DNA of 64,000 nucleotides from Rhodococcus oxybenzonivorans (GTDB taxonomy: Bacteria; Actinomycetota; Actinomycetes; Mycobacteriales; Mycobacteriaceae): contig NZ_CP021357.1 in NCBI RefSeq assembly GCF_003130705.1, positions 55,046 through 119,045 of the forward strand, read 5' to 3'. The first letter of the stretch is position 1. The number at the start of each line of letters is the position of its first letter. Under the pieces are notes generated by a model that saw only the letters and a list, made by a program, of their open reading frames with translations, did not search any database and was not told where the DNA came from. Below are positions 1 to 64,000 of the stretch, one piece after another. Position numbers and translations under genes: made by a program.

Positions 1-1
1 C

Positions 2-394
2 GGGGGACCGGCCCTGTCCGAGGCCGGCGCACGGGTCGTCCAGAGCGCCATGAAGTTTCTCGGCCTTCCCTACGTATGGGGCGGCGGAAACATTCACGGC
101 CCCTCGCAGGGCGGATTCGACTGCTCCGGCCTGACCTCCTACGCGTTGTACGCGGCGACCGCCGGGAAGGTCGTCCTCCCGCGCACCTCCGAGACCCAGT
201 GGAACGTCGGTCTCGAACGGCCCCTCGCCGAGGCAGTGCCCGGTGACCTGTTGTTTGGGAACTGGGGACCGAACGGGCCGGGACACGTCGCCATCTACAT
301 CGGGAACGGGCAGATGATCCATGCGCCGACAACGGGTGACGTAGTACGTGTGGCGGCGGTTTTCGACGATATGCGGGTGCGACACGTGATGTGA
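2..394 (+). CDS. NlpC/P60 cell-wall peptidase, C-terminal part (5' end outside window)
   Basis: The reading frame is open from the first bases of the window, so the gene begins upstream; the ATG at 50 is internal. The visible 130 residues are an NlpC/P60 domain: the nucleophile Cys in FDCSGLTSYAL, the His in GPGHVAIYIGNG, and a following His in MIHAPTTGD. Such domains cut stem-peptide bonds in peptidoglycan. In actinobacterial conjugative plasmids they are often fused behind a lytic transglycosylase or M23 domain and open the wall for the secretion channel. The missing N-terminus may carry such a partner, but this cannot be seen. It ends at a TGA with no clear terminator behind it. Confidence 0.85.
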   Translation, partial: GGPALSEAGARVVQSAMKFLGLPYVWGGGNIHGPSQGGFDCSGLTSYALYAATAGKVVLPRTSETQWNVGLERPLAEAVPGDLLFGNWGPNGPGHVAIYIGNGQMIHAPTTGDVVRVAAVFDDMRVRHVM

Positions 395-660
395 CACCCG
401 AGGGGCAGTATGTGTTCGACGCCGCCGCCGAAAGGCATTTCACCCCGAAACACGAGTACGACCACTTCGTCTCTTTTTCTTTACTGTTCCCCTGTGGGTG
501 CCGGGCACCGTCGTTGTCTTCTCTATATTCGGTAGAATCTGCGCCAGTTGGACATCCAGGTTGCGTTGGGCGTTTCCAGCCGGTCAGGCCTGTGTCTCTG
601 GCACATCGGTTTAGTTCTGACTCAGGGTGATCCGGCCTGCGAATGTGGTCGCGAATGCGT

Positions 661-998
661 TCAGTGCCGGCGTGCCCGGCGCAGAATCTCGCGTTCGAGC
701 TGCCATTCCTTCTCCGCACCCCGCAGCCGAGCATTCTCCGAGCGCAGCCGCGCGAGCTCGTCCGACTCGGTCCCGTCGGCGCCGGTACTGCGGTCCTGCG
801 ACGGCCCGTTACGGGCGGTGTCCTTGCGAACCCACGTCCGCAGCGTCTCGCCAGTGATCCCAGGTCCGCAGCCACCACAGCGTATGTGCGTTTACCGTCG
901 GCCGCGCGATACAACGCGACCGCGTCCTTCCGGAATTCCTCCGGGTACAGAGACGGGCGTCCCACCTCGACATCCTTCTGGCTCTCCATTGGAACCAT
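661..998 (-). pseudogene. IS3-family OrfA remnant, frameshifted
   Basis: Read from ATG 998 the product starts MVPMESQKDVEVGRP, then SLYPEEFRKDAVALYRAADG and a helix-turn-helix, as in IS3-family OrfA proteins that bind the element ends. Near 864 one G appears to be missing (LGITGETLRTW is broken), and the frame resumes as RTWVRKDTARNG followed by a leucine-zipper-like segment up to the TGA at 661-663. No OrfB follows it downstream; bases 395-660 hold no recognisable gene. It abuts the truncated end of another IS3 OrfB, so two different IS3 copies have been joined here. Confidence 0.7.
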
Positions 999-1002
999 TG
1001 TC

Positions 1003-1689
1003 AGGGGTGTCCACTGCAAGGGTGCAGCCTCAGCGGTCAGGTGAGCCGTGTATTCCCCACCCCGGTCCGAGTGCAGGATCGTCTCACGACACCACCCACC
1101 GCGCGCAGCCACGGCGCGGTCGATGGCTGTCGTGACCATCTCGGCACCGATGTGATCAGCAATGCTGTATCCCAACACTTTCCGCCGAATGGCCGTCCCG
1201 GATTGCACAAGAACATGTCACCTTCACCGGAGGTGAGATAGGTGACGTCGGTGAGCCAGACGGCATCGAGTCGGCCCTGGTCGAAGTGCTCGATCAGATC
1301 CGGCGGGAACGACGCCTGCGGATCGACCACCGTCGTCTTGACCTTGAACGTGCGCGGACTGATGCCCTCCATGCCTTCGAGGCCATGATCTTGGCCACCG
1401 TCTTCTTGTTCACCACCTCGCCGTGAGCACGCAACTCGGCCGTGACCCGCGGAGACCCGTAGGTTCCCTTCGAATCCTTGTGGATCTCGACGATCTTGAC
1501 TTCGAGGTCGGCGCGACGCTGCTGTCCCGGCGTCAACACCGTGGTAGCTCTACGTTTGATGTACTGGTAGTAGCCAGATGTGGACACTGTCAGCAGTCGC
1601 GCCATCCGCGTGATCGAAAAGCGCTCACCTTCCGGTGCGGCGGTACCGGCGGTCTCCGCAATGTCGTCGGGGCCGGCGTACTTCACCAT
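1003..1689 (-). pseudogene. IS3-family OrfB (DDE transposase), broken by frameshifts and truncated
   Basis: The start MVKYAGPDDIAETAG overlaps the orfA stop as TGATG, the usual IS3 arrangement. The HTH_21-type region (RMARLLTVSTSGYYQYIKRR) and the part ending NKKTVAKIMASK are in one frame. The integrase core (GRLDAVWLTDVTYLTSGEGDMFL) is in a second frame, and the stretch ending in HSDRGGEYTAHLTAE in a third. The reading runs directly into the 5' flank of the neighbouring orfA remnant, so the C-terminal catalytic Glu region is missing. The enzyme is certainly inactive. Confidence 0.8.
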
Positions 1690-2009
1690 CAGATCGAACC
1701 GGGTCGATTCTTCTGCGTCGCAGCATAAGCCGAGGCTTTTACCAGGAAAGCGTTGTCTTTCTCGAGCTCGCCGACCTGCCGTCGCAATCGCAGCAACTCG
1801 GCGCGTTCGGCCGTGTCCAGAGGTTTTTCTCCATGGACCTCGGCGGCAGCGATCCTGCGTCGCTCGACTTTGACCCACTCACCCAACAGGCTCTCGCTCA
1901 GGCCCAGCTCCCGGGCCACTTCTGCGATGGTACGGCCGGAATCGATCACACGATGGGCGGCCTCGACCTTGTACTCGGCCGTGAACGACCGACGCTTGCG
2001 AGGAGGCAT
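1689..2009 (-). CDS. IS3-family transposase OrfA
   Basis: This 106-residue protein (start MPPRKRRSFTAEYKVEAAH, preceded by an aggagg-containing stretch on the coding strand side) has the HTH_Tnp_1 fold (IAEVARELGLSESLLGEWVK) followed by a leucine-zipper region (LLRLRRQVGELEKDNAFL). That is the DNA-binding half of an IS3 transposase, normally joined to OrfB by programmed frameshifting. An alternative start lies at 2057. The frame is intact but its OrfB is broken, so the element cannot move by itself. The matching terminal repeat lies just upstream at 2051-2075. Confidence 0.8.
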   Translation of the reverse strand: MPPRKRRSFTAEYKVEAAHRVIDSGRTIAEVARELGLSESLLGEWVKVERRRIAAAEVHGEKPLDTAERAELLRLRRQVGELEKDNAFLVKASAYAATQKNRPGSI

Positions 2010-2050
2010 ACGGACATCCTTCCAGCGGGACTGGAGTCCCGCTAACTCGA

Positions 2051-2075
2051 TGTCCACTTTTCGGGGGGAACCTCA
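2051..2075. repeat. Terminal inverted repeat of the IS3 copy (right end)
   Basis: Read inward on the minus strand it begins TGAGGTTCCCCCCGAAAAG, a typical IS3-family end directly upstream of orfA. A clear partner at the other end was not found, in keeping with truncation of the left side near 1000. Confidence 0.6.
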
Positions 2076-2460
2076 GACAACACCGCCACCGAACCCGCTC
2101 AGGAGGTGACCCAAGCGGCGCTGACCGCATAACCACCCGACGAAGACTCACGCGACGACGTCATACACCACCACCCAGGACTTTGACCCCCGGTAGGCGT
2201 GGACTCCTGCTTAGAAGATGTTTGGGCCGTGGCCGCGATGGTCAGTCACCTGGTGACCCCAGGATGTGGACCGACAGGAGCGATGACGATGGCATGGACG
2301 TTGCGGATCGTCGTGGCCGTCCGGCTGGTCAAGCAGCGCTCCACGATGGTCAAGCGCCGGGACGCGGTCTATGCCCGGCTCGATGCGTTGGTCGAGTTGC
2401 TCGGGCCCAGGAACAGGCGTCAGAACGCGGCTGCCGCCCGGTGATGGCCGCCGCGACCGA

Positions 2461-2595
2461 GGTGACCGCAGCGAGCACGTTATCGAGGCGGCCAGGTTGT
2501 TGCGGGGTGGTGCCGGAGAAGCCGTTGTCGATGAAGATCCGTTCGCGGGGGACGTCGAGCGCGAGAAGCCGGGCACGGGTTCGATCGGTCATCAG
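2461..2595 (-). pseudogene. Serine recombinase fragment
   Basis: A short in-frame stretch reads LMTDRTRARLLALDVPRERI followed by FIDNGFSGTTPQQPGRLDN. This matches the part of small serine resolvases just after the catalytic Ser motif (Q..AL...GV..ERIF.D.G.SG.....RPGLD). The catalytic N-terminus and the rest of the protein are absent. Nothing else convincing was seen between 2076 and 2671; a plus-strand ORF at 2199-2444 has no recognisable features. Confidence 0.55.
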
Positions 2596-2671
2596 ATCAG
2601 CCGTTGTTCCGACAGTCCACCGAGGAGCCGAGGCGAAGCCAAAGTCTCCGGACTCCCCGGGCAGCTCAGCG

Positions 2672-3715
2672 TTATGTGCGCCGGAACTCGCTCGGGGAGC
2701 GGCCGGTCCATCGCTTGAAGGTGTGTGAGAAGTTGGTGAGGTCGCTGTATCCGAGATCCGTGGCGATCTCACTCACCGACATTGATCGGTCGAGTAGCCG
2801 CAGCATCGCGCGTTCGCGCAGGAATGACTGGTGCAACCCGCGAAAGGTGGTCCCCTCCTCGGCAAGGCGCCGCTTGAGTGTGCTGGTGGATATCGACAGC
2901 TCGTGCGCGACCCACTGGCTACTTCTCTGTCCGGGGTCCTTCTCCAACAGCCGTCTCACCTTCTCCGAGAACGACGTGGTTCCGCTGCGCTGGTCGAGAG
3001 TTCGTTGCAGATCGGCGATGGCGTGTCGATACGCGACGGGATCAGAGAACCGGCAGACCTCGTTGAGAGTGTCAGCGGGGATGTGGAGGAACGACATCGG
3101 AGCGTCGAAGAACAGGCGCCCGGCTAGCATGTCCTCGTAATTGGTCGGGAAGGCGGGCGCTGGCCAACTCAAGTGGAGTGTAACGGTCTGCACCTCGCCG
3201 GCGAGCATGTCAAGCAGTCGCAGTAGCGCCGACCCACTGTAGGTGACGACCAGGCAGTCCAGGGCCGAATCACGTGTGTGTCCGGTGAGCCCGACGGTGA
3301 GGCCGTGCTCACTTGGGTGAAACTGGGGGCTGACCGCTGTCGAAATCAACGGCAGATAGGTGAGCAGCTCCACGATCTCGGCCACTGAGCCTGCGCTGAC
3401 CAACGGAAAACTCAACGGGCCGAAGGACGTCAATTGGGCCTGTTCAGCGAACGCGAAACCGAGCAGGGTTGCCTGGTCGACATCGAGTTCGGGGTAGACC
3501 TCCCGAAACCACCGTAACGGGACCTGGGTGTCACGCTGGATCAGCGTCGCCTCGTCGGTTCCTTCGCGTGCCATGATGTTACGAAGCCGTGCGACGGCGT
3601 CTGGGTCGAGCGCTTGGCTCTCGAGCAGCTGCACGAACACGAGCGGGGGCACACCCGCGTCATTGGGGCACGCCCGCGTCATTGGGGCACGCCCCTCGTC
3701 ACTGATGTTCACCAT
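2672..3715 (-). CDS. AraC-family transcriptional regulator of the CYP153 operon
   Basis: This 347-residue protein has an N-terminal effector domain of the Arabinose_bd type (about residues 30-215) and a C-terminal AraC double helix-turn-helix. The latter is recognised by STSTLKRRLAEEGTTFRGLH and by the closing helix of the form SVSEIATDLGYSDLTNFSHT followed by FKRWTGRSPSEFRR. It is divergent from the ferredoxin-P450-reductase operon, with 118 bp between the starts, so it very probably controls that operon in response to its substrate. The first codons overlap a 19-bp tandem duplication (3654-3691) that changes frame; the true start may be ATG 3715 or a later codon such as ATG 3682. Confidence 0.88.
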   Translation of the reverse strand: MVNISDEGRAPMTRACPNDAGVPPLVFVQLLESQALDPDAVARLRNIMAREGTDEATLIQRDTQVPLRWFREVYPELDVDQATLLGFAFAEQAQLTSFGPLSFPLVSAGSVAEIVELLTYLPLISTAVSPQFHPSEHGLTVGLTGHTRDSALDCLVVTYSGSALLRLLDMLAGEVQTVTLHLSWPAPAFPTNYEDMLAGRLFFDAPMSFLHIPADTLNEVCRFSDPVAYRHAIADLQRTLDQRSGTTSFSEKVRRLLEKDPGQRSSQWVAHELSISTSTLKRRLAEEGTTFRGLHQSFLRERAMLRLLDRSMSVSEIATDLGYSDLTNFSHTFKRWTGRSPSEFRRT

Positions 3716-3833
3716 CGTCTCGCTGAGCCAAATTCACAAGTTTCTGACTCTGTCGAACATAGTCGTAGGTGCTCATCTTCGACAAGACTTCTACCAAGTA
3801 TTCACATTGAGGACTACATATCAGGAGTTGACT
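3716..3833. promoter_or_regulatory. Divergent regulatory region between araC-type gene and ferredoxin
   Basis: This 118-bp stretch is more A+T-rich than its surroundings and separates the divergent regulator and hydroxylase operon, so both promoters and the AraC binding sites should lie here. A ribosome binding site AGGAG at 3823-3827 sets the ferredoxin start at ATG 3834. No exact half-sites could be defined by eye. Confidence 0.5.
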
Positions 3834-4154
3834 ATGGCAGTTGTCACTTTTGTCTCCCACGACGGCGAGACGCATGAGGCGGCTTTGGTGGAAGGTCAGT
3901 CGCTGATGCAGGTTGCTACCGATAATGCGGTGCCCGGGATCGATGGGGACTGTGGTGGAGAAACGGCGTGCGGGACCTGCCATGTGATCGTCGATCCGCA
4001 ATGGTCCGACGTGGTGGGCCTCTCGGGTGCCGATGAAGAAGAGATGCTCGCGATGAACCCTGAGCGGCAACCTACCTCTCGGCTGTCCTGCCAGATGGTG
4101 GGCTCAGAGGAATGGGACGGCTTGGTCGTCCGAACACCCGAGTTCCAACTGTGA
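3834..4154 (+). CDS. [2Fe-2S] ferredoxin for the P450
   Basis: This 106-residue adrenodoxin/putidaredoxin-type ferredoxin has cluster ligands in DCGGETACGTCHV (Cys-X5-Cys-X2-Cys) and the fourth Cys in RLSCQM. It passes single electrons from the FAD reductase encoded two genes downstream to the P450 encoded next, in the cytoplasm. The start at 3834 is chosen because AGGAG stands seven bases before it and the MAVVTFVSHDG start matches the family length; the longer open frame upstream overlaps the promoter region. The gene is 22 bp from the P450 start. Confidence 0.93.
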   Translation: MAVVTFVSHDGETHEAALVEGQSLMQVATDNAVPGIDGDCGGETACGTCHVIVDPQWSDVVGLSGADEEEMLAMNPERQPTSRLSCQMVGSEEWDGLVVRTPEFQL

Positions 4155-4176
4155 CGACGAAAGGCAGGTAAGACGC

Positions 4177-5565
4177 GTGAAGGTTTCCGAGACGATCGGC
4201 GACAAGGTTCAGTCGGCCATCCCGATGGATCTGCAGATCCGGGGCGCACACCTCTATGACAAGACCCGACGCTGGGTGACCGGAACGAATGGGACGAAGA
4301 TGTTCGTCGAGAGCCCCATCCCGCCGGTCGAGGATGTCGAACTCGCCGACATCGACCTCAGCAACCCTTTCCTCTATCGGCAGGGGCGTTGGCAGTCGTA
4401 CTTCGAGCGCGTGCGTAACGAGGCGCCAGTGCACTACCAGCCCAACAGTGCGTTCGGTCCGTTCTGGTCCGTCACTCGCCATGCCGACATCGTGGCCGTC
4501 GACAAGAATCATGCGGTGTTTTCCGCCGAACCGTTCATCGTCATCGGTGTCCCGCCTCGCTTTCTCGATATCGAGATGTTCATCGCGATGGATCCGCCTC
4601 GCCACGACAGGCAGCGGGCCGCGGTTCAGGGTGTGGTCGCACCGAAAAACCTGCGTGAGATGGAGGGGCTCATTCGATCGCGCGTTCAGGAGGTGCTGGA
4701 CAACCTGCCCGTGGATCAGCCATTCGACTGGGTTCAGAATGTCTCGATCGAGCTGACCGCTCGGATGCTCGCGACTCTCCTGGACTTCCCGTACGAGCAG
4801 CGTCGCAAGCTCGTCTACTGGTCCGATCTCGCGACCTCGATGGAGCAAGCCAACGGCGGTCCCTCGGACAACGACGAGGTGTTCGAAGGCATGCGCGACA
4901 TGGCGCGCGGTCTCAGCGCGCTATGGCACGACAAGGCGGCCCGGACAGCTGCCGGGGAGGAACCCGGCTTCGATCTGATCACCATGTTGCAGAGCAACGA
5001 GAGCACTAAGGACCTGATCGACCGCCCGATGGAGTTCTTGGGCAACCTTGTGTTGCTGATCGTCGGAGGGAACGACACGACCCGGAACTCGATGAGCGGC
5101 GGTGTCCTTGCGCTGAACCGGTTCCCAGACCAGTTCGAGAAGCTGAAGGCCAATCCCGGCCTGATCCCCAACATGAACTCGGAGATCATCAGGTGGCAGA
5201 CACCGTTGGCTTACATGCGCCGAATTGCAAAGGCCGACACCGTCTTGAACGGGCAGTTCATCCGCAAGGGTGACAAGGTAGTGATGTGGTACGCCTCGGG
5301 CAACCGCGACGAGCGTGTGTTCGAGCGACCCGATGACTTCATCATCGACCGGGCCAACGCCCGCAACCACATCGCCTTCGGGTTCGGCGTACACCGGTGC
5401 ATGGGCAACCGACTGGCCGAGATGCAGCTGCGAATTCTCTGGGAGGAGTTGCTCCCCCGCTTCGAGAACATCGAGGTCGTCGGCGAACCCGAGTACGTGC
5501 AGTCCAACTTCGTGAGGGGTATCAGCAAGATGATGGTGCGCCTCACCCCGAAATCCGGCACATGA
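4177..5565 (+). CDS. CYP153A-type cytochrome P450 (alkane/fatty-acid terminal hydroxylase)
   Basis: This 462-residue soluble class I P450 shows the heme-binding loop FGFGVHRCMGNRLAE with the thiolate Cys at 408, the I-helix oxygen-activation motif GGNDTTRNSM, and the K-helix SEIIRWQTPL. From memory of CYP153 sequences, the stretches LLIVGGNDTTRNSMSGG, DKVVMWYASGNRDE and MFIAMDPPRHD are hallmarks of CYP153A enzymes, which hydroxylate the terminal carbon of medium-chain alkanes, alcohols or fatty acids. The N-terminal extension (IPMDLQIRG ... FVESPIPPVEDVELADIDLS) is closest in my recollection to the marine Marinobacter CYP153A33 type rather than the shorter mycobacterial CYP153A6. The start is GTG 4177 with a purine-rich site before it. 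The gene overlaps the reductase by 4 bp (ATGA). Confidence 0.93.
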   Translation: MKVSETIGDKVQSAIPMDLQIRGAHLYDKTRRWVTGTNGTKMFVESPIPPVEDVELADIDLSNPFLYRQGRWQSYFERVRNEAPVHYQPNSAFGPFWSVTRHADIVAVDKNHAVFSAEPFIVIGVPPRFLDIEMFIAMDPPRHDRQRAAVQGVVAPKNLREMEGLIRSRVQEVLDNLPVDQPFDWVQNVSIELTARMLATLLDFPYEQRRKLVYWSDLATSMEQANGGPSDNDEVFEGMRDMARGLSALWHDKAARTAAGEEPGFDLITMLQSNESTKDLIDRPMEFLGNLVLLIVGGNDTTRNSMSGGVLALNRFPDQFEKLKANPGLIPNMNSEIIRWQTPLAYMRRIAKADTVLNGQFIRKGDKVVMWYASGNRDERVFERPDDFIIDRANARNHIAFGFGVHRCMGNRLAEMQLRILWEELLPRFENIEVVGEPEYVQSNFVRGISKMMVRLTPKSGT

Positions 5566-6770
5566 CATCGCAGCGAGCCCTCATCATCGGTGCCAGCCAT
5601 GCCGGAGCCCAACTCGCGGCGAGTCTGCGCCAGGAAGGGTGGAGCGGTGAGATCGTCCTTATCGGCGACGAGTCGGCGGCTCCGTATCAACGCCCCCCGT
5701 TGTCGAAGGCCTACCTGGCCGGCAAACGTGTACTCGACGAGATCACCATCCGCAGTGCGGACTTCTACTCCAAGCAGCGAATCCAGCTTCTGGACGCGCA
5801 CGTGGAGGCGATCGACCGCTCGGCTGGGCACATCGTTCTGAGCACCGGCGAAACACTGACATACGACAAGCTCGCGCTGTGCACGGGAGCCCGCCCTCGT
5901 CAGCTCCGAGTTCCTGGGGCCGAGCTCGCCGGGGTCCATTACCTTCGGACCGCCGCAGACGTCGAGATGATCCGCACGTCCGCCACCCCCGGGCGGCGGG
6001 TGGTGATCGTCGGGGGCGGCTACATCGGACTTGAGACGGCCGCCTCGCTGCGGGCACTGGACCTGGAAGTCACCGTGCTCGAAGCAACCACTCGCGTCCT
6101 CGAGCGGGTCACTGCTCCCGACGTATCGACGTTCTTCGAACGGATCCACCGAGAGGAGGGCGTCGACATCCGAACGAACGCGAGGGTCGATGCCCTGACC
6201 GGTGACCGTACAGTCCGTGAAGTGACTCTGGACAGTGGTGAATCAATTCCTGCCGACCTCATCATCGTCGGCATCGGCGTCGAACCGAACACCGACCTCG
6301 CCGACGCTGCGGGTCTCGTGGTCGACAACGGCGTCGTGATCGACGACCATGCCCGGACCGAGGATCCCGACATCGTGGCCGCCGGAGATTGCACAAGCCA
6401 CGACATGGCCCGTTACGGCCGCCGTATACGCATGGAGTCCGTGTCGAGTGCGGGGGAGCAGGCCAAGGTCGCCGCCTCGACCGTCTGTGGAAAATCTAGG
6501 AAGATCGCGGCACTTCCCTGGTTCTGGTCAGACCAATACGATCTCAAGCTGCAGATCGCCGGTCTCAACACCGGTTACGACGAAGTCGTCTTCAGCGGTG
6601 ACCCCACCCGGGACCGCGACTTCAGTTGCTTCTACCTACGCGGTGGCAAGCTCATCGCCGCCGACTGCATCAACCGCCCCCGCGACTTCATGTTCAGCAA
6701 GCGAGCCATCATGCAGCAACTTCCCGTCGATAGGGCCGAGCTGATGCTCGGCGGACTTGCCCGCAGTTGA
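5562..6770 (+). CDS. Ferredoxin reductase (FAD-dependent, putidaredoxin reductase type)
   Basis: This 402-residue flavoprotein moves electrons from NAD(P)H to the operon's [2Fe-2S] ferredoxin. It has an N-terminal FAD dinucleotide-binding stretch (ALIIGASHAGAQLAASL), the NAD-binding GxGxxG in VVIVGGGYIGLETAAS near residues 148-163, the second FAD motif DIVAAGDCTSH, and the reductase C-terminal domain (PWFWSDQYDLKLQIAGL). It starts inside the end of the P450 gene (ATGA overlap), so the three proteins are translated as a coupled unit in the order ferredoxin, P450, reductase. Confidence 0.93.
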   Translation: MTSQRALIIGASHAGAQLAASLRQEGWSGEIVLIGDESAAPYQRPPLSKAYLAGKRVLDEITIRSADFYSKQRIQLLDAHVEAIDRSAGHIVLSTGETLTYDKLALCTGARPRQLRVPGAELAGVHYLRTAADVEMIRTSATPGRRVVIVGGGYIGLETAASLRALDLEVTVLEATTRVLERVTAPDVSTFFERIHREEGVDIRTNARVDALTGDRTVREVTLDSGESIPADLIIVGIGVEPNTDLADAAGLVVDNGVVIDDHARTEDPDIVAAGDCTSHDMARYGRRIRMESVSSAGEQAKVAASTVCGKSRKIAALPWFWSDQYDLKLQIAGLNTGYDEVVFSGDPTRDRDFSCFYLRGGKLIAADCINRPRDFMFSKRAIMQQLPVDRAELMLGGLARS

Positions 6771-6827
6771 TCGATCGTGGGTGTTGGATACGACGAGCAG
6801 CGACCGTGTTTCGGAAAGGAACATCAA

Positions 6828-7007
6828 TTGACGACCGTGATCCGCCACCCTCGTCGAGCGGGGTGGGGCCCGGAGGGTGAAGCGATTCGGCACCACATGC
6901 TACGCACCTACACCTGGCCGATCCCCGATCGACATGAGGGGAAATGGGGCGACACATCGCTCCCCATCCCGGGCGGCGGGTTGCCAATCGCGTCGGGGCG
7001 CAGATGA
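6828..7007 (+). CDS. Small hypothetical protein
   Basis: A 59-residue frame starts at TTG 6828 behind AAAGGA and ends by overlapping the ATG of the next gene (ATGA at 7004-7007). The spacing and overlap suggest it is translated as part of the operon. The sequence (TTVIRHPRRAGWGPEGEAIR, later MLRTYTWPIPDRHEGKWGD) matches no family I recognise and could be the remains of a larger protein. An in-frame ATG at 6777 would lengthen it by 17 residues but lacks a clear ribosome site. Confidence 0.4.
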   Translation: MTTVIRHPRRAGWGPEGEAIRHHMLRTYTWPIPDRHEGKWGDTSLPIPGGGLPIASGRR

Positions 7008-7729
7008 AGCAGACACCGGTGGTGTACTTGGGGGCGACCGAATTCCTCGACATCGATCACGAGTCCGTCCGGGCGTTCACCGCCGCCGCGATTGGCGATG
7101 CGAGCACCGACCGGGACAAGGCGAAGCGCCTCTTCGCCGCCGTCCGCGACCAGATCTGGTACGACCCCTACACAGTCTCAGAGGATCCCGCCCACTATCG
7201 AGCGAGTTTTGTCCTCGAGGCCGGGCGAGCCTATTGCGTCCCGAAGGCGGTGCTCTTGACCGCGGTGTGCCGCGCGGCACGGATTCCGGCGCTGCTGGGC
7301 TTCGCTGACGTCCGCAATCACCTGCAGACCGAAACGTTGCGAGTGCTCATGGGCGGCACGGACCTGTTCGTCTATCACGGCTACAGCCATCTCTACATCG
7401 ACGGCCGGTGGTTGAAGGCGACGCCTGCGTTCAACACCGAATTGTGTGCGCGTTTCGGTGTACCGCCGGTGGATTTCGACGGCGATCGCGACGCCCTCCT
7501 GCACGCCTTCACCGCCGACGGAGCCCAGCATATGGAGTACGTCCGCCAGCGCGGCGTCTTCGACGACCTGCCTTTGAACGCGATCCTGACCGAGCTTCGG
7601 CATACCTATGGACCGCTGACGCTTAAGGGCACTCACGGGACCGCTGACGCTTTCACCGACACACCCACCAACCACACCCAGCCCGACAGGATCTCCCGCG
7701 GGCCCCGCTCATCCCTGGAGACCCGATGA
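7004..7729 (+). CDS. Transglutaminase-like cysteine protease-fold protein
   Basis: This 241-residue protein has the bacterial transglutaminase core: the catalytic Cys78 in GRAYCVPKAVLLTAVCRAAR, the His129 in YHGYSHLYIDG, and the following strand WLKATPAFN. Where eukaryotic enzymes have a catalytic Asp the local motif is Thr-Pro, as in many bacterial relatives described as acting on small substrates. The family makes or breaks amide bonds, but the substrate here is unknown. It overlaps the preceding small ORF by four bases and the broken aldehyde dehydrogenase start by four bases, so it belongs to the hydroxylase operon. Confidence 0.78.
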   Translation: MKQTPVVYLGATEFLDIDHESVRAFTAAAIGDASTDRDKAKRLFAAVRDQIWYDPYTVSEDPAHYRASFVLEAGRAYCVPKAVLLTAVCRAARIPALLGFADVRNHLQTETLRVLMGGTDLFVYHGYSHLYIDGRWLKATPAFNTELCARFGVPPVDFDGDRDALLHAFTADGAQHMEYVRQRGVFDDLPLNAILTELRHTYGPLTLKGTHGTADAFTDTPTNHTQPDRISRGPRSSLETR

Positions 7730-8470
7730 GCACGGCGACCACAGCGGACACCTTGGATGTGCGTAACCCAGCCGACAACCGGCACGTCGCAACTGTCCCT
7801 GTGGATGACCGTGAGAACGTGAATGGCATCGCGGCTGATCTCCGCCGCGCCCAGGTCGGGGCCGAAGCTGGCCCGAGGCAACGCGCCAGGTGGTTGCATC
7901 GCTGGCGGGACTGGATCCTGGACGCCTCACCGACCTGTTGCAAGCCGAAACGGGCAAGGTGCGCCCTGACGCCCCGGTGGAGACGACAGCGTCGTGTGAG
8001 TTCATTACCTACTACGCCAACCCATGCCGAGGAGTTTCTCACTGGCGAGCAGGTCAGGTCCTCGGGTCTGCTGAGACTGTCGAAGCGACTGTCCACCACC
8101 TACCACCCGTACCCGGTCGTCGCTCATCACGCCGTGGAACTCCGGTCACCCTGTTCCTCATGGACGCAGCGCCCGGGTTGGCTGCCGGAAGCGCGGTCCT
8201 GGTGAAGTCCTCGGGGACGCCACTGATGTGTGCGGGTCATCGAGGGCTGGCACGAGATCGGAGCCCTTTGGTTCTGGCGAAGCGGGTGCGTCGGTGGTGG
8301 ACGCCGTTGACTTCGTGCAGTTCACCGAGCGACAGCCGTTCTGATCGAAAACCCGCGTCCTTCGTGCGCGTCACCCGCCTCGCCGGGGCATGGTCGCGGC
8401 GATGAAGTTCGTCCCCGGACAGCTTGCCGGCAGGCTCGGCTCTGGGCACGGACACGGTGTTCCTCGATGA
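7726..8470 (+). pseudogene. Aldehyde dehydrogenase, decayed
   Basis: Starting at ATG 7726 (ATGA overlap with the gene before) the frame reads LDVRNPADNRHVATVPVDDR, then ARWLHRWRDWILDA, an ALDH N-terminus. The similarity jumps frame near 7900 (LTDLLQAETGKVRPDAP, ASCEFITYYA). It jumps again through LSTTYHPYPVV, TLFLMDAAPGLAAGSAVLVK and VDFVQFT-like stretches before fading out near 8470. The catalytic Glu and Cys region is missing. An aldehyde dehydrogenase would have oxidised the aldehyde made after terminal hydroxylation, so this step has been lost from the operon and must be done elsewhere. Confidence 0.75.
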
Positions 8471-8571
8471 GGTCGACGTCGCGGCCCGCCAAGCTACCTG
8501 GACAGAATCCGAAACAACTGAACCAGTCTTCGAAATCCATCATCCACCCATCCACTCGAAGGGGAAGTCAC

Positions 8572-9633
8572 ATGCCCTGCAGGACCCTGATCAAGGACTA
8601 TCCACATCAGATAGGGGGGCACTGTGGTTCGGGCGCGATGCGAGATCTTCTGCACTGGCATGGCTTGGGGTGGGACGGACCGCCCGATGAAGGTCTGGTG
8701 TTCGCGCTCGGCGGCGCGCTGGGGCTGTCCTACCTCCGATCGAGCGATCTGGTTCCACCGCTGTACCTGGTGGGACGAGGCGCCGACTTCGAAATCGACC
8801 TACCTTGCCGGCTCGGCGCAAAGGTCCAAGTTCTTACGACCGACGATCCCAGGGAGGGATGGTCGTGGGTTCGCGACGAGATCGACGCAGGCAGACCCAG
8901 CCTGGTGTGGGGCGACATCGCCGAGCTCCCCTACCTGCGGGTCCAGTTACAGATGAGTCGCCACGACATCGTGGTGATCGGCTACGACGAGGCCAAGCGG
9001 ATTGCCTTTGTCGTGGACAATGACCGCGCCGAGGTGCAGGAGGTCCCGCTCGAGGCCCTGGCTCGGGCGCGGTCCTCGACGTCGTTCCCGCAACCGACGC
9101 GCCACTGCACCTACCGCATCACCTGGCCGGGCGCGCTGCCCGACGTGGCGGGCGTGGCGGCAGAGGCATTTCGCCAGTCCGCCGCCAGCATGCGCCGCCC
9201 GTCGCAGCCTGGGATCGTCGATCTCACGACAGCGGCGGGCGGGGCCGAGGGCTTAGATGCGGTCGTGCAGCTGGCGGCCGACATTCAGACCTGGGGAGAT
9301 CTTCCGGAAGACGACCTCGAGATCCTCCTGTTCAGCCTGAGCGCTTTCATCGATAAGGCCGGCACCGGCGGCGGGCTGTTCCGCCGGTTGCTCGCCGATG
9401 GCAGCGCGGATATCGCACGCCTGACCGGCGACCTCGCCACCGCAGACCTCGTCGTCGCCGCCAGCCGTTGTGCGCAGGCATGGACGGCGACTGCACGTGC
9501 CGGGATCCAGCGCGACGTTGATGTGCGAGCTCGCCTTGACGGGGTGGCCTTGTCGGCTAGCCAGCTGCCGGAACTTGAGTTGGACTTGGTCGAGTCCCTG
9601 GAGTCTGCTTCAAGCTCGCTGACAGCACGCTGA
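8572..9633 (+). CDS. BtrH-like N-terminal domain protein (papain-like fold acyltransferase/peptidase family)
   Basis: This 353-residue protein opens with the signature of the BtrH_N family: GGHCGSGAMRDLLHWHGL (putative nucleophile Cys18) followed by DEGLVFALGGALGLSYL. Later comes a DUF4872-like region including the strand SRHDIVVIGYDE, where a His-Asp pair would complete a C39-like site. BtrH in butirosin synthesis moves an acyl group from a carrier protein to an amine; most relatives are uncharacterised. The start ATG 8572 is set by the ribosome site AAGGGGA at 8560-8566. It follows the transglutaminase-like gene and the ALDH remnant in the same direction. Confidence 0.75.
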   Translation: MPCRTLIKDYPHQIGGHCGSGAMRDLLHWHGLGWDGPPDEGLVFALGGALGLSYLRSSDLVPPLYLVGRGADFEIDLPCRLGAKVQVLTTDDPREGWSWVRDEIDAGRPSLVWGDIAELPYLRVQLQMSRHDIVVIGYDEAKRIAFVVDNDRAEVQEVPLEALARARSSTSFPQPTRHCTYRITWPGALPDVAGVAAEAFRQSAASMRRPSQPGIVDLTTAAGGAEGLDAVVQLAADIQTWGDLPEDDLEILLFSLSAFIDKAGTGGGLFRRLLADGSADIARLTGDLATADLVVAASRCAQAWTATARAGIQRDVDVRARLDGVALSASQLPELELDLVESLESASSSLTAR

Positions 9634-9703
9634 AGACGAAAGGCAGTCAGCGAAATCTAGAATTTCTTTCCAGTCAGACATCTGGGTAGGACGGAGCAGA
9701 GAA

Positions 9704-9943
9704 TTGATACGCATAGTTGGAGTTCATGACCCCGGCGACTATCGCGCGCACTACGGCACCGGTGGAGGTGCCCAGGACGATGGGAGACTGATCTCCTCGT
9801 GGGCGGCACACCTCGCCGGCGAGGGCAAAGTGGAGTTGCGTCAAAGGCTGCCGGCGCTCTTCCCCGGAGTGTGCCGGGTGTATTTGCCTAGCGGTCACAC
9901 TCGCGATCGGCGTTGGGCGCATTTCGTCGACAGGGAGCTCTGA
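9704..9943 (+). CDS. Small hypothetical protein
   Basis: A 79-residue frame from TTG 9704 ends three bases before the thioesterase start, which favours a real coupled gene. The sequence (IRIVGVHDPGDYRAHYGTGG, ISSWAAHLAGEG) is not one I recognise and it could be the tail of a disrupted gene. Upstream, at 9634-9650, stands a GACGAAAGGCAG stretch very like the one before the P450 start but with no gene at the right distance, which hints at a deletion here. Confidence 0.35.
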   Translation: MIRIVGVHDPGDYRAHYGTGGGAQDDGRLISSWAAHLAGEGKVELRQRLPALFPGVCRVYLPSGHTRDRRWAHFVDREL

Positions 9944-9946
9944 ACC

Positions 9947-10474
9947 ATGGGCAAGGCTTCGGATGCGGTCAGTGGGTCGTCCGACCCCGACGTGGAGGAC
10001 TGGGTGCGCTCGTTCCGGTTCCCGGAATCTGGCTCGCCTGAGTTGCCGCCTCACCATCCCAATTGTCTTGGTTGTGGGCCGGCGAACCCGCACGGGCATC
10101 GCCTGTCGGTACGGCGTTGCGGAGACGGCGTCCACGCCCATCACCGTTTCGACTCCCGCCACGTCGGCGCCCCAACGATCGCCCACGGCGGTGCGGTCGC
10201 CACCGTCCTCGACGACCTGTTCGGATTCCTGCTCTACACCGTGGGAGAACTCGCCGTCACCCGCCACCTCGCCATCGACTACCTCGCCCCGGTCCTGCTC
10301 GACACCCCCTACACCCTCCGCGCCCACATCCACGCCCGCGACGGCCGCAAACTACACCTGCGAGCCACCATCGAAAACGACCACGCCCACGTGGTCACCA
10401 CCGCCACCGCCCTGTTCCTCATCGTCGACATCGACCACTTCCTGACCACAACACACCAACCCCACCACCGGTAA
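9947..10474 (+). CDS. Hotdog-fold thioesterase (PaaI/4HBT type)
   Basis: This 175-residue protein has a Cys-rich lead (HPNCLGCGPANPHGHRL) and the hotdog core GAPTIAHGGAVATVLDDLFGF, in which the HGG..........D pattern is the thioesterase active-site helix. It probably hydrolyses an acyl-CoA thioester in the cytoplasm. Its place at the end of the hydroxylase island fits a role in handling fatty acyl-CoA made from hydroxylated alkanes, but that is inference. The gene ends just before the IS256 remnant. Confidence 0.8.
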   Translation: MGKASDAVSGSSDPDVEDWVRSFRFPESGSPELPPHHPNCLGCGPANPHGHRLSVRRCGDGVHAHHRFDSRHVGAPTIAHGGAVATVLDDLFGFLLYTVGELAVTRHLAIDYLAPVLLDTPYTLRAHIHARDGRKLHLRATIENDHAHVVTTATALFLIVDIDHFLTTTHQPHHR

Positions 10475-10539
10475 CACCCCCAGATTGCGGCAATGCCCAC
10501 GCACACGAAGACACACAACGCCGCAGATGGACACACCCC

Positions 10540-11055
10540 TTGTGACGGGACTGTAACTCTCGTTCCAGTATCTGCGGGACGCGTACCGAAACGTGTTGTT
10601 GAGCAGTGGATGACACATGTCTGGACAATCGTTCGATCCCACACCGCGGTGATCGCGTCCGGCAGGCCCTTCAGTCCGTCACACACCACAATGCACACAT
10701 CGGCGACTGCCCGATGCTTGAGGACGGCGAGCCAGAACTTCCCTCACCGCCGTCACCGGCCCATAGCCCCAGGATGGCGCGTTCCCCGTTCACGGTGACG
10801 CCGATCGCGACATAGATCGGCCGGTTGGTGACCTGACCGTCCCGGACCTTGACTGGGGATGCCCCCGCTTGCGGGAGGAGGATGGCGTCGATGAAAATCA
10901 CCGGGTACACCGGATTCACCGGGTCCAGGGGCCGGACGGACCATTCGGCCATCTCCGCGAGGACTTTGTCAGTGATCTTGCTGCTCGTGGGTGTGGTCCT
11001 GAGTAGGCCCCAATTCGGCCACTGATCGTCTCCCTCGACACCGAGGCGCCGTAGA
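10540..11055 (-). pseudogene. IS256-family (mutator) transposase remnant
   Basis: Minus-strand frames give GASVSRETIS, then MAEWSVRPLDPVNPVYPVIF, VKVRDGQVTNRPIYVAIGV and NGERAILGLWAGDGGEG, then CIVVCDGLKGLPDAITAVWD and IVQTCVIH, then FRYASRRYWNE. That is the central DDE part of an IS256 transposase spread over several frames. Both ends of the gene are missing. The upstream edge lies directly against the parB-like remnant at 11056, so this insertion probably removed the front of that second parB. Confidence 0.8.
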
Positions 11056-11615
11056 TGTCATCGAAGAGGCCAAGGCCGTCGAACTCCTGATCAACGAGTG
11101 CGGAACCGTCGACAAGGCGGCACTCAAGCTCAACAAGTCCAAAGCCTGGATTTCGTACCGCCGATCCCTGCTCAAACTCGCCCCCGAGCTGCAAACCGCA
11201 CTCCGCAAAGGCGAACTCGCCGTCCGCACCGCCCGCTCACTCGCACAGGTCCAGCCCCGATGCCCACGAATCGTCGGCGACACCGTCGACGTCGCGGTAT
11301 CCCTCGTACTGGCCGAGGACTACTTCGGCGGGGTCGAGCGGGCGGAACGCTCCGATCACCGATTCGCGCGCAGACTGGAGGTCGAGTCGAGGCCTGGGCC
11401 GCCGAACAGCAGCGGGAACACACGAAGCCCGATCCGGATCCCACACCAGAAATCGAAAACCGTTTGCCGACAAGACCTCCGGCACTGCACGGAAGGTCAC
11501 GCGCACCTTCCGCCGCCTGGAGGCCGACCCGACCACGTTCGCCGACGCCCTGGTCGACCACCTCGACGCCGACGGATTGCGAACACTCATCCAGGCGCTC
11601 ACCGATCGATACTGA
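11056..11615 (+). pseudogene. Second, truncated copy of the parB 3' part with an insertion
   Basis: From 11056 the sequence is almost identical to the intact parB (positions 20507 onward): codons for DVIEEAKAVELLINECG ... LNKSKAWISYRRSLLKLAPE follow with only silent or minor changes. At about 11249 a foreign block of about 135 bp interrupts the gene, after which similarity resumes (AWAAEQQREHTKPD ... DGLRTLIQALTDRY) to a stop at 11615. The N-terminal half is gone, replaced by the IS256 remnant. It shows that a parAB-bearing segment was duplicated, or that a second related plasmid fused with this one. Confidence 0.85.
11264..11374 (-). pseudogene. Possible glucose-6-phosphate dehydrogenase fragment inside the parB copy
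   Basis: The block that interrupts the parB copy reads, on the minus strand, SARESVIGAFRPLDPAEVVL followed by GQYEGYRDVDGVADDS. The pattern RPLDPAEVVLGQY....YRD..GVA.DS resembles a conserved stretch of actinobacterial Zwf enzymes. It is only some 37 residues long and carries no function; how it was captured is unknown. The assignment is from memory and needs a search. Confidence 0.4.
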
Positions 11616-11630
11616 CTCGGGACCGCCTAT

Positions 11631-11660
11631 TGGGGCTCTTCACCGCGGTGAAGAGCCCCA
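11631..11660. repeat. 30-bp perfect palindrome after the parB copy (CACCGCGGTG core)
   Basis: The two arms pair perfectly over 30 bp around CTTCACCGCGGTGAAG. It stands 15 bases after the stop of the parB copy, in the same relative place as the hairpin after the intact parB, and shares the core CACCGCGGTG with three other palindromes near parAB. It could be a terminator without a T tract or a partition-protein site. Confidence 0.7.
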
Positions 11661-11937
11661 GCATCGAAATCCTTGTTGCGCAACTGCGCAACTGCGCACG
11701 ACATCCGACGAACCTAACGTTTTCCGACGAACGTCCGCACGTTTCGTCGACTATGCCTGCGTCTACCAATATCTAGGCGAGCAGTAGCTGACGGTCGCGA
11801 ACATCCACTTCGTTAGCTGTTACCGAGCCCAACCGACAAGGCAAAACGGGGTGAACGCCATTCTGCGGTCACCAGGGTCCGGTTTGACCTAGGCAATACC
11901 GGAAACGTTGCAGATGGCGCGGAGGATGTGCGGTTGA
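11661..11937. other. Non-coding stretch, degenerate copy of the region after parB
   Basis: No gene is supported. At 11680-11700 the octamer TGCGCAAC repeats in tandem. The segments around 11780-11830 (AGCAGTAGCT, TTAGCTGTTACCGAG) and 11850-11900 match the sequence at 21090-21145 and 21990-22060, in the same order but without the gene that lies between them there. Confidence 0.6.
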
Positions 11938-12498
11938 TCAGTCGGGCTGTGTGCGGCGACGCGCCTGGCGGCGGACGTGGCGTGCCATGAGATGCGCTCT
12001 GTTTTTCTCGCTGCGAAAGATCTCCTGGTTCACTGCCTGTTCAATCATTCCCGGGGCCTCAAGCACACGCTGCGCCGCCAGACGCATCAACTCCGCACGA
12101 TCGGGGCGGCGAGCTGGTCGATTCCCGCCGGGAGTATGGCCATGTACTTCGGAGAGGTCAGCGCCGACTCTGCCCTCCCCTGCCGCGTCGAAGGCCCGAG
12201 AGCGGGAACGGCCGTCCGGAGCCGCCTCGCCGTGCTCGCCGAGGACGTTATTGGCCCCCGCTGATCGGATCCATCCGCGCCACATCAGTATCCGCAATGG
12301 CGATCCGACGAACCGTGGAAACACCGCCTCGCCCGGCACACATCTGTGCCTGGCCGCCGCACGTGTTGCGATTGCGTGCCCTTCTAACACTGGCGCACCT
12401 CGACGATACTGCCCAGGCCAGATGTTCTCGAGCCCCTCCAACGACATACTTTCCGGGTCCATGGACGTGTCACATTCCGAGACGTTGCTGCTCGACAC
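11938..12498 (-). CDS. Hypothetical protein overlapping the end of the SNF2 gene
   Basis: A 186-residue frame begins inside the last codons of the SNF2-type gene (28-base overlap) and ends TGA at 11938. The C-terminal part (AELMRLAAQRVLEAPGMIEQ, AHLMARHVRRQARRR) looks helical and basic; the first part has no recognisable domain. A plus-strand frame of similar length overlaps it, so coding is uncertain. The overlap with the upstream gene is the main argument for it. Confidence 0.35.
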   Translation of the reverse strand: MSSSNVSECDTSMDPESMSLEGLENIWPGQYRRGAPVLEGHAIATRAAARHRCVPGEAVFPRFVGSPLRILMWRGWIRSAGANNVLGEHGEAAPDGRSRSRAFDAAGEGRVGADLSEVHGHTPGGNRPARRPDRAELMRLAAQRVLEAPGMIEQAVNQEIFRSEKNRAHLMARHVRRQARRRTQPD

Positions 12499-15226
12499 GC
12501 ACGAAGTCCGCCGGGGTGGGTTCCACCCCGTCAGCCCACTCCGTCACTACCGCGGCGGCATCTGATTCCTTCGCGTGGCTGCGGCGCGCGTATGCATCGA
12601 ATAATTCGCTCTTGTGCGCAAGCGTCCTGCGCATCAGTTCGTCGATACTGTCCTTCGCCAGTAACCGGTGCACCTGCACCGTCCGCACCTGTCCCATTCG
12701 ATGCGCACGCGCGATCGCCTGCACCTCGGTGCTCGGTTTCCACTGCGGTTCGGTGAGGACGACGACCGAGGCCGCCTGAATGTTCAGCCCCACACCTCCC
12801 GCCTCGATCTGGGACAGAAGCACCGCGCGGCCGTGGTGCGCGGTGAAATCATCGACCATGCGTTGACGCTCGACGGAGCTGGTGGCGCCGGTGAGTGGAC
12901 CGAAAACGGTCCCGGGGACCGCAGCGCGAAGTGTCTCGAGGACGGCCCGGAAGTACGAGAACACCAGCACCTTGGTCTGGTTGTCTTCCGCCTCCTCGAC
13001 GATCTCGACGAGACGGTCGAGTTTCGCCGAGCCGGTCCGGGTGCCCGGAAGGTACGCCGCCTGGCGCATCGCCATGAAATTGCCCTGGGCCACCGCCTCC
13101 CGGTACCGCCTCTCGTCGTCACCGCAGAGCTGAACCCAGTCCTCGACCTCGATCAGGTCCGGCAACTCGGTGAGCACGTCAACCTGGTTGCGTCGCAGGT
13201 ATGCCGGTGCGACGCTCTTGCGAAACGCGGTGGCACCGGCGACTCCGTCCCGCGCATGTATCTGCCGGGCGACACCCGGTTGCACGTATCGGACCAGATT
13301 CTGGAACTCCTCCACCCGGTTCTCCATCGGCGTACCGCTGAGCAGGACGGCTCTGCCACTGGATTCGACGACGCCGCGCGCGGCGACGGCACGTTGAGTG
13401 GTTGGGTTCTTGATGTAGTGCGCCTCGTCAACAATCACCAGGGCCGGGCGAACGGGAACCCGGATCCGCTTCAGGGTGTCGAAGGTCGTGATCGCAACGC
13501 CGCCCTCTCGCGCCCATACCTGCAACTGCATGTCCCGGTCTTGTCCGCGTACCTCGTGGGGGACGAGGCTGGTTTGCTTTCCCGTCTCGTTCGACCAATT
13601 CACCAGCACACTGGCCGGACAGATCACCAGGAAATACTTTTCGCCCTGGGCCGCGAGGTGGGCGGCCGCCGCGAGCGCCTGCACGGTCTTCCCCAAGCCC
13701 ATTTCGTCGCCCAGGATCATCTTGCGGCGGCTCAGGATGTACCCCGCCCCGAACGACTGGTATCCACGCAGAAGAGACCGCATGTAGGTGCGATCGAGCG
13801 GGGTCCGCTCGACTTCTCGAACGAACCGTTCACCGACAAATCCATGAGCGGCCCGCTCGTCTCCATCACGCGCGGGAACGAATTGACTCAGCAGGGCATT
13901 GACAGCGGCAGCGTCGCTTTCGTATGCCGACCACGGGTCACCCCGCCACTCAGCCGCCGCCAGGACATCGGTGATCTTGGTGTCGAGTTCGGCGAGCGCC
14001 GGATCCGCGGCAATCGCCTGCAGTTGCTCCCGCGCGGCCTCCGCGCGCGTGCGCTCGGCCTCGCCGGCGAAGAACATCGCCACTCGTTTACCCGCCCGCT
14101 GCGCCGGACCGCGCAGCGGATCGACCTGGGTCCGAAGTTCGGTCAAAGGTGCGCCGATCTCACCGACCAGCGGATCCACCCGCCGGAGCACCAGCAGTAA
14201 CCGCAGCAGCGAGGTGTCGATCCTCGATCGACGGTCCGGGTCGAGACGGAGCCGAATCCGCTCGCGTGCTCGGGTCCTCTGCGCCATCGCCTCCGTGTAG
14301 ATCGCGTAAGCCGATTGCGGACCGATGCCAGGAACCGCGTCGAGCGCTGCGGGCGACGACGCCGCAATGTCTGCCACCGTGCGGAATCGGGACGCACCGA
14401 GGCTGCCCAACCGTGTCCCCCTCGGCAGCGCGTCCTTCAAGGAACTGGCCGGAAGGTCCCGCAGGGCGGCGTGAGTCCGGTCCTCGATTGCCGCACGCAC
14501 GTTGGTAGCGAGCTCATCTCTCAGCTTCTGTGGAAGATTCTGCGCGGCCCGGCCCCGGTCGAGTAGCGAGTCCACCAACTTCAGTGCGTGATTGACCGCC
14601 GCCCTCGTTGCGGCACCCGGTTTGAGCGCGGGTTCCGGTATGTCCTGCCCTGTCGGTGGCTGTCCGGGCTGAGTGATGGCTCGACCCGAGCTCGGTCGAG
14701 TTACCGGGTCGGTGGCGGATCGTTCCGTTGCTGCACGTTCTTCGACGTCCGGTCGCATGGCAGCGGCGCGATTCGCCGCCTCGCGCTGCGCTGCAGCCGC
14801 GGAGTCCTCGGCGAACCTCCTCTGCGCCTCGATCGCTGCCCACACCTCCGGAGGAAAGCCGGACATACCCAGGTAGTGAACGAAATGGCTTACGAAGGCA
14901 ACGTCTTTGCGGTGGAGGACGCCGAACGAGACTTGTTGGTTGTCGCGAGTCGTGATCACTAAAGTGTTGAATCCCAACCCCATGATGTCGAATCGCTGGA
15001 TGTTTCCGGCGACAACGACCACCCTGGGTCCGCTGGTCGCCACGTCACTCCCGAGGAACGCAAGCACCCTGGCATTGGTGATCGCTAAACCGTCGCATGG
15101 GGGATACTTCGCCGTCGTCCTCGCCAGGGCCCACACGAACTCGCCCGGATACATGTGCCGTTCGAGCGCGACCAACCACTTCTGCGCAGTTCTCCGCCTC
15201 AATTTCGGGGCAATCTGCAGAGGCAT
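12470..15226 (-). CDS. SNF2/RapA-type DEAD-box ATPase with N-terminal PH-like and HhH regions
   Basis: This 918-residue superfamily 2 protein has Walker A in ILGDEMGLGKT (about residue 503), the DEAH-type box VDEAHYIKN (about 597), motif III LLSGTPMENR, and motif VI AIARAHRMGQVRTVQVHRLL near residue 835. All are typical of SNF2 ATPases, which use ATP to move along duplex DNA and remodel bound proteins. The N-terminal 110 residues look like a bacterial PH-like domain. A helix-hairpin-helix stretch (LDAVPGIGPQSAYAIYTEAM) sits at about 285-325 and should bind DNA. The function on a plasmid is unknown; defence, repair or clearing of transcription complexes are possible. Confidence 0.85.
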   Translation of the reverse strand: MPLQIAPKLRRRTAQKWLVALERHMYPGEFVWALARTTAKYPPCDGLAITNARVLAFLGSDVATSGPRVVVVAGNIQRFDIMGLGFNTLVITTRDNQQVSFGVLHRKDVAFVSHFVHYLGMSGFPPEVWAAIEAQRRFAEDSAAAAQREAANRAAAMRPDVEERAATERSATDPVTRPSSGRAITQPGQPPTGQDIPEPALKPGAATRAAVNHALKLVDSLLDRGRAAQNLPQKLRDELATNVRAAIEDRTHAALRDLPASSLKDALPRGTRLGSLGASRFRTVADIAASSPAALDAVPGIGPQSAYAIYTEAMAQRTRARERIRLRLDPDRRSRIDTSLLRLLLVLRRVDPLVGEIGAPLTELRTQVDPLRGPAQRAGKRVAMFFAGEAERTRAEAAREQLQAIAADPALAELDTKITDVLAAAEWRGDPWSAYESDAAAVNALLSQFVPARDGDERAAHGFVGERFVREVERTPLDRTYMRSLLRGYQSFGAGYILSRRKMILGDEMGLGKTVQALAAAAHLAAQGEKYFLVICPASVLVNWSNETGKQTSLVPHEVRGQDRDMQLQVWAREGGVAITTFDTLKRIRVPVRPALVIVDEAHYIKNPTTQRAVAARGVVESSGRAVLLSGTPMENRVEEFQNLVRYVQPGVARQIHARDGVAGATAFRKSVAPAYLRRNQVDVLTELPDLIEVEDWVQLCGDDERRYREAVAQGNFMAMRQAAYLPGTRTGSAKLDRLVEIVEEAEDNQTKVLVFSYFRAVLETLRAAVPGTVFGPLTGATSSVERQRMVDDFTAHHGRAVLLSQIEAGGVGLNIQAASVVVLTEPQWKPSTEVQAIARAHRMGQVRTVQVHRLLAKDSIDELMRRTLAHKSELFDAYARRSHAKESDAAAVVTEWADGVEPTPADFVRVEQQRLGM

Positions 15227-15478
15227 AGTGATCCTGACAGGGCGGCAAGTGTGGTTCAGATTACATCGCTTTCAGCCACCCCGCCGTTTCCATACCGATC
15301 GAATCCGTGGGCATGACTGCAGGTCATTCATGGTGCGCCTGCCACTCGGCGACGATGGTTCAGTTGTGCATCCTCCCCAGCCAGCAGGCAAATGCACAGT
15401 GGTGTTGTTCAGCATCAGGTAACGAGTGACTGACCGGCCCGATACACCAATCGGGTTGGGGAGAACCTAGGAGCAATC

Positions 15479-15577
15479 GTGGGAACAACACCATGGGGGC
15501 CGTGGCCAGACTCGCTCATAGTCCGCGGGCAAGCGGGCATCGTGCCCATCAAGCAGTTGATTGGACTGGGATCATGA
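15479..15577 (+). CDS. Possible 32-residue peptide, first of a coupled pair
   Basis: GTG 15479 stands five bases behind AGGAG (15469-15473). The frame reads TTPWGPWPDSLIVRGQAGI and ends TGA at 15577, overlapping the next ATG as ATGA. A good ribosome site and coupling favour translation, but the peptide is short and unknown. Confidence 0.3.
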   Translation: MGTTPWGPWPDSLIVRGQAGIVPIKQLIGLGS

Positions 15578-15672
15578 TCGGCAACGTGTTCGACCTCGCG
15601 GAAATACCGGGAATTTACTTCCCCTTCGTACCGGCATGGAACATGTTCGTAGTCTGGTTCAACCAGTTCTAG
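15574..15672 (+). CDS. Possible 32-residue hydrophobic peptide, second of a coupled pair
   Basis: It starts in the ATGA overlap and reads MIGNVFDLAEIPGIYFPFVP then AWNMFVVWFNQF, strongly hydrophobic and aromatic at the C-terminus. It could be a membrane-active peptide, or the two frames may be a single gene split by a frameshift. No family is recognised. Confidence 0.3.
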   Translation: MIGNVFDLAEIPGIYFPFVPAWNMFVVWFNQF

Positions 15673-15894
15673 CAGGGCGATCTTCTCAGTACCGCCAGGC
15701 CCGCGCACCTCGGCGCAGCACACCGGGCGGCAGTCCGTCACCCCGGCCGACGACCATAAGCGCGAAACTGAGCGCAATTCCCTGGCTGTACGGCAGTTTC
15801 CCAGGCTCGATAAGACCGCGGCTGTGCGTCCGGCACTTCAGCATGGTCACCGCGGCCCGTCGTGAGTCGAACCCAGCTAGGTCGGGTTCCCCGC

Positions 15895-16611
15895 TCAGCA
15901 GGAGTGCAGGACCTGGCTCATCGCGTCCTTCTCTGCCTGGGTCACCCACAACCGGTACAAGGCTTTCACGTCGATCTGCCGTGAGACGTAGGTGCACCGG
16001 TAACTCTTGTTCGGCGGCAACCACGATGCAGCGTCGGAATCGGACTTCTTCGAGTTGGTGGGCCCGTCCACGGCCTGCAGGTTCCGCGGATCATTCGCCA
16101 GGTCGCGGCGCTGCTCCGGGCTCAACTGCTGGGCACCCTTCTGCCACGCATCCGACAACGCGACGACGTGATCGATCTGCACCGCGGTCGAAGTGTCCTG
16201 CCCGCGGACGAAGGCGATCGTGGTACCGGTGTAGGGGTCAAGCAGAGTGCCGGTCGCGACCACACAGTCCCGCGTACTCGACTTATAGGTCAGGTCCACC
16301 AAATCGCGGCGCAAGATGTCATTGCGCGTATCGCACCCGTTGTGGCCGCCCTCGACACCGTTGTCGTCGGACCACGACGGACCGAACTGCTCACGGGTGT
16401 ACCCGGTCTTCGGGGCGCGGCCCTTGACCGCCAGGGTGTCGAGCTTCGCCAACGCCGGCGCCGCATCAAACCCGGCCGGTGCCGGAGCGGCCGGCGCGTC
16501 CCCAAGCGAGCCGGTCCCCGGGTTCGCATCAGCAAGGGCCGAGCACCCAGTCATACCGAGCACGGTGACCGCCCCGAGAGCGAGAAGAGCGGTCCGGGGT
16601 CGATGGCGCAT
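15895..16611 (-). CDS. Secreted lipoprotein HNH nuclease (DUF1524 type)
   Basis: This 238-residue protein starts at ATG 16611 behind AGGAG. A lipoprotein signal (LLALGAVTVLGMTGCSAL, lipidated Cys in the MTGC lipobox) anchors it outside the membrane. The C-terminal domain carries the HNH pattern of DUF1524 nucleases: IDHVVALSDAW, then NDPRNLQAVDGPTNSKKSDSD and WLPPN. It is therefore likely a surface-held, metal-dependent DNase or RNase. On a conjugative plasmid it could degrade incoming or environmental DNA, but no partner or immunity gene is next to it. Confidence 0.88.
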   Translation of the reverse strand: MRHRPRTALLALGAVTVLGMTGCSALADANPGTGSLGDAPAAPAPAGFDAAPALAKLDTLAVKGRAPKTGYTREQFGPSWSDDNGVEGGHNGCDTRNDILRRDLVDLTYKSSTRDCVVATGTLLDPYTGTTIAFVRGQDTSTAVQIDHVVALSDAWQKGAQQLSPEQRRDLANDPRNLQAVDGPTNSKKSDSDAASWLPPNKSYRCTYVSRQIDVKALYRLWVTQAEKDAMSQVLHSC

Positions 16612-16750
16612 ACGTTCTGTTCTCCTGTTACCTGTGTGACTGATGTGCACACGAGTATCGCCGGTACCTCCGACAACCGCGGTAGCCGGCCCGGCTGAAT
16701 GCAGTGACCTAGCCGAACATCGAGCATCCCTGCACCTACGAAAGCTCGGA

Positions 16751-17023
16751 TCAGGTTGTGTGGCGGATCAGCCGCCAGCCGCGGCGTGCGGCAATGAGAC
16801 CGCAGACCGCCCCAAGGACCGCACTGAAAATCAGGCCCGCCGACAGGAACGGCATGGGATTGACGGAATCCATGTCCCCCGTTACTCCCTCGGAGGCGAA
16901 CTGATCACCCACATAGCCCACGGAGAACCGCACCGGGTACGACAGCCACCAGGCGAACAGACCGGTACATACCAGGCCCGCACCGAGCCCGAGGGCCGTG
17001 CCGATCAGTATCAGTGTCCGCAT
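16751..17023 (-). CDS. Small membrane protein with two transmembrane segments
   Basis: From ATG 17023 the 90-residue product starts MRTLILIGTALGLGAGLVCT, giving the first hydrophobic helix. A short outer loop (RFSVGYVGDQFASEG) leads to a second helix (FLSAGLIFSAVLGAVCGLIA) and a basic tail. The frame is open for 32 codons further upstream, but those have poor membrane or signal character. No function is recognised. It is transcribed toward the nuclease gene. Confidence 0.55.
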   Translation of the reverse strand: MRTLILIGTALGLGAGLVCTGLFAWWLSYPVRFSVGYVGDQFASEGVTGDMDSVNPMPFLSAGLIFSAVLGAVCGLIAARRGWRLIRHTT

Positions 17024-17142
17024 GAGATCAACTTCGTAAACGCCGGCTGTGCTGTTACCGACGTCCGAACGCCCGCACGGCGCCGTCATCGCTCCGGCAG
17101 CGCCGGTCTCCACCGCCAATGAGGGCTCGAAACAACGAGAGA

Positions 17143-17177
17143 TGTCCGTTTTGTCTGTTGTTCACCGCGGTGAACAA
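17143..17177. repeat. Palindrome with TTCACCGCGGTGAA core upstream of the RNB gene
   Basis: A perfect 20-bp palindrome (17158-17177) centres on GTTCACCGCGGTGAAC and is preceded by the words TGTCCGTTTTGT, also found in the 50-bp palindrome at 19182-19231. The pair therefore brackets the ribonuclease gene on both sides. Confidence 0.7.
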
Positions 17178-17295
17178 ACCGTACCCGAAGCCGGTTTTAA
17201 GGCTGCAGGTGATGTTCCAGGGGGCGCGTCGCTGACGCCCCTGTGGGAGATTTGGATATCGTCGGAGGCCTGTAGACCCAAAGGGAACGGTGGCC

Positions 17296-19172
17296 ATGAA
17301 ATCTTCGACAGTCACCGACGTGTCGACGCTGCTGATGATCGATTCGGCATCTGCGCGGGACCGGGACGACGCGTTCTCCGTCATCCCTCCCGACGACGGC
17401 GGCGGATGGACGGTCGAGGTCCATATCGCCGGTGTGGCCGATGTCGTCGGTCTCGGGTCGGTCGCCGACGAGCAGGCGTTCCTGCGGGCTGCGACCCGGT
17501 ACCTGCGCAGCCGCACCATTCCGATGCTCGGCGAAACGGCCGAACAGGCAGCCACCCTGACCACGCAAGCGCGGCGGACGAGCCTGCGGGTCACCGGCAC
17601 CATCACCTCCGACGGCCATCTCGTTGATGTAGTCGTCCGTCGTGGAGAGATCCCGGCGGGCCGATGCGCGGCAGTCGATCATGCCGACGTGCCCGGCATC
17701 CTGTCCGACCCGGGACATCCGCTGCATTCCCAGCTGGCCGCCGCGGATGCTGCCGCACAGGTCCTGCTGACCGCCCGCCGCGACGGTGGCGCCCTCGCGT
17801 TCTACGACCTCACCCGCGGCTGGGCGAGCAACGAGGACGGGGCAATCGTGTCGATCGCCGCCGAACGGCGGACCGTCGCCTACGTCATCGTGCAGGAGCT
17901 GATGATCGCCACCAACGAGGCAGTCGCCCTCTGGTGTGCGGAGCGAGGGTTGCCGATCCTGTTCCGCAACCACCGGCCCAACCCGGTCGCCGGCAGCACC
18001 GACGAGCTGATGACCGAGATCGCCGCCGCGGCCGGGGACCCGGACCTGTTCGCGAAACTGCGCGGACGACTGTTGTCCACGCTGCGGGCTGCAACTTACG
18101 ACCCCACCGTGCATGGCCACTACGGTCTACGCCTGAGCGCCTACACTCACGTCACTTCCCCGCTACGCCGGGTAGCCGATCTGATCAACCAGCGGATTGT
18201 CTTCGCCCACCTCGACCACTCCCCCGCCCCTACACCGGCGAACAGCTCGCCGCCCTCGGCGCCGACCTGAACCGGCGCACCCGCGCCGCCCGGGAAGCGA
18301 AGAAGAATCACTTCAAACACGCCGACCAACGCATCATCGCCGAACAGGCCACCTTCGATCTCGCCGCCCTCGACAGTCGCCGGTTCCACAAGGTCCTCAA
18401 AGCCGAAGCCTCTGGGCCACTACGGGCCGAACTCGCCTCCGAGCTCGCCCGCCGCGTCGATGCCGACCTGCTGACCGCCCCGGACGTCGCGGTCCTGATC
18501 GACGCCGCCGACCCCTCCTGGCTGCCCATCCAACTCCGCATCCTGGACACTCTCGCTGACACTCACCCCGAGATGGGGCCCAGCGTTGCGTCGGTGTGGC
18601 GGCAAACGCACCCCGACCAACCGCCCACCGACCTCGAGATCCGGGGCAGCGGCGCCGTCCACAACCCGTTGTTCGCCGCCCGCGCCACCCACCTCGGCAT
18701 CCGCGGACCTTGGACCACCGCTACAGCGAAGAAGCCCGCCGAACAGGCCGCCCTCTGGGCGGCAATGCGTGCACAGCTGACCGGCACCGACCACGCCGAC
18801 GCGGAACCGGACTGGCCCACCACCGAGCCATCCCCGCATCCCACGACTCCCCCGCCGGCGTCGAAAGATTCCGGTCCCACAACCACGACGGAACCGCGCC
18901 GGATGACCGCCCCGGCCGCGCTGAATCTGGGTGGGGCGAAGAAGCCCAAGGCACTCTCGAACCCCACCGCCTGGCTGATGAGCCTGGCCCAGAACAACAA
19001 TCAGGCCCCGCCCGAATGGGAGTTCCGCACCGACGGGCCTGCGCACGCACCCCGGTTCACCGCCACCGTGTACCTCGCCGGCCACACCGCCACCGCCGAT
19101 GCAACCACGAAGACTTCAGCGAAGACCGCGTCGGCCGCCGCCCTCGTCGAGGCGCTCTTTACCCAGCACTAA
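17296..19172 (+). pseudogene. RNB-domain ribonuclease with C-terminal dsRNA-binding domain, one frameshift
   Basis: From ATG 17296 the RNB exonuclease core shows acidic residues D16, D22, D24 and D25 (DSASARDRDD), exactly the spacing of the four metal-binding Asp of RNase II, and later SPLRRVADLINQRIVFAHLD. At the C run 18221-18225 one base is missing. The frame continues as RPYTGEQLAALGADLNRRTR and ends at 19172 with a double-stranded RNA-binding domain (PTAWLMSLAQN ... FTATVYLAGHTATA ... SAAALVEAL; about residues 555-620 of the restored 625). RNase II cold-shock and S1 domains are absent. If the frameshift is real the protein is truncated after the RNB domain; a sequencing error or programmed slippage are the alternatives. 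Confidence 0.8.
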
Positions 19173-19181
19173 GTTCTTCGG

Positions 19182-19231
19182 TGTCCGTTTTGTCCGTTGT
19201 TCACCGCGGTGAACAACGGACAAAACGGACA
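19182..19231. repeat. 50-bp perfect palindrome upstream of parA
   Basis: Both 25-bp arms match exactly around GTTCACCGCGGTGAAC, with outer words TGTCCGTTTTGTCCG and their complement; pairing continues beyond with a 2-base bulge. It lies between the ribonuclease gene and parA, 140 bp before the parA start. It is a strong candidate for a partition (centromere) site or operator. Terminator function is possible but there is no T tract. Confidence 0.8.
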
Positions 19232-19371
19232 TACCGAAGTTGCGGCGAATGATCCGCGCATCGTTTCGCCGCCCGGCCGCGTGTCGGACCTGATGCGATC
19301 ACCTGGTGACGTACCGTGCATTCCGTCCGAAGTAGCCCACACGAGTGGGTGAAGCAAACGGAAAGGGTCCC

Positions 19372-20085
19372 ATGACCATTCATGTCCTTCTCAATCAGAA
19401 GGGCGGCGTCGGAAAGAGTACCGTCGCCGTCAATCTCGCCGCCGTCACCGCGGACGTTCTGAACCAGGACGACGATCCCGACGCCACCTCCCCGGTTGCC
19501 GCGGTCTCCGTGGACCCGCAGGGCTCGGCGATCTGGTGGGCCGACCGCCTCGATAACCTGCCCTTTCACGTCGTGCAGGCTCACGACGACCTCAACGGGC
19601 TCCGTCAGTTGGGTCAGCTGCCTGGCATTCGCCACGTGTACGTCGACACCCCCGGTTGGATCGACCTCAATGCCGCCGATGACACAAGCGACCCGCTCGG
19701 TCGCGGACCGGCCGCCGATGCATTGCGGACGGTTCTCGAGGTTGCCGATCACGTTATCGTGCCGATGGAAACCGAACCGCTCTCGTTCGACCCGACCGCC
19801 CGCACCATCCGAAAAATCCTGGAACCCCGCGGCATTCCGTACACGGTCGTGATCAACAACTGGGATCCCCGCGACGGCAAGCTCGATCTCGAGGAAACCA
19901 AGGATTTCGTTCGTGCGAACAAGTGGCCGCTCGCGAAAACCGTGATCCGGCACTACAAATTGCATGCCCGGGCGAGCGCCGACGGCCTGGTGGTCACCGA
20001 ATACCCCGCGAACCGGGTGGCGTTGCAGGCCCGGGAGGACTTCTACCGGTTGGCTTTGGAGTTGCGGATCGACGGTGGTCGGTGA
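19372..20085 (+). CDS. parA: ParA-family partition ATPase
   Basis: This 237-residue ATPase has the deviant Walker A LNQKGGVGKSTVAVNLA, the Walker A' DPQGS (VSVDPQGSAIWWAD) and Walker B VYVDTPGWIDL. It lacks an N-terminal DNA-binding domain, so autoregulation would fall to the ParB partner. It should move and position plasmid copies over the nucleoid. The start ATG 19372 lies behind GGAAAGGG. Its stop overlaps the parB start (TGATG), so the two proteins are coupled. Confidence 0.92.
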   Translation: MTIHVLLNQKGGVGKSTVAVNLAAVTADVLNQDDDPDATSPVAAVSVDPQGSAIWWADRLDNLPFHVVQAHDDLNGLRQLGQLPGIRHVYVDTPGWIDLNAADDTSDPLGRGPAADALRTVLEVADHVIVPMETEPLSFDPTARTIRKILEPRGIPYTVVINNWDPRDGKLDLEETKDFVRANKWPLAKTVIRHYKLHARASADGLVVTEYPANRVALQAREDFYRLALELRIDGGR

Positions 20086-20948
20086 TGGCACGCGGTACCC
20101 GCACCAACCTGGCGACCCTCGCCGGCGTCGTTGGCGAGAACTCCCCCGTCGACCGTCCCGTCGCCGGCGGGACACCGACCAACGTGCCACTGAGTGAGCT
20201 GGCCCCGAATCCGCGTAATCCGCGTGACGACCTCGGAGATCTCAGCGATCTAGTCTCGATTACCGGCACTCAACTCCAACCCGCGCTGGTGGTCACTCGG
20301 GACGCGTATCTGCGGTTGTATCCGGAAGACGACACTAAGATCGGGCTGGCCCGATGGGTGGTGATCAACGGATGCCGGCGCCTGGCCGCCGCCGCAAACT
20401 TCGGCCGCCCCAACCTCGACATCATCGTCAAGGACGAAGTCGCCAAGGACCGGGAGACCCTACTCGCCGCGGCGGTCATCGAGAACGTCGGCCGCCGCGA
20501 CTTCGACGTCATCGAAGAGGCCAAGGCCGTCGAACTCCTGATCAACGAGTGCGGAACCGTCGACAAGGCGGCACTCAAGCTCAATAAGTCCAAAGCCTGG
20601 ATCTCGTACCGCCGATCCCTGCTCAAGCTCGCCCCCGAGCTGCAAACCGCACTCCGCAAAGGCGAACTCGCCGTCCGCACCGCCCGCTCACTCGCACAGG
20701 TCCCGCCCGAGGCCCAAGTCCAGGCCTGGGCCGCCGAACAACAGCGGGAACACACGAAGCCCGATTCGGAACCCACACCTGACTCCGAAACCCGTTTGCC
20801 GGCACGCACCCCCGTCACCGCAGCGAAGGTCACACGCACCTTCCGCCGCTTGGAGGCCGACCCGACCACGCTCGCCGAGGCCCTGGTCGATTACCTCGAC
20901 GCCGACGGACTGCAAACTCTGATCCAGGCACTCACCGATCGACACTGA
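20085..20948 (+). CDS. parB: ParB-family partition protein
   Basis: This 287-residue protein has a ParB/Sulfiredoxin-type N-domain (VPLSELAPNPRNPRDDLGDL, later WVVINGCRRLAAA in place of the usual GERR box) and a helix-turn-helix region (AALKLNKSKAWISYRRSLLK). It binds the centromere and stimulates ParA. The variant box and the 'IEEAKAVELL' helix are typical of plasmid ParB-like proteins in actinobacteria. Several CACCGCGGTG palindromes surround the operon and may be its binding sites. A broken copy of its 3' half lies at 11056-11615. Confidence 0.9.
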   Translation: MARGTRTNLATLAGVVGENSPVDRPVAGGTPTNVPLSELAPNPRNPRDDLGDLSDLVSITGTQLQPALVVTRDAYLRLYPEDDTKIGLARWVVINGCRRLAAAANFGRPNLDIIVKDEVAKDRETLLAAAVIENVGRRDFDVIEEAKAVELLINECGTVDKAALKLNKSKAWISYRRSLLKLAPELQTALRKGELAVRTARSLAQVPPEAQVQAWAAEQQREHTKPDSEPTPDSETRLPARTPVTAAKVTRTFRRLEADPTTLAEALVDYLDADGLQTLIQALTDRH

Positions 20949-20957
20949 TCCAGAAAC

Positions 20958-21003
20958 CGTTATTGGGGCTGTTCACCGTACGCGGTGAACAGCCCCAATA
21001 ACG
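20958..21003. terminator. Hairpin directly after parB
   Basis: An inverted repeat with arms of 21 bases and a 4-base centre starts nine bases after the parB stop; the arms contain TTGGGGCTGTTCACCG and its complement. It is likely the operon terminator but has no T run. It also shares the GTTCACCG...CGGTGAAC half-sites with the other palindromes, so it may bind ParB. Confidence 0.6.
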
Positions 21004-21032
21004 AAAACCCCTGGTGTGCCCAGGTATCGAGC

Positions 21033-21067
21033 TCGGAAGCGTTAGGCATGCCACCTAACGCTTCCGA
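21033..21067. repeat. Inverted repeat TCGGAAGCGTTAGG / CCTAACGCTTCCGA
   Basis: Two exact 14-base arms are separated by 7 bases. It follows the parB hairpin and may be a second terminator, or a protein site for the gene on the other strand downstream. Confidence 0.55.
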
Positions 21068-21168
21068 CGACACCTCACGCGTTCGTAGGAAGCAGTAGCT
21101 AGCTAACGGCTGCGGTCATTCGCTTCGTCAGCTGTTACCGAGCGCCGTTCTGTGGCCACCAGTGCGCG

Positions 21169-21684
21169 TCAGTTCGGTGGGCGTTTGCGGCACTCTTCGT
21201 AACTCAGGCCGGAACTGAAACAGTCGTAGAAGCCCGACTGAATGTCGCCGGAGGTGGGAGGCTCCCCACAGAGAGTTCCACAGCGGAGATAGTTCGGCGC
21301 AATAGAACCGTCTGGGTAACGACACACGCCGCTGTCGCAGCTGTACTTGCGGCCGTTCGGATCGATCGGCATCAGGTCCGGTGTGTAGGACCACACGTAG
21401 GCGTCGGTGCGAGCTACTCGGGTGCAGTAGACGGTCCTTCCGTCTGCCAGATGTCCTGCTGCATGGTGATCATCGCAGTAGGCGTTCAGTTTGACTTCAG
21501 GACCAGGAGGCACGTTCCGACCGTCTTCCGGACCCGGAGCCACCGGTGCAGCGGACAGGCTATCAATCCAAGGAATAGGTGAGGCAGCCGCTGGCACAGC
21601 GGATATGGCGAGTATCGCCACTCCGCCGAAGACGGCGGTCACGAGCCGTCGCAGAATGCGCGGGTGGTGTGCAGTTCGCAGCAA
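21169..21684 (-). CDS. Secreted cysteine-rich protein of unknown function
   Basis: This 171-residue product starts at TTG 21684 behind GAGGAC. A Sec signal peptide (RRLVTAVFGGVAILAISAVP then AAASP) is followed by a mature part with eight Cys, among them YCDDHHAAGHL, VYCTRVART, YSCDSGVCRYPDGS, RCGTLC, YDCFSSGLSYEECRK. The paired Cys suggest disulfides outside the cell. I recognise no family. It points toward parAB, with hairpins between. Confidence 0.6.
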   Translation of the reverse strand: MLRTAHHPRILRRLVTAVFGGVAILAISAVPAAASPIPWIDSLSAAPVAPGPEDGRNVPPGPEVKLNAYCDDHHAAGHLADGRTVYCTRVARTDAYVWSYTPDLMPIDPNGRKYSCDSGVCRYPDGSIAPNYLRCGTLCGEPPTSGDIQSGFYDCFSSGLSYEECRKRPPN

Positions 21685-22187
21685 TGCTTTGTCCTCTAGT
21701 CGATTTCGCTATTCGATACCCGGTATAAGTCGTTGCGGCAACTTCGCCGGTGGGCGCCGCCAGTCCAGACGGCTCGGCGCCGTCCTGGGGTCTTGAGCCC
21801 TGGGTCATGGCCACCCGGGCAGGCGCGTTCGGCTTCAGATCCTCGTCTCGTGACGTCGTCCCCGACTATCGAATCAGGAGATTAGAGGATGGGGTATCGA
21901 TCGTTTGAATGCTTCTCTCCGATTTGACGCAGCTGAAGGCCCTAATACTGCAACCGAAGCCGCAACTTGCACCGCCGACAAAGACGAAAACGGGCTGAGC
22001 GCCGTTCTGCGGCCACCAGGGTCCGTTTTGGCCTTCGTCATACCGGTACACCCGAGAACGTCGCTCTACGGCGAAACTGTGCCCGGTCGACACCCTCCCC
22101 GTCGTTCGTTTTCAGTGTTCGGTTGAAGAATCCGGTATGACGCGCCGATACCGGACGATGTGGATGTCGCCCCCTCCGGTGATACTG
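21685..22187. other. Intergenic region with repeated words
   Basis: No gene is supported. The word GCCGTTCTG(T/C)GGCCACCA at about 21147-21164 (just downstream of the secreted gene) recurs near 21998-22016 and in degenerate form near 11855, showing repeated duplication of this neighbourhood. The promoter of the split resolvase gene should lie at its right end. Confidence 0.5.
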
Positions 22188-22544
22188 ATGGACGTGAAAA
22201 TCGGCTATGCACGCTGCAGCACCAAGGCCCAGGACCTCGCCGGCCAGGTCGCCTGGCTCGGCAAGCTCGGAGTCGAGCAGTCCCGCATCTACACCGACCA
22301 CGGATACACCGGACGCAACAGGAAACGTCCCTCACTCGCCCGCGCCCTCGAGGTCGCCCGGGCCGGTGACGAATTCGTGGTCACCAAACTCGACCGGCTC
22401 GGCCGCTCGGCTCGGGATCTACACGAGATCGTCGACGGCCTCGTCAGTCACGGTGTCGCCCTCAACATCGACGGCCGGGTTTACGACCCGACCGATCCGA
22501 TGGGAAAAATGTTCATCGGCTTCCTGGCGATCATGGCCGAGTTC
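22188..22544 (+). pseudogene. Serine resolvase, N-terminal half (gene split by insertion)
   Basis: This stretch has 119 codons from ATG 22188: the catalytic Ser11 in IGYARCSTKAQD, the QVAWL helix, YTDHGYTGRNRKRPSL, and VVTKLDRLGRSARDL, typical of Tn3-type small resolvases/invertases. Similarity stops after IMAEF at 22544, where the 3.4-kb recombinase element begins. The rest of the gene is at 25937-26200 and joins exactly in frame, giving a 206-residue protein. As it stands only a fusion peptide would be made. Confidence 0.88.
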
Positions 22545-22631
22545 TCTGTTATCTGGACACGCCGGGACGCTCACCTCCCTGATCTGGGAGTTGCAGCCTG
22601 ATGCACTGAGTACCGGCACAGGGAGGCCGGT

Positions 22632-23755
22632 ATGCGGGTGGTCAAGGATGTGGATGGCGGCATTGTCCGACGGGTGATCCTGCTGGACGACTCCGGGCGC
22701 GAGATTGTCCCGGTGACCCGGTTTCTGGCGCATCTGCAGGATTCCGGTTACAGCCCGAACACCCTGTCTTCGTATGGCTACGACCTGCGACGGCTGTTCA
22801 TGTTCCTCGACCAGCACAGCATGGGCTGGACCGAGTTCCGCCCGTCGACGGCGCTGGAGTTCCTGGGGTACCTTCGCAGGATTCCCAGCCGCGGCCCGGC
22901 TCAGCGGCTCGGGTTGGCGGTCGCGACCGCCGAGGGACGGCTGCTGTCTCCGGCAACGGTGTCCCGGATTCTGGCCGCGACGTCGAGTTTCTTCGAGTGG
23001 GCGATCGCCGCCGAGTTGTACACGACCTCAGATAATCCGATGCAGAAGCGCGAGGACGCCGCTCTCGCACGGGTCCCGGATCGGCACCAGCCGTTCGTGG
23101 GTGCGGCGAGTCGGCAACGACCGGTGCGCCGGGCGGTCCGGGTTCGGCTGCCGATCCGGCTGCCGCGACCGCTGAGCGGTGATGACATCGAGGCGTTGTT
23201 GGCGAGCATGTCCTCGTTGCGGGATCTGGCGATCTTCCTGTTGATGCTCGACGGCGGCCTACGCCGGGTGAGGTGCTGTGCCTGCAGCTCGACGACATCG
23301 CTTACGGTCGGCGGAGGGTCGCGATCCGCAAGCGCGACGACCATCCGCGCGGTGCTCGCGCAAAGGCGCGACGGGAGCGGGTGGTCGACCTGCACGAGTC
23401 GCGCACGTTGGAGGCGGTGAGTCGGTATGTGCTGCACGAGCGGCCCCTTGACGCCACCAGCCCGTTCGTGTTCCTGATCGGCGGCACCGGCACGAACCGC
23501 GGGGAACCGCTCAGTTATCAGGCGATGGCGCGAGGATTCGCCGTCGCCTGGACCGGTTGGGATCCGGAGCCCGGACAAGACACCCACGCGTTGCGGCACA
23601 CACACGCGACGGCGATGTGGGAGTCGGGAATGAGAGAGCTTGCCTTGCAACGCCGTTTGGGTCATGCGTCGCCGGAATCGATCCGGATTTACACCCGGGT
23701 GTCCGACGATCAGGTGGTCCGCGAATATGACGCGGCGCTCGGACGGCGATGGTGA
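22632..23755 (+). pseudogene. TnpA-like tyrosine recombinase, one frameshift
   Basis: The N-terminal SAM-like domain (FLAHLQDSGYSPNTLSSYGY) leads to the catalytic domain. Near 23262 one C is missing in the codons for GLRPGEV (the first catalytic Arg region is in this block), and the frame resumes as LCLQLDDIAYGRRRVAI. It goes on to HALRHTHATAMWESGM, the RRLGHAS box and the Tyr in RIYTRVS. Restoring one base gives 374 residues, the size of Tn554 TnpA. Its end overlaps the start of the next gene (ATGGTGA at 23749-23755). Confidence 0.8.
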
Positions 23756-25853
23756 CATTACCGCTGAGGCTCACAGGTGACGGATCGGTCGAGAGCCCGG
23801 TACCGAGCGAACACGTCGGCCGCGCCACCTACCGCGAGTGGTTGTGGCGACACGTGCCACCAACCAGAAGTATTCGCGACTGTATGCCTATGACGATTTC
23901 GTCGAGCTGTGGCCCTCGCTGGCCGATTGGTTCGCCGCCCTCTGTCGAAGCGCATGTTCGACACCGAGAATCCGGTGCCAGGGCGGAATCCACACGGAGG
24001 GGCGAGCGTGATCATGCCCTACCTGTCGTACCTGTCGCTCGTGCACGGCATCCGGCTCGACTACGACCTACTATTCGCCCGAACGTTCGCGAGCCCGTTC
24101 ACCGCCTCCGCACGCACCGCCGGATTGGGAATCGACCCGGACACTTTCGAGCGGTACGTGAGCCGGCTCGTTCAGCTCGGGTACTCGACGCAGGGCGCGC
24201 TGACGGCCCTGAAATGGTCGTTCGGCAGGATGCTGCTGCATCGCGGTAACCCCGACATGACTGCGCTTACGATGGCCGATGTCTGTGAGTTGCGCTGCGC
24301 AGCCGACTCGTTCGCGGATCGTCTCTGGGTCGAACCGGTGCGAGAGTTCTATAGTCGTTCCGAGGAAAGCGGCCTTCTACAGATCCAGCCGAGACATTCC
24401 GACGATCGGCAACGGCCCGGATCAACGGGGCGCATCTACTGCTGTTCACGATCGGGCAGGTCGATGCCGCGCCCCGGGCAGGGTCGACGCCGGGTCGTGG
24501 ACCTCACGCCTCGCTCCGGCCGGCACACCCCCGAAGATGACGGCGGTCATCGAGCGTTACCTACGGCTGCATTTGGACGCCAACCTCGGCCGGGAGCAGT
24601 CGGTCCGGCACTTCCGGGATGCGTTGCGGCGCCTGGTGCTGTGGCTGCGTGAAGCGCATCCAGAGATCACCAGCTTCGACCAACTGGACCGCAAGCACGC
24701 CGAGGAGTTCCTGCGCTGGCTCGGCGAGCAGACGAGTGAACACACCGGGATGCCGCTGGCGCTTACGACCCGGCGCTCGATCGTCACCCTGCTCGCCCGA
24801 TTCGTCAACGAGACCGCCGCCTGGGGCTGGGACGACGTGCCAGGACGGGTCTTGTTCACCCGCGGCGACATCCCCAAGATTGCTCGGACGGTGCCGCGGT
24901 TCATCCCCGATCACGAGCTCACCGCGTTGATGTCCGCAATCGACCAGTTGCCCGACCAGTATCAACGGGCCGCGTTGATCATCGCCCGTTGGTCCGGGGC
25001 CCGCCGCGACGAGATACGCCGCCTGGCGATCGACTGCCTCGACGCCTACCCGGACGGGCATCCGCGGCTGCGGATCCCGGTTGGCAAGGGCTACACCGAA
25101 CGCATGATTCCGCTGCACCCAGACGCCGCGGCCGCGTTGCGGCCGCTGATCGAACTGGCCCGAACCAGGAGAGCCCGCGGCCGGTTCGACCCTAGCGTCG
25201 GCCGGTCCGTCGAGCACGTGTTCACCGTGCGCGGCAAGCTGCTGTCCAAGGGTTTCCTGTTCGACCTCGCCCTCAAGACAGCCTGCACCACCGCAGGACT
25301 GCTCGACTCCCAGGGGCGCCCCACGATCAGCGCGCACCGATTCCGGCACACCATCGGCACCCAACTCGCCGAGGGCGGCGCACGGCTCCAAACGATCATG
25401 GCGGTCCTCGGCCACCGCACGCCGCACATGTCACTGATCTACGCGTCCCTGTCGGACCCGACCGTCAAACAGCAGTATCAGGCGGCCCTGGATCGGCACC
25501 TTGACGGTGTCACGCTCGCCGGGCCGGCCGCACAGGCGCTGCGCGAGCACCGCCTCGACCCGCAGGCGGTGTCCTGGCTGCAGACGAACTTCCTCAAGAC
25601 CGAACTCGAACTCGGCCACTGCCTGCGCCTGCCGCAGGAAGGACCGTGCGAATGCGATCTCGTGTTGACTTGCTCAAAATTCCTGACAACCAGCGACTAC
25701 GCGCCCCGGCTTCGCCAGCGGCTGACCACCGAACAAACCCTAATCGGCGACGCCGTCGAACGGGGATGGGACCACGAGGTCGAACGGCACCAACGCACCG
25801 CCGACCGCATCAAGGCACTCCTGTCCGACCTCGGCGAGGAACGGCAGCACTGA
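23749..25853 (+). pseudogene. TnpB-like large tyrosine recombinase, several frameshifts
   Basis: The N-terminal part changes frame near 23853 and 23940 (YAYDDFVELWPSLADWFA then LSKRMFDTENPVPGRN) and again between about 24345 and 24530 (INGAHLLLFTIGQVD then KMTAVIERYLRLHLD). From 24540 the catalytic part is intact: SGARRDEIRRLAIDCL (Arg), AHRFRHTIGTQLAEGG (His-x-x-Arg), VLGHRTPHMSLIYASLS (His and Tyr). A Cys cluster GPCECDLVLTCSKF follows, typical of TnpB-type proteins. Four single-base losses would restore a frame of 703 codons. It is inactive unless the losses are sequencing errors. Confidence 0.75.
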
Positions 25854-25936
25854 AAACGCATCGGTGAGGATCCTCCACTGAAGGGGTACTGGCATTCCTT
25901 CGAGGCGCTTGACTTCCGGAAGTTGTCCACATAATC

Positions 25937-26200
25937 GAGTCAGACCTGAACCGTCAGCGCACGCGGGCCGGCGTCGAGGTCGCGAAGGCGAAGGGCAAGA
26001 TGCGCGGCAAGCAGCACCGGTTATCTCCGCTTCGACGTAGTCTGCTGCTCCGTGACTACGAGACGGGCAAGTTCACGATCGCCGACTTGAGCCAGAACTA
26101 CTCCCTCAAACGCACGAGCCTCTACGCCAACCTCGAATTGGCGCGAACGGAACGAGCAGCCGCGGAACTGAACTCCGTAGAGGAAGAACTATCGGCCTGA
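25937..26200 (+). pseudogene. Serine resolvase, C-terminal half
   Basis: From the insertion border the frame reads ESDLNRQRTRAGVEVAKAKG, KMRGKQHRLSPLRRSLLL, then a helix-turn-helix (FTIADLSQNYSLKRTSLYAN) and a tail to the TGA at 26200. This is the long connecting helix and DNA-binding domain of the resolvase whose catalytic part ends at 22544. A start at ATG 26000 exists, but a separate protein is unlikely. Confidence 0.88.
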
Positions 26201-26213
26201 TATTTTCGAATCC

Positions 26214-26891
26214 TTAGGCCCGGCGGCTACGGGCGGTGAGCTCGACCCGTTGGCGGAGCGAGCCATCTGCGTGCGGAACCCATGCCCCAACAGGAACCCA
26301 CCGCCGCTCCCTGAGGGCTGTTCGAGCGGCGATGACCGTCGGCAGATCAGCGGACACAGCGCCTATCGCCCAGCTATCGAGTAGATCTCCGTCACTGGTA
26401 CGGACCTCGACCTCATGCGACTCTGATCCGTCCTGAAGGATCGCGACCGGGCGCTTGAGGCGATCGTGCTGGGCGATTGCGTGAAGCTCGCACACGTACA
26501 GAATGGTGGGCAGTCCAGGGATGCCGACTAGCAGTGAGGACAGCAGCAGCAGATCCGAACCAGTGGTCGAGACGAGAGCCTGGGCGACGACGTAGAGGGC
26601 AGATATCGAAGCCATTCCGACCACGCCCAGCGCCCATGCGGCAGAGCGCGGAAGCCGATGACCGCTGCGGTGGTCGGCGAGCATCACCGTGGACGCGACA
26701 ACCGACACGCTCAACGCTGCCACGGCCGCAGTCAGACCAGCAGTCTCGTCGACAGCGATTGCCACGACGAGGATTCCGGCAGAGAACGCACCCATCACCA
26801 CCGCGATTTCAGCAGCAGCTACGGCGACATTAACCACTTCATCCCGGGTCCATGCCCCCCGGAAGACTGACGATCGCTCGCGCATCGGCAC
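26214..26891 (-). CDS. Four-helix membrane protein, unknown function
   Basis: This 225-residue protein has four hydrophobic segments (VAVAAAEIAVVMGAFSAGIL, TAAVAALSVSVVASTVMLA, ALGVVGMASISALYVVAQAL, LLLSSLLVGIPGLPTILYV) and then a soluble C-terminal part with VEVRTSDGDLLDSWAIG. The soluble tail probably faces the cytoplasm. Two Met codons (26891 and 26885) are possible starts. I do not recognise the family. It is transcribed toward the resolvase end. Confidence 0.55.
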   Translation of the reverse strand: MPMRERSSVFRGAWTRDEVVNVAVAAAEIAVVMGAFSAGILVVAIAVDETAGLTAAVAALSVSVVASTVMLADHRSGHRLPRSAAWALGVVGMASISALYVVAQALVSTTGSDLLLLSSLLVGIPGLPTILYVCELHAIAQHDRLKRPVAILQDGSESHEVEVRTSDGDLLDSWAIGAVSADLPTVIAARTALRERRWVPVGAWVPHADGSLRQRVELTARSRRA

Positions 26892-27204
26892 TGTCCCCTC
26901 CCCATTTCTCGGGACAGCTTATCGGGGCGCAGACAGAAGGTTCACGGTCCCATGTTGCTTCCCGTTGACCCGCCGGCCCCACGATCCGATCAGGCACGCC
27001 TCCGTGCTGGGTTCGTTGCGCTGCACGGGGAGCGCAACGGCGACTTCCGTGCGGCCGCAACGTGTGGATGTTGCACCGCAACGTCGGACTCGGTGGACGT
27101 TGTTGCCGCAACGGGATTGTCGAGGGGTTGTCCTCGGACCGGTTGTAGGCGGTCAGGTCGAAAAGCGCGAACTGGTCGTCACTCCCCCAGCCTGGGGTCG
27201 GACA
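26892..27204. other. Intergenic region rich in GCAACG/CGTTGC words
   Basis: No gene is supported in these 313 bp. Between about 27010 and 27115 the hexamer GCAACG or its complement occurs five times, with further TTGC-rich words between them. It is the left edge of the hexamer cluster described under findings. Confidence 0.6.
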
Positions 27205-28401
27205 TCACCGGGCACCGACCAGTGCGTACTGCTGGCCTGTCGTTGCTGCATTGCGACTGTCGGTTGCGTCGTCGACCTCGGGCAGCGGCGGGGTGCGGAA
27301 CCCCGCCTGTACGGCTCGTTGCGCAACCTTGTCGTATCGGCGCATTGCGGTGGAGGCCGCCTTGGCGTGGGTGATCGTTGCGATTTCCGCGTAGCTGAGA
27401 TTCTCGGTGATCCGGAGGCGAGCGGTTTCCTTGACTGTGGGGTCGAAGTCGTCGCAGGCGTCGATGAAGTCCAGGAGGTTCTCGATGGTCTGTTCCCCGT
27501 CGGGCAACACGTTGACCTCCGGTGACGCCTCGGGGGGCGCATTGCGGGCAACCGACGGCTCCCCCAGGTCTGCAACGGCTGCAACGCTGGGTGCATCCGC
27601 AACGAGCGGTTCGGCAACCACCGCAACAGTGGCTGGCGTGGCGTCCACCTGGTCCTCGATCGGCACCGACGCGTCGACAGCTGCGGTACCTTGCGGTGCC
27701 GGATCGCCGGCCTCGGCAACCGGCCCTGTGGCAACGTCGGATGCCGACGCAACGTCGGGTGCAACAGGGTTGGCCTGAGAGCGACGGAACGCTTCCCATG
27801 TTTGGCGGTTCATCTCGATACCTTGCTCCTCGAGCTCGTTGCCGAGTTCGTTGCGCGCCACCTCAGCCTTGACGTTTGCAGCCTGCATGAGGGCGTTGTA
27901 CTCGGTGTAGGCGGTCCCGATGGACTTGATGAGAATGCCCACGCCGTGCGTAAAGGCCAGAACCAGCAGCGGCGGAATGATCGCCAGGAGGGCGGCGCCG
28001 GTCGGTGTGAGGGGGGTGTAGCCCAGGTCGATACCGGCGGCGAGTTTCCGTGCAGCGTCTTCACCGGCCCGGTGCGCGTGGTAGGCATTGCCGTAAACGC
28101 TGATGAGGACCACGCTGACAGCCAGCGCCAGAAAAAACTTCTTCCCCGCTGCACTTCCGTTGATCTTGCTCAGCGCAACGGTCGCGATCGTTGCGCCGAG
28201 GATTGCGCCGTCGACGATCGAGGGAAAGATCCAGGTGAGGTAGTGCGGGACACCGGCCTGCAATGCGAGGTCGCGTTGCACCGCAAAGGACAACACGAAT
28301 GCACCAGAGGTGATACCCACCGCAATGGCGATCGCAACGGCGAGGGCTGCGATCAGGGAGCGGAGCTGGATTCGTGCTGCTCGGAGATTAAGGTCAATCA
28401 T
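27205..28401 (-). CDS. DUF2637 membrane protein of actinobacterial plasmids
   Basis: This 398-residue product starts MIDLNLRAARIQLRSLIAAL at ATG 28401. Four transmembrane segments fill residues 10-170 (AVAIAVGITSGAFVLSFAV, LTWIFPSIVDGAILGATIA, FFLALAVSVVLISVYGNAYH, AALLAIIPPLLVLAFTHGV), the DUF2637 arrangement. A long acidic, Ala/Val/Pro-rich middle follows, and a C-terminal helix-turn-helix-like stretch (ENLSYAEIATITHAKAASTA). DUF2637 genes are common on actinobacterial plasmids, often beside regulators; their role is unknown. Its sequence is saturated with GCAACG/CGTTGC, chosen even where other Ala, Thr and Val codons would be usual. Confidence 0.8.
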   Translation of the reverse strand: MIDLNLRAARIQLRSLIAALAVAIAIAVGITSGAFVLSFAVQRDLALQAGVPHYLTWIFPSIVDGAILGATIATVALSKINGSAAGKKFFLALAVSVVLISVYGNAYHAHRAGEDAARKLAAGIDLGYTPLTPTGAALLAIIPPLLVLAFTHGVGILIKSIGTAYTEYNALMQAANVKAEVARNELGNELEEQGIEMNRQTWEAFRRSQANPVAPDVASASDVATGPVAEAGDPAPQGTAAVDASVPIEDQVDATPATVAVVAEPLVADAPSVAAVADLGEPSVARNAPPEASPEVNVLPDGEQTIENLLDFIDACDDFDPTVKETARLRITENLSYAEIATITHAKAASTAMRRYDKVAQRAVQAGFRTPPLPEVDDATDSRNAATTGQQYALVGAR

Positions 28402-28608
28402 GATCGGGTTTTCCTTCCACGGTGTCCCGGTCGACGAGGCCCCTGCCGACCCACTCGGCAGGGGTCTCTCTTCGTTGCGGCCATTCGCTGACCGCGCTCG
28501 CGTGGCGCTGCTAAGCAATTCTTGCTGCTGGTAGGACCCATATCTTCTCGGATGCGCAATGCACCCTTTGCTCATATGGGCTATTTCAACCCATATGGGA
28601 CGTAGGGG
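28402..28608. promoter_or_regulatory. Promoter region of DUF2637 gene with CATATGGG palindromes
   Basis: The stretch holds CTCATATGGG (28571-28580) and the perfect palindrome CCCATATGGG (28590-28599). The latter recurs once more just upstream of the ParA start (29848-29857). They are probable operator sites for the ribbon-helix-helix protein encoded next to them. Confidence 0.55.
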
Positions 28609-29043
28609 CTATATGGCAATTTCGTCTGCGGGCGCGGGGAAGGGTTCGCCGTTGTTGTACTGATTTTCGAGTCTGGCGCAAAGCTGGTCGATCGCGGTGC
28701 GGATGAATACCTGCTGACTCTTGATCCCGGTACGGGGGCGAGTGTGCTCGAGGGCTGCAACCATGCGGTCCTTCAACTCTTCCTCCAGCGACAGCAGAAT
28801 GTCGGTGGTCTGAGCCTTCCGCTTCTTCTCCGCTGGCTGTCTCGCGGGTGCCGACGCCTTGCGCTGTTGCGGCGTTGCGGTCGGCGTTGCAGACGGGGCG
28901 GTCGTTGCGGGCGCAACCGGCGACGTTGCGGCCGGCTCGGGCGCAACAGGCTCTGGCATTGCGGTCGTCTTCGCGGCGGCTTGCTTGAAAGTATTGCGTG
29001 CGCTGCGAGGTGCGGGCGGGGCAGGTTTGGGAATTGCGCTCAT
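28609..29043 (-). CDS. Ribbon-helix-helix partition partner of the second ParA (ParB-like)
   Basis: This 144-residue protein has a long Pro/Ala-rich disordered N-terminal arm (residues 1-75). A C-terminal domain follows (TDILLSLEEELKDRMVAALE, SQQVFIRTAIDQLCARL) that has the beta-strand/helix/helix pattern of ribbon-helix-helix DNA binders. Its ATG overlaps the ParA stop (TGATGA), as in type Ib partition operons where the second gene encodes a small centromere-binding protein. The arm probably contacts ParA. Ala-Thr pairs in the arm are encoded by GCA ACG and Val-Ala by GTT GCG, feeding the hexamer cluster. Confidence 0.65.
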   Translation of the reverse strand: MSAIPKPAPPAPRSARNTFKQAAAKTTAMPEPVAPEPAATSPVAPATTAPSATPTATPQQRKASAPARQPAEKKRKAQTTDILLSLEEELKDRMVAALEHTRPRTGIKSQQVFIRTAIDQLCARLENQYNNGEPFPAPADEIAI

Positions 29044-29831
29044 CAGACGGCCACCTTCTCCAGGATTTCGATGAAGTTCTTATGCAGGTTGCGGGACCAC
29101 GCGGGCTGGCTGGGGTGCTCGTCGAACCCCATTCCTACGTTGGTCAATTTCGATATGTCTGCCTTCTGCGGGATCGGGTCGCCGAGGAGCGCAATCTTGT
29201 CCTCAGCCGCGTAGTTCTTTAGATAGCTGACGATCTCGGCGTGATCGTTACGACGTCCGTCGATCTTGTTGATGACGATCCCGGCTATCGGGAGGACTTT
29301 GTCCATGTACTCGGCCAGGTCTTCGAGGGCCTCGCGAATCGAATCAAGCCCGTCGACGGCATCCGATTCCGGCTGAACGACGATCAGGACGTTATCCGCG
29401 GCGTACAGGGCGCTCCGAGAGACAAGGTCGATCGCGGGACGGCAGTCGATCAGAATGTGCTCGTACTCGCCCGAGACTGGCTTGAGAGCGCGAGCGAACG
29501 ACATCTCTCCCCCAGGCTTCGTGCCGAGCTGATCTGAGACAGCCTGCAATTCGGCGAACCCGGATGGCAGGACATGAATCGCTTCACGCCGCGCCACGAC
29601 GATCGCATCGCGGGCCGGTAGATCCGTCTGACGGTCGAGTACGTCAGCTAGCGAGTGTGGTGCGGGCTCGGATGTCGTGTAACCGGTGAGGTGCTTGGTT
29701 GAGTTGCCCTGCATGTCCGCGTCGACTAGCAGAACTGTGCGGCCTATCGCGGCGGCGGCGTGCGAGAGCCCATTGGCCACCGTTGTCTTTCCCACGCCGC
29801 CCTTGAGGTTCGCGATCGCAGTGATCGTCAT
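29043..29831 (-). CDS. ParA-family ATPase of the second partition system
   Basis: This 262-residue protein, from ATG 29831, has the deviant Walker A ANLKGGVGKTTVANGLSH at residues 7-24, the A' motif LLVDADMQGNSTK, and Walker B HILIDCRPAIDL. It is compact and has no N-terminal helix-turn-helix, as in type Ib ParA proteins. It is only distantly similar to the ParA at 19372. It is coupled to the ribbon-helix-helix gene downstream. The promoter region holds a CCCATATGGG palindrome 16 bases before the start. Confidence 0.9.
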   Translation of the reverse strand: MTITAIANLKGGVGKTTVANGLSHAAAAIGRTVLLVDADMQGNSTKHLTGYTTSEPAPHSLADVLDRQTDLPARDAIVVARREAIHVLPSGFAELQAVSDQLGTKPGGEMSFARALKPVSGEYEHILIDCRPAIDLVSRSALYAADNVLIVVQPESDAVDGLDSIREALEDLAEYMDKVLPIAGIVINKIDGRRNDHAEIVSYLKNYAAEDKIALLGDPIPQKADISKLTNVGMGFDEHPSQPAWSRNLHKNFIEILEKVAV

Positions 29832-29846
29832 GCCCCTCCCTTCCAT

Positions 29847-29890
29847 TCCCATATGGGAGCTTATATAAGCTATTATTAGCTTATAGCATC
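29847..29890. promoter_or_regulatory. Operator-like palindromes upstream of the second parA
   Basis: TCCCATATGGGA (29847-29858) is a perfect 12-bp palindrome. It is followed by AGCTTATATAAGCT (29859-29872), a perfect 14-bp palindrome, and then further AGCT/AGCTTAT half-sites up to 29885. The stretch is unusually A+T-rich for this DNA. It is likely the autoregulated parA promoter and possibly part of an origin. Confidence 0.6.
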
Positions 29891-30312
29891 GTAGCTTTGG
29901 TGTCGTGTCGTTAGATAGTGGAATCGTATGCAGCCCAATATCACTTAACCGGTAATGACACGCGGTTATATAGAGGAATTTTCGCTCATATTCGCTACCT
30001 AAAGCGCATCGCAAGGAAGATGACGCTCGATAAGAGCAGTTATCAAACCATCTGTTGATCTCATAAATGGCAGGTCAGCAACATCAGGGCTGACGCAAAC
30101 TGCGCTCAGCCAACGGCTGGTGCCCTCACCGTCGAAACGATGAGGGCACCAGTTCTCGGATAGGGCGGTCATTTCCGGCTCGCCCGGAGGGAGGGATGGA
30201 GGGATGGACACCCGAGGGAAGCCCATCGAGCTTCAGGTTTCGTAGAACCGTGGGGAGTCTATCGCGATGGCATCGCACGATTCCGGATTGTGGTTCTCAC
30301 TTTGGAACTCGA
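29891..30312. other. A+T-rich intergenic region, possible origin
   Basis: No gene is supported. The first 120 bp are A+T-rich. Around 30117-30152 stands a hairpin with 12-base arms (CTGGTGCCCTCA and complement), listed separately. Bases 30180-30225 have short GGAGGGA repeats. Confidence 0.5.
30117..30152. terminator. Hairpin terminator candidate
   Basis: Exact 12-base arms CTGGTGCCCTCA and TGAGGGCACCAG surround a 12-base loop. There is no long T run; it may end transcripts between the MBL hydrolase and parA promoters or act as an origin structure. Confidence 0.4.
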
Positions 30313-30993
30313 CTACCAGCCTCGCTCGCGCCATTCGGCGAGGTGTGGCCGATCTACGCCGAGGGTGGTGTCGTCGCCGTGGCCAGGGTAGACGACAGTG
30401 CTGTCTGGGTATCGGTCGAAGATCTTTGTTTCCACGTCGGCGATGAGGGTGGCAAAGTTCTCGGGCTCCGCAGTCTTCCCGATACCGCCGGGGAAGAGAG
30501 AATCGCCGGTGAAGAGATGGGTTCGCCCACCGTCGGGTTCGGTAAGGGCGAGAGCGAGGGACCCGGGAGTGTGCCCGCGGAGATGAATGACTTCGAAGGT
30601 GAGAGCACCAATCGTGATCGTGTCACCGTCCACGAGAAGACGGTCTGGAGTGACGGGCAGGGCGTCCGCATCGAGTGGGTGCGCTGCAGTGAGGGTGCCG
30701 GTAGCCGCGACGACATCCTTGAGCGCCCACCAGTGGTCGATGTGCTGGTGAGTGGTTACGACCAGGCGAAGATCGGATGCTTCCTGCTTTACGAGCGCTG
30801 TGACGCGTTCAGGTTCGTTCGCGGCGTCGATGAGTAGCGCTTGCCCGGTCGCGGTGCACTCGATGAGGTAGACGTTGTTGTCCCCGGCCGCGACGGACAT
30901 CTTGATGATGCGGCCGCCGGGGATCAGGCGCACTTGGGGGTTCGATCCAGGTGAGACGTGACCGGTGTAGGGCTGGTCGAGGGTAATAACCAC
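30313..30993 (-). CDS. Metallo-beta-lactamase-fold hydrolase (glyoxalase II-like)
   Basis: This 226-residue enzyme has the zinc motif HxHxDH in TTHQHIDHWWAL (about residues 79-85), then LRGHTPGSLALAL, TGDSLFPGGIG and YPGHGDDT, which supply the remaining ligands. The layout is that of glyoxalase II-like thioester hydrolases. The substrate is unknown; detoxification of a thioester or lactone is likely. It has its own promoter and no clear operon partner. Confidence 0.85.
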   Translation of the reverse strand: MVITLDQPYTGHVSPGSNPQVRLIPGGRIIKMSVAAGDNNVYLIECTATGQALLIDAANEPERVTALVKQEASDLRLVVTTHQHIDHWWALKDVVAATGTLTAAHPLDADALPVTPDRLLVDGDTITIGALTFEVIHLRGHTPGSLALALTEPDGGRTHLFTGDSLFPGGIGKTAEPENFATLIADVETKIFDRYPDSTVVYPGHGDDTTLGVDRPHLAEWRERGW

Positions 30994-31168
30994 GTTCAGT
31001 GGGACCTTTCTTTATCGCGGATTTGCGACGGTGGTCGCCGCCAGTGGTACATCATTCTGCTCGTGTCGGCGTACTGCGTCGGGGAGGGTACCGCGGGGCG
31101 ATAAGGCAGCCCGCACCGGTGGATAGTTCGTCACAGTGACGAATTGCCTGCGATTATCTTGATTGCAG

Positions 31169-33106
31169 TCACGCCACAGCACCTTCCGCCGGTGCAAGAC
31201 AGCTACGGACGATGTCACGTGCGGTCCGGTAGTCAGCCCGCCCGCTGGATTTTGTGGGAAATCTTCCGTACTTGATCCTGGCTGGTCCGTCGATCGGCAG
31301 CGCGAGGGTTGTTGCGACTTCAGAGTGACGTTTGAGTCCGCGCTTCTTGCCCTTCCGCCGTCGCCACGCTAGTTCGTCGTTCCACCATTCGAACAGCTCC
31401 CGATCGATGATGTGCCGCTCCCGTCTGCTAGCTGACACGTCGGCCACGCCTAGCTCCTGCGCGGCCCCATGAAGCCGCCTCAGCACTCTGTCCCCACCCC
31501 GCAACCGCGATCCAATCAGCTGGAGACGACTGAATCGCCGTAGGGTCTTTTCCACGGTCACAGGGGAGTAGCCCGTCGCACTCGTGACCTGCTGAGTAGT
31601 CCGTGCTCCACCGAGGAGCGCCCAGTGGATACGAGCAGCGGCAGCACCGAGACCGGGTCGGGGGGACCAGAGGTCGTGTGTGTGGTGAGCCAGGACTGTA
31701 AGACCGGGTTCCGTAAGCGGGGGCGGGTTCCCTTGTGTTGCAGCTGGATCTTCCCAACCTGTCGGGGGAAGATTGAGAGTCCAGCTGGCTGCTCTGGTGC
31801 CGGCCGCAGCAGAAGTCCGCGTGACCCACCCGGTTTGAGCAAGCACACGTAGGCGCCGCGAGATCGTCGACGCCGCAAGGCCCGCCCTCTGCGCAAGACG
31901 GCGACAGTCGATGTCCAGGGTGCGAGTACGGGCTGTACGGGCGAAGGAGATCAGGGCGTAGAGGATCCGCTCGTCGCTTTCGCCACCGGGTTGAGCGAAT
32001 CGCGCTGCGTGGACAGTGAGGGCCCGTTCGATCGTGTCGAGATCTTCGTCGAGCGGTTCCTGGAGAGTGCGATCGGGGAGGTAGGAGAAGGAGGCGGCGC
32101 GCTGTAGGGCTCGGCCCCATTGACGGGCGACTTCGTCGCGGCCGTTGTCGCGGTCTTCCCGAAGGCGGACAAGTCCGGGCGCGGATGCGGCCGCGGTGCG
32201 GGCATCGCTGAGGGTATGGCCCGCACATGCCATCCCCAGAAAGATGCTGTGCGTGATGGCGCTTCGATCGGCACGCTTACCGGGTGCGGTGGAGAGGAGC
32301 TCCTGGGTGGCAGCGGACAGCAGACGGCGTGGGCGGTCGAGGTGAGGGTTTGTCTCCGGATCACCGATGCGGATCGGCGTGGCGCGTACCGTCGCCGAGG
32401 TCGCGGCTGTCGGCCTCGGTATGGGTGGGGTGTGGGGGTGGCGCGCTAGAAGCCAGGTGACGACTTCCGGCGTCGTTCCGCGGCTGACGCGGTTGAGAGC
32501 CTGGTTCAGCTCGACACCTGCCAGGTGGGGAACGGACCGTCCTCCGTTCCGATGGGGTGCGCCTGGAGGCCGCACAACCCCCGAACCAGGGTTTTCCAGG
32601 GGTGATCTGTCGAAGGTGGCGTAGTGCTGTTTGAGTACGCGGGCCAGTTCGCGGACATCAGCCGAATCGGCGCCGCCCTCGCTCAGGCGGAGCCAGATAT
32701 GTTGGCCGCCCGCCGGGCCGGAATGCGCTCGCAGGTAATGGACACCGAGGCTGTCGAGGTGTGCGGCGAAGCGGTCCGAATCGCTACGAGCCTGATCGGC
32801 GCCAAGACGGGCAGAGTCGAAGTCGAACGCGAGAAGCCGAAAGCGGTGGTCCACCGAGCTTGCGAGATAGATCGCCCATGGATAGTCAGGCGCCTGCTGC
32901 GGCACCACCATGCTTGCGCGGTACTCGTGTGTGCGCGATGGGTCGACCCGGACGGTCCGGCGAGGCGACCATTGATGCGCAAATGTTTGATATAGATCAG
33001 CATGCGTGTGCTCGTTAGTTGAGACACGCGCATGAATGGAAACCTCATCAGGGCATGCAGTGATACCCTGGGTGCTGTCTACCACGACAGTCCCTTCGGG
33101 GAACAT
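31169..33106 (-). CDS. Plasmid replication protein with primase-polymerase-like domain and winged helix
   Basis: This 645-residue protein has an N-terminal half that resembles archaeo-eukaryotic primase (prim-pol) proteins: FRLLAFDFDSARLG supplies a DxD pair, AHSGPAGGQHIWLRLS gives the SGxxGxHxW motif, and LENPGSGVVRPPGAPHRNGG follows as in prim-pol replication proteins. The second half has a winged-helix DNA-binding region (CRRLAQRAGLAASTISRRLR) and another HTH (TTQQVTSATGYSPVTVEKTL). Together these would recognise an origin and lay primers. It is the best candidate initiator in the window, placed near the second partition operon. The start is ATG 33106. Confidence 0.7.
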   Translation of the reverse strand: MFPEGTVVVDSTQGITACPDEVSIHARVSTNEHTHADLYQTFAHQWSPRRTVRVDPSRTHEYRASMVVPQQAPDYPWAIYLASSVDHRFRLLAFDFDSARLGADQARSDSDRFAAHLDSLGVHYLRAHSGPAGGQHIWLRLSEGGADSADVRELARVLKQHYATFDRSPLENPGSGVVRPPGAPHRNGGRSVPHLAGVELNQALNRVSRGTTPEVVTWLLARHPHTPPIPRPTAATSATVRATPIRIGDPETNPHLDRPRRLLSAATQELLSTAPGKRADRSAITHSIFLGMACAGHTLSDARTAAASAPGLVRLREDRDNGRDEVARQWGRALQRAASFSYLPDRTLQEPLDEDLDTIERALTVHAARFAQPGGESDERILYALISFARTARTRTLDIDCRRLAQRAGLAASTISRRLRVLAQTGWVTRTSAAAGTRAASWTLNLPPTGWEDPAATQGNPPPLTEPGLTVLAHHTHDLWSPRPGLGAAAARIHWALLGGARTTQQVTSATGYSPVTVEKTLRRFSRLQLIGSRLRGGDRVLRRLHGAAQELGVADVSASRRERHIIDRELFEWWNDELAWRRRKGKKRGLKRHSEVATTLALPIDGPARIKYGRFPTKSSGRADYRTARDIVRSCLAPAEGAVA

Positions 33107-33156
33107 TTGAAAACCGCAGAGAACCGAGCGGCCACTCGTTTCTCAGACCTCGAATA

Positions 33157-33183
33157 CCCTCGGCTTGCCCGCCGGGGGTTTTT
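33157..33183 (+). terminator. Rho-independent terminator on the strand opposite rep
   Basis: A stem CCCTCGGC / GCCGGGGG (8 pairs, one G-U) with loop TTGCCC is followed by TTTTT. It points along the plus strand, yet no plus-strand gene lies before it; upstream is the antisense of the rep start. A short antisense RNA ending here is therefore likely. Confidence 0.6.
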
Positions 33184-33243
33184 CGATTGTCACTTGCGGT
33201 TGGAGTTTTGAGTCGCGGGTCAGCCCCGCGTCCACCTAGCGGT

Positions 33244-33474
33244 TCACGCTGTCTGTGGCAAGACCTCCTGTTGGATCGGTGCGACTAAGTCCGTGAGACC
33301 AATTTCCGCAGCCAAGATGGCGGAGACATAGTCGTTTTCGGTCATATCGTGCTCACGAGCGGCCCTGTGCACTGCCGCTTTGAGCTCCACCGGCACGCGA
33401 GTAACGAGCCGAGTGCGTTCTCCCTTGCTTGGCCGTCCTATGCGGCGTGTCGATGGTTGTGCCATGCCAGACAT
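33244..33474 (-). CDS. Small ribbon-helix-helix protein (Arc/CopG-like)
   Basis: This 76-residue protein has a basic N-terminal arm (RRIGRPSKGERTRLVTRVPV), then the strand-helix-helix pattern ELKAAVHRAAREHDMTENDY followed by VSAILAAEIGL. This is an Arc/MetJ-type DNA-binding fold. It lies directly upstream of the replication gene in the same direction, so it may be a copy-number or antitoxin-like repressor; no toxin gene is adjacent. Starts at 33474 or 33465 are both possible. Confidence 0.7.
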   Translation of the reverse strand: MSGMAQPSTRRIGRPSKGERTRLVTRVPVELKAAVHRAAREHDMTENDYVSAILAAEIGLTDLVAPIQQEVLPQTA

Positions 33475-33628
33475 TGTGGTGCCTAAAATCTCTTCAAGAT
33501 GGACGACACGCCGTAAGCAACGAAATTCATACGATCATCACAGGCAACATACATGCAACATATGAGCATCATAACGGTTCCGCCATCCCCGCTCCTGTCT
33601 TCGGGCCGGCATGCGGTAGAACCGGGGC

Positions 33629-34480
33629 ATGAGCGAAGAGATCCAAAGCGAAGGCGACATCAGCGCAACGGCAGTGGCCGTCGCGCACTTCCGTGCTCTG
33701 GAGACCGGACGTGATGACCGCCTTTTTTCGGACCCCTTAGCAGCGCATTTCGTCGATGCTTCGGGGTTGCCGATCGGGTCAATCGGTCTCAGTGACGTGA
33801 CAGCGTCGCGGGTCTATGAGTCGGTCGTCACGCGCACGAAGTTCCTGGACGACGCGCTGCGCGAGGCCGCTGCCTCGGGTGCGGTCAAGCAGTTAGTCGT
33901 GCTTGGCGCGGGCCTGGACACCCGCGCCCGAAGGCTCGTCCTGCCGGGGGTGGAATCGGCTTACGAGCTGGATCTCCCGCACCTCTTCAGTTTCAAGCGG
34001 CGCGCGCTCGATTCAGCGCCCACGACGCCGATCGGCGCTGCCTTTCCGGTCATTGACGTCGCAGCTGATCTCCTCGCCGATGATTGGGGGACACATCTGG
34101 TCGCTGCGGGATTTGATGCAAAACTGCCGACTGCATGGGTCGTAGAGGGAGTCTTCATCTACTTCACGACTGAGCAGAACGCCCAGATCATGAAACAGCT
34201 CACGCAGCTCTCCGCTCCCGGAAGTCGTCTACTGGCCGTCCATTTCGGAGTCGGTTCGCTTGAAGAGGCGCAGTCCAAGGAAATGGCGGCGCGCACTGAA
34301 CAAGGGGGCTACGGCTTCAAATCCGTCGTTGCCGATCCCGGTGATTGGCTGGCCGAATGGAGTTGGGTAACCGAATCCGTATCGATAAAAGGCTTCGCTC
34401 AGACCCTTGGCAGGGAGGTCCCGTACCTCGAACAGCCAGGGCATGAGGTGGCCTGGCTCATTGCGTCGCGATTGCCGTGA
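33629..34480 (+). CDS. SAM-dependent methyltransferase, Rv0726c/LCM-like family
   Basis: This 283-residue protein belongs to the putative methyltransferase family abundant in mycobacteria and rhodococci (TIGR00027 type, leucine carboxyl methyltransferase fold). Visible motifs: SDPLAAHFVDASG near the N-terminus, the SAM loop LVVLGAGLDTRARRL, ESAYELDLPHLFSFKRRAL, and PTAWVVEGVFIYFT. The substrate is unknown, with lipids or polyketides suspected in the family. The start is ATG 33629. Its 3' end overlaps the convergent membrane-protein gene by about 80 bp. Confidence 0.85.
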   Translation: MSEEIQSEGDISATAVAVAHFRALETGRDDRLFSDPLAAHFVDASGLPIGSIGLSDVTASRVYESVVTRTKFLDDALREAAASGAVKQLVVLGAGLDTRARRLVLPGVESAYELDLPHLFSFKRRALDSAPTTPIGAAFPVIDVAADLLADDWGTHLVAAGFDAKLPTAWVVEGVFIYFTTEQNAQIMKQLTQLSAPGSRLLAVHFGVGSLEEAQSKEMAARTEQGGYGFKSVVADPGDWLAEWSWVTESVSIKGFAQTLGREVPYLEQPGHEVAWLIASRLP

Positions 34481-35442
34481 CAGGGTTGCTTGGGAGCTAG
34501 ATCCGAGGCATCTGCGAGCTCTACCTGGAGATGGAATGCGGCGGTCGGTGTTCTCGCGGCCGCCCAGCAAGCCCAGCGGGTGTATTTCAGCTCGTGTGAG
34601 CGGTCCAAGACAACTACTGGGGTGTTTGCCCGTGCCGTGAGCCAGTCGCGGCCGTATTTGCGCAAGAGGCGGTAGCGCTGGAGTCGCTGGGGCAGTGGGG
34701 CGCCGGCGTAGATGCCGGCGGCCAATGCTGCGAATGCCAGCGCCGCAAGCACAAGTACCAGCGATATGGCCTTGGCGTTATGCGAGTATGCGTTGTCGAT
34801 CCCCGAATACTGCAAGAACAGGTCGATCCCCTTGTGAGTGCAGTAGAGGATCCCGACCGCTGCTGCGCAGAACAATGCGCCCAGGGCGCGGGCCAGTAGG
34901 CCTCTGCGTACGAGGAACAGGGATACCGCACAGTGGTAGGCGGTCACACCACACGATGTGAGAATCGGTAGAAGGAACGCCAACCAGTACAACAGCACCG
35001 AGCCGGTGACGGGAAAATCGCTGGTCATGTAGGAGGTGGGCTGGTCGGCCATCGGCGAATACAGAAAGGCGATGGTCATCACGCCGACGATGAGGCCGGC
35101 CTGGAGCATCTGTAGCCGTGCCGAGAATTGCACGCCGCCTGTGATGTAGGCAGCGATACCCATTAAGGGAATGGCAATCAACGCCGCCCACGTCATACCA
35201 ACCAGGGACATGATGTTGGCGACGCCTGTGAAGTCGCGGAGTCGTGGATTGATGATGTCGTCCGTGATCACGGGTACCCGACAGAGTTTGGCGAACCCGA
35301 GGCATAGGAGGAGCTGAGTCACAGGATTGGACAGTCCCGCCAGAGGGCCACGAGTTCGAGTTGCGGCACCATCGACGACAATCCGGTAGGAAGCGACGGC
35401 GAGCACTGCTAGCGAGATCACGGCAGTGATAAGGATCGTCAT
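34399..35442 (-). CDS. MAB_1171c-type multi-span membrane protein
   Basis: The 347-residue product starts MTILITAVISLAVLAVASYR at ATG 35442, four bases inside the end of the protease gene (ATGA). About seven hydrophobic segments follow (for example VANIMSLVGMTWAALIAIPL, LQAGLIVGVMTIAFLYS, LVLVLAALAFAALAAGIYAG), then a cytoplasmic tail of some 100 residues. The family is annotated as a putative transporter and regularly sits beside an ImmA/IrrE protease and an XRE regulator, as here. Its substrate is unknown. The C-terminal codons overlap the methyltransferase gene on the other strand. Confidence 0.7.
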   Translation of the reverse strand: MTILITAVISLAVLAVASYRIVVDGAATRTRGPLAGLSNPVTQLLLCLGFAKLCRVPVITDDIINPRLRDFTGVANIMSLVGMTWAALIAIPLMGIAAYITGGVQFSARLQMLQAGLIVGVMTIAFLYSPMADQPTSYMTSDFPVTGSVLLYWLAFLLPILTSCGVTAYHCAVSLFLVRRGLLARALGALFCAAAVGILYCTHKGIDLFLQYSGIDNAYSHNAKAISLVLVLAALAFAALAAGIYAGAPLPQRLQRYRLLRKYGRDWLTARANTPVVVLDRSHELKYTRWACWAAARTPTAAFHLQVELADASDLAPKQPCHGNRDAMSQATSCPGCSRYGTSLPRV

Positions 35443-35999
35443 TGGTCCCATCCGAAGGCACGCGCAGCACGTTCGAGCATCCGACGATGCCGAGGTGATG
35501 CATCCTCTGGTACCAAAGGCGCCGTCAACTCCGACCCCTTCTCCAGGAGAATCCGACTGAACCATTCGGCTTGCCGCTCGACCGGCTCTTGGTATTGGGA
35601 TCTCATCAGGCACAGAGGAGTCGAGAATCGCGTGATCATCTCTCGCGGCAGACGACTGTTGAGACGCGAATTGTATCGCGCGACGGCCTCACGGCTGAGA
35701 CGACCATGGCTGAGTACGATGTGGCCCAGCTCATGACAGATGATTGCGTTGCGTTGCATTCCGGTTGCCCCAGAACGGTAAAAGACGAGGTCACGGTCTT
35801 CGCGTGGAACCCACAGTCCCGACACTTCCCCGCTCAGCTTCGGCTTGCGCTGGAGTGGAGCAATGACGATAGGCCGACCACGTTGCAGGCTCAGTTCCGC
35901 GATGAGCCGGTCGAGTGACCACGGCCGCTGCATAGGCATCCTGGCGACCGCACGTTCGGCGATCTCTTTATCTTCGTCCTCGCCAGCAAGTTCGTTCAC
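35439..35999 (-). CDS. ImmA/IrrE-type metalloprotease
   Basis: This 186-residue protein has the zinc-protease helix ICHELGHIVLSHGRLS (His89, Glu90, His93), the IrrE/ImmA N-terminal block (MPMQRPWSLDRLIAELSLQRG) and the line LSGEVSGLWVPREDRDLVFY. Such enzymes cut repressors to switch on genes after a signal; the likely target is one of the two HTH proteins encoded just upstream. It is co-transcribed with the membrane protein (4-bp overlap) and the HTH gene 14 bp upstream. Confidence 0.85.
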   Translation of the reverse strand: MNELAGEDEDKEIAERAVARMPMQRPWSLDRLIAELSLQRGRPIVIAPLQRKPKLSGEVSGLWVPREDRDLVFYRSGATGMQRNAIICHELGHIVLSHGRLSREAVARYNSRLNSRLPREMITRFSTPLCLMRSQYQEPVERQAEWFSRILLEKGSELTAPLVPEDASPRHRRMLERAARAFGWDQ

Positions 36000-36013
36000 G
36001 ATTCCCTCGTCGT

Positions 36014-36448
36014 CTACTTGGTTGTTCGGCGGCCATCTTCGGCGGCCTCGATCTCGCTAAGTAGCTCGTGGAGTTCGTCTCGCGCTTCCTGACTGAGATC
36101 CTCGGTAGACGAACGGAAACCCCCGACTAGGACAGTCTTCGTGTCACGCTGCACTAGCAAGGTCTCGAGATTGTTGAAGTACTCGACGTACTGCGCCGGT
36201 TCATCGGAAAGGTAGACGGGTTCATCCCAGCCGAGCGCTTCCGCGATAGCTATTGCCACTGCGGGGTCGGGTAAGCGGTGCCCGATGCGAATGTCTTCGA
36301 CCTCATCAGCGGTCAACGCCATGCCGGTACGTCGCGACACTTCTGCGGCAATATCTTCGTACGGCGCCGGGGAGTCCGCGCTCTTGCACCACAGGACGAA
36401 CAACAGATCAAGGCGTTGAAACAACGGGATTTCACGATATTTGCTCAT
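36014..36448 (-). CDS. XRE-like helix-turn-helix regulator (EspR-like)
   Basis: The 144-residue protein starts MSKYREIPLFQRLDLLFVLW. A helix-turn-helix follows (YEDIAAEVSRRTGMALTADEVEDI then RIGHRLPDPAVAIAIAEALG) that is like the wide XRE-type domain of EspR-like actinobacterial regulators, then a helical C-terminus with acidic end. It stands directly before the ImmA/IrrE protease, the usual place of the repressor such proteases cleave. Confidence 0.7.
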   Translation of the reverse strand: MSKYREIPLFQRLDLLFVLWCKSADSPAPYEDIAAEVSRRTGMALTADEVEDIRIGHRLPDPAVAIAIAEALGWDEPVYLSDEPAQYVEYFNNLETLLVQRDTKTVLVGGFRSSTEDLSQEARDELHELLSEIEAAEDGRRTTK

Positions 36449-36454
36449 GGTTTT

Positions 36455-37165
36455 TCAGCTCTTTCTTGCTTGTAGTACTCGCTGCTTGGCATGCCAGCGC
36501 TGATGGAACGCGTCGCGGGTGACCTCGTTGAGGTCTTGTTCCTTGCCTGCGAGCCAACGGCGGTAGAGCTGTTCCTCTGCTACCTCGGGGTCAGCGCTCT
36601 GCACTGAGCTGGAAAGGTGCTCACGGTAGGCCATTTCGACAGCTGGAGTAAGCACGCGACCTGGCCCTCCAGCGCGTTCGAGAACTTCTGTCGCGTAGGC
36701 GGCACTGAGTTTTCGGATGATGCTAGCCAGTTCGTCGGCGGCCTTCTCGGCGGTCGGCAAACAGGATGCTGGCAAATCCTCGCGGGTAAGGACGTCGTAG
36801 ACGACATCGGGCGTGGTCAGCAGTCCTCGTACGAGTTCGACGGAAATCTCAAGCTTGCTGAAATTGAGCGGATTTGCCGGCGCAGAGAGTTCTGAGTTCT
36901 CTGCTGACTCCGTATCGAGTGGATCAGGTTCGCCACCCGCCAGTGTTCGGGCCGCGCTACCGGGGGCCCACCTCAGCCCCTCGTCTAACCGCCGCAGGGT
37001 CCGCGCCCTTGGCGGGGCCGTTGTCGAGGTCGGATTCTCGATTCGCGCCAGGGTCGTGTCGGCGGGACCGCCAGCTGCGTGTACCTGGTCCCGAGTCAGA
37101 CCCAACCACCTTCTCCGTGCAGCGACGACAGCGCCGAATTTCTCGAGCTCACGGTGGTTGGGCAT
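36455..37165 (-). CDS. XRE-family regulator with long C-terminal domain
   Basis: This 236-residue protein starts at ATG 37165 (MPNHRELEKFGAVVAARRRW). The N-terminal Cro/CI-type helix-turn-helix is clear: LGLTRDQVHAAGGPADTTLARIE then LRRLDEGLRWAPGSA. The remaining 150 residues are helical and unknown, ending with a Trp/Arg-rich stretch. It begins the four-gene leftward cassette and diverges from the secretion operon, with about 240 bp between, so it could control both. Confidence 0.7.
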   Translation of the reverse strand: MPNHRELEKFGAVVAARRRWLGLTRDQVHAAGGPADTTLARIENPTSTTAPPRARTLRRLDEGLRWAPGSAARTLAGGEPDPLDTESAENSELSAPANPLNFSKLEISVELVRGLLTTPDVVYDVLTREDLPASCLPTAEKAADELASIIRKLSAAYATEVLERAGGPGRVLTPAVEMAYREHLSSSVQSADPEVAEEQLYRRWLAGKEQDLNEVTRDAFHQRWHAKQRVLQARKS

Positions 37166-37408
37166 GCATTCACAGTAAATGCGGACCCGGCCACAGAAGG
37201 AACCACCCGCCGACGAAACCATTCGACTACTCGTACGATGCCTTTATGATGCTTGTGAATATACCAAACGTTGCTTCTGTGAGGTAGCTTGACGCAGGGG
37301 CTGTCCCTTCGACAGAGCCGTGCGGCCCTATTTCCCACTGTGAGACCAGCTCGACCCGTGTCGTTTCCACGTACGAACGGCGGCACGTTAATGGAAGGAG
37401 ATCGACTG
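37166..37408. promoter_or_regulatory. Divergent region before the type IV secretion operon
   Basis: It lies between the XRE regulator (leftward) and the conjugation operon (rightward). The part 37225-37290 is A+T-rich (TTTATGATGCTTGTGAATAT) and probably holds both promoters. A strong ribosome site AAGGAG at 37395-37400 precedes an ATG at 37409 that is in frame with the first secretion gene. Confidence 0.5.
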
Positions 37409-37549
37409 ATGGCGGATCACGATGTGGCTCCAAAGCTTGTCGGTCTGGGGCCTGTAGCAGCTCGTCCCCTCGAGATGAGCAGGGCCGTAGGGCCCGTCCT
37501 CCCTAGCAGCCCAATGGTGGTTGCACCACCGAAAGAGAAGGAAATCAAG

Positions 37550-38884
37550 ATGACGCATAACAGATCTAGCGGCCGCCACCGTCACCGCATGGAGCGGGTG
37601 ACGGTGGCGGGAACTATTCCAGTGGTCATCGCTTTGACGTTGGGCGGCGTTGCTCAAGCAGAACCGGACGCCCAGCCGGGTGTATCGGTGGAGCAGGCTC
37701 AGCCCGGTGTGAGTGGTGAGCAGTCCCAGCCAGGTGTGTCGACACCCGCACCGGCACCGCAGCGCGAGTATCTGGCCGGGTATCAGCCCTCTCCGGAGGT
37801 TGCCGCCTCTCTGGGCCGATCTTACGAGGATTTCCAGAACGGGAATCAGTATGTCGAGGCACCGATCTACACGGAGCCGATGTATCCGCAGGCCTACTAC
37901 GAGCCCGCCCCCAATCAGGAGCAGTACTACGGGAATCCGGGTGCGCAGTGGACTGAACCACCGCCCGCGCCCGAAGCGGCCCCGGCTGCGCCACCGGTTC
38001 CGATGGTGAAGCGGAAGGTCATCGCACCAGTCGATGCACCCGAGGGGTACCTCTTCACCGGTGCCGGGTTGATCCAGCAGCCGCCGTGGATGCTGGACGC
38101 GGACCGGGATCGGATCACGAACACGATCGCCGCCGTGCAGGCCGACGCGGGTAACGCCCTTATCAACGCTGGTGTCGACGCACCCCAGGCCGATCGGGTC
38201 ACCGGCGGTGCGATCGGCGGCGGGTTACTCGGCGCGGGTATCGGACTCACCGCTTTGGGCGGGCCCGCCGCGGTTGTCGGAGCGGGCGGCGGTGCGCTGA
38301 TCGGTGCCGGTATCGGTGCCGCTGTGACCGCCCCGACCGGCGGTTGGGGTGTGGGTCCGGGTGCGGCGATCGGCGCTGGAGTCGGCGCGGCCGTGATAGG
38401 GCTGCCCGCGGCCGCGGTCGGCGCCGGGGTGGGTGGTGCCGCCGGCGCTTTGGTCGGTGCCACGGTCTTCGGTGGCCAGGACCTCACGATCGAGGAACCG
38501 GCACCGGCACCGTCGGCCCCTGCCGTCGAGGCAGTTCCGGCCGCACCTGCTCCGCTGTGGACACCACCGGTGATCGATACCAGCGCTGTCACCGCACAGA
38601 CGGTGGCGGTGGTCGAGCAGGTTGAACAGTTCCCCGCTGGCGCAGAGGTTGTCGAGCAGGCACGCGATTTCACGGAAACGGCACCGGCGTACGTCGAGCA
38701 GGCAGCACCGCAGGTGAACGCGACGCTCACGCAGGTGCGTGGCGCGGCGCTGGCACAGCAGGGCGGCGGCCAGGTCGTCGCCGCGGCGGACCAGGCCGGT
38801 GCGAACGCGGCGGCCGCGGCCGCACCAGTGATCGAGCAAGCATCAGCGTTCGCCGGCGCCGTGGTCGCCGGCCTGAACGCCTGA
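37550..38884 (+). CDS. Secreted glycine-zipper protein, first gene of the secretion operon
   Basis: This 444-residue protein has a Sec signal (MERVTVAGTIPVVIALTLGG then VAQAEP). Three QPGVS repeats follow (AQPGVSVEQ, AQPGVSGEQ, SQPGVSTPA), then a Pro/Tyr-rich stretch and a long glycine-zipper region (GGAIGGGLLGAGIGLTALGG ... GAAIGAGVGAAVIGLPAAAV; about 225-305) able to insert into or oligomerise in membranes, and an Ala/Gln-rich helical tail. It may form part of the pore through the mycolate outer membrane. The start at 37550 has an AAGGAAA site; the alternative ATG 37409 has a better ribosome site and would add 47 residues. Confidence 0.65.
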   Translation: MTHNRSSGRHRHRMERVTVAGTIPVVIALTLGGVAQAEPDAQPGVSVEQAQPGVSGEQSQPGVSTPAPAPQREYLAGYQPSPEVAASLGRSYEDFQNGNQYVEAPIYTEPMYPQAYYEPAPNQEQYYGNPGAQWTEPPPAPEAAPAAPPVPMVKRKVIAPVDAPEGYLFTGAGLIQQPPWMLDADRDRITNTIAAVQADAGNALINAGVDAPQADRVTGGAIGGGLLGAGIGLTALGGPAAVVGAGGGALIGAGIGAAVTAPTGGWGVGPGAAIGAGVGAAVIGLPAAAVGAGVGGAAGALVGATVFGGQDLTIEEPAPAPSAPAVEAVPAAPAPLWTPPVIDTSAVTAQTVAVVEQVEQFPAGAEVVEQARDFTETAPAYVEQAAPQVNATLTQVRGAALAQQGGGQVVAAADQAGANAAAAAAPVIEQASAFAGAVVAGLNA

Positions 38885-38970
38885 TCACAGCAGTAGGAAC
38901 CGGCACCCCGTTACGGGCGTGCCCGGGTGACCGGAATCCGATGACGAGCACCGAACAGGAGATGGGACCG

Positions 38971-39954
38971 ATGGTGGATTCGCGATTCGATGGAGACAAC
39001 CGTGTGGACGAGAGTGCCATCGAAGACTGGTTCACTGCGCCGCCGTCGCCGGATTCCGGGAACACCGATGATGCTCCTGCCGACCCCGCGGACGGGGTCG
39101 GCAGGACGGCATTCTCCGTCGTAGAAGGCGGCAACGGGCTCGAGGATGCGAACGCCGAGGAAGACGACTGGTTCGATGTGACCAGCCCGATTCTCGGCGC
39201 CCGACCCGAGACCGAACCCATGCCGCACCAGCAGGGCGGCTCGGAGTGGAGCGACACCGATTCGACCATGGGGAAGCCGTGGCCATCGGACCCTGCTGCT
39301 GACGGCGTGGGACCGGATTCATGGGTGGTGGACCAGCACCGGGGGGATACCGCAGCGAGGGCCGCGGATGAAACAGGCCGGTCATGGTTGTCTCGTCACC
39401 GCACCGCGGTGGCGGTCGGCGGATCGATTACGGCGGCCGTCGCTGTCCTCGCCGGTGTCGCTGCGACCGCGGTGGCCGCATTCTCAGCACCCGATAACCC
39501 TCTGCCGATCAGTGCGGTGATCACCGCGAGTTCGACGGTAGCGGTGACACCATCCCCGGCGCAGGCAGCGGCCGACGGAGTTCGCCCGTGGTGTTTCGGC
39601 TTCACCGGGGGAGAGCCGATCGATGGGTCGTCCCCGGATGCCGGCGAAGCGGCGATCGCGAGGTTCCAGGCCGCGTACTACGTCGACCGCGATGCCGCCA
39701 AGGCCCGCTCGTTCGTGGCGGAGGGCGCGGTCGTGGGAACGGTCGAGCAGATGACCGAAGCGCTCGCCACCCTCGCACCGGGCACCGAGCATTGCCTGCT
39801 CGCGTCGGCGCGCGGTGGCGGTGCGTACGTGGTCGATCTGTTCGTGCGCCCACCCGGCGGTGCCTCAGCCCATTACCCGCAGAACGTGGCGACTACGCCG
39901 GGACCGAACGGCGGGGCGCTGATCACAGCGATCACGGTCAGGACAGGGGAGTAG
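38971..39954 (+). CDS. Single-span membrane protein with extracytoplasmic domain
   Basis: This 327-residue protein has an acidic cytoplasmic N-terminus (residues 1-135, with EDDWFDVTSPI and repeated DW motifs), one transmembrane helix (AVAVGGSITAAVAVLAGVAA), and an outer domain of about 150 residues containing Cys in RPWCFGF and EHCLLAS. The architecture resembles VirB8/VirB10-like scaffold subunits, but no sequence family is recognised. ATG 38971 is chosen because AGGAG lies nine bases before it; ATG 38941 is an alternative. Confidence 0.6.
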   Translation: MVDSRFDGDNRVDESAIEDWFTAPPSPDSGNTDDAPADPADGVGRTAFSVVEGGNGLEDANAEEDDWFDVTSPILGARPETEPMPHQQGGSEWSDTDSTMGKPWPSDPAADGVGPDSWVVDQHRGDTAARAADETGRSWLSRHRTAVAVGGSITAAVAVLAGVAATAVAAFSAPDNPLPISAVITASSTVAVTPSPAQAAADGVRPWCFGFTGGEPIDGSSPDAGEAAIARFQAAYYVDRDAAKARSFVAEGAVVGTVEQMTEALATLAPGTEHCLLASARGGGAYVVDLFVRPPGGASAHYPQNVATTPGPNGGALITAITVRTGE

Positions 39955-40024
39955 CCCGTGACGAATCCGGACGGTTCCGGTGCCCGAATTGTTGCCATCA
40001 ATCCTCGAGAGGGGCAGTAAAGAT

Positions 40025-41725
40025 ATGCACATTCATTCACCGACTCTTCTGCGCGCGGCCGCGGCCGCATCTACGGCGCTGATGCTGGTCGCTATGGCAG
40101 GGACCGGTGCCGCAGGAGCGCAGCCTGCGACGTCGACTCCATCCTCACCGACGACCACGACCCCGGTTTCTGCGTCAGCAACAGATTCGGGATGCACACC
40201 GTTGCATCTGCTGTTGGTCAACGGGACCACCGATTCCTCACCGACTGCGCCGACCGATCAGGACGGTGGTTTCTTCTCTCAAGTCGCGATCCCGGCCCTG
40301 CTGGCGGCGAACGGCGACAACGGCAGCAAGAATGTGATCGATCGCTCGTACGTGAACTACTCGGCGAGTTTCGGTGGCAAACCTGGTGATCAGTCCACGG
40401 ACACCTACGAGCAGTCCGTGCAGATGGGAATCACCAATGCTGCGGTGATGCTCACTGATTTGGCGAGCAAGTGCCCGGACACCCAGGTCTTCATCGGCGG
40501 GTACAGCCAGGGCGGACAAGTAGCCTCGGCGCTCGTCCGTGAGATCGGTGCCGGTGAGGGGCCTATCTCGGCGGACAGGTTCGCCGGCGCAGCATTGTTC
40601 TCGGACCCGACTCGCCCTGCAGGTGCGCCGGTCTTCGCGTCGTCGTCGCAGACAGCCCCTGCGGCCGCACCCGGAGCTAAGGGTGATTCGGTCGAATCGG
40701 TCGAGGTTTCTGCGATACAAACCCCGGCCGGTGGAGGTATCGCTCCGGAGACGACGGGGGAGAGGTCCTTTGGCCAGGTCGCGGATCGGGTTGCCTCGTT
40801 CTGCACGCCGGGTGATCTTGCCTGCGATACCCCTGCCGACGCCCCGTTGGCGCGCATGGTGGCCAATATCGCCGGTCAGTCCAACATGAACACGCAGGAC
40901 CCGGTGGCGATCTTGACCAGTGTGGGTGCCGCGTTAGGACAGTCGGTGATCTACACCGGGGCCTCTGTCGTCAACGACAACATCAACTTCGATTCCAAGG
41001 CAGGCGTTTTCACTGTCAAGGACTCGGGCACCACGGTCCTCAATCGAATGGTCGCCTACAGTGATCCGTCCAAGCGGGCGGACGGCATCAGCGAAGCGGT
41101 GTCGGCGGTGACGAAGATCGCCGGTATGGGCATCGCCGCGGCCGTCACCGTGGCCAAGGATGTCCTCACGCCGCAGTCCATCGCACAGATCGCGGCGGCC
41201 GGGGTGGCTGGGCCGCAGGCGGCGATCGGTGTGCTGGGTGCCAAGATCCTCACTGCGACCGTCAAGCTCGTCCCGCCGGCCACGGTCGACAAGGCCGTCA
41301 CCCTCGCATTCAACGAGGTCAAGTCCGGTATCGCGGACAACAAGGGTCTGGCGAAGATGGCGACCGATACCGCCTACTGGGACACCATCGCCAAGCACGG
41401 AAGCTACACCACGGTCCCCGTGGGAACCGGTGGCCAGACCCCGGTGGAGTTGGTGACGGAATGGATCGTCGCGCTCGCCCACGATCTGACCGGTGACCAG
41501 GTCCGCCGTACCGGGTCGACGACACCCGATCAGTCCGGGCCACTGCTGGCAGCGATCGGACAGCAGAGCCGTTCGGCATCGGAAATCCTCGGAACCAGCG
41601 CCACTGCGGGTTCGACATCGTCGACGAGGCCGTCAACGACCTCCACCTCGCCGAGCAGCCCCGCAACCAGTTCGCCGAGTTCCGCGACCGTCACCGCAAC
41701 ACCGACCCCAGCCGGAATCAACTGA
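40025..41725 (+). CDS. Cutinase-family serine esterase of the conjugation operon
   Basis: This 566-residue secreted protein has a signal peptide (LMLVAMAGTGAAGAQP) and then an alpha/beta hydrolase of the cutinase family: the nucleophile Ser161 in FIGGYSQGGQVASALV, the Asp in CTPGDLACDTP, and the first disulfide Cys in SGCTPLHLLL. A long C-terminal part follows, with hydrophobic helices (AGMGIAAAVTVAKDVL, IAQIAAAGVAGPQAAIGV), and a Ser/Thr-rich tail. In mycolata such enzymes hydrolyse lipid esters. Inside a secretion operon it probably loosens mycolate lipids at the channel exit. The family fit is good; the role is inference. Confidence 0.8.
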   Translation: MHIHSPTLLRAAAAASTALMLVAMAGTGAAGAQPATSTPSSPTTTTPVSASATDSGCTPLHLLLVNGTTDSSPTAPTDQDGGFFSQVAIPALLAANGDNGSKNVIDRSYVNYSASFGGKPGDQSTDTYEQSVQMGITNAAVMLTDLASKCPDTQVFIGGYSQGGQVASALVREIGAGEGPISADRFAGAALFSDPTRPAGAPVFASSSQTAPAAAPGAKGDSVESVEVSAIQTPAGGGIAPETTGERSFGQVADRVASFCTPGDLACDTPADAPLARMVANIAGQSNMNTQDPVAILTSVGAALGQSVIYTGASVVNDNINFDSKAGVFTVKDSGTTVLNRMVAYSDPSKRADGISEAVSAVTKIAGMGIAAAVTVAKDVLTPQSIAQIAAAGVAGPQAAIGVLGAKILTATVKLVPPATVDKAVTLAFNEVKSGIADNKGLAKMATDTAYWDTIAKHGSYTTVPVGTGGQTPVELVTEWIVALAHDLTGDQVRRTGSTTPDQSGPLLAAIGQQSRSASEILGTSATAGSTSSTRPSTTSTSPSSPATSSPSSATVTATPTPAGIN

Positions 41726-41816
41726 GCCGCAGGTGAGGGGCACCCCCGGGTGTCCCTCACCCCCGGCCAGTTGTTCGCGGTGGTGGTGGCACCCCCGTTG
41801 ATGGAAGGACACGAAG

Positions 41817-42476
41817 ATGGCTTCACTTCTCTCCCGCGAGGGTGATCCCGGCAACGACCCCGGCACCGTGACCGGTCGGGTCGTCGTTCCCGCTGGACTG
41901 CGGATTCCACCAACCGAATCACAAGCTCCGGTGTGGGATACGGCGATCGCGACGACAACTCCCAGGCCGGCGTTCTGGCTTCTCGGCGCGCACGACACCG
42001 CCGCCGGTGTGGCGACGTTGACGCGTACCTGGGCACCTGCCGGTGACTCCCGGATGGGATGGCCGGCCGCGGATCGCTACCGCAGCGTGGTCATCGTCGC
42101 CCGCACGCACCGTGAGGGATTGCAGAGTGCTCACGACCTGCTCTTGCAGTCAATCGCCGGATTGACCGGCGGCTGCTCACTGCTGGGACTGGTCAGCGTG
42201 CCCGATGCCCCCGGAAAGCTGCCCGCCACGCTGCGCCGGCAGCGGGGCGTCGTCGAATCGGCTGCCCCGCGGGTCTGGCGCCTGCCGTACCTACCGCACT
42301 ACCGCACCTTGACCTACAAGCAGATGCCGGTGTGGTCACCGAACGATCCCACGCCGCCGCCAGGTTCGAAGCTGCGGCGCGCAGACCCGACCGAATACCC
42401 GGACCCCAAACTCGTCGAGGTCGGGGCGGAGATATTCGACGCCGCCCGCCTCGCTGCGACCCGTCAAGCCCCCTGA
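41817..42476 (+). CDS. Conjugation-operon protein of unknown function (219 aa)
   Basis: The protein starts behind GGAAGGA and reads like a soluble alpha/beta protein: PAFWLLGAHDTAAGVATLTR, RYRSVVIVARTHREGLQSAH, LLGLVSVPDAPGKLPATLRR, then WRLPYLPHYRTLTYKQMPVW. The GAHDTAAGVATLTR stretch sits where a P-loop would be but lacks the Lys, so it may be a degenerate NTPase-like fold. Homologous small proteins are common in such operons; the function is unknown. Confidence 0.6.
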   Translation: MASLLSREGDPGNDPGTVTGRVVVPAGLRIPPTESQAPVWDTAIATTTPRPAFWLLGAHDTAAGVATLTRTWAPAGDSRMGWPAADRYRSVVIVARTHREGLQSAHDLLLQSIAGLTGGCSLLGLVSVPDAPGKLPATLRRQRGVVESAAPRVWRLPYLPHYRTLTYKQMPVWSPNDPTPPPGSKLRRADPTEYPDPKLVEVGAEIFDAARLAATRQAP

Positions 42477-42522
42477 ATTTTTTCCCCTCGAAGTTCCCCC
42501 TCTCCGAAAGAAAGGCACTCTC

Positions 42523-42828
42523 ATGGTTGCAGTCCTCAGTTCCGTACAGGTCGCGTATCACGCTGCCAGCGTTGATGTTCTGGCACAGATCGGCACCGAG
42601 CCCCCGCAGCCGCCGCCCGGCGTCGACAAGTTCCTGCTGCTGCTCTCCTGGGTCAAATGGGGTGGCGTCGTCCTCGCGATCGCCGGCCTGGTCATCGGCG
42701 GGGTGATGCTCGCTATGGAGCGCAGCGGCGCCCGCGACGGCGACGGCAAAAGCAAGATCGTCGGCGCGATGATCGGCGCGGTCGTCATCGGTCTCGCCCC
42801 TGCCGTCATCAATCAACTCGCCAGCTGA
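42523..42828 (+). CDS. VirB2/TrbC-like pilin candidate
   Basis: This 101-residue protein has two hydrophobic helices (LLLLSWVKWGGVVLAIAGLV and KIVGAMIGAVVIGLAPAVIN) joined by a short polar loop (MERSGARDGDGKS), the hallmark of VirB2/TrbC-type conjugative pilins. The ribosome site GAAAGAAAGG is eight bases before the ATG. It is followed six bases later by another small two-helix protein, so the pair may form the inner channel or pilus-like structure. Confidence 0.65.
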   Translation: MVAVLSSVQVAYHAASVDVLAQIGTEPPQPPPGVDKFLLLLSWVKWGGVVLAIAGLVIGGVMLAMERSGARDGDGKSKIVGAMIGAVVIGLAPAVINQLAS

Positions 42829-42833
42829 CCGTG

Positions 42834-43103
42834 ATGAGCACAGCGGTGCTGATCGGCCAGCCTCCTGCCGATCGGCAACGGCTCCCCACCGAAGCGTGGG
42901 AGCCGTTGATGCTGGTGGTGCGGTACGTGAGCTGGATCGGCATCGTCGCGTGCATCGCGGCCCTCGTCACCTTCGGTGCGATGCTCGCCTACCAGCGTGT
43001 GACCACCAGCCACATCCTCGAGGACAAAACCCTGTTCCGGATCTGCGGCTGCGCGGTCCTCGTCGGCTCTGCCGCCGCCATCGCCAATCGCCTGATCGTC
43101 TGA
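42834..43103 (+). CDS. Small two-helix membrane protein of the secretion operon
   Basis: The 89-residue product starts MSTAVLIGQPPADRQRL. Two hydrophobic helices (YVSWIGIVACIAALVTFGAM, ICGCAVLVGSAAAIANRLIV) match the topology of the preceding pilin-like protein and may be its partner or a VirB3-like subunit. A GTG one codon earlier is also possible. The family is not recognised with certainty. Confidence 0.6.
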   Translation: MSTAVLIGQPPADRQRLPTEAWEPLMLVVRYVSWIGIVACIAALVTFGAMLAYQRVTTSHILEDKTLFRICGCAVLVGSAAAIANRLIV

Positions 43104-43120
43104 GAAGAGAAGAGAAAACC

Positions 43121-43759
43121 ATGCGCACTATCGGTCGCCGCTCGGTTACCGCGCTCGTCCTGGCGGCGACCGTGCTCGCCGCCTCTGCGGGATGTGGATC
43201 GGAACCGGATACCTCCGACCCCGTCGTGCCGCCGGTGGACACCACCACCGCGCCAGCCCATCTGAGCTGGGAAAGCTACAACGGTGTTCGGCTGCCTCGC
43301 TCACCCGAGGACGGTCCGAAGACCACCTCCACGATTCCCTCCGGCTACTCCAACACCCCGCAAGGCGCTGTCCTGGCCGCGATCCGCGGACAGGCGTACC
43401 TGGCGCTCACCCCGGATACGAGCTGGGGACAGATGGTCTCGGTTGTCACCGCCCCTGGCCCTGGCCGCGATGAATTCGCGGCGAACCGGGCGTTGGTCTC
43501 GGTCACCGGCCCGGTCCCAGCCGAGCAGGCACCGAAGTTCATCGCCTTCAAGGTCACCGAGTACACGCCCGGCGATTCCGCCACCGCCGCTGTCGACGTC
43601 GTGCAGGAAATCGGTTCCCCGCCAGCCCGCTTTGTGTACCCGGTCGCCTTGCAGTGGATCGGGGACTGGCGGCTGGTCCTTCCCACGGCCGCAGAGAACG
43701 TCGATGCCCGCGAGGCCCACAGCCTCGACGGCTACACCCTCATTGAGGAGAAGAGCTGA
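43121..43759 (+). CDS. Lipoprotein of the secretion operon
   Basis: This 212-residue protein has a lipoprotein signal (ALVLAATVLAASAGCGSEPD). The mature domain contains GYSNTPQGAVLAAIRGQAYL and ends with LQWIGDWRLVLPTAAENVD. It shares the GYS.TPQGA motif and the closing GDWR motif with the product of the next gene, so both carry the same outer domain (I recall it as a DUF8175-like module; not certain). It is likely a periplasmic part of the conjugation channel. Confidence 0.65.
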   Translation: MRTIGRRSVTALVLAATVLAASAGCGSEPDTSDPVVPPVDTTTAPAHLSWESYNGVRLPRSPEDGPKTTSTIPSGYSNTPQGAVLAAIRGQAYLALTPDTSWGQMVSVVTAPGPGRDEFAANRALVSVTGPVPAEQAPKFIAFKVTEYTPGDSATAAVDVVQEIGSPPARFVYPVALQWIGDWRLVLPTAAENVDAREAHSLDGYTLIEEKS

Positions 43760-43760
43760 C

Positions 43761-44573
43761 ATGAACGCCAAACAGAAATGGATGATCGGCGGGGCGTTCG
43801 CTCTGGTCGTCGTACTCGTCGCGGCCGCGTTCGCCTGGTTCGCCGGCAGTGACGCCACCGAACCCACACCACCGGTAGCCGCTCCGCGGAGCCCCGAGCC
43901 TTCAGCGCAGGGCAACAACGGGGCAACCGGATTCGGGGACCCCACCACCGATCTGGCCGGTCGGAAAGTGATGATTCCGAACAATCCTGCGGGAATGATC
44001 CTTCCGCAGCGCGACCCCGGGCCGCGCACTGAGTGCTCGACAGATCAGCCCACCACTTCACCTGGTGGAGTGATGATTCAACGCACCTTCAATGTCGCGA
44101 CCTTGTTCTCCGAAACCGATGGCCCGACGACATCGGACGGAAACGTGATCTCCGGATACTCGAGAACCCCGCAGGGTGCGGCGCTGGCGGGGTGGAACGT
44201 GATCGCACGCTCGTACGTCGGCGGACAGGTGACGGTCGATTCGATTCGTCAGATGACTGTCCCGAGTCCGGAACTCGACGCGCTGCTCGACAATCCCGAT
44301 CGCGAGGGCGCCGACCCGAAGAACCTCCAATCGTTGCAGGCCCCGGATGCGTTCCGGGTACTGAGCTGTGACCCGGACTTCGTCTCGGTCGAGTGGGGCA
44401 TGAAGCGCACCGTCGACGAGAACGGTGCCTTGCCTTCCCCGATCTGGAAGGGCATTCGAACGAACCTGCTCTGGCGCGATGGGGACTGGCGAGCACAGTT
44501 CAACCGCGAGTCGATCTCCGCCGGTCAGACGTATTCCGCGTTGGACGGCACCTGGACACGGTGGTCACTGTGA
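43761..44573 (+). CDS. Membrane-anchored paralogue of the preceding lipoprotein
   Basis: This 270-residue protein has an N-terminal transmembrane anchor (WMIGGAFALVVVLVAAAFAW), a Pro-rich spacer, then an outer domain with VISGYSRTPQGAALAGWNVI and LLWRDGDWRAQFNRES. The shared GYS.TPQGA and GDWR elements show duplication with the upstream lipoprotein. It begins one base after the stop before it and its end overlaps the next gene's GTG start. Confidence 0.65.
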   Translation: MNAKQKWMIGGAFALVVVLVAAAFAWFAGSDATEPTPPVAAPRSPEPSAQGNNGATGFGDPTTDLAGRKVMIPNNPAGMILPQRDPGPRTECSTDQPTTSPGGVMIQRTFNVATLFSETDGPTTSDGNVISGYSRTPQGAALAGWNVIARSYVGGQVTVDSIRQMTVPSPELDALLDNPDREGADPKNLQSLQAPDAFRVLSCDPDFVSVEWGMKRTVDENGALPSPIWKGIRTNLLWRDGDWRAQFNRESISAGQTYSALDGTWTRWSL

Positions 44574-46114
44574 AGCGGATCGTCGCGGTACTTGCTGCGT
44601 TGCTGTTCTTCTCGTTGAGCAGCGTCGGTGTCGCTGCGGCCCAGGACCGGCCGAGCGTTCCCCCTCCGTCGGAAGGTCCGACACTGAACTTGCCGGACGA
44701 CACCGGAGCGCAGGGCAACGAGTTCCAACAAGCACGGCGGGAATGCCTGGAAAAGGACCACATGGGTGGACCCTCAGGATGGCTCGACGACGCTACCGGC
44801 GGCCTCTTGAGCGAGGCGTTCTGCTTGGACAAGGCATCGACGGATCATCCGGGTGCCGCGTTCTCCACCGCATTGTCCTCGGTCGCATCGACCTTCTGGG
44901 ACGACCCGGTGGGCAAGTTCGCCAAAGCGGTCATGGAAGGCAACATCGCCGCATTCTCCACGGTCATGACCTTTTGGATGTCCGTCCCGATTCCCGGGCT
45001 GACCGGTGGTGATGCGATGACCGGTATCCGGAACATCACCTGGGAGATCCAACTGGTGGCGTTCGTCGTCGGCATGATCGTCGCGGCCGCGAAGTTGGCG
45101 ATCGCCCGGCAGCAAGCCGTCGCGGAGGGTGCGGACGAAACCGCGAAAATGCTGACTCGGACCATCTTCGCGGCCGGTCTGCTCCCCACGCTCGTCATCA
45201 TCTTCCATCTCACCGGTGACGTGTTCTCCACCTGGGTCCTCCAGCAGGCATCGGGCGGAGACCTGGGTGCCAAGGTCACGGCCATTGCGTGGATCGACGA
45301 GAAGACGGGCCTGGGACCAGTCCTGGCCCTGGTGCTCACTGGTCTCGGGTTACTCGGGTCCGTCTCGCAATTGATCGCATTGCTCGTCCGTGAGGCTGTG
45401 CTGGCGATTGTTGTCGGTTTGGCTCCGGTAGCGGCGGCGCAGTCGGCGACCGGAACGGGCCGTCAGAGTTGGGCAACGATGATGGGCTTCGTCGTCGCGG
45501 CGTTGCTGTTCAAGCCGGTCGCGTCACTGTTCTACGTGTTCGCCTTCTGGTCTTCGTCATCGAACGTCGCCTCCGCTGCGGTGATCGGTTCGGTTCTGCT
45601 GGCAGTGGCAGGTTTGTCGCTGCCCTCGCTCATGGCGGCTGTTGGACCTGTCGGCGGCGGTGGTGGCGGCGGAGCGCAGCAGGCCGCGGCGATGGCCGGT
45701 GCTACCGGAGCGGTGCTCGGCAGTGCGGCCGCCCTGGGGACCCGGGGCGGATCCGGTGGTGTTCGCGCTGGCGGAGCCGGCGGCGGATCGACCGGCGGTG
45801 GCGGCGGCGGTAAGGGTTCTCCCGCCTCCGGTGCGGCGTCGTCGTACGGCGGCCGATTCAGCAGCGGGAAGTCGTCCGGTGGTGGTGCACCGGGTGCCCG
45901 CAGCTCCGCAGCAGCGGCAGGTCGTTCCCTCGGCCGCGTGGGTTCCGGTGTCGCCGGAGCTGTCGGCGCCGGCACACGAACGGCCGCGTCCGCGGCGGGA
46001 GCGCTCGGCCGCGGCGCTGCGGTCGCCGGCCAAGCGGCGAGCCAAGGCGCGGCAGCAGCGGCGAACATCGCTGGCGGCGCTGTCGGCAACTACCACGGTC
46101 ACATTCCGAGATAA
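44570..46114 (+). CDS. VirB6/TrbL-like polytopic channel protein
   Basis: The start is GTG 44570 in a GTGA overlap with the stop before. This 514-residue protein has a signal-like N-terminus (LAALLFFSLSSVGVAAAQ) and a lumenal part with two Cys (REC and AFCLDKA). Some six transmembrane helices follow between about 125 and 355 (for example IQLVAFVVGMIVAAAKLAIA, LLPTLVIIFHLTGDVFSTW, VREAVLAIVVGLAPVAAAQS), then a Gly/Ser/Ala-rich, low-complexity tail of about 150 residues. That layout is that of VirB6/TrbL proteins at the inner-membrane platform. Confidence 0.75.
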   Translation: MKRIVAVLAALLFFSLSSVGVAAAQDRPSVPPPSEGPTLNLPDDTGAQGNEFQQARRECLEKDHMGGPSGWLDDATGGLLSEAFCLDKASTDHPGAAFSTALSSVASTFWDDPVGKFAKAVMEGNIAAFSTVMTFWMSVPIPGLTGGDAMTGIRNITWEIQLVAFVVGMIVAAAKLAIARQQAVAEGADETAKMLTRTIFAAGLLPTLVIIFHLTGDVFSTWVLQQASGGDLGAKVTAIAWIDEKTGLGPVLALVLTGLGLLGSVSQLIALLVREAVLAIVVGLAPVAAAQSATGTGRQSWATMMGFVVAALLFKPVASLFYVFAFWSSSSNVASAAVIGSVLLAVAGLSLPSLMAAVGPVGGGGGGGAQQAAAMAGATGAVLGSAAALGTRGGSGGVRAGGAGGGSTGGGGGGKGSPASGAASSYGGRFSSGKSSGGGAPGARSSAAAAGRSLGRVGSGVAGAVGAGTRTAASAAGALGRGAAVAGQAASQGAAAAANIAGGAVGNYHGHIPR

Positions 46115-46168
46115 GGGTTCTTTCACCCTGTTTCGCCACTTCTTCTCCTTCTCAGAAAGCGAGTTCCG

Positions 46169-46912
46169 ATGAGTACCGAGGCCTCTGCCCGATCATCGCT
46201 GGCAACCCGAATCGATTCCCTGTCCGCAGCCTTGACGAGCGCAAAATATTCCTCGGTGGGCGGGTTCATCCGGGAGATGTGGTGGACCCTTCGCCCCGTC
46301 GTCTTGTTCGCCGCTCACGTGACCCTCCTGACGTTCGTGCTCGGGTTTTCGCGGTGGGCTGCCCTCGGCACGGTCCGCGGCGACATCTCCGAGGCCGGTA
46401 CGTCGCATCCGACGCTGCTGAGCATCGTCGATGCCTGCGACGCCGTGATGCGGGCGGCGGAAGCGATCGGGTCGAGCAGCGTGGCGGCAACCTCCGCATT
46501 GTGGACCGCATGGATCGCCGCACTACTGGCGGCCGTCTCCTCGGCGGTGTCGATCCGCCTCTCGCAGCGGCAGGATATGACCGTCACCAGCTCGTTGGCC
46601 CGACCCCCACGCCGCCTGGTTCGGGAGGTGTTCGCGGTAGTGCTGGCGTGCGCGATTTTGGCGCAGCTTGCCGGCGAACCCAGTCATCTGGTTGCCGTGC
46701 CCGTGTGGGAATCGGCAGTGGTCATCGCGTTTCTGATGTGGACAACGGTGTACGCCGAGCACCGCTGGATGGTTCCTCCGAAGCGATACACGCGCTTGAC
46801 GGAGCTGCCGGTTGGGACACCGATCACGATCGGTCGGGACGCTCGCGCACTCGACCCGCTTGCCGATCGGGTGGTCGGTGCAGCAACTGGCACCACGGAT
46901 ACGACCCGATGA
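46169..46912 (+). CDS. Four-helix membrane protein of the secretion operon
   Basis: This 247-residue protein has hydrophobic segments near residues 42-62 (PVVLFAAHVTLLTFVLGFSR), 105-125 (TAWIAALLAAVSSAVSIRL), 148-168 (VREVFAVVLACAILAQLAG) and 175-195 (VWESAVVIAFLMWTTVYAEH). A short soluble tail has TELPVGTPITIGRDARALD. The function is unknown. It overlaps the SCO6880-type gene by 4 bp, which suggests the two work together. Confidence 0.6.
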   Translation: MSTEASARSSLATRIDSLSAALTSAKYSSVGGFIREMWWTLRPVVLFAAHVTLLTFVLGFSRWAALGTVRGDISEAGTSHPTLLSIVDACDAVMRAAEAIGSSSVAATSALWTAWIAALLAAVSSAVSIRLSQRQDMTVTSSLARPPRRLVREVFAVVLACAILAQLAGEPSHLVAVPVWESAVVIAFLMWTTVYAEHRWMVPPKRYTRLTELPVGTPITIGRDARALDPLADRVVGAATGTTDTTR

Positions 46913-48408
46913 GCGCCGTGGCCGAGCGGACGAATGAACGTCCGCTGTACGGGTCGGGTTCGGTTCCCCGTCGCACTGGCATTTTCGGTTTGTCGATTTG
47001 GGCGAGTTCGTTCGCCGCCGTCGGCTTCCTGACCTCCCTGATTGTGGGCGTGAGCTCAGACGTTCTCAAAGGTTTCATCCTGGCCGCGGTGTTCGCGGTA
47101 GTGATCGCCCCCTTGGTGATCCGGTGGGGTCACCGCTCGATGTACGAGGTGATGCAGTTGAAGATTCAGTGGTGGAAGCGTGCGGCAACGGGGTCGACCG
47201 TGTACCGGTCCGGCCCGCATTCGCGGATTCCGGGGGGCCGCTTCCGCCTTCCCGGCCTGCTCGCATCGACGACGCTGCACGTCGGCGTCGACCGGTTGGG
47301 AAACCCGTTCGGGATGATCTACCGGCGCCGCGGCGCCGAGTACACGGTGGTCCTCGAATGCTGGCCCGGCGGCGACGAAGCGTTGACGACGCCGGAAAAG
47401 GACTTGATGACCGCCGACTGGGGCGCCTATCTCGCCGGTCTGGGCCTGCCGGGTGACATCATCGCGGCGGTGGCGATCGTCGAATCGATTCCGGCCACGG
47501 GATACCGGTTGGGCCTCGAGGTCGAGCAGTCCATCAAGCAGTCCCGCTCCGAGATCGCATCTCGGATTCAGCGCGAAGCCGCCGTGGAGTTCCCCTCGGG
47601 TAGGTCTCAGACGTTGTGCCGTTTGGCGATCACGTTCAAGGCGACGACGCGCGAACGCCGCACCGAGCCGGAGGAAATGGCGGCCGAGCTGGCGCGGCGC
47701 TTGCCCGCCGCGTACGAGGACCTGCTCAATGCCGGTGTCGAAGCCTCGCCGATGTCTGCTGAGCAGATCGTCGCGTTCGTGCACCGCAGCTACAACCCGT
47801 CCGCGGAGCGCGAGCTCGAGGAACTCGAGATCCTGGACGAGTCTCACGGTATCGATTGGGAGGATGCCGGTCCGGCTGCGGCCGTGACGAAGTGGGATTA
47901 CTACCGGCACAACGGTGTCGTTTCGGTCGTGTACGAGATGAAGGCGCCGCCGGAGTCGGTGTTCACCGACGAGGTCCTCAAGCCGCTGTTGCGGCCGCAC
48001 GACGACTTGGATCGTAAGCGTTTGGCGCTCGTGTACCGCCCCTTCTCGGCTGGGGATGCAACCAAGCAGGTCAACCGCGATCACAAGGATGCCCGCGCCG
48101 CGGTGAATCAGAAGTCGGGTCTGGTGTCGGCGGCGGCGGAAATGCGGGTGGAGACCACCGAGCAGGCCCGCCAGGAACAGGTCCGCGGTGCCGGTCTGGT
48201 GCGTTATTCAGCGCTGATGACGATCACCTGCGCCACCGGGTCGGAGGTACCGAATGCGTCGTCGATCCTCGAATCCTTGTCCGCCCGCGCGATGTTGAAG
48301 CTGGTTCGCGCCTACGGAATGCAAGATGCCGCGTTCGCGGCAGGACTCGGTGTCGGGGTGTTGCTGGGTGAGCACACGACCACCTCGAAGATCGCCCGCA
48401 ACGGCTGA
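46909..48408 (+). CDS. SCO6880-family secretion protein (VirB3/VirB4 N-terminal-like)
   Basis: This 499-residue protein has two transmembrane helices at about 25-73 (IWASSFAAVGFLTSLIVGV, FILAAVFAVVIAPLVIRWGH), as in PrgI/VirB3-like modules. A large soluble domain typical of the actinobacterial SCO6880 family follows, corresponding to the N-terminal part of VirB4 ATPases (RLPGLLASTTLHVGVDRLGN, TPEKDLMTADWGAYLAGLGL). The ATPase motor itself is the next gene, so VirB4 is split in two here. The start ATG 46909 overlaps the previous stop. Confidence 0.85.
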   Translation: MSAVAERTNERPLYGSGSVPRRTGIFGLSIWASSFAAVGFLTSLIVGVSSDVLKGFILAAVFAVVIAPLVIRWGHRSMYEVMQLKIQWWKRAATGSTVYRSGPHSRIPGGRFRLPGLLASTTLHVGVDRLGNPFGMIYRRRGAEYTVVLECWPGGDEALTTPEKDLMTADWGAYLAGLGLPGDIIAAVAIVESIPATGYRLGLEVEQSIKQSRSEIASRIQREAAVEFPSGRSQTLCRLAITFKATTRERRTEPEEMAAELARRLPAAYEDLLNAGVEASPMSAEQIVAFVHRSYNPSAERELEELEILDESHGIDWEDAGPAAAVTKWDYYRHNGVVSVVYEMKAPPESVFTDEVLKPLLRPHDDLDRKRLALVYRPFSAGDATKQVNRDHKDARAAVNQKSGLVSAAAEMRVETTEQARQEQVRGAGLVRYSALMTITCATGSEVPNASSILESLSARAMLKLVRAYGMQDAAFAAGLGVGVLLGEHTTTSKIARNG

Positions 48409-48424
48409 AGGAAGAGGATTCGAC

Positions 48425-50251
48425 ATGCTGTGGAAGACCGTGGACGCCGTCACCGGCGACGATCTCGAAAACATCATCGGCAAGTGGGAGTTCGCCGAGC
48501 TCGAGGCCCTGGCCGAAGCGATCGACAACGGTGCGGCCTCCGCGCCGTTCCCGCTCTCACCCAAGGCTCGTGCTCTCAAGAAGTGGCGCAAGGTCAACGA
48601 GGAGAGAGACGATGCCGACGAGCAGATTCCCGACCCGTCCTGGCGGCGTGCGTTCAGGGCTCTGCCTCGGCGCGGGTTCCGGGACAGCTACATTCGCAGT
48701 GACGGCGGCGGCGCGATGGAGACCGTGCTCGCCCCGGTCGAGTACCAGGTGTCGACGATGCACGCCTGTGGTCTCAATCCGTGGATGATCGGTGCCACGG
48801 CCCCTACGCTCGGCACTCCGATCGGGATGCATCAGATCACCGGCGATTCCGCCTCGTGCGATGTGCTGACCTGGTTCGCCGAGGGGTTGATCACGAACCC
48901 GTCTGCGTTCGTGCTCTCCCTGCCAGGTCTGGGTAAGTCCTCGTTCATCCGCAAGATGTTTCACGGTGCCGTGGCCCGTAATCAGTGCCCGATCGTCGCC
49001 GGCGACATGAAGGGCGAGTACGTCGGCGCTACCCAGGCGATGGGTGGTCAGGTCATCACGCTCGGGCACGGCAAGGGCCATCTCAATCCGCTCTCGGCCG
49101 GGGCAATGGGCGCCGTTCTCCCACGGCTCGAGCAGCACCTCACGCGACTGCGCAGAGCCGAGCAGACCGCCGCTGCCACCGGGCAGCCGCTGTCGGCAAT
49201 CGACCCGTTCACGGGCCGGGAGCGGGTGAGCGCCGAGCACATCGAGTCGCTGATCGAGGAAACCAAGCTGGTCGTGCATTCGCGCCAGTTGCAGATGATC
49301 ACCGCGTTGATCGAACTGATTCGTCAGGAGTCGATCAAGGACTTCGAAAGCTCACTGCTCTCGCGGGCATTGCGGGAGTTGCGGGAGGGCGGCGAGTTCT
49401 CGTTCGTCGATCCGCCTCTGGTCAAGGACTTGTCGAAGGCGATCATCGCGGGGTCGCCGCGTCTTCGTAAGGTCGTCTTCGCCCAGTCCGAGCAGCACTA
49501 CATCGAGATCATCACCCGGTTGGTGCAGTCCCTCGAGGCGCTGCTCGACGGGCCGCTCGGCGACATCTTCGCCGATCACACCAGTGTTCCTCTCGACTTG
49601 GATTCGACGGCGATCTGCATCGATGTCTCCGCTATCAGTCGCGGTGACAAGAAGCTGAAGGCAGCGGTCATGCTCAGCTGCTGGTCCGATGCCTACGGGT
49701 CGATGGAGGCAGCACATCTGCTCGCCGACGCCGGCCTGGAATCACAGAAATATTTTCTCGCTATTTTGGACGAGCTCTGGCAGGTGCTGGGAGCTGGCGC
49801 GGGCATGGTCAACCGCATCGACGAACTCACCCGACTCAACCGCAGCGACGGAACGGGCCTGCTGCAGATCACGCATACCGGCCGTGACCTCGAAACGCTG
49901 CCCACCGAGGTCGACGTCAAGATCGCTAAGGGCTTCATCGAGCGTTCCGGAATGGTCATCTGTGGTGGGTTGCCGTCCGGTGAGCTCGATCGACTCTCCG
50001 ACGTCCTCGAATTCACCACGGCCGAGCGTTCGATGATCACCTCCTGGTCTCGCGGCGCTCCGATGCGCCGAACCAGGCGTGGTCCGCGCCGCAACCCTCC
50101 TGGCCTGGGCAAATTCATGATCAAGATCTCCAAGGACAACGTGCCGGGCATACCCGTGCAGACGGTGTTCACGCAGACCGAAATCGAGTTGAAGTTGCAC
50201 GACACCAACTCCCGCTTCACCGAACTGTTCGAACTCGAGGGAGTGGCGTGA
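48425..50251 (+). CDS. VirB4-type ATPase of the type IV secretion system
   Basis: This 608-residue protein has Walker A LPGLGKSSFIRKM (residues 166-176) and Walker B YFLAILDELWQVLG with the catalytic Glu. Between them are HLNPLSAG and LDLDSTAICIDVSAISRG, all typical of VirB4/TraC-type motors that energise channel assembly and transfer. It works with the SCO6880-type protein just upstream. The end overlaps the next gene as GTGA. Confidence 0.9.
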   Translation: MLWKTVDAVTGDDLENIIGKWEFAELEALAEAIDNGAASAPFPLSPKARALKKWRKVNEERDDADEQIPDPSWRRAFRALPRRGFRDSYIRSDGGGAMETVLAPVEYQVSTMHACGLNPWMIGATAPTLGTPIGMHQITGDSASCDVLTWFAEGLITNPSAFVLSLPGLGKSSFIRKMFHGAVARNQCPIVAGDMKGEYVGATQAMGGQVITLGHGKGHLNPLSAGAMGAVLPRLEQHLTRLRRAEQTAAATGQPLSAIDPFTGRERVSAEHIESLIEETKLVVHSRQLQMITALIELIRQESIKDFESSLLSRALRELREGGEFSFVDPPLVKDLSKAIIAGSPRLRKVVFAQSEQHYIEIITRLVQSLEALLDGPLGDIFADHTSVPLDLDSTAICIDVSAISRGDKKLKAAVMLSCWSDAYGSMEAAHLLADAGLESQKYFLAILDELWQVLGAGAGMVNRIDELTRLNRSDGTGLLQITHTGRDLETLPTEVDVKIAKGFIERSGMVICGGLPSGELDRLSDVLEFTTAERSMITSWSRGAPMRRTRRGPRRNPPGLGKFMIKISKDNVPGIPVQTVFTQTEIELKLHDTNSRFTELFELEGVA

Positions 50252-50547
50252 GCAGCCGGTACGGGGACGAGACCCGCGCCTGGGCGGAGAAGACGTTCGC
50301 CGAAACCCGCCATCAGTACAACTCCCGCCTCGAATGCTGCCAAGCGATCGCGAAAGTTCTCGGCGCACACGTCAACACGGTGTCGCGGTGGATCGGTGAG
50401 AGCTACGGGCCCGCACGTCAGGCACCGCCAGAGGAAGTGACCGCGAAAATGCGGGCCCTGGAAGAAGAAGTGCAGCGGCTACGCCGACAGAACCACGATC
50501 TCGCCTCCAGCCGTGGCATCGCCGGCAGAACCCTCGGGCTGGCGTGA
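50248..50547 (+). CDS. Transposase-OrfA-like HTH/leucine-zipper protein inside the secretion operon
   Basis: The 99-residue frame starts at GTG 50248. The N-terminal helix-turn-helix (YNSRLECCQAIAKVLGAHVN then TVSRWIGE) and the zipper (MRALEEEVQRLRRQNHDL) match IS3-type OrfA proteins. Yet no OrfB or terminal repeats are present, and both ends overlap neighbouring conjugation genes by 4 bases. It therefore looks domesticated: a DNA-binding subunit that may regulate the operon or mark plasmid DNA for the export machinery. Confidence 0.75.
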   Translation: MSSRYGDETRAWAEKTFAETRHQYNSRLECCQAIAKVLGAHVNTVSRWIGESYGPARQAPPEEVTAKMRALEEEVQRLRRQNHDLASSRGIAGRTLGLA

Positions 50548-52184
50548 AAAAGGGACTCGCTGCGGCGCTGGTATTGATCCTGCCGCTCCTCGTGGTGATC
50601 TTCGTCGTGACCTCGGAGGAACCGACGTCGACGGACTGCGTCCCCACAGGCGGTGCACCGGGATCGTCGGTGGCGCAGGGAGTCCCTGCGGGGTCGATGT
50701 CAAAGCCGATGCGTTCGGTGGACGCTCACCTGACCTCCGGGTGGCGCACACCGGACCGGCCTGATCACCACGGCATCGACCTGGCGGGCGCGGTCGGTGC
50801 ACCGATCTTCTCGCTCGCCGACGGGGTGGTCGCCGCCGCAGGTGCCGCGACGGGATTCGGTCAATGGATCGTGATCGATCACCAGATGGACGGGAAGATG
50901 TTCTCGACCGTCTACGGGCATATGAACGACGACGGCGTCCTCGTCGGGGCGGGGGACCAGGTCAAGGCTGGTCAGCACATCGCCAACGAAGGCTACAACG
51001 GGGAAGTGTCGCCTCCCGGCCCCGGCGGGGCTCACCTGCATTTCGAGGTGTGGGAAGGCGGCAGGCTCACCGGCGGCCACGACGTGGACCCGATGCCGTA
51101 CTACCAAGCCGCCGCCGAACCCGGCACCGCCGGCCCCGCCCCCACCGCACCGACGACCCCGGGACCGTCGACTCCATCCACGCCTCCGGGTGCAGAAATG
51201 GCGGCGCTGCCGACCACTGTCGGATCCGAAGAGCATTGGCAGATCGACACCGTTCGTGTCGCCCGGGCCGTGCACGCGAAGTTCCCGCAGCTGACGGCGA
51301 TCGGCGGTTGGCGCCCGGTCGACTCCTTCCCCGACCATCCGTCCGGTCGTGCAGCCGACATCATGATCGACAACTACTCCAGCGGCGAGGGCCACAAGCT
51401 CGGCGACGCGGTCAAGGACTACCTCTGGGCCCATCGCGAGTACTTCCAGATCGAGTACATGATCTGGCGTCAGGAATACATTCCATCCGACGGCCCCCCG
51501 AACCTCATGGAGGACCGGGGCAGCCCCACACAGAATCACTTCGATCACGTTCACGTGACCACGGTCGGACACGGCATGCCCACCGCCGGTCAAAGCTACG
51601 GGCCTGCCCCCGACGTGGATGGCTCCACAGCCCCGAAGGCTGCGGGAGACTGCACGATCGGCGGCGCAGATCTGGGCGACGCAGATCTCGCGGGGGGCAC
51701 GGTGCCGCCTGAGTTCGAGAAATGGCTGGTCATCAGCGCGCAGCAGTGCCGGGAGATCACCCCACCGCTGCTGGCTGGTCAGCTCGAGCAGGAATCGAAC
51801 TGGAAACCAGGTCAGATCAGCCCGGCCGGTGCCGCCGGTTACACCCAGTTCATGCCCGAGACCTGGAATGCCTTCGGGTATCCGGTCGACGAGAACGGCA
51901 ACCGGAGCGGGCCAGCCGGCGCGGGGGATCCCAACGACATCGCCGATGCGGTGATGGCCCAGGGCGCCTACGACTGCTACGTCGCCGACTACCTACGGCC
52001 CTTGCACGGAAGTGGGCAGGTCACGGGAGATCCGATCGACACCATGCTCGCCGGGTACAACGCCGGTCCCGGTGCGGTCGAGCAGTACGGCGGGATTCCC
52101 CCGTACGCCGAAACCCAGGCGTACGTCGTCGACATCAGAGAACGCATGACCCGCTACGACGCCGCCCTCGCGGGCAAGAACTAG
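50544..52184 (+). CDS. Three-domain cell-wall hydrolase (M23 peptidase, M15-like, SLT transglycosylase)
   Basis: This 546-residue protein has an N-terminal membrane anchor (LAAALVLILPLLVVIFVV). An M23 endopeptidase is at about 60-180 (HHGIDLAGAVGAPIF, HLHFEVWEGG). A middle domain follows at about 220-355 with IGGWRPVDSFPDHPSGRAAD and HFDHVHVTT, a VanY/M15-like or extensin-like set of zinc ligands. A soluble lytic transglycosylase domain is C-terminal (ITPPLLAGQLEQESNWKPGQ with catalytic Glu, AGYTQFMPETWNAF, MLAGYNAGPGAVEQYGG). It should cut both peptide and glycan bonds to open peptidoglycan for the channel, the VirB1 role. Confidence 0.9.
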   Translation: MKKGLAAALVLILPLLVVIFVVTSEEPTSTDCVPTGGAPGSSVAQGVPAGSMSKPMRSVDAHLTSGWRTPDRPDHHGIDLAGAVGAPIFSLADGVVAAAGAATGFGQWIVIDHQMDGKMFSTVYGHMNDDGVLVGAGDQVKAGQHIANEGYNGEVSPPGPGGAHLHFEVWEGGRLTGGHDVDPMPYYQAAAEPGTAGPAPTAPTTPGPSTPSTPPGAEMAALPTTVGSEEHWQIDTVRVARAVHAKFPQLTAIGGWRPVDSFPDHPSGRAADIMIDNYSSGEGHKLGDAVKDYLWAHREYFQIEYMIWRQEYIPSDGPPNLMEDRGSPTQNHFDHVHVTTVGHGMPTAGQSYGPAPDVDGSTAPKAAGDCTIGGADLGDADLAGGTVPPEFEKWLVISAQQCREITPPLLAGQLEQESNWKPGQISPAGAAGYTQFMPETWNAFGYPVDENGNRSGPAGAGDPNDIADAVMAQGAYDCYVADYLRPLHGSGQVTGDPIDTMLAGYNAGPGAVEQYGGIPPYAETQAYVVDIRERMTRYDAALAGKN

Positions 52185-52194
52185 GAGAACAGCG

Positions 52195-52776
52195 ATGAGA
52201 GAGAACAAGGGCATCGCGATCGTCATCGGTGTCGTGGTGGCGCTCGTGTTGATCGTCGGAGTGGTGTTCGCGGTCCGTCAGAGCGTCGGCAACGATGCCG
52301 GCCCCGCAGCCGCGGAAGGCCACGACTCCCACCACCACCACCACGAGGATCCGCTGTCCCCGCAGCACGCGGATCCGCAGACCGTGGCCACCAACGCCAT
52401 GTCGATGATCTTCTCCTGGCAACCGGCCCGGGACCGGTCCGGTTGGGAGGCGCTGAACCGCGCCGGACAAGCGGATCTGCTGACCGGCGTGCTCGCGAAA
52501 GCCGCTACCACCGAACCGACCCCGCTTCCGAGGCCGGCGGCCGAGTGGGCGGCGTGGTCACGTAGCGGGGACACCCTCACCGCCGCGGCGACGGCGGAAT
52601 CTGCGCCCTCGATCAACGGCACGACCGCCACGGTCGACGTCCGTATCCGGCAAGTCGTGCTTCACCCGGACGGCGGATCGACGCCGTACAAGACCTCGGC
52701 CGCGGAGGTGACCCTCGAGAAGGATGCTTCCGGGACCTGGCGGGCCGCGAACTACCGGATCGAAGAAACCAGATGA
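52195..52776 (+). CDS. Single-span protein with NTF2-like outer domain and His-rich linker
   Basis: This 193-residue protein has one transmembrane helix (GIAIVIGVVVALVLIVGVVF), then a natural histidine cluster (HDSHHHHHED) and a domain of about 130 residues whose end (YKTSAAEVTLEKDASGTWRA then ANYRIEE) resembles NTF2-like/VirB8-type folds. The His cluster may bind metal. It lies between the wall hydrolase and the coupling protein, so it is probably a periplasmic scaffold. Confidence 0.6.
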   Translation: MRENKGIAIVIGVVVALVLIVGVVFAVRQSVGNDAGPAAAEGHDSHHHHHEDPLSPQHADPQTVATNAMSMIFSWQPARDRSGWEALNRAGQADLLTGVLAKAATTEPTPLPRPAAEWAAWSRSGDTLTAAATAESAPSINGTTATVDVRIRQVVLHPDGGSTPYKTSAAEVTLEKDASGTWRAANYRIEETR

Positions 52777-52839
52777 CGAATGCCGCTGTAGCTGCACCTA
52801 ATTCACCCACTTGCCCTCGATGCACACAGGAAGTGACTC

Positions 52840-54648
52840 ATGGCTGAGAAATTGCACACCCGCGATCCCCACAAGTCGGATCTCGGCATCTACCTCGTCG
52901 GCGGGCTCGTCGGGGTCGCGGTCGCCGCGGTCTCGGTGATCGGAATCTCGGTGCGGGTGGGATCGTCCTGGGCCGGTATCGACCAGCAGGTGCCGGGAAA
53001 TCCGATCGACGCCGGGTTTGCCGTGATGAACGGCAAACTGATCTGGCCAGTGCAGGCAACCGTGATGGCCGCCGCCGTGGCGGTGGTCGTGTTCGTTGTC
53101 ATCGGCGTGTGCTCGTGGTGGTGGGCGGACCATAGGTCCAAGCGCCGCAGCAAGACGCCGGCCGGGTTGGCGACGTTGAAAGACCTGCGGGTCGCCAAGC
53201 TCGACGAAGCCTCGGCGCGTAAGGAGGGCCGGTTCCTGCGCCCCTCACTCGAGGGCATCTCGGACAAGGACATCGAGACCGCGGAGCTGGCGTTGCGCCT
53301 GGGTTTCCTGCACAACTCCAAGCACCCGGTGTGGGTGTCGACGAAGGACGCGATCTACGTCGAGGGTGCAGCACAGCAGGGTAAGTCGTCCCGTTTGGCG
53401 GTTCCGATGGTGCTCTCGGCTCCCGGTGGTTGCCTGATCACGTCGACGAAGGTCGATGTCTTGCATCAGACTTGGCTGCCGCGGTTTTTGCGCGGTGAGG
53501 TCGTCGTGTTCGATCCGGAGGACATTTCCGGGTGGCCGGATCGGATCACATGGTCGGTGATCGCCGGGTGTGAGGACGCGGACGTGGCGATCCGCCGCGC
53601 TGCCGCTTTGGTGGCGGCGAAGCCGAAGACCGCGAAGTCGAGCGGGGACGGGGATTTCTTCGATCAGAAGGCAGCGACCCTGCTGCGGTGCTATTTGCAC
53701 GCGGCCGCGCTCGGGGGCATGCGCCTCTCGGACGTGGTGCAGTGGTGCGAGTCCACGGACGCGGAGGATGCCCGGGCAATCCTCGACGAGCGTCATCCGG
53801 AGTGGGCACGCACCCTCGCCGAGATCCTGGATGCGAAGTCGGAGAAGACGACGTCGAGCATTCTGATGGTGCTGACCTCGGTGATGGAGCCGTTGGCCTC
53901 GCCGTCGTTGCTGGCGGCGGTCGATTGCCCGGCCGCGGAGTCGTTCGACGTGCGGGACTTCGTCGATAAGGGCACCGGCACCATGTATGTCCTCTCCGAA
54001 GGCGGTAACGGGTCGGTGGCACCGTTCGCGGCCGCGCTGGCTGCGGAGGTGTTCTTCGTGGCGAACAAGCTCTCGCAACGCCGAGCCGGCCGCAAGCTGG
54101 ACCCGTCGCTGCGTCTGGTCTTGGACGAACTCAATAACGTTGCGCCGATTCCGGAACTGCCCGCCAAGATGTCGGACTCGGGGGGCCGCGGAATCCAGTT
54201 GGTCGCGTTCACCCACAACTTCTCGCAGACCGAACGTCGGTGGGGCCGCGAAGGCGCGAAGGAACTCGCTGGTAGCGCCAATATTCGGCTGATCCTGCCC
54301 GGTCTGCTCGACACCGCGACACTCAAGGAAGTCTCGACGCTACTCGGCTCCATCGAAGAGTTCGTGCTCTCGGCGCCGACGCCGCGTGGACGGGGAATGG
54401 GCGCTGCGCGGGGCGGAAGCCTGCACCGCCGCCAGGTGATGGAGGAATCGGCGATCCGCGAACTCGAAGAGGGCACGGCGTTGATGATTCGCCGCAACAA
54501 CAAAGCCGTCATGCTCGACCTTCCCGGTTTCTGGGAGGACCCACAGATCAATGAGGTCGTCGCCGCGTCGGAAAGGCAGGCGGCCGTCGTCATCGAGCAG
54601 GGTTTCGTGTCCACCTCCGCCCCGATCGAAGTCACCCCGCTCAGCTGA
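52840..54648 (+). CDS. VirD4/TraG-type coupling ATPase
   Basis: This 602-residue protein has two N-terminal transmembrane helices (about 17-38 and 71-93). The P-loop GAAQQGKSSR is at residues 176-184 and Walker B LRLVLDELNNVAPI further on. The PELPAKMSDSGGRGIQLVAF and HNFSQTERRWG region is as in TraG/VirD4 motors. It links the relaxase-bound DNA strand to the channel and pumps DNA. The start is ATG 52840 behind AGGAAG. Confidence 0.9.
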   Translation: MAEKLHTRDPHKSDLGIYLVGGLVGVAVAAVSVIGISVRVGSSWAGIDQQVPGNPIDAGFAVMNGKLIWPVQATVMAAAVAVVVFVVIGVCSWWWADHRSKRRSKTPAGLATLKDLRVAKLDEASARKEGRFLRPSLEGISDKDIETAELALRLGFLHNSKHPVWVSTKDAIYVEGAAQQGKSSRLAVPMVLSAPGGCLITSTKVDVLHQTWLPRFLRGEVVVFDPEDISGWPDRITWSVIAGCEDADVAIRRAAALVAAKPKTAKSSGDGDFFDQKAATLLRCYLHAAALGGMRLSDVVQWCESTDAEDARAILDERHPEWARTLAEILDAKSEKTTSSILMVLTSVMEPLASPSLLAAVDCPAAESFDVRDFVDKGTGTMYVLSEGGNGSVAPFAAALAAEVFFVANKLSQRRAGRKLDPSLRLVLDELNNVAPIPELPAKMSDSGGRGIQLVAFTHNFSQTERRWGREGAKELAGSANIRLILPGLLDTATLKEVSTLLGSIEEFVLSAPTPRGRGMGAARGGSLHRRQVMEESAIRELEEGTALMIRRNNKAVMLDLPGFWEDPQINEVVAASERQAAVVIEQGFVSTSAPIEVTPLS

Positions 54649-54700
54649 ACAATGTCTCGCTTGCCCATCGAATTCCCTAGCCGAAGAAGGAGTTGTGCTC

Positions 54701-55468
54701 ATGGTTCAAGGTCGTCGCAGCAGCACGAAGTCACGCAGTTCGTCCTCGTCGTCACAGCAGTGGGACGAAGTCGGTAAAGCAGTCAAGGCCGGCGCGGACG
54801 AATTGCGTGCGTTGACCACCCACTCACAGCTCTACCAGTGGGCGAAGGAACACAAGTTCGCGACCGCGTCGATGTTCCCGAAGTTCAAGACCGAGCTGAA
54901 CAAGCGGCTCGACATCGATTACGACGAGCTGCGGTCGATCGCACAGCGTGAACGCTTCGCCCAGATCGAAGCAGCCGCCGTAGACGGTCGGTTGGTGGAA
55001 CTGTGGGCGGCCGGTGACGACGAAGTCTCCTCGTATGCGGTGTGCGGGCCGGACGGATTCGTGGCCTGGTACGGAGAGTTCTTCGAGGACGACAAGATCC
55101 GCAAGGAAGGCGATCAGAACTCGGCGGACCTCTCGGCCGCCGGCAAAGCGGTGTTCCTGGCAGGCAAGGTCCGCGAAGAACTCGAGGTCGACGCACTGAC
55201 CGTGCGGATTCACGTTCTCAACCATCACGTTCGCAGTGAGGACCTCATGCGGGCAGCTCTCGGCGCGGGAGTGGTGGTGGAGATCGACGTCGACGACGAC
55301 ACCACCGCGCTGGACTGGTGCCGCGAACCGGGATCGAAGTCCTGGCGGGAAACGAAACTCGAACGCCTCCTCGCCCGCGACACCGACACCGACACAGGGG
55401 AAGACACCGGTCAGGACGAGTCAGACACCATCGACGACACCGACGAAGACGGGGCAGGTGGTCAGTGA
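54701..55468 (+). CDS. Conjugation-operon protein of unknown function (255 aa)
   Basis: The start ATG 54701 follows AAGGAG. A Ser-rich basic N-terminus leads to a soluble domain (FKTELNKRLDIDYDELRSIA, YAVCGPDGFVAWYGEFFEDD) with strands LTVRIHVLNHHV and VVVEIDVDDDTTALD, and an acidic Asp/Thr repeat tail (DTDTDTGEDTGQ). No family is recognised. The acidic tail could help recruit it to the secretion channel. It overlaps the next start by one base (TGATG). Confidence 0.6.
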   Translation: MVQGRRSSTKSRSSSSSSQQWDEVGKAVKAGADELRALTTHSQLYQWAKEHKFATASMFPKFKTELNKRLDIDYDELRSIAQRERFAQIEAAAVDGRLVELWAAGDDEVSSYAVCGPDGFVAWYGEFFEDDKIRKEGDQNSADLSAAGKAVFLAGKVREELEVDALTVRIHVLNHHVRSEDLMRAALGAGVVVEIDVDDDTTALDWCREPGSKSWRETKLERLLARDTDTDTGEDTGQDESDTIDDTDEDGAGGQ

Positions 55469-56274
55469 TGGAGGCCGCCACCGGTCACGAGCCCACGATG
55501 TTCTACCCGAGCGGGCTCGTCGACTACCGCGTGGGGCACACGACCGAGCGTGTGCAAATGCTCGCCACACACGATCCGATCGTCGACGCCGAGGACTGGG
55601 AACGCAGCATCGGGCAGCTATTGGACTGGTTTCTGCGGACCGGTCCGGTGCTTGCCCTCACCCTGCTCGGTCAAACGGACTGCGCGCAAGTGCTTCGCGA
55701 TCTTCCCGAAGTGCATACCCAGGATGTGTTGAAGCGGCCTGCGCTCCTGCGCAAGTACGACGCCGCGCTGACATCGGGGAAAGAGGTGATGGAAGCTGCC
55801 GCTCGCGATCGTCGACGGCCGTACGACTCGGCCGATCCATTGGCCGCCTCGTCTTCGCCTCTTGGTGAGTCCGCGCAGCTCACACAGTTGGTGCAGGACG
55901 TCCACACGGACGCGTACAAGATGCTGGTGCCGACCCGTTCGAAGGCCGGATTGCGGGCAGGCAACCTGCTCGCAGCCGGCCTTATCTCGGCCGATCTCGG
56001 CCCCGAGCTGACCGCCGAGTCGTACGCGCACGAGATCGACATGGATCTGCGGATCGCGTTCTGGGAGAGAGTCGACTCCGCGTTCTGGGTGCCACGGCGG
56101 AGCATCGCCGCGACCGAGGGTCGGTGTGAGCACCAGACCCGGGAGTATCACCGCTGCACCGGACCGATGAGCAAGAGAACGGATATTGTTGCGGCACAAG
56201 ATGATGCCCGTATACGCCAGGTCGGGTGTGTACCGGCGACCCTGCAACGGAAAGTGAGTCGAGACGGTGGATGA
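55468..56274 (+). CDS. Conjugation-operon protein of unknown function (268 aa)
   Basis: This protein is mostly helical (SIGQLLDWFLRTGPVLALTL, LTQLVQDVHTDAYKMLVPT) with a basic C-terminus including CEHQTREYHRCTG. No motif points to an enzyme. It is translationally coupled to the gene before (TGATG) and overlaps the DUF4913 gene, which supports a shared role in mobilisation. Confidence 0.55.
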   Translation: MEAATGHEPTMFYPSGLVDYRVGHTTERVQMLATHDPIVDAEDWERSIGQLLDWFLRTGPVLALTLLGQTDCAQVLRDLPEVHTQDVLKRPALLRKYDAALTSGKEVMEAAARDRRRPYDSADPLAASSSPLGESAQLTQLVQDVHTDAYKMLVPTRSKAGLRAGNLLAAGLISADLGPELTAESYAHEIDMDLRIAFWERVDSAFWVPRRSIAATEGRCEHQTREYHRCTGPMSKRTDIVAAQDDARIRQVGCVPATLQRKVSRDGG

Positions 56275-56701
56275 CGAATTCGACGACGAGCAGCTCGAGG
56301 ACGATGTCCCTGCGCGGGTGTACCGGTGGGTCGATCTCGATGGGGAGCAGGCGGCGGAGCTGTGGGCGGAGCTGATCGCGTGGGTGGGGTGGTTCCGGCG
56401 CCGGTATGCCGTGACCGGCTCGGATGCGGTGATTCCGCCGTGCTGGTTCCGCCATCCCGTGGCGGTCGAGGAGTTGACGGCGCTGATGGTCGCGCACCAG
56501 AGCGCCTACACCCTCGACGAGCCGGGATCGGAGCTTGCAGCGTTCCATGTGCAGTGGCTCTGGCCGACGTTGCGCGATCTCCCGGTCCGGGCCGGATACA
56601 AGCGGTGCTCGGACTCGAAGTGCTCGTTCAACGCGCCGGAGGTGGTCGATGACCATGGTTTGGGGGAGTGGGTTAGCGACGACATCGCCGCCCGGCGATG
56701 A
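56267..56701 (+). CDS. DUF4913 protein of actinobacterial mobile elements
   Basis: This 144-residue protein from GTG 56267 has the DUF4913 signature: LIAWVGWFRRRYAVTG, VIPPCWFRHPVAVEELTALM, and AFHVQWLWPTLRDL. The family is spread over actinobacterial plasmids and phages and is uncharacterised. It is the last gene of the long rightward operon and overlaps the gene before by eight bases. Confidence 0.85.
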   Translation: MDDEFDDEQLEDDVPARVYRWVDLDGEQAAELWAELIAWVGWFRRRYAVTGSDAVIPPCWFRHPVAVEELTALMVAHQSAYTLDEPGSELAAFHVQWLWPTLRDLPVRAGYKRCSDSKCSFNAPEVVDDHGLGEWVSDDIAARR

Positions 56702-56805
56702 CTTTCTGCGTCACGAAAACTGCCGTTGAGCTGCATATATACTTGGTGTTTCCCTGTAAAGTGATGGAAGCGATCGAACGTATCGCACGGGAGGGCTGGG
56801 GCCCC

Positions 56806-57003
56806 ATGACCACTGCGCATAAGGTCACCACACGCACCGCATCACGCGGTGTCGAAGAGTCGATTCAGTTCGCCGCCGCGGGGGTTCGTCTCGCCAGCGG
56901 CACCGTCACCGAGGCCGACAAGGCAGCTGCACGCCGCGTCGCGCGGGGTGTGAGCACGCCGGAGCAAGAGTTGGCGGCGTTCCGCCAGGAGCTCGAGCTC
57001 TGA
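56806..57003 (+). CDS. Small antitoxin-like protein (VbhA-like pattern)
   Basis: From ATG 56806 the 65-residue product reads TTAHKVTTRTASRGVEESIQ, FAAAGVRLASGTVTEADKAA and ARRVARGVSTPEQELAAFRQ. The two-helix pattern with a repeated short 'G.vt/s..' turn resembles VbhA-type antitoxins of Fic proteins. Earlier in-frame starts (56698, 56764) overlap an A+T-rich stretch and are less likely. No toxin gene is adjacent, so it may be an orphan antitoxin or anti-addiction factor. The resemblance is by eye. Confidence 0.5.
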   Translation: MTTAHKVTTRTASRGVEESIQFAAAGVRLASGTVTEADKAAARRVARGVSTPEQELAAFRQELEL

Positions 57004-57068
57004 TCGTCCGTTGCCTGCGACAACTTCACAGTTCGTTCCAATCGGAAGCCCGATATCCCTGAGGGGAG

Positions 57069-57239
57069 ATGCCGCACCGAGTTGACGCACTGGACGTCAC
57101 CGGGGCTGAGGCGGCCACGGCACGGTTCATCTCGTCGGACGCAGGCTGGGCCATCTGCCAACTATTTCCATTCAAGCAGGTACACGGGTACGAGCGAGTC
57201 AAGCCTGAGGCCATTCTGAAGCTGAGAGAACTGAGATGA
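57069..57239 (+). CDS. Small hypothetical protein (56 aa)
   Basis: ATG 57069 follows GAGGGGAG very closely. The product (PHRVDALDVTGAEAATARFI, GWAICQLFPFKQVHGYERV) ends TGA overlapping the lipoprotein start (ATGA at 57236-57239), which supports translation. The family is unknown. Confidence 0.4.
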   Translation: MPHRVDALDVTGAEAATARFISSDAGWAICQLFPFKQVHGYERVKPEAILKLRELR

Positions 57240-57604
57240 GAACCAAGATCGCCGTGGCGGTGGCGGCTGCAGCACTTGCTGTGGTCACCGGCTGCGGCAG
57301 CAACAACGGCGGGACAGGCCCCGGTCGTATCGAGACACGGGCAGACGACAAGCGCTTCGAGTCCGTCCTGGAGCGGGAGAACGTGCCCATCAAGGCGAAG
57401 GACGCCGTCAAGACGGCACATAACATCTGTGAGGACTTCGCCAACAGCACCGACAACCCGGAGAACGTGGACCCGTTCGAGGTCTACCGGATCGTCCAGA
57501 GCGCGGCTATCAAGACCGACCTGAGTGTGGAGGATGCGTCCATGTTGGTCGTAGCGAGTGTCGAGGCCTACTGCCCGGAATACAAAGCGGGGTTCCAGAA
57601 ATGA
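57236..57604 (+). CDS. DUF732-type lipoprotein
   Basis: The 122-residue product has a lipoprotein signal (AVAAAALAVVTGCGSNNGG) and a DUF732 domain with its conserved disulfide pair, Cys in AHNICEDFANSTD and in VEAYCPEYKAGF. DUF732 proteins are small exported proteins frequent in mycobacteria and relatives; the role is unknown. It is coupled to the 56-residue gene upstream. Confidence 0.8.
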   Translation: MRTKIAVAVAAAALAVVTGCGSNNGGTGPGRIETRADDKRFESVLERENVPIKAKDAVKTAHNICEDFANSTDNPENVDPFEVYRIVQSAAIKTDLSVEDASMLVVASVEAYCPEYKAGFQK

Positions 57605-57682
57605 ACTAACCACGGCCGTCGATCAAGGCCAGATGGCCTTTCAGGGCAGTGATGCCTTCGGCCCCTGGATCAAGGTCCGAGG

Positions 57683-57835
57683 TCACATAGCAAGGTCGGC
57701 GATGAAGGCAGCTAAGACCCCTACGCACCAGTCGAGCACACCCGGACTATCCCGGCGACCCCGGACGAGCATCGAGGCCATCAGAGCAGCAGCAGCGATG
57801 AGTACGCAGACAATGATCTTTATCCCTGGCATCAT
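57683..57835 (-). CDS. Possible 50-residue two-helix membrane protein
   Basis: The minus-strand frame from ATG 57835 reads MPGIKIIVCVLIAAAALMAS, then a basic loop VRGRRDSPG, then VLDWCVGVLAAFIADLAM. The two hydrophobic helices and basic loop look like a real small membrane protein, but a good ribosome site is not visible. Confidence 0.4.
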   Translation of the reverse strand: MMPGIKIIVCVLIAAAALMASMLVRGRRDSPGVLDWCVGVLAAFIADLAM

Positions 57836-57933
57836 GCGCCACAGTGAAGCCTGGACCTCCGGCCAAAATCAACGTGATCTGTGGATAACTCCAATTGCTC
57901 GCAGTTCTGCTTGTAGACCTTAGTGTTGGTCTC

Positions 57934-58575
57934 ATGTTGTTGAGTGGTTGGCAGCAGGCGTTGACTGTGTTGCTCACGGTAATTCCGGGATTTGTGTATC
58001 AAGGTGCACGTGCACATTTTCGGGGTCCGACGCCGGATGAACGCGAGATCGGTGTTCGCATTCTGCGAGCTTTGGCGTTGTCGGGGATCTTCGCCCTTCT
58101 GTACGTGGGCGTTCTTGGCTCAAGTTTGACGTCGAAGCTCTCCGATCCGGTGAAGTATCTCGATAACCCGCATTGGTCGGCGTTGTGGGCCTTCCTCATG
58201 GTTTTCGCCATTCCGTTCCTCGCCGCGTTGATCGTCCATCTGTGGAGCAGTAGGAGGCAGTCTCCCGGGGTCCACTGGAGCAAGTTCTTCCGCGTCTACA
58301 ACCCTGTGCCCACCGCGTGGGACTTCGCCAATACCCGGCTTGAGCCGGGTTTCGTGAGGGTCCTGACCAAGGAGGGGCTCTGGATCGGGGGCTATGCCGG
58401 TGAGCAGTCGTTCTTCACTAGTTACCCGGAGAGTCGGGAAGTGTTCGTCGAAGAAGCATGGGTAATCGACAACGACGGCGAGTTCAAGGAGCCGATCTCC
58501 GCTTCGGCTGGAATGTGGGTCCGGTGTGATGATGCGCAGCTCGTGCAGTTCCTCAGGCCAGTCCCGCCAACGTGA
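57934..58575 (+). CDS. DUF6338-type membrane protein
   Basis: The 213-residue protein starts at ATG 57934 (MLLSGWQQALTVLLTVIPGF). Three transmembrane helices lie in the first 115 residues (LRALALSGIFALLYVGVLGS, LWAFLMVFAIPFLAALIVHL). The family C-domain follows, with PTAWDFANTRLEPGFVRVL, GLWIGGYAGEQSFFTSYPES and VDNDGEF-like lines. DUF6338 proteins are widespread and uncharacterised, often near regulators of mobile DNA. Its start region is A+T-richer than the surroundings. Confidence 0.7.
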   Translation: MLLSGWQQALTVLLTVIPGFVYQGARAHFRGPTPDEREIGVRILRALALSGIFALLYVGVLGSSLTSKLSDPVKYLDNPHWSALWAFLMVFAIPFLAALIVHLWSSRRQSPGVHWSKFFRVYNPVPTAWDFANTRLEPGFVRVLTKEGLWIGGYAGEQSFFTSYPESREVFVEEAWVIDNDGEFKEPISASAGMWVRCDDAQLVQFLRPVPPT

Positions 58576-58674
58576 TCGTGCACTGGAACGCTCGGGTAGC
58601 GGGGTGCGGAACTGCGGCTTTCCGTGGATACTCGACGTCAGGCCAGATGTCGACGGCCTCGAGGAGGAATCTCG

Positions 58675-58863
58675 GTGAGTGAGACCAAGAAAAGCGAGGG
58701 CTGGCTGCCGCCACGCACGGGTGGGTACGTCCCTGAGCGAAAGAGTGGCTCGGTCCCGATCCGTGCGGGAGCAGCGAAGACGACGGTGCGCGCAGTTCCA
58801 CCCAAAGGTGGTGGCGGTGTCGGAAACATCCATCGGAAAAACCGAGATGACCGGTCGCGATGA
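58675..58863 (+). CDS. Small basic protein (62 aa)
   Basis: GTG 58675 stands behind GAGGAGGA. The product (SETKKSEGWLPPRTGGYVPE, then RAVPPKGGGGVGNIHRKNRD) is basic and Gly/Pro-rich with no hydrophobic part. It resembles a linker-like or nucleic-acid-binding peptide. It is followed 21 bp later by a second small Pro/Gly-rich frame. Confidence 0.5.
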   Translation: MSETKKSEGWLPPRTGGYVPERKSGSVPIRAGAAKTTVRAVPPKGGGGVGNIHRKNRDDRSR

Positions 58864-58884
58864 AGGAGAACTTCGAGCATCCGG

Positions 58885-59055
58885 GTGCCTGATGGAACGT
58901 TCGGTGCGCAGCCCATCACGCGAATGGTCGATCGAGGTGACGGGACGGAGAAACGAGGCGGATCCAGTCCCAGGCGCCGGCGGCAACCTCCTCCACCACC
59001 GCCTCCACATACTCCACCTCCTGGCGGCGGTGGCGTGAGCCAGAAACCTAAGTAG
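58885..59055 (+). CDS. Small Arg/Pro-rich protein (56 aa)
   Basis: GTG 58885 lies 17 bases after AAGGAGAA (58861-58868). The product (PDGTFGAQPITRMVDRGDGT, then RRRRQPPPPPPPHTPPPGGG) has a run of seven Pro after four Arg, and ends TAG directly before the bidirectional terminator. The position at the end of the operon supports it; the function is unknown. Confidence 0.4.
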   Translation: MPDGTFGAQPITRMVDRGDGTEKRGGSSPRRRRQPPPPPPPHTPPPGGGGVSQKPK

Positions 59056-59059
59056 ACAC

Positions 59060-59099
59060 AAGTAAGACCCCGAACAGAACATCGTTCGGGGTCTTACTT
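59060..59099. terminator. Bidirectional terminator between convergent operon and relaxase
   Basis: Perfect 16-base arms (AAGTAAGACCCCGAAC and complement) surround an 8-base loop. Both flanks end in T-rich or A-rich half-runs, so it can stop transcription from both sides, between the last small gene and the convergent relaxase gene. Confidence 0.85.
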
Positions 59100-59109
59100 C
59101 GTCTGGAGG

Positions 59110-62100
59110 TCAGCGTTCCAGTCCGCGGCCGCGTTGCTTCTGCTGCTCGGCTTGCTCGCGTTGGCGGGCGAGCATCATGGCGCGGTTGTTGCGTTCCTTC
59201 GCCTGATGCGGCCGGGTCGTGTCCTTCTCGGCGATCTGTTCGCGCTGGGAGATCTCGGCCGCAGTCTGCTCGGGAGTGAGGTCACGTCGGCGTTCTTGTT
59301 CGGCGGTGATAGCGGTGTCCTGCCCGGCGAGTTGCTGTTGCTGGGTGTCGATCCGTTCGAGGGCTTTGTCGGCGGTGTTGAGGGCCTGGCGGTCGTGTTC
59401 TTCGGCTTCGCGGAGCGCCGCGGGCAGCTGCTTGTCCGCTTCGGCGGCGGCGGCGGCGACCTGGTCCCATTGGTGAGCGGGTGCGATCGCTTCGGCGTTG
59501 GTGCGGGCGATTTTGAGCTGCTCGACTGCGGCTGCACGTTCGGCGGCGAGAGCGCCGATCTTCGCTTCGAGTTCGGCTCGTTTGCTGCGGGCGAGGCGTC
59601 CGGTGCCGGCGAGTTCGGTGCGGGCGCGGTCGATTGCGGTGTCGACGCGGCGCACTGCTTCGGTGCGGGTTTCGATCGCCGCGCGGGCTTGGTCGAGTGC
59701 GTGTGCGGGTGCGGTGATGCGGTTGTGTTCGCGGCGCACGTTCTCGGTGCGGCTGCGCGCGATTGCTGCTGCGCGGGTCGCTGTGGTGAGGGTGCGGAGC
59801 TGTTCGAGGTGGCGTTGTTTCGCGGCGATATGGCGGCGGGCGGCGACGAGTTTGGCTCCGCTGAGTGCGCGTAGGCCGGTGAGTTGGTGCGGCGCTGCGG
59901 TGCGCGGTTCCCGGGTCGTGGTGGGTTCGGTCTCGTGGTCGCGCTGCGCCGGTGCGGCGCGCGTCTTTCCGCGTCGGGTGATGGGTGCGGTCTCGACGGG
60001 GCGGGGTTGGGCGGCGGTGCGCGTCGTTTCCGGCGAGCGTTCCGGCTGCGGCGCAGGGGTGGGTGTGTCGAGGGTGTCGAGGTAGTCGCGTAGCTCGGTG
60101 GCGTAGGCGGCGAGGGCGCGGTCGATGTGGCTGATCGGTTCGCGGGTGGCGGGCTGCGCGGCCGCGGTGGGGGCATCGCCGAGGGTGCGGATGCGTTCGA
60201 GCAGTGCGGTTCCGTAGCCGTCGATGCGCTCGGGGCCTTGTTCGGTGATGGTGGCCACGAGGGTGTGGGGGTCGCGGCCGCCGTGGATTTCTGCGTCGGC
60301 GACGGCTGCTAGTAGTGGGGTCCACTGTCCGTCGTCGCGGATCGCGTCGACGACGTGAGCGGGGAGCGCCGATTCGAGCAGTGACGCGGCGTCACCTTCC
60401 GCGATACGGGCAAGGGCAGCGTTGTAGGCGGACTGTTGCGGGTGCGTGTACTCGAGGTCGACGGGGCGCAGGCCGTCGAAATCTGTCGCGGTGACGGTGG
60501 GGGAGCTGCCGATCTGGTCGCGCATTCGGGCGGCGAATTCTCGCAGGGAGTGATCGCTGCCGGGGTGGGTCGGCGGGAGGATCGCCAGCTGGTCGTCGGC
60601 GAGTTCAGGTGTCGGCACGCTCTTGAGTCGGCCGAGCAGGGCACCGGGAACGTTTCCGACGGTGGCGAGTTCACGGTCGGTGGCCGCGGTGAGAATGGGG
60701 GCGATGTCCGCGCCGTGGGTGGCGAGTTCCCGTACCCGTGCGACGAGGGAATCGAAGCCGTCCTGCTTCTTCGCGGTGGCCAGGATGGTCGCCGGCAAGG
60801 TGCGGTCGAGCAGGTGCAGGGCGTAGTCGGTGCCGAGTTTGACGGCGGCCACGTCGTAGTAGGTCTGGAAGCGGCCGGGGTCGCTGGCGCGGTCGAGTGC
60901 TTCGCGTAGTTGTTCGGTCGCGGAGATCTCTTCGCCGCGGCGATCGAGGATCTCGGCGAACACACCGCCCCGGGTGGCGACGGGGTCCGGTTGGTGGTCG
61001 AGGTCGCCTTCGGGCAGCTCGTCGGTGACGAGGTAGGCGTAGTTTCCGTGGCGGCCGCGGGTGAGCGCGACGTAGCCGGCTTCGCGGGTGACCGATGCTC
61101 CGAGTAGTGAGCGGGCCACGTCGACTGTCATGCCCTGGGCGCGGTGAATTGTGTGCGCGTAGCCGAGTTCGGTGTGCTTGGCCAGGTACCAGTTCGGGAG
61201 GGTGACGGTACCGCCGTGGCGTTTGTGGACGGCGATGACGCCGTGCTTGGTGACGGCCTGCACGGTCCACAGGTCACCGTTCTGGATGCGGCGGCCGGGG
61301 CGGGTTCCACCCGCCGAGGTGATGCTGGTTTCGTTGCGGCGGGTGACGATGATGTCCCCGACGTAGGCGTGGTCGCCTGCCGCGAGAGCTGCGTGTGCAC
61401 CCTGCGTGACGGTGCCGTCGACCAGGTGGATCGCCTGCGCTGCTTGGTTGAGGGACTGCACGTCGGCGGTGGTCGGGGCGAGCATCACCGAAGTCGATCC
61501 GGCGGCGGTGTCGGCGAGGTGATCGCGCAGGAGTGTGTCGAGTAGTTCGTCTCGGCTGCCTCCGAAGAGGCGGCCACGGTCCTCGTACCATCCGATGACG
61601 GAGTGCTCGCCCTTGCGCAGTGCGAGGGAGATTTCGCGTTCGTCGGAGTCGCTGAAGCGGACGACTTCTTCGAGTTCGGGTGCTCGGGTATCGCGGGCGA
61701 GGAGGCCGAGTGCGCCGCCAGCGTTGACGGCAGACAACTGTGCGGGGTCACCGATCAGCCGGACGACGGCACCGTGTTGGGCGGCGATCTGCACGAGGGT
61801 GTCGAGCTGGTGCGTCGATGCCATACCGGCTTCGTCGACGAGCAGCATCGTGCCGCGGCTGATCTGGACGTCGGCACCGTTGCGGGCGCGGGTGAGGATG
61901 TCGTCGATGGTGCGCCCGCGTACTCCGATGTCCTCTCCGAGCACGCTCGCCGCTGCTGCAGACGGTCCGAGCGCGATCACCTCGCGGCCCTGCGCCTGCC
62001 ATGCGTCGGTGACCGCTTTCATGGCGGTGGTCTTGCCGGTTCCCGCGGGGCCGATACCGACAGCGAGAAGCGGTTCGGTGGTCGCGAGGTTACGTGCCAG

Positions 62101-63810
62101 GGCGATCTGTCCCTTGTTGAAGGGGCGGCCCTCGAGGTCTTCGCGGTAGGCGAGGGCGGTCTCGAAGGCGGTGTCGGAGACGGTGAACACGGTCGGGGTG
62201 TGGGCGGCGTTCAGGAGTCGTTGCTCGGCGTCGAGCATTGCGTTGCTGGTGTAGCGGGCCTTCTGGTGATCGGTGAGAGTGGACTCACCGTTGGCGCGGG
62301 TCAGTGCCGTGGGCATCTCGTCGAGGGAGATGTCGATGAGGAGGGAGTCGCGGTGCAGGGCGCGGTTGACGACGATCTCGACGGCTGCGCTGGCTTGTTG
62401 CTCGGACGGGAACTTCACGCGCGCGAGCATGTCCTCGGCGACGGTGCGGACGTTCGCCTCGGTCCACGTACTGCGGTGCAGGGACACCCGTTCGACGACG
62501 GATGTGGCCATGTCGTCGGCGTCGAACTGGTTGACGTCGATGAACGGTTCGTCCTGTGAGAGGGCAGCCGCGAGGACGGTGTCGATGCCACCGGGGCCGA
62601 GTATGTTCTCGGCCTGCTGCCGCCATTCCTCGCGCATCGCGGCCAACGATCTGGGGGTTTGCTTGCCGGATCGGGTTTCCAGGGTGGCGCGTTGCACCAG
62701 GGATACCTGCACAACTTTCGACGGATTCTTGCCGTGTTCGGCGCGGTATTCGGCCATCAGTTCGTTGGCGCGTTCCATGATCTGTGGGCGGCGAGAGAAT
62801 CCCTCGAGAAGCTCTTGGGGCATCCCGGCGATATCGCGGACGGGTTGCTTGTTCTCGCCGCGTGAGCGGTCCTCGAACGCGACGGGGAGTGCGCGGCTGA
62901 TCTTGTCCGCAACGATGCGGTTGTAGCGGGCAGCGCCTGCGACGGCGATACGGTGCAGAGGTCTGGCGTCGAGGGACGACCAGTTTCCGTCGATGCCGCG
63001 GACCTTGTTCGAGACGGCGCAATGGGTGTGCAGGTTGGGGTCGCCGTTGCGGTTGTCGAAGTGGTCGAACTGGGCGATGACCAGTCCGTGAGTGTCGGCT
63101 TGCTCGACACCGGCGGTGCCGCGGCGGGTCAGCGCGGCTTCGGATTCGATCCACGCGATGGTCTCGTTGACCGCCTCTTTGTGGGCCTTCTCGATGGCGA
63201 TACGTACGTCGTCGCCGCCGAGTCCCCACAGGACCGAGACGCTTTTCGCTGGTGTGAACACGAGGTCGTATCCGGCGACGGGCTGGCGAATCTTCGACTC
63301 TTGAGCGGCCATGAAGCGGACGAGTTCGCCTTTGGTCGCCGCTGATTCTCCGTGCTGCTGGTGGAAGTGTTTCGCGGCGATCTGGAAGCGCATTGCGTCG
63401 CGTTCGTCACGGGTCGGTGCCTTTCCGGTCTCCTTGCGGTGTGCGTCCAGGGCGGCATTCAGCTCGTTGACGAAGGGGACATCGTTCTTAAACCTCGGGA
63501 AGGCGCGGCCAAGTTTCTGCGCTTCGAGCGCAGCGTGTGGGGCCATCCCGGCGGCGATGGCTTGATCGAAAAGTAGGTCGGCATTGGGGTGCAGTCCTTC
63601 GCCGAACAGGGCGCGCATCTGCTCTTCCGAGACCTGACCGGACAAGTCGAGGTCGTCGATTCCTTTGCCGATCCAGAGGCCCGGTGGCGTGCCTTCGGCG
63701 ACGTAGTAGTCGGCCAAGTTCTGGCCTCGACCGATCTCGCGGTCACCGCTGGCGACTTGTCGGGTGAGGTAGGTATAGCCGTCGCCGGCGTGTAGCCGGT
63801 GGAGCGTCAT
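59110..63810 (-). CDS. MobF relaxase-helicase (TrwC/TraI type)
   Basis: This 1,566-residue protein, from ATG 63810 (GTG 63813 also possible), has an N-terminal relaxase with catalytic tyrosines Y12 and Y14 in HAGDGYTYLTRQVASGD and the three-His metal motif in DPNLHTHCAVSNKV (about 258-266), with FTPAKSVSVLWGL before it. A RecD-type helicase follows: Walker A GIGPAGTGKTTAMKAV (about 585-600), MLLVDEAGMAS, IGDPAQLSAV, and AHTIHRAQGMTVD with VALTRGR. The last 400 residues are Arg/Ala-rich coiled coil. It nicks oriT, stays on the 5' end and unwinds the strand for export through the channel encoded at 37-55 kb. Confidence 0.95.
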   Translation of the reverse strand: MTLHRLHAGDGYTYLTRQVASGDREIGRGQNLADYYVAEGTPPGLWIGKGIDDLDLSGQVSEEQMRALFGEGLHPNADLLFDQAIAAGMAPHAALEAQKLGRAFPRFKNDVPFVNELNAALDAHRKETGKAPTRDERDAMRFQIAAKHFHQQHGESAATKGELVRFMAAQESKIRQPVAGYDLVFTPAKSVSVLWGLGGDDVRIAIEKAHKEAVNETIAWIESEAALTRRGTAGVEQADTHGLVIAQFDHFDNRNGDPNLHTHCAVSNKVRGIDGNWSSLDARPLHRIAVAGAARYNRIVADKISRALPVAFEDRSRGENKQPVRDIAGMPQELLEGFSRRPQIMERANELMAEYRAEHGKNPSKVVQVSLVQRATLETRSGKQTPRSLAAMREEWRQQAENILGPGGIDTVLAAALSQDEPFIDVNQFDADDMATSVVERVSLHRSTWTEANVRTVAEDMLARVKFPSEQQASAAVEIVVNRALHRDSLLIDISLDEMPTALTRANGESTLTDHQKARYTSNAMLDAEQRLLNAAHTPTVFTVSDTAFETALAYREDLEGRPFNKGQIALARNLATTEPLLAVGIGPAGTGKTTAMKAVTDAWQAQGREVIALGPSAAAASVLGEDIGVRGRTIDDILTRARNGADVQISRGTMLLVDEAGMASTHQLDTLVQIAAQHGAVVRLIGDPAQLSAVNAGGALGLLARDTRAPELEEVVRFSDSDEREISLALRKGEHSVIGWYEDRGRLFGGSRDELLDTLLRDHLADTAAGSTSVMLAPTTADVQSLNQAAQAIHLVDGTVTQGAHAALAAGDHAYVGDIIVTRRNETSITSAGGTRPGRRIQNGDLWTVQAVTKHGVIAVHKRHGGTVTLPNWYLAKHTELGYAHTIHRAQGMTVDVARSLLGASVTREAGYVALTRGRHGNYAYLVTDELPEGDLDHQPDPVATRGGVFAEILDRRGEEISATEQLREALDRASDPGRFQTYYDVAAVKLGTDYALHLLDRTLPATILATAKKQDGFDSLVARVRELATHGADIAPILTAATDRELATVGNVPGALLGRLKSVPTPELADDQLAILPPTHPGSDHSLREFAARMRDQIGSSPTVTATDFDGLRPVDLEYTHPQQSAYNAALARIAEGDAASLLESALPAHVVDAIRDDGQWTPLLAAVADAEIHGGRDPHTLVATITEQGPERIDGYGTALLERIRTLGDAPTAAAQPATREPISHIDRALAAYATELRDYLDTLDTPTPAPQPERSPETTRTAAQPRPVETAPITRRGKTRAAPAQRDHETEPTTTREPRTAAPHQLTGLRALSGAKLVAARRHIAAKQRHLEQLRTLTTATRAAAIARSRTENVRREHNRITAPAHALDQARAAIETRTEAVRRVDTAIDRARTELAGTGRLARSKRAELEAKIGALAAERAAAVEQLKIARTNAEAIAPAHQWDQVAAAAAEADKQLPAALREAEEHDRQALNTADKALERIDTQQQQLAGQDTAITAEQERRRDLTPEQTAAEISQREQIAEKDTTRPHQAKERNNRAMMLARQREQAEQQKQRGRGLER

Positions 63811-63813
63811 CAC

Positions 63814-64000
63814 GACGAAATCACGCTCAGATCGCGTCGCGCCACAGGCCTTTCGGCACGCTGACGGAGCGGTCGCGGGGGCCGACTGTGGTCATCTTTG
63901 ACGCCACTCGAGTCCGCACTACCAGCACCGCCGGAGAGCGACTTGAGCGTCATCATGAGGTACAGCTTCCCCTAGGCCCACGGCAAGTGCAAATGGTGTA
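63814..64000. other. Region upstream of the relaxase gene
   Basis: It holds the relaxase promoter and possibly oriT, which often lies next to MobF genes. At 63945-63957, read on the minus strand, the word ATGATGACGCTC recurs, repeating the relaxase start (GTGATGACGCTC), but its frame stops after 21 codons. No oriT inverted repeat could be fixed by eye before the window ends. Confidence 0.4.

Follow-up and report, generated by a model that had tools for sequence, protein, structure and literature searches.

A stretch of about 2 kb beside a parA gene is crowded with the hexamer GCAACG and its complement CGTTGC. It lies in the 64-kb window (the whole stretch of 64,000 nucleotides analysed here), on a plasmid contig of 119,045 bp (C4). 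Is the DNA word itself under selection and, if so, which protein reads it?

Selection on a short DNA word

Positions 26990–28930 contain 24 copies of GCAACG/CGTTGC, in agreement with the initial annotation, which had counted about two dozen in about 2 kb by eye and put the background near one per kb; the 8.01-Mb genome carries 6934 copies (0.87 per kb). There are 84 copies in the window and 127 on C4, where 2-kb windows outside the cluster hold at most 7. Same-strand triples of GCAACG with gaps of ≤30 occur 11 times genome-wide: five in the cluster, three in or adjoining DUF2637 sequences on contig C2 and three on C1, the largest contig. Among 7-mers, CGCAACG shows the strongest enrichment in the region (17 versus 0.75 expected), and a substitution scan over 15 relatives widened the word from GCAACG to YGCAAYR. 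The YGCAAYR array comprises 34 sites, 16 on the plus strand and 18 on the minus strand, in a stretch that also holds the 24 hexamers; it spans 27014–28998 and therefore extends slightly beyond the end first assigned to it (28930). Elsewhere in the window, there are at most 7 YGCAAYR per 2 kb.

The hexamers run, as first described, through the 3′ intergenic stretch, the DUF2637 gene and the ribbon-helix-helix gene. The DUF2637 gene holds 14 (mean 4.94 after synonymous shuffling, with 0/2000 shuffles reaching 14). The intergenic stretch (26892–27204) holds 5 (mean 0.35, with 0/2000 dinucleotide shuffles reaching 5), packed into 100 bp of non-coding DNA downstream of DUF2637 (27014–27113), and the ribbon-helix-helix gene holds 4 (mean 1.40; 54/2000 shuffles), a weaker excess when taken alone. 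The remark that GCA and GTT are unusually favoured is borne out by the codons of the DUF2637 gene: GTT makes up 15 of its 35 GTT, GTC and GTG codons (21/173 in seven other window genes) and GCA 23 of its 77 alanine codons (44/296 in the same seven). When all 6-mers were tested family-wise under synonymous shuffling, 28 of 35 DUF2637 genes with the type-A helix-turn-helix (see below) reached p ≤ 1/300, the other seven giving only 5/300 to 39/300. Non-A DUF2637 genes did so in 10 of 61 cases, mostly with other words, and for two of the non-A loci (L080 and L092) the top 6-mer was the related GTTGCA. Only 4 of 125 control genes passed; all four touch DUF2637 and are led by CGTTGC or GCGCAA.

It is scarcely credible that codon use or amino-acid composition alone accounts for the frequency of the word: the protein's linker is indeed rich in Val-Ala and Ala-Thr, and about one-third of the copies in the DUF2637 gene are expected from composition and codon counts (4.9/14), but we rejected a codon artefact on the synonymous shuffles together with the 125 control genes, and the excess is also found in the conserved membrane domain (6 YGCAAYR versus 0.8 expected) and in the non-coding DNA. 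Because codon-preserving shuffling never reaches the observed count, selection acts on the DNA word itself, as the initial annotation had proposed.

Linkage of the array to the DUF2637 gene

The array is centred on a DUF2637 gene encoding 398 amino acids (27205–28401, minus strand; PF10935, E = 1.5e-10, 41.6 bits with a family cut-off of 22.8), which carries 18 YGCAAYR and 14 GCAACG. Over 22 type-A loci, YGCAAYR density is 12.0 per kb in the 500 bp upstream of DUF2637, 12.9, 16.4 and 13.7 per kb in successive thirds of the gene and 9.5 per kb in the 500 bp downstream, falling to 1.1–1.3 farther out; the array thus covers the gene and approximately 0.5 kb on each side. Spacings between same-strand sites peak at 12, 18, 27, 30 and 42, all of them codon multiples; between plus and minus sites, 14 is a common spacing. 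Related loci were counted repeatedly in both cases. Palindromic or phased sites were considered, and the spacing analysis established neither a fixed helical phase nor a dimer site, for which reason we prefer a monomer site.

Among 82 DUF2637 loci (after 95% dedupe), an array, defined as ≥12 YGCAAYR at ≥4-fold enrichment, was present in 21 of the 22 with the type-A helix-turn-helix and in none of the 60 others (Fisher 1.2e-18); type A was first noticed in the initial loci, its pattern was relaxed from [AS] to [ASPT] once arrays had been seen in L009 and L073, and the loci are related by descent, with many membrane-domain sites sharing positions. A further 40 loci were hand-picked from PF10935 matches before their DNA was seen. 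All six type-A loci among them were enriched: five at 24.9, 9.1, 6.7, 4.5 and 3.7-fold, of which four pass the array threshold and one (L149, 3.7-fold) falls below it, and a sixth, L145, with 18 GCAACG versus 3.4, which nearly duplicates an earlier locus. The 34 non-type-A loci all fell short of the threshold. The correspondence between helix-turn-helix type and array is not all-or-none, because the E-type DUF2637 loci (14 loci) retain a weak YGCAAYR excess (119 versus 56.8). A separate word for the E-type genes was also sought, and pooled scans yielded only this weak excess and mixed words. In a membrane-domain tree of 45 rows, with 6 label changes of which only 2 are forced by starred branches, L014 and L015 are placed among array carriers (SH-aLRT 86 and 88, with a star threshold of 95); both have an altered helix-turn-helix, and the array is absent.

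Four kinds of ParA accompany the array, ≤38% identical to one another by BLASTP. With the pLPS8 kind, the array remains on DUF2637 and parA lies 2.4–2.9 kb away. In the first set of loci, DUF2637 is found 163–973 bp downstream of a same-strand ParA match in 40/56, some of these matches being weak, and only 6 of the later 40 loci have a same-strand ParA match within 1 kb. A role in par is therefore not universal, given the gap of >2.4 kb in the pLPS8 kind and the 6/40 later loci near ParA. The array goes with the DUF2637 gene and the type of helix-turn-helix it encodes, beside several ParA kinds.

The neighbouring genes encode a ParA ATPase (262 amino acids; 29043–29831, minus strand; PF13614, E = 1.1e-35; start chosen as in relatives) and a ribbon-helix-helix ParB-like protein (144 amino acids; 28609–29043, minus strand), and judged from sequence they have the gene order of type Ib par systems. 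The latter protein matches PF18064 (CB_ParB_C) weakly (E = 0.003, below the cut-off), although 40/41 of its homologs carry this domain; AlphaFold models the protein with low confidence (pLDDT 62). The initial annotation had read the array as a dispersed centromere bound by this protein. Of this reading, the dispersed array next to a ParA/ribbon-helix-helix pair stands, and it recurs in diverged relatives; the proposed binder is not supported. Adjacency and the 8 YGCAAYR in the 5′ half of the ribbon-helix-helix gene speak for that protein (the parA region, 29044–29855, has none), as does a weaker but real association: with relatives detected per locus by tblastn at 1e-6, arrays occur in 11/17 loci with the protein and in 10/65 without (Fisher 1.3e-4). 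The small protein of pCP105, scored as 'without', weakly matches PF18064 and the ribbon-helix-helix family, and hence one array locus may hold a distant relative. Nevertheless, arrays in 10 loci that lack a detected relative and their absence from 6 of the 17 that have one make this reading very improbable, and the protein accompanies CCATATGG instead, which lies ≤2.2 kb upstream of DUF2637 in 14/17 loci with the protein and 0/65 without (L014, L015 and L018 have the protein and lack the palindrome). On this comparison we rejected the ribbon-helix-helix protein as reader of GCAACG; the array does not track it in the way expected of a type Ib centromere. The sites that we propose for it are the CCCATATGGG palindromes rather than the YGCAAYR array: one candidate at 28590–28599, between the ribbon-helix-helix and DUF2637 genes with a further CATATGGG nearby at 28573, and another at 29848–29857, upstream of parA.

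A putative membrane tether

Hydropathy and an AlphaFold model (pTM 0.38), on which the topology is based, predict that the DUF2637 protein consists of hydrophobic helices joined by a disordered linker to a sigma-region-4/KorA-like domain. The predicted membrane domain (residues 1–165; 27907–28401, minus strand) has hydropathy peaks near residues 19–37, 58–76, 84–107 and 140–158. The Pro/Ala/Val-rich linker (residues 219–295; 27517–27747, minus strand; pLDDT under 50), inside which a weaker peak falls at 259–277, consists in part of translated sites (Val-Ala and Ala-Thr). The C-terminal helix-turn-helix (residues 300–369; 27295–27504, minus strand) has AASTAMRRYDKVAQ in its last helix; linker and helix-turn-helix together are encoded by DNA with 12 YGCAAYR versus 4.4 expected. 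A second look in VIA matched residues 300–369 to sigma-4 and KorA folds at Z just above 8, which possibly reflects a common arrangement; the VIA rows for the membrane helices were mixed and were not used. The protein had no match among solved structures by sequence search, its model none in Foldseek at E ≤ 0.001, and no ParB Pfam match was found in it.

The linkage suggests that DUF2637 binds the array sites, and the plasmid may thereby be tied to the membrane. We consider it fairly likely, from the sequence comparisons and the model, that DUF2637 is anchored in the membrane, reads the sites spread through its own gene and flanks, and tethers the plasmid there; we infer direct binding, membrane attachment and a role in segregation from the array, the word, the linkage and the predicted architecture. 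Some 34 YGCAAYR sites would be read by a protein encoded mid-array, with a cytosolic helix-turn-helix suspended from the disordered linker that would recognise individual non-palindromic 7-bp words, much in the way that sigma region 4 reads a −35 element. Since the sites blanket the gene and approximately 0.5 kb on each side, the plasmid would gain one dense membrane-attachment patch beside the parA–parB operon. The ribbon-helix-helix ParB-like protein would bind the separate CCCATATGGG palindromes and, with ParA, move the plasmid, and the DUF2637 patch would act as a second, membrane-tethered centromere holding sister plasmids at the membrane.

An unlikely alternative is that DUF2637 is a transfer protein, with the array serving to load the plasmid onto a conjugation or spreading machine in the membrane, in the manner of the Streptomyces Spd membrane proteins. 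SpdB2 of pSVH1 is reported to be integral to the membrane, to bind DNA non-specifically and to interact with TraB (PMC4170104), and pLPS8 has an FtsK/SpoIIIE-domain gene approximately 4.3 kb from DUF2637. The position of DUF2637 shortly downstream of ParA matches, some of them weak, in 40 of the 56 first-set loci argues against transfer, as does the pNSL1 stretch (L009), which has no annotated transfer gene, several of its genes being hypothetical. We regard as quite improbable a membrane-bound repressor that silences or autoregulates its own gene through the array: the gene is covered by sites and the modelled helix-turn-helix is KorA-like, but the approximately 34 sites are strewn over both strands of a 2-kb stretch and do not concentrate at a promoter. 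Given that DUF2637 binding is itself an inference, another host or plasmid factor might read YGCAAYR and merely use the DUF2637 locus; there is little likelihood of this, as the array tracks the DUF2637 helix-turn-helix type across four ParA kinds and the largest contig has only 3 of the 11 GCAACG triples.

If DUF2637 is indeed the tether, a bolder possibility, which we hold as doubtful, is a new segregation element in which the gene of an integral membrane protein is a centromere-like array bound by its product, the whole forming one exchangeable cassette whose word changes with the helix-turn-helix. Anchor, sites and coding sequence would then move together and be swapped among unrelated parA–parB modules, YGCAAYR going with STAxRR heads and TGCGAC-type words with the DUF2637 genes that have other heads.

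Relation to described plasmid systems

To our knowledge, the positioning of low-copy plasmids in actinobacterial cells has been little studied. Searches on partition in Rhodococcus and R. equi, membrane-anchored partition, third-gene par systems and membrane proteins of Rhodococcus plasmids, mostly outside subscription journals, revealed no such array in titles or abstract openings among the matches listed; the name DUF2637 appears in one paper of the searched literature.

One likeness in site placement is SpdA2 of the Streptomyces plasmid pIJ101, which binds sps sites inside its own gene; the plasmid becomes less stable, to about the same extent, when either the protein or the sites are lost (PMC4170104). 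The DUF2637 gene likewise holds 18 sites that its product would bind. The sps sites are 1 to 3 palindromes, whereas the DUF2637 array consists of approximately 34 non-palindromic words, and the available excerpt mentions neither a membrane domain nor a parA operon for SpdA2. Noc of Bacillus subtilis recruits DNA with scattered NBS sites, NBS plasmids included, to the membrane (PMC4331003), and DUF2637 is predicted to share this pairing of specific sites with membrane recruitment; as described in the excerpt, however, Noc attaches to the membrane peripherally and has an amphipathic helix and ParB boxes, and its sites are scattered around a chromosome. StbA of R388 binds stbDRs, a short-repeat array that sets plasmid position and stability (PMC3098194), comparable to the binding proposed for DUF2637, but the stbDRs are direct 9-bp repeats, in two groups of five placed around a promoter, and the portion of the report at hand mentions no membrane domain in StbA. 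The adjoining parA and ribbon-helix-helix genes, with candidate sites upstream of the operon, resemble type Ib ParAB of the pCXC100 kind (PMC5016525). According to the excerpt, the pCXC100 centromere has direct repeats only, whereas the candidate near this parA is palindromic; the YGCAAYR array is separate from the type Ib system, and the same text mentions no membrane protein.

If true, a DUF2637 membrane tether with sites in its own gene would be directly testable and portable, and would show with unusual clarity how a function at the DNA level shapes the codons and linker of a protein; plasmids could then lose stability if such genes were recoded synonymously. It would also suggest a role for DUF2637 on Rhodococcus plasmids, where the family matches 103 plasmid records and is often the third gene of par operons.

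Density of the hexamer cluster and selection on the word

The cluster of GCAACG/CGTTGC hexamers that the initial annotation had counted by eye was borne out: 26990–28930 holds 24 copies, against totals of 84 in the window and 127 in the 119,045-bp replicon that carries it (contig C4, NZ_CP021357.1), and a genome background of 0.87 per kb (6,934 in 8.01 Mb). Sliding counts found no equal density elsewhere on C4 (maximum, 7 per 2 kb). Close triples of the hexamer on the same strand number 11 genome-wide, with five in the cluster, three on contig C2 (all inside or adjoining DUF2637 sequences) and three on C1 (one a short tandem repeat). Two stretches of C2:683000–701000 with at least 8 hexamers per 1.5 kb correspond to a DUF2637 gene and a decayed copy, and in the whole of plasmid pRHL3 windows with at least 8 occur only at 252401–256201 and once at 256501–258001, the DUF2637–parA region. 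No 1.5-kb window with at least 8 hexamers was found in C3 (240 of 299 kb) or in 160 kb sampled from C2; the remainder of C1 was scanned with the triple pattern only. The second C2 copy (approximately 693700–696400, in locus L062) lies about 4.7 kb from the intact one, is broken by an internal stop and keeps a residual site cluster.

Codon use did not explain the hexamers of the DUF2637 gene (27205–28401, minus strand), in line with the suggestion that the DNA word itself is selected: 14 were seen, compared with a mean of 4.94 after synonymous shuffling that preserved protein and codon counts (0 of 2,000 shuffles reached 14) and 2.8 when codons were redrawn from seven other window genes (0 of 5,000). 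The 3′ non-coding stretch held 5 (0.35 expected; 0/2,000), the gap at 28402–28608 held one (0.1 expected; 194/2,000) and the ribbon-helix-helix gene (28609–29043, minus strand) by itself had a weaker excess (4 versus 1.40; 54/2,000). When all 6-mers were tested by synonymous shuffling, 28 of 35 DUF2637 genes encoding a type-A C-terminal head (defined below) reached p ≤ 1/300, the other seven giving 5/300–39/300, as did 10 of 61 other DUF2637 genes, with mostly different words, and 4 of 125 control genes from 32 loci; all four overlap or touch a DUF2637 gene, with CGTTGC or GCGCAA as top word.

The word YGCAAYR and its array

In the pooled sequences of 15 type-A loci, the abundance of each one-base variant of GCAACG was measured relative to flanking DNA. 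Changes inside GCAA brought the enrichment down to 0.5–1.5-fold, C and T were both tolerated at the fifth base (7.1- and 6.9-fold), as were G and A at the sixth (7.1- and 6.0-fold), and a preceding C or T was favoured (9.5- and 13.2-fold; G, 4.2; A, 2.4); the word was therefore refined to YGCAAYR. It is non-palindromic, and the cluster has 34 copies, 16 on the plus and 18 on the minus strand. Within the DUF2637 gene, it exceeded expectation in the membrane part (6 versus 0.8; 0/500) and in the linker and head (12 versus 4.4; 0/500).

Across 22 type-A loci, density per kb was 12.0 over the 500 bp immediately before DUF2637, 12.9, 16.4 and 13.7 in the thirds of the gene and 9.5 in the first 500 bp downstream, then 1.1–1.3 farther downstream and 3.9, 2.1, 3.0 and 1.3 farther upstream, which places the DUF2637 gene at the centre of an array of approximately 2.2 kb. 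Individual loci vary: downstream sites are absent from L009, L150 and L165, and L009 and L012 have one membrane-domain site each, the rest lying in linker and head; within the opacus-like clade, by contrast, most membrane-domain sites occupy the same positions. In L024 and L032, a second dense patch (10–11 sites per 500-bp bin) lies upstream of parA, 1–2 kb before DUF2637.

Association with the DUF2637 head

By tblastn, 35 plasmid records matched the ribbon-helix-helix protein and 114 matched DUF2637. Among 16 loci compared, nine have the order parA, ribbon-helix-helix, DUF2637 (parA in two pieces in L006), four (L012–L015) have the latter two without an annotated adjacent parA and three (L017, L019 and L020) lack DUF2637; where the ribbon-helix-helix protein shares about 65% identity or more with that of the window, the cluster was always present (9 of 9 loci), and it was missing from the other seven. 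The wider set comprised 96 DUF2637 loci, or 82 once 95% copies were removed. Here the array (at least 12 sites, at least 4-fold) was present in 21 of 22 type-A loci and 0 of 60 others, type A being defined by the pattern [ASPT]STA[ML]RR[YF], which was first seen in early loci as [AS]STA and broadened once the L009 and L073 arrays were known. The later 40 loci, chosen by hand from PF10935 matches with their DNA still unseen, held six type-A genes, all enriched: four of the five in the association test passed, and the sixth (L145), which nearly duplicates a locus sampled before, was enriched in a separate count; none of the other 34 passed. E-type genes, with another class of head, still showed a 2.1-fold excess of YGCAAYR. 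The independence of the loci is modest, because the membrane-domain tree requires six changes of array label, two of them forced by starred branches. The ParA neighbours of array loci match four ParA queries that are mutually ≤38% identical (BLASTP; one pair unmatched at E 1), and this mixing of modules agrees with the plasticity and exchange reported for Rhodococcus rep-parA determinants (PMC5434932).

The proposal that the ribbon-helix-helix protein reads GCAACG was not supported: across the 82 loci, the array tracks the DUF2637 head rather than this protein (11 of 17 loci with it, 10 of 65 without). Decisive are pRHL3, pROB02, pLPS8 and pCP105, in which the cluster lies on DUF2637 although tblastn at 1e-6 detected no relative of the window's ribbon-helix-helix protein; a small pCP105 protein (PF18064, E = 1.5e-4; E 0.01–0.02 to two family members) is a possible distant relative. 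Conversely, in L014 and L015 (Rhodococcus plasmids), L016 (Gordonia), L018 (R. fascians) and L174 the ribbon-helix-helix protein is retained next to a DUF2637 with a different head, and the array is absent, L014 and L015 being placed among array carriers in the membrane-domain tree (support 86–88); in L086, the protein is retained, the head is of the E type and there are 10 YGCAAYR (3.4-fold). The CCCATATGGG palindromes at 28573–28599, before the DUF2637 gene, and at 29848–29857, before parA, are likely to be the operator or centromere of the ribbon-helix-helix protein and co-occur with it in relatives: CCATATGG lies within 2.2 kb upstream of DUF2637 in 14 of 17 loci with the protein and 0 of 65 without. 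Array and palindrome together give a double dissociation, pointing to two site systems and two proteins.

Proposed mechanism and further par elements

Membrane-inserted DUF2637 would hold the array through numerous flexibly linked heads, so that the plasmid would be tied to the membrane beside the parA–parB operon. Membrane recruitment has a precedent in Noc, a site-specific protein described as recruiting NBS plasmids to the membrane (PMC4331003), and self-embedded sites have one in SpdA2/sps, for which sites within the binder's own gene and an effect on stability are described (PMC4170104). The strongest rival to such tethering is a transfer role of DUF2637, like that of Spd membrane proteins.

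DUF2637 genes with other heads hold clusters of other words. In L140, L141 and L151, TGCGAC-type words ranked first or within the top four (0/300, all-6-mer test), and L135 and L136 had a related excess (L136 below its own null); none of the five adjoins a matched ParA. This is an indication, though no proof, that a change of head goes with a change of word.

In L093, approximately 500 bp of non-coding DNA (6901–7420) between a DUF2637 gene and a divergent ParA carries TGC/GCA triplets with a 12-bp period (autocorrelation peaks at 12, 24 and 36) and looks like a periodic centromere array; its triplet count was not above dinucleotide shuffles (75 versus 68.6). The window's plasmid has a second par locus at 19345–20948, a ParA gene and a Spo0J/ParB-like gene recognised by eye, with a pair annotated in this way in the WAY2 relative; no match to the parS consensus, TGTTTCACGTGAAACA, with up to 4 mismatches was found in the 64-kb window. 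The linear plasmid NZ_CP069243.1 (L006 and L007) bears two par–DUF2637 blocks with identical protein accessions in opposite orientation, one with parA annotated in two pieces; either an inverted duplication or an artefact of assembly may account for the arrangement.
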